This document shows, piece by piece, positions 1 through 7,918 of a stretch of DNA of 7,918 nucleotides. A program made the translations under genes and the position numbers. Source of the stretch: Desulfobacteraceae bacterium (GTDB lineage: Bacteria; Desulfobacterota; Desulfobacteria; Desulfobacterales; BuS5). Position 1 is the stretch's first letter. Each line of letters starts with the position of its first letter. The stretch covers positions 1 through 7,918 of the forward strand of contig JAUVKE010000107.1 of the NCBI GenBank assembly GCA_030592105.1. Reading direction: 5' to 3'. The notes beneath the pieces were generated by a model. The model was not told where the DNA came from. It saw nothing but the letters and a program-made list of their open reading frames with translations, and did no database searches.

Positions 1-1267
1 AATCGGAATCCTGTGTTTTTCTTCCGTTTATCTGCAGTTTTACACTGGCCATGGGAAAAACTGTAGTTCCGCTGGTAACATGGAGATAATCCAGGGAAAA
101 AACATCACTGCTCCTTAATATTCCTTCTGTTACAATGGATTCCAGATCTTCGTCCTCGATATTTTTTTTCTTGTCAGCCAGGGTTTTAAATTTTTTAAAG
201 ACAATTTGTAATTCTTCCCGGGAAAGGTCATACCCCATCTCTTTTAAATGAGCCTGGAGAGCATGTTTCCCTGAATGTTTGCCGAGTATAAGGCTGTTAC
301 TCCCGAGTCCCACTGTTTCAGGTTTCATTATTTCATAGGTCAGGGGGTTTTTAAGAACACCATCCTGATGAATTCCTGCTTCATGGGCAAATGCGTTGGC
401 ACCAACAATTGCCTTATTCGGCTGCACCATTATTCCTGTTATCATACTTACAAGCTTACTGGTGGGACATATCAGTTCTGTATTAATGTTTGAGGTCACT
501 GGGAAAACATTCTGTTTTGTATGTATTGCCATGGCCACTTCTTCTAAGGATGTATTTCCTGCTCTTTCTCCTATGCCGTTTATCGTCACCTCCACCTGCC
601 TTGCCCCTGCCTTGATCGCAGCCAGGGTATTTGAAGTGGCAAGCCCAAGATCATTATGGCAATGAACACTTAAAACAGCTTTGTCTATATTTGGAGTATG
701 GGCCTGTACATAGTTTAAGAGTTCAGTATATTCATCCGGCACAACATATCCCACTGTATCAGGAAGATTTATTGTTGTTGCCCCGGCTTCGATGGCAGCT
801 CCAAAGACCTTGCACAAATAATCACGATCGCTTCGGGAACCATCTTCTGCAGAAAATTCAATATTATCGGTAAATCCCTTGGCATATTTTACAGCCTCGA
901 TTATATCCTGTAAAACTTGATCCCTTGTGGAGAGAAGCTTATGTGTAATATGAAGATCAGAGGTGGCAACAAAAATATGTATCCTGGGCTTTACAGCATG
1001 TTTAACAGCTTGCCAGGCAAGATCAATGTCCTCTTTTGCAGTACGCGTTAATGCAGCTATCTCCGTATTTTTAAGTTTACCGGCTATTTCAGTAACCGCT
1101 TCCAAATCTCCTTCTGAGGCTGCAGGGAAACCTGCCTCTATAACATCAACTCCGAGTTTTTCCAGTTGTACCGCAATTCTGAGTTTTTCAGCAGTATTCA
1201 TGCTGGCCCCGGGTGATTGTTCACCATCTCTTAATGTTGTATCGAAAAAAATTAATCTATCACTCAT
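1..1267 (-). CDS. leuA: 2-isopropylmalate synthase, 3' end beyond the window
   Basis: First committed step of leucine synthesis: condenses acetyl-CoA with 2-ketoisovalerate to 2-isopropylmalate in the cytosol. The 422 visible codons are open with no stop. The HMGL-like TIM barrel shows FDTTLRDGEQ at residues 8-17 (metal-binding Asp and catalytic Arg), HCHNDLGLA from His202 with metal ligands His202 and His204, a GIGERAGN motif near 229-238 and HEAGIHQDGVLKN near 294-306. Alignment by eye to E. coli LeuA is nearly gap-free over this span. About 100 C-terminal residues, including most of the leucine-sensing regulatory domain, are missing off the left edge. ATG at 1267 is chosen because an in-frame TAG lies four codons upstream and the catalytic motif falls at the family position. 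The Shine-Dalgarno-like GGGAG is rather far, about 12 nt upstream. It lies 86 bp after ilvC, last visible gene of the operon. Homocitrate or citramalate synthase is less likely given the LeuA-type motifs. Confidence 0.95.
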   Translation of the reverse strand, partial: MSDRLIFFDTTLRDGEQSPGASMNTAEKLRIAVQLEKLGVDVIEAGFPAASEGDLEAVTEIAGKLKNTEIAALTRTAKEDIDLAWQAVKHAVKPRIHIFVATSDLHITHKLLSTRDQVLQDIIEAVKYAKGFTDNIEFSAEDGSRSDRDYLCKVFGAAIEAGATTINLPDTVGYVVPDEYTELLNYVQAHTPNIDKAVLSVHCHNDLGLATSNTLAAIKAGARQVEVTINGIGERAGNTSLEEVAMAIHTKQNVFPVTSNINTELICPTSKLVSMITGIMVQPNKAIVGANAFAHEAGIHQDGVLKNPLTYEIMKPETVGLGSNSLILGKHSGKHALQAHLKEMGYDLSREELQIVFKKFKTLADKKKNIEDEDLESIVTEGILRSSDVFSLDYLHVTSGTTVFPMASVKLQINGRKTQDSD

Positions 1268-1353
1268 TTGTAGGTTCTACTCCCTAACCCGGATAAACCG
1301 GAATTTTCAAATAGGAATTTGTAATCCCTGATTTTTAATTTTTCAGTCTTTTT

Positions 1354-2415
1354 TCAGCTGTTTTTTTTGTTACGATTTTCCGGTCTTAGTGCACGAACCG
1401 CAGCACCGGCCTGCCACATTTCAGAATTTTTAATCTCATCTAATTCTTTTGTAAGTTTTTCCAGATAATCCGGTTTACTGTTTGATTCCAATACTATTTT
1501 TGTCTCCTGTCCACTTTTAACACTATGATATAAGTCTTCAAAGACAGGAGCCACAGCATCTCTGAATTTTGGAGCCCAGTCCAAAGCTCCCCTTTGAGCT
1601 GTGGTGCTGCAGTTTGCAAACATCCAGTCCATTCCATTTTCTCCCACAAGACGGATGAGGCTCTGTGTGAGTTCCTCAACTGTTTCGTTAAAAGCCTCAC
1701 TTGGAGAGTGGCCGTTTTTTCTTAAAACATTATATTGAGCTTCCATGGTTCCTGCGATGCATCCCATTAAAACTCCCCGTTCTCCTGTGAGATCACTGTA
1801 AACCTCGTCTTTGAAAGTTGTTTGAAAAAGGTATCCTGATCCTATGGCAATTCCCAGGGCAAGAGTCCTTTCCTTTGCTTTTCCCGTAAAGTCCTGATAA
1901 ACGGCAAAACTTGAATTAATACCGCTTCCATCGAGAAAATTTCTCCGCACATTTGTCCCTGAACCCTTTGGTGCCACCAGAATAACATCGACAAAGTCAG
2001 GAGGAATAACTTTTGTCTGATCTTTGTAAACAATGGAAAAACCGTGGGAAAAATATAGAGCATCACCTTTATTAAGGCATTCTTTAACTGTTGGCCAGAC
2101 AGCAGCCTGGCCTGCATCTGAAAGGAGCATCTGGATAATTGTTCCCTGCTTTGCCGCCTCTTTAATGGGGAAAAGGGTTTTTCCTGGAATAAAACCATCA
2201 GATATTGCTTTTTTCCAATAGGTGTCCCCTTCAAGCTGGCCTATGATCACGTTAAATCCGTTGTCTTTAAGATTCAGAGCCTGGGCAGGTCCCTGTACAC
2301 CATAACCTAAAATAACAATGGTCTCATCTTTTAGTACTTCCCTGGCCTTTTCAATGGAAAACTCCTCGGAAGTAATAACCTCTTCTATTACACCCCCAAA
2401 ATCGATATTGCCCAT
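1354..2415 (-). CDS. ilvC: Ketol-acid reductoisomerase, short fungal/Bacteroidetes-like type
   Basis: Isomerises and reduces acetolactate or acetohydroxybutyrate to the dihydroxy acids, with Mg2+ and NAD(P)H. The protein is 353 aa. The Rossmann nucleotide motif GYGVQG is at 37-42, His124 lies in FSHGF, Lys150 in APKGSG, the first metal pair is Asp208 and Glu212 (SDLTGE) and the second Glu244 and Glu248 (NETVEE). Ser270 lies in CSTTAQRG. Long stretches (LYFSHGF, VILVAPKGSG, NGHSPSEAFNETVEE, QRGALDW, RPEN) match fungal mitochondrial Ilv5 and the related Bacteroidetes enzymes rather than the long E. coli IlvC. The 2'-phosphate loop reads GQLEGDTYW (59-67), with Leu, Glu, Asp and Tyr where relatives usually have Arg, Lys and Ser, so NADH use is possible (inference). 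A strong Shine-Dalgarno AAAGGGGG lies 5 nt before the ATG. The 124-bp gap to ilvN is AT-rich with no terminator seen. Confidence 0.96.
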   Translation of the reverse strand: MGNIDFGGVIEEVITSEEFSIEKAREVLKDETIVILGYGVQGPAQALNLKDNGFNVIIGQLEGDTYWKKAISDGFIPGKTLFPIKEAAKQGTIIQMLLSDAGQAAVWPTVKECLNKGDALYFSHGFSIVYKDQTKVIPPDFVDVILVAPKGSGTNVRRNFLDGSGINSSFAVYQDFTGKAKERTLALGIAIGSGYLFQTTFKDEVYSDLTGERGVLMGCIAGTMEAQYNVLRKNGHSPSEAFNETVEELTQSLIRLVGENGMDWMFANCSTTAQRGALDWAPKFRDAVAPVFEDLYHSVKSGQETKIVLESNSKPDYLEKLTKELDEIKNSEMWQAGAAVRALRPENRNKKNS

Positions 2416-2519
2416 AATATCCCCCTTTTTTATTTTTAAATAATTTTTAGTAAATTACAGTCTTTTTTATCTCAATACTCACAACTCAACTTTCAGCACT
2501 AAGCAGCTAAGCAGCGCAA

Positions 2520-2534
2520 TATAAAACCAGGCCC
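2520..2534. repeat. 15-bp motif after ilvN, copy 1 of 2
   Basis: TATAAAACCAGGCCC on the plus strand, starting 5 nt beyond the ilvN stop codon. A 14/15 match lies 5-6 nt beyond the ilvB stop at 3258-3272. Its function is unknown. Confidence 0.5.
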
Positions 2535-2539
2535 ATCTT

Positions 2540-3028
2540 TTATTTCAATCCCCGGGACAAGGCCACTACCCCTGTTTTTGCAATCTCCGTAATCCCCATT
2601 GGTCTTAAGAGAGTTAATATCGCAGACAATTTGTCTTCAGTGCCCGTTACCTCCACTGTATAATGTTCAAAGCCCACGTCAACAACCTTACATCTGAAGA
2701 TATCTATTATTCTTAAAATTTCCGCCCGGGTATCAGGTTTGGCATGGACCTTTATTAAAGCCATCTCCCTTTGGACAGATTTAATCTCTGTGAGATTATG
2801 AATATTTATTACATTAATAAGTTTATGGATCTGTTTTTCGATCTGTTCCACAACAGAGTCAGCAGCTTTTGTAATAATAGTAATTCTCGATATATTCGAA
2901 TCCATGGTTTCGGCAACACAAAGACTTTCAATATTAAACCCTCTGCCGCTAAACAGACCTATGACCCGTGACAAAACGCCGGGACTGTTATCCACAAGAA
3001 TTGAAAGAGTATGTTTTTTCATTGTCAT
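2540..3028 (-). CDS. ilvN: Acetolactate synthase small (regulatory) subunit
   Basis: Regulatory subunit of acetohydroxyacid synthase; it binds and stimulates the large subunit and confers feedback inhibition by valine. The protein is 162 aa, close to E. coli IlvH (163 aa). An N-terminal ACT domain (about 6-78) has the valine-site signature, with Asn14 and Gly17 (VDNSPGVLSRVIGLFSGRG) and Asn32 in FNIESL. These correspond to IlvH Asn11, Gly14 and Asn29, so feedback sensitivity looks intact. The C-terminal ACT-like domain runs from about 85 (ALIKVHA, TGTEDKLSAILTLL). The first ATG at 3028 is preferred over the ATG two codons later because AGGA sits 7 nt upstream of it. It lies 250 bp downstream of ilvB rather than being tightly coupled, because a palindromic element fills the gap. 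The symbol ilvH would serve equally well. Confidence 0.95.
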   Translation of the reverse strand: MTMKKHTLSILVDNSPGVLSRVIGLFSGRGFNIESLCVAETMDSNISRITIITKAADSVVEQIEKQIHKLINVINIHNLTEIKSVQREMALIKVHAKPDTRAEILRIIDIFRCKVVDVGFEHYTVEVTGTEDKLSAILTLLRPMGITEIAKTGVVALSRGLK

Positions 3029-3083
3029 GACAGTTTCCTAAGGTTATCTCGATTTTTTTGCTGCTTTTATGCAAATTTGAGCT

Positions 3084-3261
3084 TATAGATGTTCATATAA
3101 ATAATTTCAGAGCTTGGTCAAATTCCAGTAATACACTGAGCTATAATAAAATTTAAAAACCTCTGAAACTCGCTGCGCTTAAACAACCAGAGTTTTTTAA
3201 ATTTCACCATAGCTCAGTTTCGCCATCTGGCTTTATGAAATTTATTATCTGAACATCTATA
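3084..3261. repeat. MITE-like palindromic element between ilvB and ilvN
   Basis: A 178-bp non-coding unit bounded by perfect 12-bp inverted ends, TATAGATGTTCA at 3084-3095 and its complement at 3250-3261. Similarity continues inward for about 14 more bases at 11/14. Inside is a second long inverted repeat: arms 3135-3165 and 3188-3218 match at 27 of 31 positions around a 22-nt loop containing CGCTGCGCT. The outermost TA at each end would fit a TA target duplication as in Tc1/IS630-type MITEs (inference). It has no ORF of note. It sits in the untranslated gap of the operon, downstream of the ilvB stop and 55 bp before the ilvN start. No U-run follows the hairpin in the operon direction, so it does not look like a terminator. 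Confidence 0.7.
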
Positions 3262-3272
3262 GAACCAGGCCC
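3258..3272. repeat. 15-bp motif after ilvB, copy 2 of 2
   Basis: TATAGAACCAGGCCC on the plus strand, matching 2520-2534 at 14 of 15 positions. It begins 6 nt beyond the ilvB stop and overlaps the outer four bases of the palindromic element, so it may mark the pre-insertion sequence or part of the repeat. Function unknown. Confidence 0.5.
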
Positions 3273-3278
3273 GTAAAT

Positions 3279-4964
3279 TTATACCAGCAGCATTTCAGTG
3301 ATTGATGCTCCCACCGGAACCATGGGGAAAACCCCTTCTTCTTTTTCAACAATAAATTCCATTATAACAGTTTTGTCTGAAGAAAGACCCTCGGCTAAAA
3401 CAGATTCAACATCTTCCGGTTTTGAGGCTCTTAAGCCTTGTGCACCGTATGCTTCCGCCAGTTTGACAAAATCGGGAGCATGCTCCATTGATGTGCTGGA
3501 ATATCTTTTATCATAAAAGAGTTCCTGCCATTGCCTTACCATTCCAAGATATTTATTGTTCAAAATTACAACTTTAACCGGAAGCTTATACTGAACCGCA
3601 GTTGCCATCTCCTGTATATTCATCTGTATGCTGCCGTCGCCGGCCACATCCACAACAAGTTTATCAGGGCAGGCTATTTGTGCTCCAATGGCAGCAGGGA
3701 GTCCAAAGCCCATGCATCCGAGTCCCCCTGAAGTAATAAATCTATTGGGCTGATCAAAATGATAATATTGGGCGGCCCACATCTGGTTCTGCCCCACTTC
3801 TGTGGTTATTATTGCATTACCCTTTGTGTATTCATATAATTTTTCCACAACATATTGTGGTTTTATTATATTTTTCTGCTTATAGGACATGGGTGTGGAA
3901 TCTTGCCATTGCCTGATCTGATCCAGCCATTTTTCTCTTTTTCCTCCTATATCTCCAAAATCTTCCTGTTTTATAAGATTATTAAGGAGCCCAAGGGTAA
4001 TTTTACAATCTCCCACAATGGGGACGGAAACAGGGACATTTTTTCGTATTGAAGTGGGGTCTATATCTATGTGTACAATATCGGCACCGGCTGCAAAAGT
4101 ATCTATTTTACCGGTTACACGGTCATCAAAACGGACCCCTGCAGCAATGAGTAGATCGCATGTCCCGACTGACATATTTGAACGGTAAGTCCCATGCATG
4201 CCGAGCATGCCGAGCCATAATGGATCTGTTCCGGGAAAAGTTCCCAGGCCCATGAGGGATCCTGTCACAGGGATCTGCATTCTTCTTGCAAATTCCGTAA
4301 GCTCTTTTGATGCTTTGGAAAGAATAACTCCCCCGCCAGCAAAGATGACAGGTTTTTTCGCTTTTTTAATAAGGCTTATAACCCTGTTGAGCTGCTTTAT
4401 GTTCGGATTATATGTGGGATTATACGATTTTAAGGTCACCTGATCCGGTATTTTGTAATCTGTTTTTTCATTTACAATATCTTTTGGCATATCAATCAAA
4501 ACAGGTCCTGGCCGTCCTGAAGATGCTATATAAAAAGCCTCTTTAATGGTTTTTGCGATATCAGCAGGATCTTTTATAAGATAATTATGCTTTGTACAGG
4601 GTCTTGTCATGCCGACAATGTCGACTTCCTGGAATGCGTCATTTCCTATGAGATGTGTGGGGACCTGACCCGTGATAACAACAAGGGGGATTGAATCCAT
4701 ATATGCAGAAGCAATACCTGTTATTGCATTTGTTGCGCCGGGTCCTGATGTTACCAGGCATACACCAGTTTTGCCCCCTGCTCTGGCAAAACCATCTGCT
4801 GCATGAACAGCCCCTTGTTCATGGCGAACCATAATATGTTTTATATCTGCTCTGAAAAGTTCATCATATATATCGAGCACAGCACCGCCAGGGTATCCGA
4901 AAATCGTATCAATTCCCTGACTCTTTAACGCTTTTATGAGAATTTGCGCACCTGTTAACTTCAT
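3279..4964 (-). CDS. ilvB: Acetolactate synthase large (catalytic) subunit
   Basis: ThDP- and FAD-dependent acetohydroxyacid synthase catalytic subunit, making acetolactate (valine, leucine) or acetohydroxybutyrate (isoleucine) from pyruvate. The protein is 561 aa, as in E. coli IlvB (562 aa). The N-terminal pyrimidine-binding domain has GYPGGAVLDIYDEL at 23-36 and the ThDP-activating Glu49 in VRHEQGAVHAADG. The central FAD-linked domain contains RFDDRVTGK. The C-terminal domain has the ThDP motif GDGS from Gly442 to Asn470 (LNN), followed by KYLGMVRQWQ with the conserved Trp479. The open frame extends 42 codons further upstream, into ilvD. That extension has no family similarity, whereas MKLTGAQIL is a typical AHAS start with AAAGGG about 8 nt before the ATG, so 4964 is chosen. 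It lies 64 bp downstream of ilvD. Confidence 0.96.
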   Translation of the reverse strand: MKLTGAQILIKALKSQGIDTIFGYPGGAVLDIYDELFRADIKHIMVRHEQGAVHAADGFARAGGKTGVCLVTSGPGATNAITGIASAYMDSIPLVVITGQVPTHLIGNDAFQEVDIVGMTRPCTKHNYLIKDPADIAKTIKEAFYIASSGRPGPVLIDMPKDIVNEKTDYKIPDQVTLKSYNPTYNPNIKQLNRVISLIKKAKKPVIFAGGGVILSKASKELTEFARRMQIPVTGSLMGLGTFPGTDPLWLGMLGMHGTYRSNMSVGTCDLLIAAGVRFDDRVTGKIDTFAAGADIVHIDIDPTSIRKNVPVSVPIVGDCKITLGLLNNLIKQEDFGDIGGKREKWLDQIRQWQDSTPMSYKQKNIIKPQYVVEKLYEYTKGNAIITTEVGQNQMWAAQYYHFDQPNRFITSGGLGCMGFGLPAAIGAQIACPDKLVVDVAGDGSIQMNIQEMATAVQYKLPVKVVILNNKYLGMVRQWQELFYDKRYSSTSMEHAPDFVKLAEAYGAQGLRASKPEDVESVLAEGLSSDKTVIMEFIVEKEEGVFPMVPVGASITEMLLV

Positions 4965-4984
4965 AATCGACCCTTTTTTGTTTA

Positions 4985-5003
4985 TATAGATGTTCATATA
5001 AAT
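4985..5003. repeat. Solo copy of the element end, between ilvD and ilvB
   Basis: TATAGATGTTCATATAAAT, identical over 19 bp to 3084-3102 at the left end of the palindromic element. Here it is embedded in a 22-bp near-palindrome at 4981-5002 with 7-bp arms TTTATAT/ATATAAA around 8 nt. It lies 20-40 nt upstream of the ilvB start, inside the operon. It could be a remnant of a second element copy or a recurring intergenic signal. No partner end is seen nearby. Confidence 0.6.
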
Positions 5004-5028
5004 GATTGACAAGAGACTAAAGAGAGCC

Positions 5029-6696
5029 TTAAAGAACCGCCCCTTTATTTGCAGATGAAACCAACCGTGAATATCTGGCCATATATCCATGTTTTATTTT
5101 TGGTTCAGGGGGGGACCATTTTGCCAGCCGGTTTTTAATCTCACCATCGGAAATTTCAAGACTCAGCTTTTTTTCAGGGATATCAATGGATATAATGTCA
5201 CCCTCCCTGACAATAGCAATGGGGCCCCCGTCCATTGCTTCCGGTGAGACATGGCCTATTGATGCCCCTTTTGTTCCACCGGAAAATCGGCCATCTGTGA
5301 TAAGCGCCACATGGCCATCGAGGTGCATGCCTGCAATGGCAGAAGTGGGAGTAAGCATTTCACGCATACCTGGACCTCCCTTGGGACCTTCATAACGTAT
5401 GACAATAACATCCCCTTTATTGATTTTTTTCTCCATGATTGCAGCAGATGCATCCTCCTCTGAATCGAACACCCTGGCGGGGCCTTTGTGGCGCAACATC
5501 TCAGGAAGAACTGCAGACTGCTTGACAACAGCTCCGTCGGGAGCAAGATTGCCGAATAATACCGCAAGCCCCCCTTCTTTATGGTAGGGAGTTTCAACAG
5601 ATTTGATTATGGTGTTGTCTTTAATATTACTTGCTTTACTATTATCACCAATGCTTTTTCCTGTGACCGTTAAACACTCCTTATTTATCAAATCAATCCT
5701 GGATAGTTCTTTGATTACAGCCGAGATTCCGCCGGCACTGTCTAAATCCTGAATATGATGTGTCCCTCCAGGGCTTAAAGAACATATATGGGGGGTTTTT
5801 TTACTGATTTCATTAATAAGGTTTAAATCTATATCAATTCCAGCCTCTTTTGCTATGGCGGGGAGATGGAGCACAGTATTGGTGGAACACCCCAGGGCCA
5901 TATCCACAACAAGAGCATTTTCAAACGCTTCTTTGGTCATTATGCGACGCGGTGTTATCTGTTTTTCCAAAAGTTCTGTGATTTTGAAACCAGCCTCTTT
6001 TGCAAGCCTGATACGCTGGGACATAACCGCGGGTATTGTTCCGTTTCCCGGAAGTCCCATACCTATAACTTCGGTGAGGCAATTCATGGAATTTGCTGTA
6101 AACATACCAGCACAGGATCCGCATGTGGGGCAGGCAGCATTTTCGATTAATGTCAGATCTTCTTCACTCATTTGGCCGGATTTTACAGCTCCCACAGCTT
6201 CAAAAACAGTTACCAGGTCAATTTTATTGGTGGCCCCTTTTAGCGGATTATCCCCGGCAAGCATGGGACCCCCGCTTATGACAATGGTGGGAAGGTTAAG
6301 GCGGGCTGCAGCCATGAGCATTGCCGGGACAATTTTATCACAATTAGGCACCATAACCATGGCATCAAAAGCATGGGCAACTGCCATAACCTCAATGGAA
6401 TCGGCAATGAGTTCTCTGCTTGCAAGGGAATACTTCATTCCTGTATGATTCATGGCTATCCCGTCACACACACCTATTGTCCCGAATTCAACGGGAAGTC
6501 CCCCCGACATATATATCCCGGCTTTAACAGCTTCTGATATTCTGTCCAAATTGATATGGCCGGGAATAATCTGGTTGGCAGAATTGGCTATTCCTATGAC
6601 AGGTCTTTTAAGTTCCATGTCAGTATAACCCATAGCCTTAAAGAGACTTCGGTGGGGAGCCCTTTCAATACCTTTTTTTACAACATCGCTTTTCAT
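5029..6696 (-). CDS. ilvD: Dihydroxy-acid dehydratase
   Basis: Iron-sulfur dehydratase converting 2,3-dihydroxy acids to the 2-keto acids of valine and isoleucine. The protein is 555 aa, full length for the family. Visible family motifs: [14 protein letters not shown] at 34-47, [17 protein letters not shown] with Cys77, [13 protein letters not shown] with Cys119, [17 protein letters not shown] with Cys189, Cys192 and Cys195, [20 protein letters not shown] and DGRFSGGT with the catalytic-type Ser472. PGH stands where many [2Fe-2S] enzymes have a cysteine (PCN), as in the oxygen-labile E. coli enzyme. That suggests an E. coli-like cluster and an anaerobic or low-oxygen habit (inference). It is the first structural gene of the operon. 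The ATG at 6696 has AAGGA (6704-6708 on the complement) about 7 nt upstream and begins 17 nt after the attenuator U-tract, so its ribosome site is made only on read-through. Confidence 0.97.
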
Positions 6697-6713
6697 GGTT
6701 TTATCCTTTTCCC

Positions 6714-6759
6714 AAAAAAAAATCCGTTATCAGCTTAAAAAAAGCTGATAACGGATTTT
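6714..6759 (-). terminator. Intrinsic terminator of the ilv attenuator (3:4 hairpin)
   Basis: On the minus strand a perfect 18-bp stem (right arm 6742-6759, left arm 6719-6736, loop of 5 nt at 6737-6741) contains TCCGTTATCAGC and its complement. It runs straight into nine U's (A's at 6714-6722 on the plus strand). It lies between the leader-peptide stop and ilvD, so it can only regulate the operon downstream. It is read here as the termination half of an attenuator. Confidence 0.93.
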
Positions 6760-6840
6760 ATACTGCTTAAACAGATGCTTAAACCCTTATCAGCCCCCCT
6801 CGACAGGGGAAACAAGTAGCTCGGATAGTAGGAGCCTGAC
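6744..6840 (-). promoter_or_regulatory. Alternative leader-RNA stems 1:2 and 2:3 (pause and antiterminator)
   Basis: Segment 2 (6799-6781 on the complement, G6 then CTGATAAGG) can pair two ways. With segment 3 (6758-6744) it forms an 8-bp run GCTGATAA/TTATCAGC plus two more G-C pairs after one mismatch; this uses the 5' arm of the terminator and so prevents it forming. With segment 1 (6840-6831, GTCAGGCTCC) it forms about 9 of 10 pairs including wobbles. Segment 1 lies in leader codons 11-14, and segment 2 holds the leader stop codons. Ribosome position would therefore choose between the folds: stalled at codons 4-20 favours 2:3, and reaching the stop covers segment 2 and favours termination. 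Drawn by eye; no folding energy was computed. Confidence 0.82.
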
Positions 6841-6870
6841 AATGATGTTTGAAGCAATAATGTTAAACAT
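6790..6870 (-). CDS. ilvL: ilv operon leader peptide, 26 aa
   Basis: A short ORF rich in branched-chain residues, whose translation controls the attenuator. From ATG at 6870 the product begins MFNIIASNIIV, continues RLLLSELLV and ends SPVEGG, with tandem stops TGA TAA. Of 26 residues, 4 are Ile (4, 5, 9, 10), 5 Leu (13-15, 18, 19) and 3 Val (11, 20, 23), so 12 are operon end products. Three of the five Leu codons are CTA. A GGTGA ribosome site lies 5 nt upstream of the ATG, and the predicted transcript start is about 45 nt upstream. Its sequence differs from E. coli ilvL and ivbL; the assignment rests on composition, position and the overlapping RNA stems. The symbol is used by function, not homology. 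Confidence 0.92.
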   Translation of the reverse strand: MFNIIASNIIVRLLLSELLVSPVEGG

Positions 6871-6921
6871 AATATTCACCGACAAATTATTTTAAATATA
6901 ATTTTTTTAAAAGAAGCTTTT

Positions 6922-6950
6922 TAAATAGCAAGCAACACAGCCATTGTCAA
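6922..6950 (-). promoter_or_regulatory. Sigma70-type promoter of the ilv operon
   Basis: On the minus strand a perfect -35 TTGACA (6950-6945), a 17-bp spacer and a -10 TATTTA (6927-6922; 4 of 6 to consensus). The predicted start is near 6915, giving a leader of about 220 nt before ilvD. AT-rich sequence follows. No obvious operator palindrome overlaps it, consistent with control mainly by attenuation. Confidence 0.8.
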
Positions 6951-7322
6951 ATCTTTTCCTTGAGAAACTGAATATTTGCATAAGAAAATGTGAAATAATC
7001 AGTGAAATATAGTCAACAGTTGTGTATGGGCGATTAAGTGGTCTATTCTTCGGGAAATTGTTTCCTGGTAATAACCCGATTATTTTTCAATAAAAAAAAC
7101 GAAAGTATACACACACTGGGCGGGGCCTAAAAATGTTGACAGTTAATTAAGCCATTTGCTCCATATGCGAGGGATCGATCTTTGTATATCGCACGGTTCT
7201 TCGCCCTATGTGTCAGGATAGAAGTTGGCAGAGGTAATTAAAGGGGTTAAAATTATCAATGGAATGAAAAAAAGCGGGGTGCCAGCTAATTTATCATACA
7301 CATAATTTGATTATATCTCAAA
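6951..7322. other. Intergenic region between the ilv promoter and the toxin gene
   Basis: About 370 bp without a convincing intact gene on either strand. It holds a possible short integrase-like remnant (7147-7212) and an AT-rich inverted repeat at its right edge (7302-7326). A weak CGGGAAA/TTTCC...CCCG fold lies near 7050-7078. Otherwise nothing recognisable is seen. Confidence 0.6.
7147..7212 (-). pseudogene. Possible 3' remnant of a tyrosine recombinase gene
   Basis: A 21-codon open stretch on the minus strand, ending in TAA, reads HIGRRTVRYTKIDPSHMEQMA. It resembles the C-terminal box of phage-type integrases (GH..I.TT.RYTH..P.H), where the Tyr is the nucleophile. It is preceded in frame by TGA and has no start or upstream domain, so it could only be a decayed fragment. 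The match is short and could be chance. Confidence 0.25.
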
Positions 7323-7326
7323 TTAT
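7302..7326. repeat. AT-rich inverted repeat spanning the toxin stop codon
   Basis: Perfect 9-bp arms ATAATTTGA (7302-7310) and TCAAATTAT (7318-7326) around a 7-nt loop. The right arm contains the toxin TAA. The stem is AT-rich and no U-run follows in the minus direction, so it is at best a weak terminator or a 3'-end stabilising hairpin. Confidence 0.4.
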
Positions 7327-7589
7327 TCATAATGTGTCCATAGACGAATAATTTTTACAATTTTTTCTTTGTTCATTGTCTGATAAACTATCCGGTGCTG
7401 AATATTTATTCGACGTGAATATGCACCTGCTAAATCACCTATTAATTTTTCAAAAGGTGGTGGAACTTGATATGGATTTTTATGAAGAATATTTATCAAT
7501 GCTTCAGCTTTTTGCTTAAGACCAGAAGCGGATATTTTTTTTGCATCTTTTTGAGCTTGTTTGGTAAAAACAACTCGCCAGGTCACCAC
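7323..7589 (-). CDS. yoeB: Toxin of the Txe/YoeB family (ribosome-dependent mRNA endonuclease)
   Basis: Type II toxin of the RelE superfamily; relatives cleave mRNA in the ribosomal A site and are held inactive by the YefM antitoxin. 88 aa against 84 in E. coli YoeB. The catalytic residues align: Glu47 (PPFEKL), Arg66 (QHRIVY), and the terminal His86-Tyr87 (WTHYE), as in YoeB Glu46, Arg65, His83 and Tyr84; the SRRI motif is at 58-61. One extra Glu follows the usual His-Tyr end. The start is GTG, either 7589 or the adjacent GTG at 7586. The latter gives the common 4-nt GTGA overlap with the antitoxin stop and an 87-aa product. AGAGGA lies 6 or 9 nt upstream. All active-site residues are present, so it looks functional. 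Confidence 0.93.
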   Translation of the reverse strand: MVTWRVVFTKQAQKDAKKISASGLKQKAEALINILHKNPYQVPPPFEKLIGDLAGAYSRRINIQHRIVYQTMNKEKIVKIIRLWTHYE

Positions 7590-7825
7590 TCGATTTCCTC
7601 TTTGCAGTTTTCAATTGGAGTTGACAAGCCGTCTTGAATAGATTCCCGCATTCCTGGCAAATTTAGTAAATACATAGTCTCTTGAATAGCACGCCAGTCA
7701 TCTTCCGAGATAAGAACTGCGTTTCCTCGTTTGCCGGTGATTATGATTGGTTCGTGTGTCATCGACGTTTCATCTATAAGTCGGTATAATTTTGTTCTTG
7801 CTTCAGTTGCTGATAATGTTGGCAT
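7583..7825 (-). CDS. yefM: Antitoxin of the Phd/YefM family
   Basis: 80-aa antitoxin; in this family the N-terminal half dimerises and binds DNA to autorepress the operon, and the C-terminal tail wraps the toxin. The sequence runs MPTLSATEARTKLYRLIDE, then PIIITGKRGNAVLISEDDWRAIQET, then MYLLNLPGMRESIQDG. It tracks E. coli YefM through the SATEAR, NAVLIS and ETxYLL blocks, and the tail is acidic. ATG at 7825 is chosen because GAGGTG sits 5 nt upstream; the frame is open four codons further to a TTG at 7837, but that would overlap the ribosome site. The gene overlaps the toxin by 4-7 nt, the usual antitoxin-first order with coupled translation. It is separated from the ilv promoter by about 370 bp and is likely an independently acquired module. 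Confidence 0.93.
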   Translation of the reverse strand: MPTLSATEARTKLYRLIDETSMTHEPIIITGKRGNAVLISEDDWRAIQETMYLLNLPGMRESIQDGLSTPIENCKEEIEW

Positions 7826-7845
7826 GGTACACCTCAATAGTTTTT

Positions 7846-7879
7846 CTTATAAGGTACGCTATCACGTACATATTGTCAA
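7846..7879 (-). promoter_or_regulatory. Toxin-antitoxin promoter with overlapping operator
   Basis: A perfect -35 TTGACA (7879-7874 on the complement) with a weak -10 TACCTT at 17 bp spacing (7856-7851); TATAAG at 7851-7846 is a better -10 but at 22 bp. Between them lies an inverted repeat GTACG-6 nt-CGTAC (7854-7869), preceded by T on the antitoxin strand to give TGTAC, reminiscent of the TGTACA core bound by E. coli YefM. Its position fits autorepression. Confidence 0.5.
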
Positions 7880-7918
7880 ATTTTTATTTCATGCAGAATG
7901 TTTTGGCTAACCTGCCCG

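Follow-up and report, generated by a model that had tools for sequence, protein, structure and literature searches.

Upstream of the branched-chain amino acid (BCAA) operon on the minus strand of this DNA (7,918 nucleotides, hereafter the window), a short open reading frame (ORF) rich in Ile, Leu and Val is followed by a hairpin and a U run before ilvD. The question raised by this locus is whether these elements form a switch that controls the operon or stand together by chance. The earlier note on this DNA had called the element a translational attenuator, which is the wrong word for what is translation-coupled transcription attenuation. In the present study, we put the probability at about 0.9 that the element is a ribosome-mediated transcription attenuator, which would sense charged Ile, Leu and Val tRNA before ilvDBNC-leuA.

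The operon and its neighbouring genes

The genes of the operon, in the order ilvD-ilvB-ilvN-ilvC-leuA, were assigned by family models as follows.

5029..6696, minus strand: ilvD, first structural gene (NCBIfam TIGR00110, 800 bits, cut-off 618)
3279..5090, minus strand: ilvB, ORF as called (NCBIfam TIGR00118, 858 bits, cut-off 538)
2540..3028, minus strand: ilvN (Pfam PF10369, PF22629)
1354..2415, minus strand: ilvC (Pfam PF07991, PF01450)
2..1267, minus strand: leuA, truncated by the window end (NCBIfam TIGR00973, 627 bits, cut-off 599)

The ilvB ORF as called overlaps ilvD. The family models start near its residue 40-45; therefore, translation of ilvB probably begins downstream of the called start, around MKLTGAQ (residue 43). 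Upstream of the leader, at 7323-7837 on the minus strand, Pfam models identified a gene pair for an antitoxin of the Phd/YefM type and a toxin like YoeB/ParE, and the toxin gene has its end at 7323, which is 373 nt from the -35-like element described below.

Organization of the leader

The features of the leader are listed with the evidence for each.

6945..6950, minus strand: TTGACA, -35-like element of the probable promoter before the leader (sequence; recurrence in relatives)
6922..6927, minus strand: -10-like element TATTTA, spacer of 17 nt after TTGACA (sequence; relatives)
6876..6880, minus strand: GGTGA, possible ribosome-binding site of the leader ORF (sequence)
6787..6870, minus strand: leader ORF of 26 codons, MFNIIASNIIVRLLLSELLVSPVEGG, then TGA TAA (sequence; kept in the sister locus L226)
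6796..6809, minus strand: small hairpin CCCCU-GUCG-AGGGG within the final codons of the leader ORF (fold)
6781..6795, minus strand: segment 2 (GGCUGAUAAGGGUUU), 5' strand of the antiterminator, holding both stops (15-bp pairing, one bulge)
6743..6758, minus strand: segment 3, common to the antiterminator (2:3) and the terminator (3:4) (fold; family pair counts)
6719..6759, minus strand: intrinsic terminator hairpin (3:4), 18 bp, 5-nt loop (fold, terminator scan, family pairs)
6714..6722, minus strand: run of nine U, T in DNA (sequence; four U also lie within the 18-bp stem)

The sense codons of the leader ORF run from the ATG at 6870 to 6793 and are followed by the tandem stops TGA (6792-6790) and TAA (6789-6787). 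All the parts first described for this ORF, namely 26 codons with 12 Ile/Leu/Val residues, the putative ribosome site GGTGA and the tandem TGA TAA, were present. Ile, Leu and Val make up 24.4% of the residues in the five window proteins, and the binomial probability of at least 12 of 25 in the leader was 0.009, uncorrected for the number of ORFs. The composition of the ORF by itself is weak evidence for a leader.

The arms of the terminator lie at 6759-6742 and 6736-6719 and its loop at 6741-6737. The hairpin and the U's had been described as 18 bp plus nine U, and both were found; four U had been counted twice, and the element is properly read as 18 bp with 5 U or as 14 bp with 9 U. The distance of 17 nt from the end of the U run to the ilvD ATG at 6696 was confirmed in the sequence. 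A scan of 6600-7350 found one terminator-like site, compared with 0.4 expected.

The folding check proposed in the earlier note was carried out, and the terminator was obtained as the minimum-energy fold, with a z of -5.25 for the 219-nt leader; none of 200 dinucleotide shuffles was equally stable. When the RNA ended at the 5' arm of the terminator, a 15-bp antiterminator with one bulge was formed between 6795-6781 and 6758-6743, and when the 3' arm was added, the minimum-energy fold switched to the terminator. The stops therefore fall, as had been claimed, within the RNA strand able to pair with the terminator's 5' arm, and this pairing had family support as given below. The small hairpin, whose arms pair 6809-6805 with 6800-6796, occupies a place equivalent to that of hairpin H of the relatives. 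In summary, the leader combines an ORF with control codons, an intervening intrinsic terminator and a mutually exclusive 2:3 pairing on the 5' arm of that terminator.

The sister locus

A search for IlvN in 389 genomes of one class led to a sister genome (G363), whose IlvN was 87% identical. Its leader locus (L226) shared 92% DNA identity with the window (901 of 978 positions), and the alignment began at about window position 6976, just ahead of the promoter-like site. In L226, the 273 bases before the alignment start were unalignable to the window, and this stretch falls short of the toxin-antitoxin position. The promoter-like site, the leader ORF, the first stop and the terminator were retained, and the leader peptide (MFNIIASNIIVSLLLSELPVSPVKRG, then TGA) was kept in frame. 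A change of U to G at 6789 removed the second stop together with one 2:3 pair. Four of the six substitutions in the sense codons altered a residue, among them Leu19 to Pro, by which one Leu was lost. Given the kept frame, the residue changes and the change in segment 2, the attenuator device appears to be kept in the sister, with visible drift. A candidate compensating change between the window and L226 in the small hairpin (6809-6796) was dropped, since it would need a shifted register.

Related leaders in other genomes

The upstream regions of 80 ilvD loci from public genomes were scanned and read by eye. Besides the window, 19 of the 80 loci carried an Ile/Leu/Val-rich ORF together with a CCGTTATCAG-type terminator, and their records named Desulfobacterales, Desulfobacteraceae, Desulfococcaceae, Desulfosarcina or Deltaproteobacteria. 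In 60 of the 80 loci, including the Desulfobacterales loci L010, L012, L013 and L015, no such leader was seen before ilvD; another locus (L003) was practically without upstream sequence. The window and the 19 loci, chosen by eye, were aligned (alignment A1, 20 leaders). From A1, the ORF-internal hairpin H and the terminator were used to construct covariance model R1, with the 2:3 pairing left out of the model. The genomes of L009, L012, L015 and L020 held an R1 match elsewhere in the genome, and in three such genomes, the matches (L087, L137 and L147) precede a citramalate synthase or leuA-like gene.

At E <= 0.001, a threshold that is unspecific alone since bare terminators read on the wrong strand reached 49.9 bits, R1 matched 326 of the 389 genomes, which probably represent the class Desulfobacteria; IlvN matched 352 of the same genomes. 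Stricter filters were applied in R1 searches over more than 40 genomes. The best E was below 1e-6 in all but four of the 326 genomes (G271, 1.1e-6; G227, 3.9e-6; G291, 2.6e-4; G356, 5.6e-4). Across the phylum, 16 of 198 genomes matched, 7 of which had already been drawn in the first class. Among 26 genomes behind other ilvD loci, 4 matched; these were 4 of the 5 genomes also drawn in the first class, and none of the 21 others matched. In the class of a Desulfobulbaceae genome, R1 matched 0 of 97 genomes, a set with no known positive, so that the empty answer shows nothing.

R1 had been built from BCAA leaders, so the high BCAA content of its strong matches is in part a product of the training; a better test is given by 30 hand-chosen genomes with weak best R1 scores. 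In these, 28 of the 30 fetched matches precede ilvD, ilvB or a leuA-like gene. Over 123 loci, window included, the Ile+Leu+Val fraction of the leader was at least 0.40 in 113 and at least 0.33 in 120, where the richest fitting ORF had been taken in each locus. The next gene in these 123 loci was ilvD in 84, ilvB in 31 and a leuA-like gene in 5; in three (L104, L128 and L148), no downstream gene was found. The leuA-like genes tested were citramalate synthase by NCBIfam, both in two of the five (L127 and L181) and in L087, which lies outside the 123. Collectively, the comparison suggests that the leader family is present in most searched genomes of the class, and the window peptide appears to be a new sequence belonging to a divergent member of this family.

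Nine phylum genomes outside the 389, which likely belong to other classes, held R1 matches at eleven places with E-values of 1.1e-8 to 7.1e-4, and the gene downstream was leuA-like in 8, ilvB in 2 and aroC in 1. Two of the eight leuA-like genes (L240 and L243) were tested and were citramalate synthase. The leaders before the leuA-like genes (L240, L241, L243-L246, L249 and L250) showed a shared ending in six of the eight cases, namely LIM, LMM or LLM followed by one or two further residues, and these ends appear to be segment 2 codons in another frame. The match upstream of aroC (chorismate synthase), at 30714-30861 of G640 contig 86 (L248), had an E of 7.8e-5; its leader, MGYQLIMFTYQSVQDYYFFYYTWRGTGLPMD, has many aromatic residues, which suggests a Phe/Tyr/Trp attenuator of the same build. 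In another genome (G002, which holds L001), a second attenuator (L088) was observed before ilvB, with the Ile-rich leader MTNTLTIINRVGIIIIIAAGIITRCGRRG.

The promoter-like site was also compared among the relatives. TTGACA was found 45-69 nt upstream of the R1 match in 52 of the 59 loci with enough flank (the window among the 59), compared with 5 of 59 when the bases of each were shuffled once. At the -10 position given by a spacer of 17, 50 of the 52 loci began with T and 47 had A as the second base. A generic promoter scan missed the TATTTA site of the window because its last base is other than T. From the promoter-like arrangement TTGACA-17-TATTTA, we infer a leader transcript start near 6915, and a start downstream of 6790, which the earlier note had set against its own reading, is not indicated. 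At the sequence level, a putative promoter thus lies upstream of the leader ORF, as in an attenuator.

These results bear on the explanation that an ordinary terminator, belonging to the toxin-antitoxin pair or to read-through, stands by chance next to a small ORF in AT-rich DNA. It is true that the terminator is strong on its own and that the ORF composition reaches only the uncorrected P = 0.009. However, the toxin gene ends 373 nt before the -35-like element, the sister similarity begins right before that element, and the ORF, the antiterminator and the promoter-like site recur in relatives. The leader ORF recurs ahead of ilvD, ilvB and cimA, which largely refutes a chance ORF. On this recurrence, we rejected a chance ORF or plain terminator, an explanation that we now regard as scarcely credible. 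The comparative evidence, in which L226 keeps the promoter-like site, the ORF and the terminator and equivalent leaders occur in many genomes, confirmed that the observed elements are real and that the leader, as judged from sequence, is more than chance.

Pairing and covariation of the stems

The pairings were counted in A1 and in a larger alignment (A4) of 100 leaders, which consisted of 99 of the 123 loci plus L226, with 24 loci omitted to reduce redundancy. In A1, 89.1% of the cells of H and the terminator were paired, compared with 85.1% after shuffling. The antiterminator reached 93.3% against 91.5% (slid registers 15-56%), and the pairing of segment 2 with segment 1 (1:2), the putative protector, reached 73.3% against 74.5% (slid registers 33-43%). 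The A4 counts were compared with 500 shuffles, which do not model relatedness. The terminator was paired in 96.5% of the cells against 91.0% shuffled, with 66 double-changed cells against 19.5, and hairpin H in 88.0% against 74.1%, with 127 against 34.5; these two structures had guided the alignment, which biases the counts in their favour. For the antiterminator, 90.5% of the cells were paired against 87.4%, with 29 double-changed cells against 12.5 and at most 51.5% in slid registers. The 1:2 pairing reached 78.1% against 76.0%, and its pairs and pair types showed no clear excess; it had 34 double-changed cells against 16.9 and was far more complementary than slid registers (22-53%, at most 52.9%).

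A mutual-information scan of all columns with no structure given placed one terminator pair and four H pairs at the top. Pairs of 2:3 were found at z 6.4 (135-199) and z 5.3 (133-202), and pairs outside any proposed helix (e.g. 20-212, 137-215 and 136-214) were found at z 6.6-7.0; with non-helix pairs reaching z 7.0, the scan backs H and the terminator more than 2:3. Taken together, the terminator, the antiterminator and the ORF-internal hairpin H are supported by pairing and covariation in the 100 leaders. The comparison with relatives that had been suggested at the outset thus returned both Ile/Leu/Val-rich ORFs and covarying stems.

Of the family pairs, those that can form in the window number 14 of 14 for the terminator, 13 of 14 for the antiterminator, 9 of 12 for 1:2 and 2 of 11 for H. 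Hairpin H was rejected as a window feature in register, with 2 of 11 pairs, and it is a family feature lost or rebuilt in the window's lineage. Within the family, H may serve to pause the polymerase or to time its progress. For segment 1 of the window, the duplex energy compared with codon shuffles gave z -1.5 and p 0.08; the family mean was left out because segment 2 was misplaced in at least five loci (L002, L004, L006, L017 and L025).

Long conserved segments, with CCGUUAUCAG nearly invariant, and a covarying hairpin H would also be expected of a metabolite riboswitch, a T-box or a protein-bound leader, in which the ORF would be incidental or merely tuning. Rfam covers T-box and known riboswitches. 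No Rfam family was matched at the gathering score in the window or in 20 related loci. The 20 weak Rfam hits (13-24 bits) were far below curated scores, and a known RNA family was rejected. Moreover, invariance is expected where one strand must pair with two others, and the stop codons hold their position in two frames. We consider a leader of the riboswitch, T-box or protein-bound type very unlikely.

Position of the stop and folding with a ribosome

In 69 of 100 leaders, the first base of the leader stop falls within segment 2; in 29 of 100, the stop begins 3 nt past segment 2 and in another frame. The choice of ORF allowed a 45-nt range of stop positions. Thus, the family conserves the RNA segment and where the stop lies, but not the end of the peptide. 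This bears on the explanation that the product of the leader ORF is itself the active agent, whether as a small protein or an arrest peptide, in trans or within the ribosome exit tunnel. A hydrophobic run like LISLIIxLVVGVL is kept in many relatives, which speaks for such an action. However, the window and sister peptides are without a motif of this type, yet the context, 2:3 and 3:4 are kept; the conserved residues fall on hairpin H and the segment 1 stretch, and the C-terminus of the peptide is read in different frames among the leaders. Action of the peptide itself is highly improbable.

Masked folding was performed on 118 of the 123 leaders, the other five being without a terminator anchor, and covered the RNA from the leading edge of the ribosome (assumed at 12 nt from the first A-site base) to just before segment 4. 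With the A site 8-21 codons before the stop, segment 3 was paired upstream with a mean P of 0.91-0.94; the value was 0.57 at 4 codons before the stop. A ribosome at the stop lowered the mean to 0.19, with 10 of 118 leaders keeping segment 3 paired upstream at P >= 0.5. In the window, this probability was 0.89 for A sites through codon 22; it fell to 0.77 for Val23 and 0.25 for codon 24, and a ribosome at the stop gave 0.39. A stall at Val23 had been expected to cover segment 2 and leave termination in place; with the assumed footprint, the values of 0.77 at codon 23 and 0.25 at codon 24 spoke against this. These results indicated that a stall at the Ile/Leu/Val codons would free segment 2 and favour read-through, and that a ribosome at the end of the ORF would block segment 2. 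The stop is placed for such occlusion in 98 of 100 leaders, in agreement with the masked folding.

Without a ribosome, equilibrium folding held segment 3 upstream in 104 of the 118 leaders, including the window (0.88), and left it mostly free in 14. The earlier note had proposed that a stalled ribosome masks segment 1 and so permits 2:3; this part was not borne out, with 1:2 near shuffled levels in both alignments (73.3% against 74.5% in 20 leaders, 78.1% against 76.0% in 100) and 104 of 118 leaders held without a ribosome. Given this last count, an untranslated leader lacking 1:2 would read through, unlike in the textbook model.

The same attenuator might therefore operate without a working 1:2, with read-through as the default, termination imposed by translation to the stop, and expression raised by any failure of translation. 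The equilibrium folds and the near-shuffled 1:2 covariation speak for this variant. However, complementarity of 1:2 at 78.1% compared with at most 52.9% in slid registers, and its 34 double-changed cells compared with 16.9, speak for a 1:2 pairing, and in 14 of the 118 leaders segment 3 was mostly free even in the equilibrium folds. In addition, equilibrium folding ignores that 1:2 and H would form before segment 3; real polymerases make segment 3 later than segments 1 and 2, so that a kinetic 1:2 state is possible. We regard default read-through as quite possible, though on balance doubtful.

The control codons of the window include Leu CUA at leader codons 14, 15 and 18, which make up 3 of its 5 Leu codons, compared with 6 of 170 Leu codons in the five window genes. 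As CUA is rare in these genes, the three codons in the leader should add leucine sensitivity. Over the 123 leaders, CUA accounts for only 80 of 605 Leu codons, so that the emphasis on CUA is no family trait. One study reportedly concerns rare leucine codons in Salmonella attenuation.

Proposed mechanism

For the attenuator, we infer leader translation, stalling, the start site, termination and the starvation response. RNA polymerase would start near 6915 and transcribe the leader ORF, and a ribosome would follow. When amino acids are plentiful, the ribosome would reach the stops in segment 2 and cover this segment, the 3:4 pairing would form, and transcription would terminate in the U run before ilvD. 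Under a shortage of charged tRNA for Ile, Leu or Val, the ribosome would stall upstream and leave segment 2 free; 2:3 would then form ahead of the synthesis of segment 4, and the polymerase would enter the operon. The rare leucine codons CUA at positions 14, 15 and 18 of the leader would heighten the leucine response.

A broader proposal is that segments 2, 3 and 4 form an exchangeable module, with BCAA leaders before ilvD, ilvB or cimA and an aromatic leader before aroC, which would be widespread in the class and apparently present in other classes of its phylum. Under this proposal, read-through would be the default and H would replace 1:2; translation to the stop would impose termination, and the ORF-internal hairpin would time the polymerase. 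We consider the module proposal unlikely as a whole.

The attenuator provides a testable account of the control of branched-chain amino acid synthesis in many members of one class. Covariance model R1 finds the element in most searched genomes of that class, and about a hundred natural variants are available for asking whether a classical attenuator needs a 1:2 protector. The interest of the family lies mainly in its breadth and in the doubtful 1:2 protector.

Comparison with known systems

In the enteric ilv and leu leaders, an ORF with control codons precedes a terminator before the genes, an antiterminator uses the 5' arm of this terminator, and charged tRNA exerts the control. PMC1183508 describes such attenuation in E. 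coli or Salmonella, naming trp, his, leu, ilvGMEDA and ilvBN.

Several leaders before BCAA genes have been reported in other bacteria. According to PMC10272879, the ilvB-II motif of Corynebacterium, like the ilvB-OMG and Leptospira ilvB motifs, has a BCAA-rich upstream ORF before a BCAA gene, and attenuation was proposed; a reporter test is listed for ilvB-II, and ilvB-OMG is said to occur in various phyla. The present leaders resemble ilvB-II, ilvB-OMG and the Leptospira ilvB motif of that source in having a BCAA-rich ORF before a BCAA gene; they differ in that ilvD rather than ilvB lies downstream in most loci, and ilvB-II and the Leptospira motif belong to lineages other than that of the window (PMC10272879). 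As for ilvB-OMG (PMC10272879), no Rfam family matched the window or 20 related loci here. The ilvD motif WRC-18-2, given in PMC8632094 as found in Veillonella only and classed as a weak riboswitch candidate, is likewise a structured leader before ilvD and has a terminator sometimes. In Actinobacteria, a candidate BCAA leader peptide and a terminator precede ilvB, as in the present family though in a different lineage; for ilvB of Streptomyces, the authors note that altered candidate codons were without effect (PMC1262725). The main text of a broad attenuator survey (PMC2965389) contains no words beginning with 'ilv' or 'Desulf'. In the open-licence literature, searched by title and start of abstract, no such leaders were found in Desulfobacterales or Desulfobacterota; older surveys may hold predictions.

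The window leader differs from the enteric leaders in its peptide, RNA sequence and operon order; its stops lie inside segment 2, its relatives have hairpin H within the ORF, and the 1:2 protector is only putative here. It is like the E. coli and Salmonella ilvGMEDA, ilvBN and leu leaders in its control-codon ORF, terminator, shared-arm antiterminator and predicted control by charged tRNA, and the likeness in logic to the E. coli leaders claimed at the outset held, with mutually exclusive 2:3 and 3:4 and a stop in segment 2. In summary, the predicted switch is of a classical type, with relatives in most of the searched genomes of one class.
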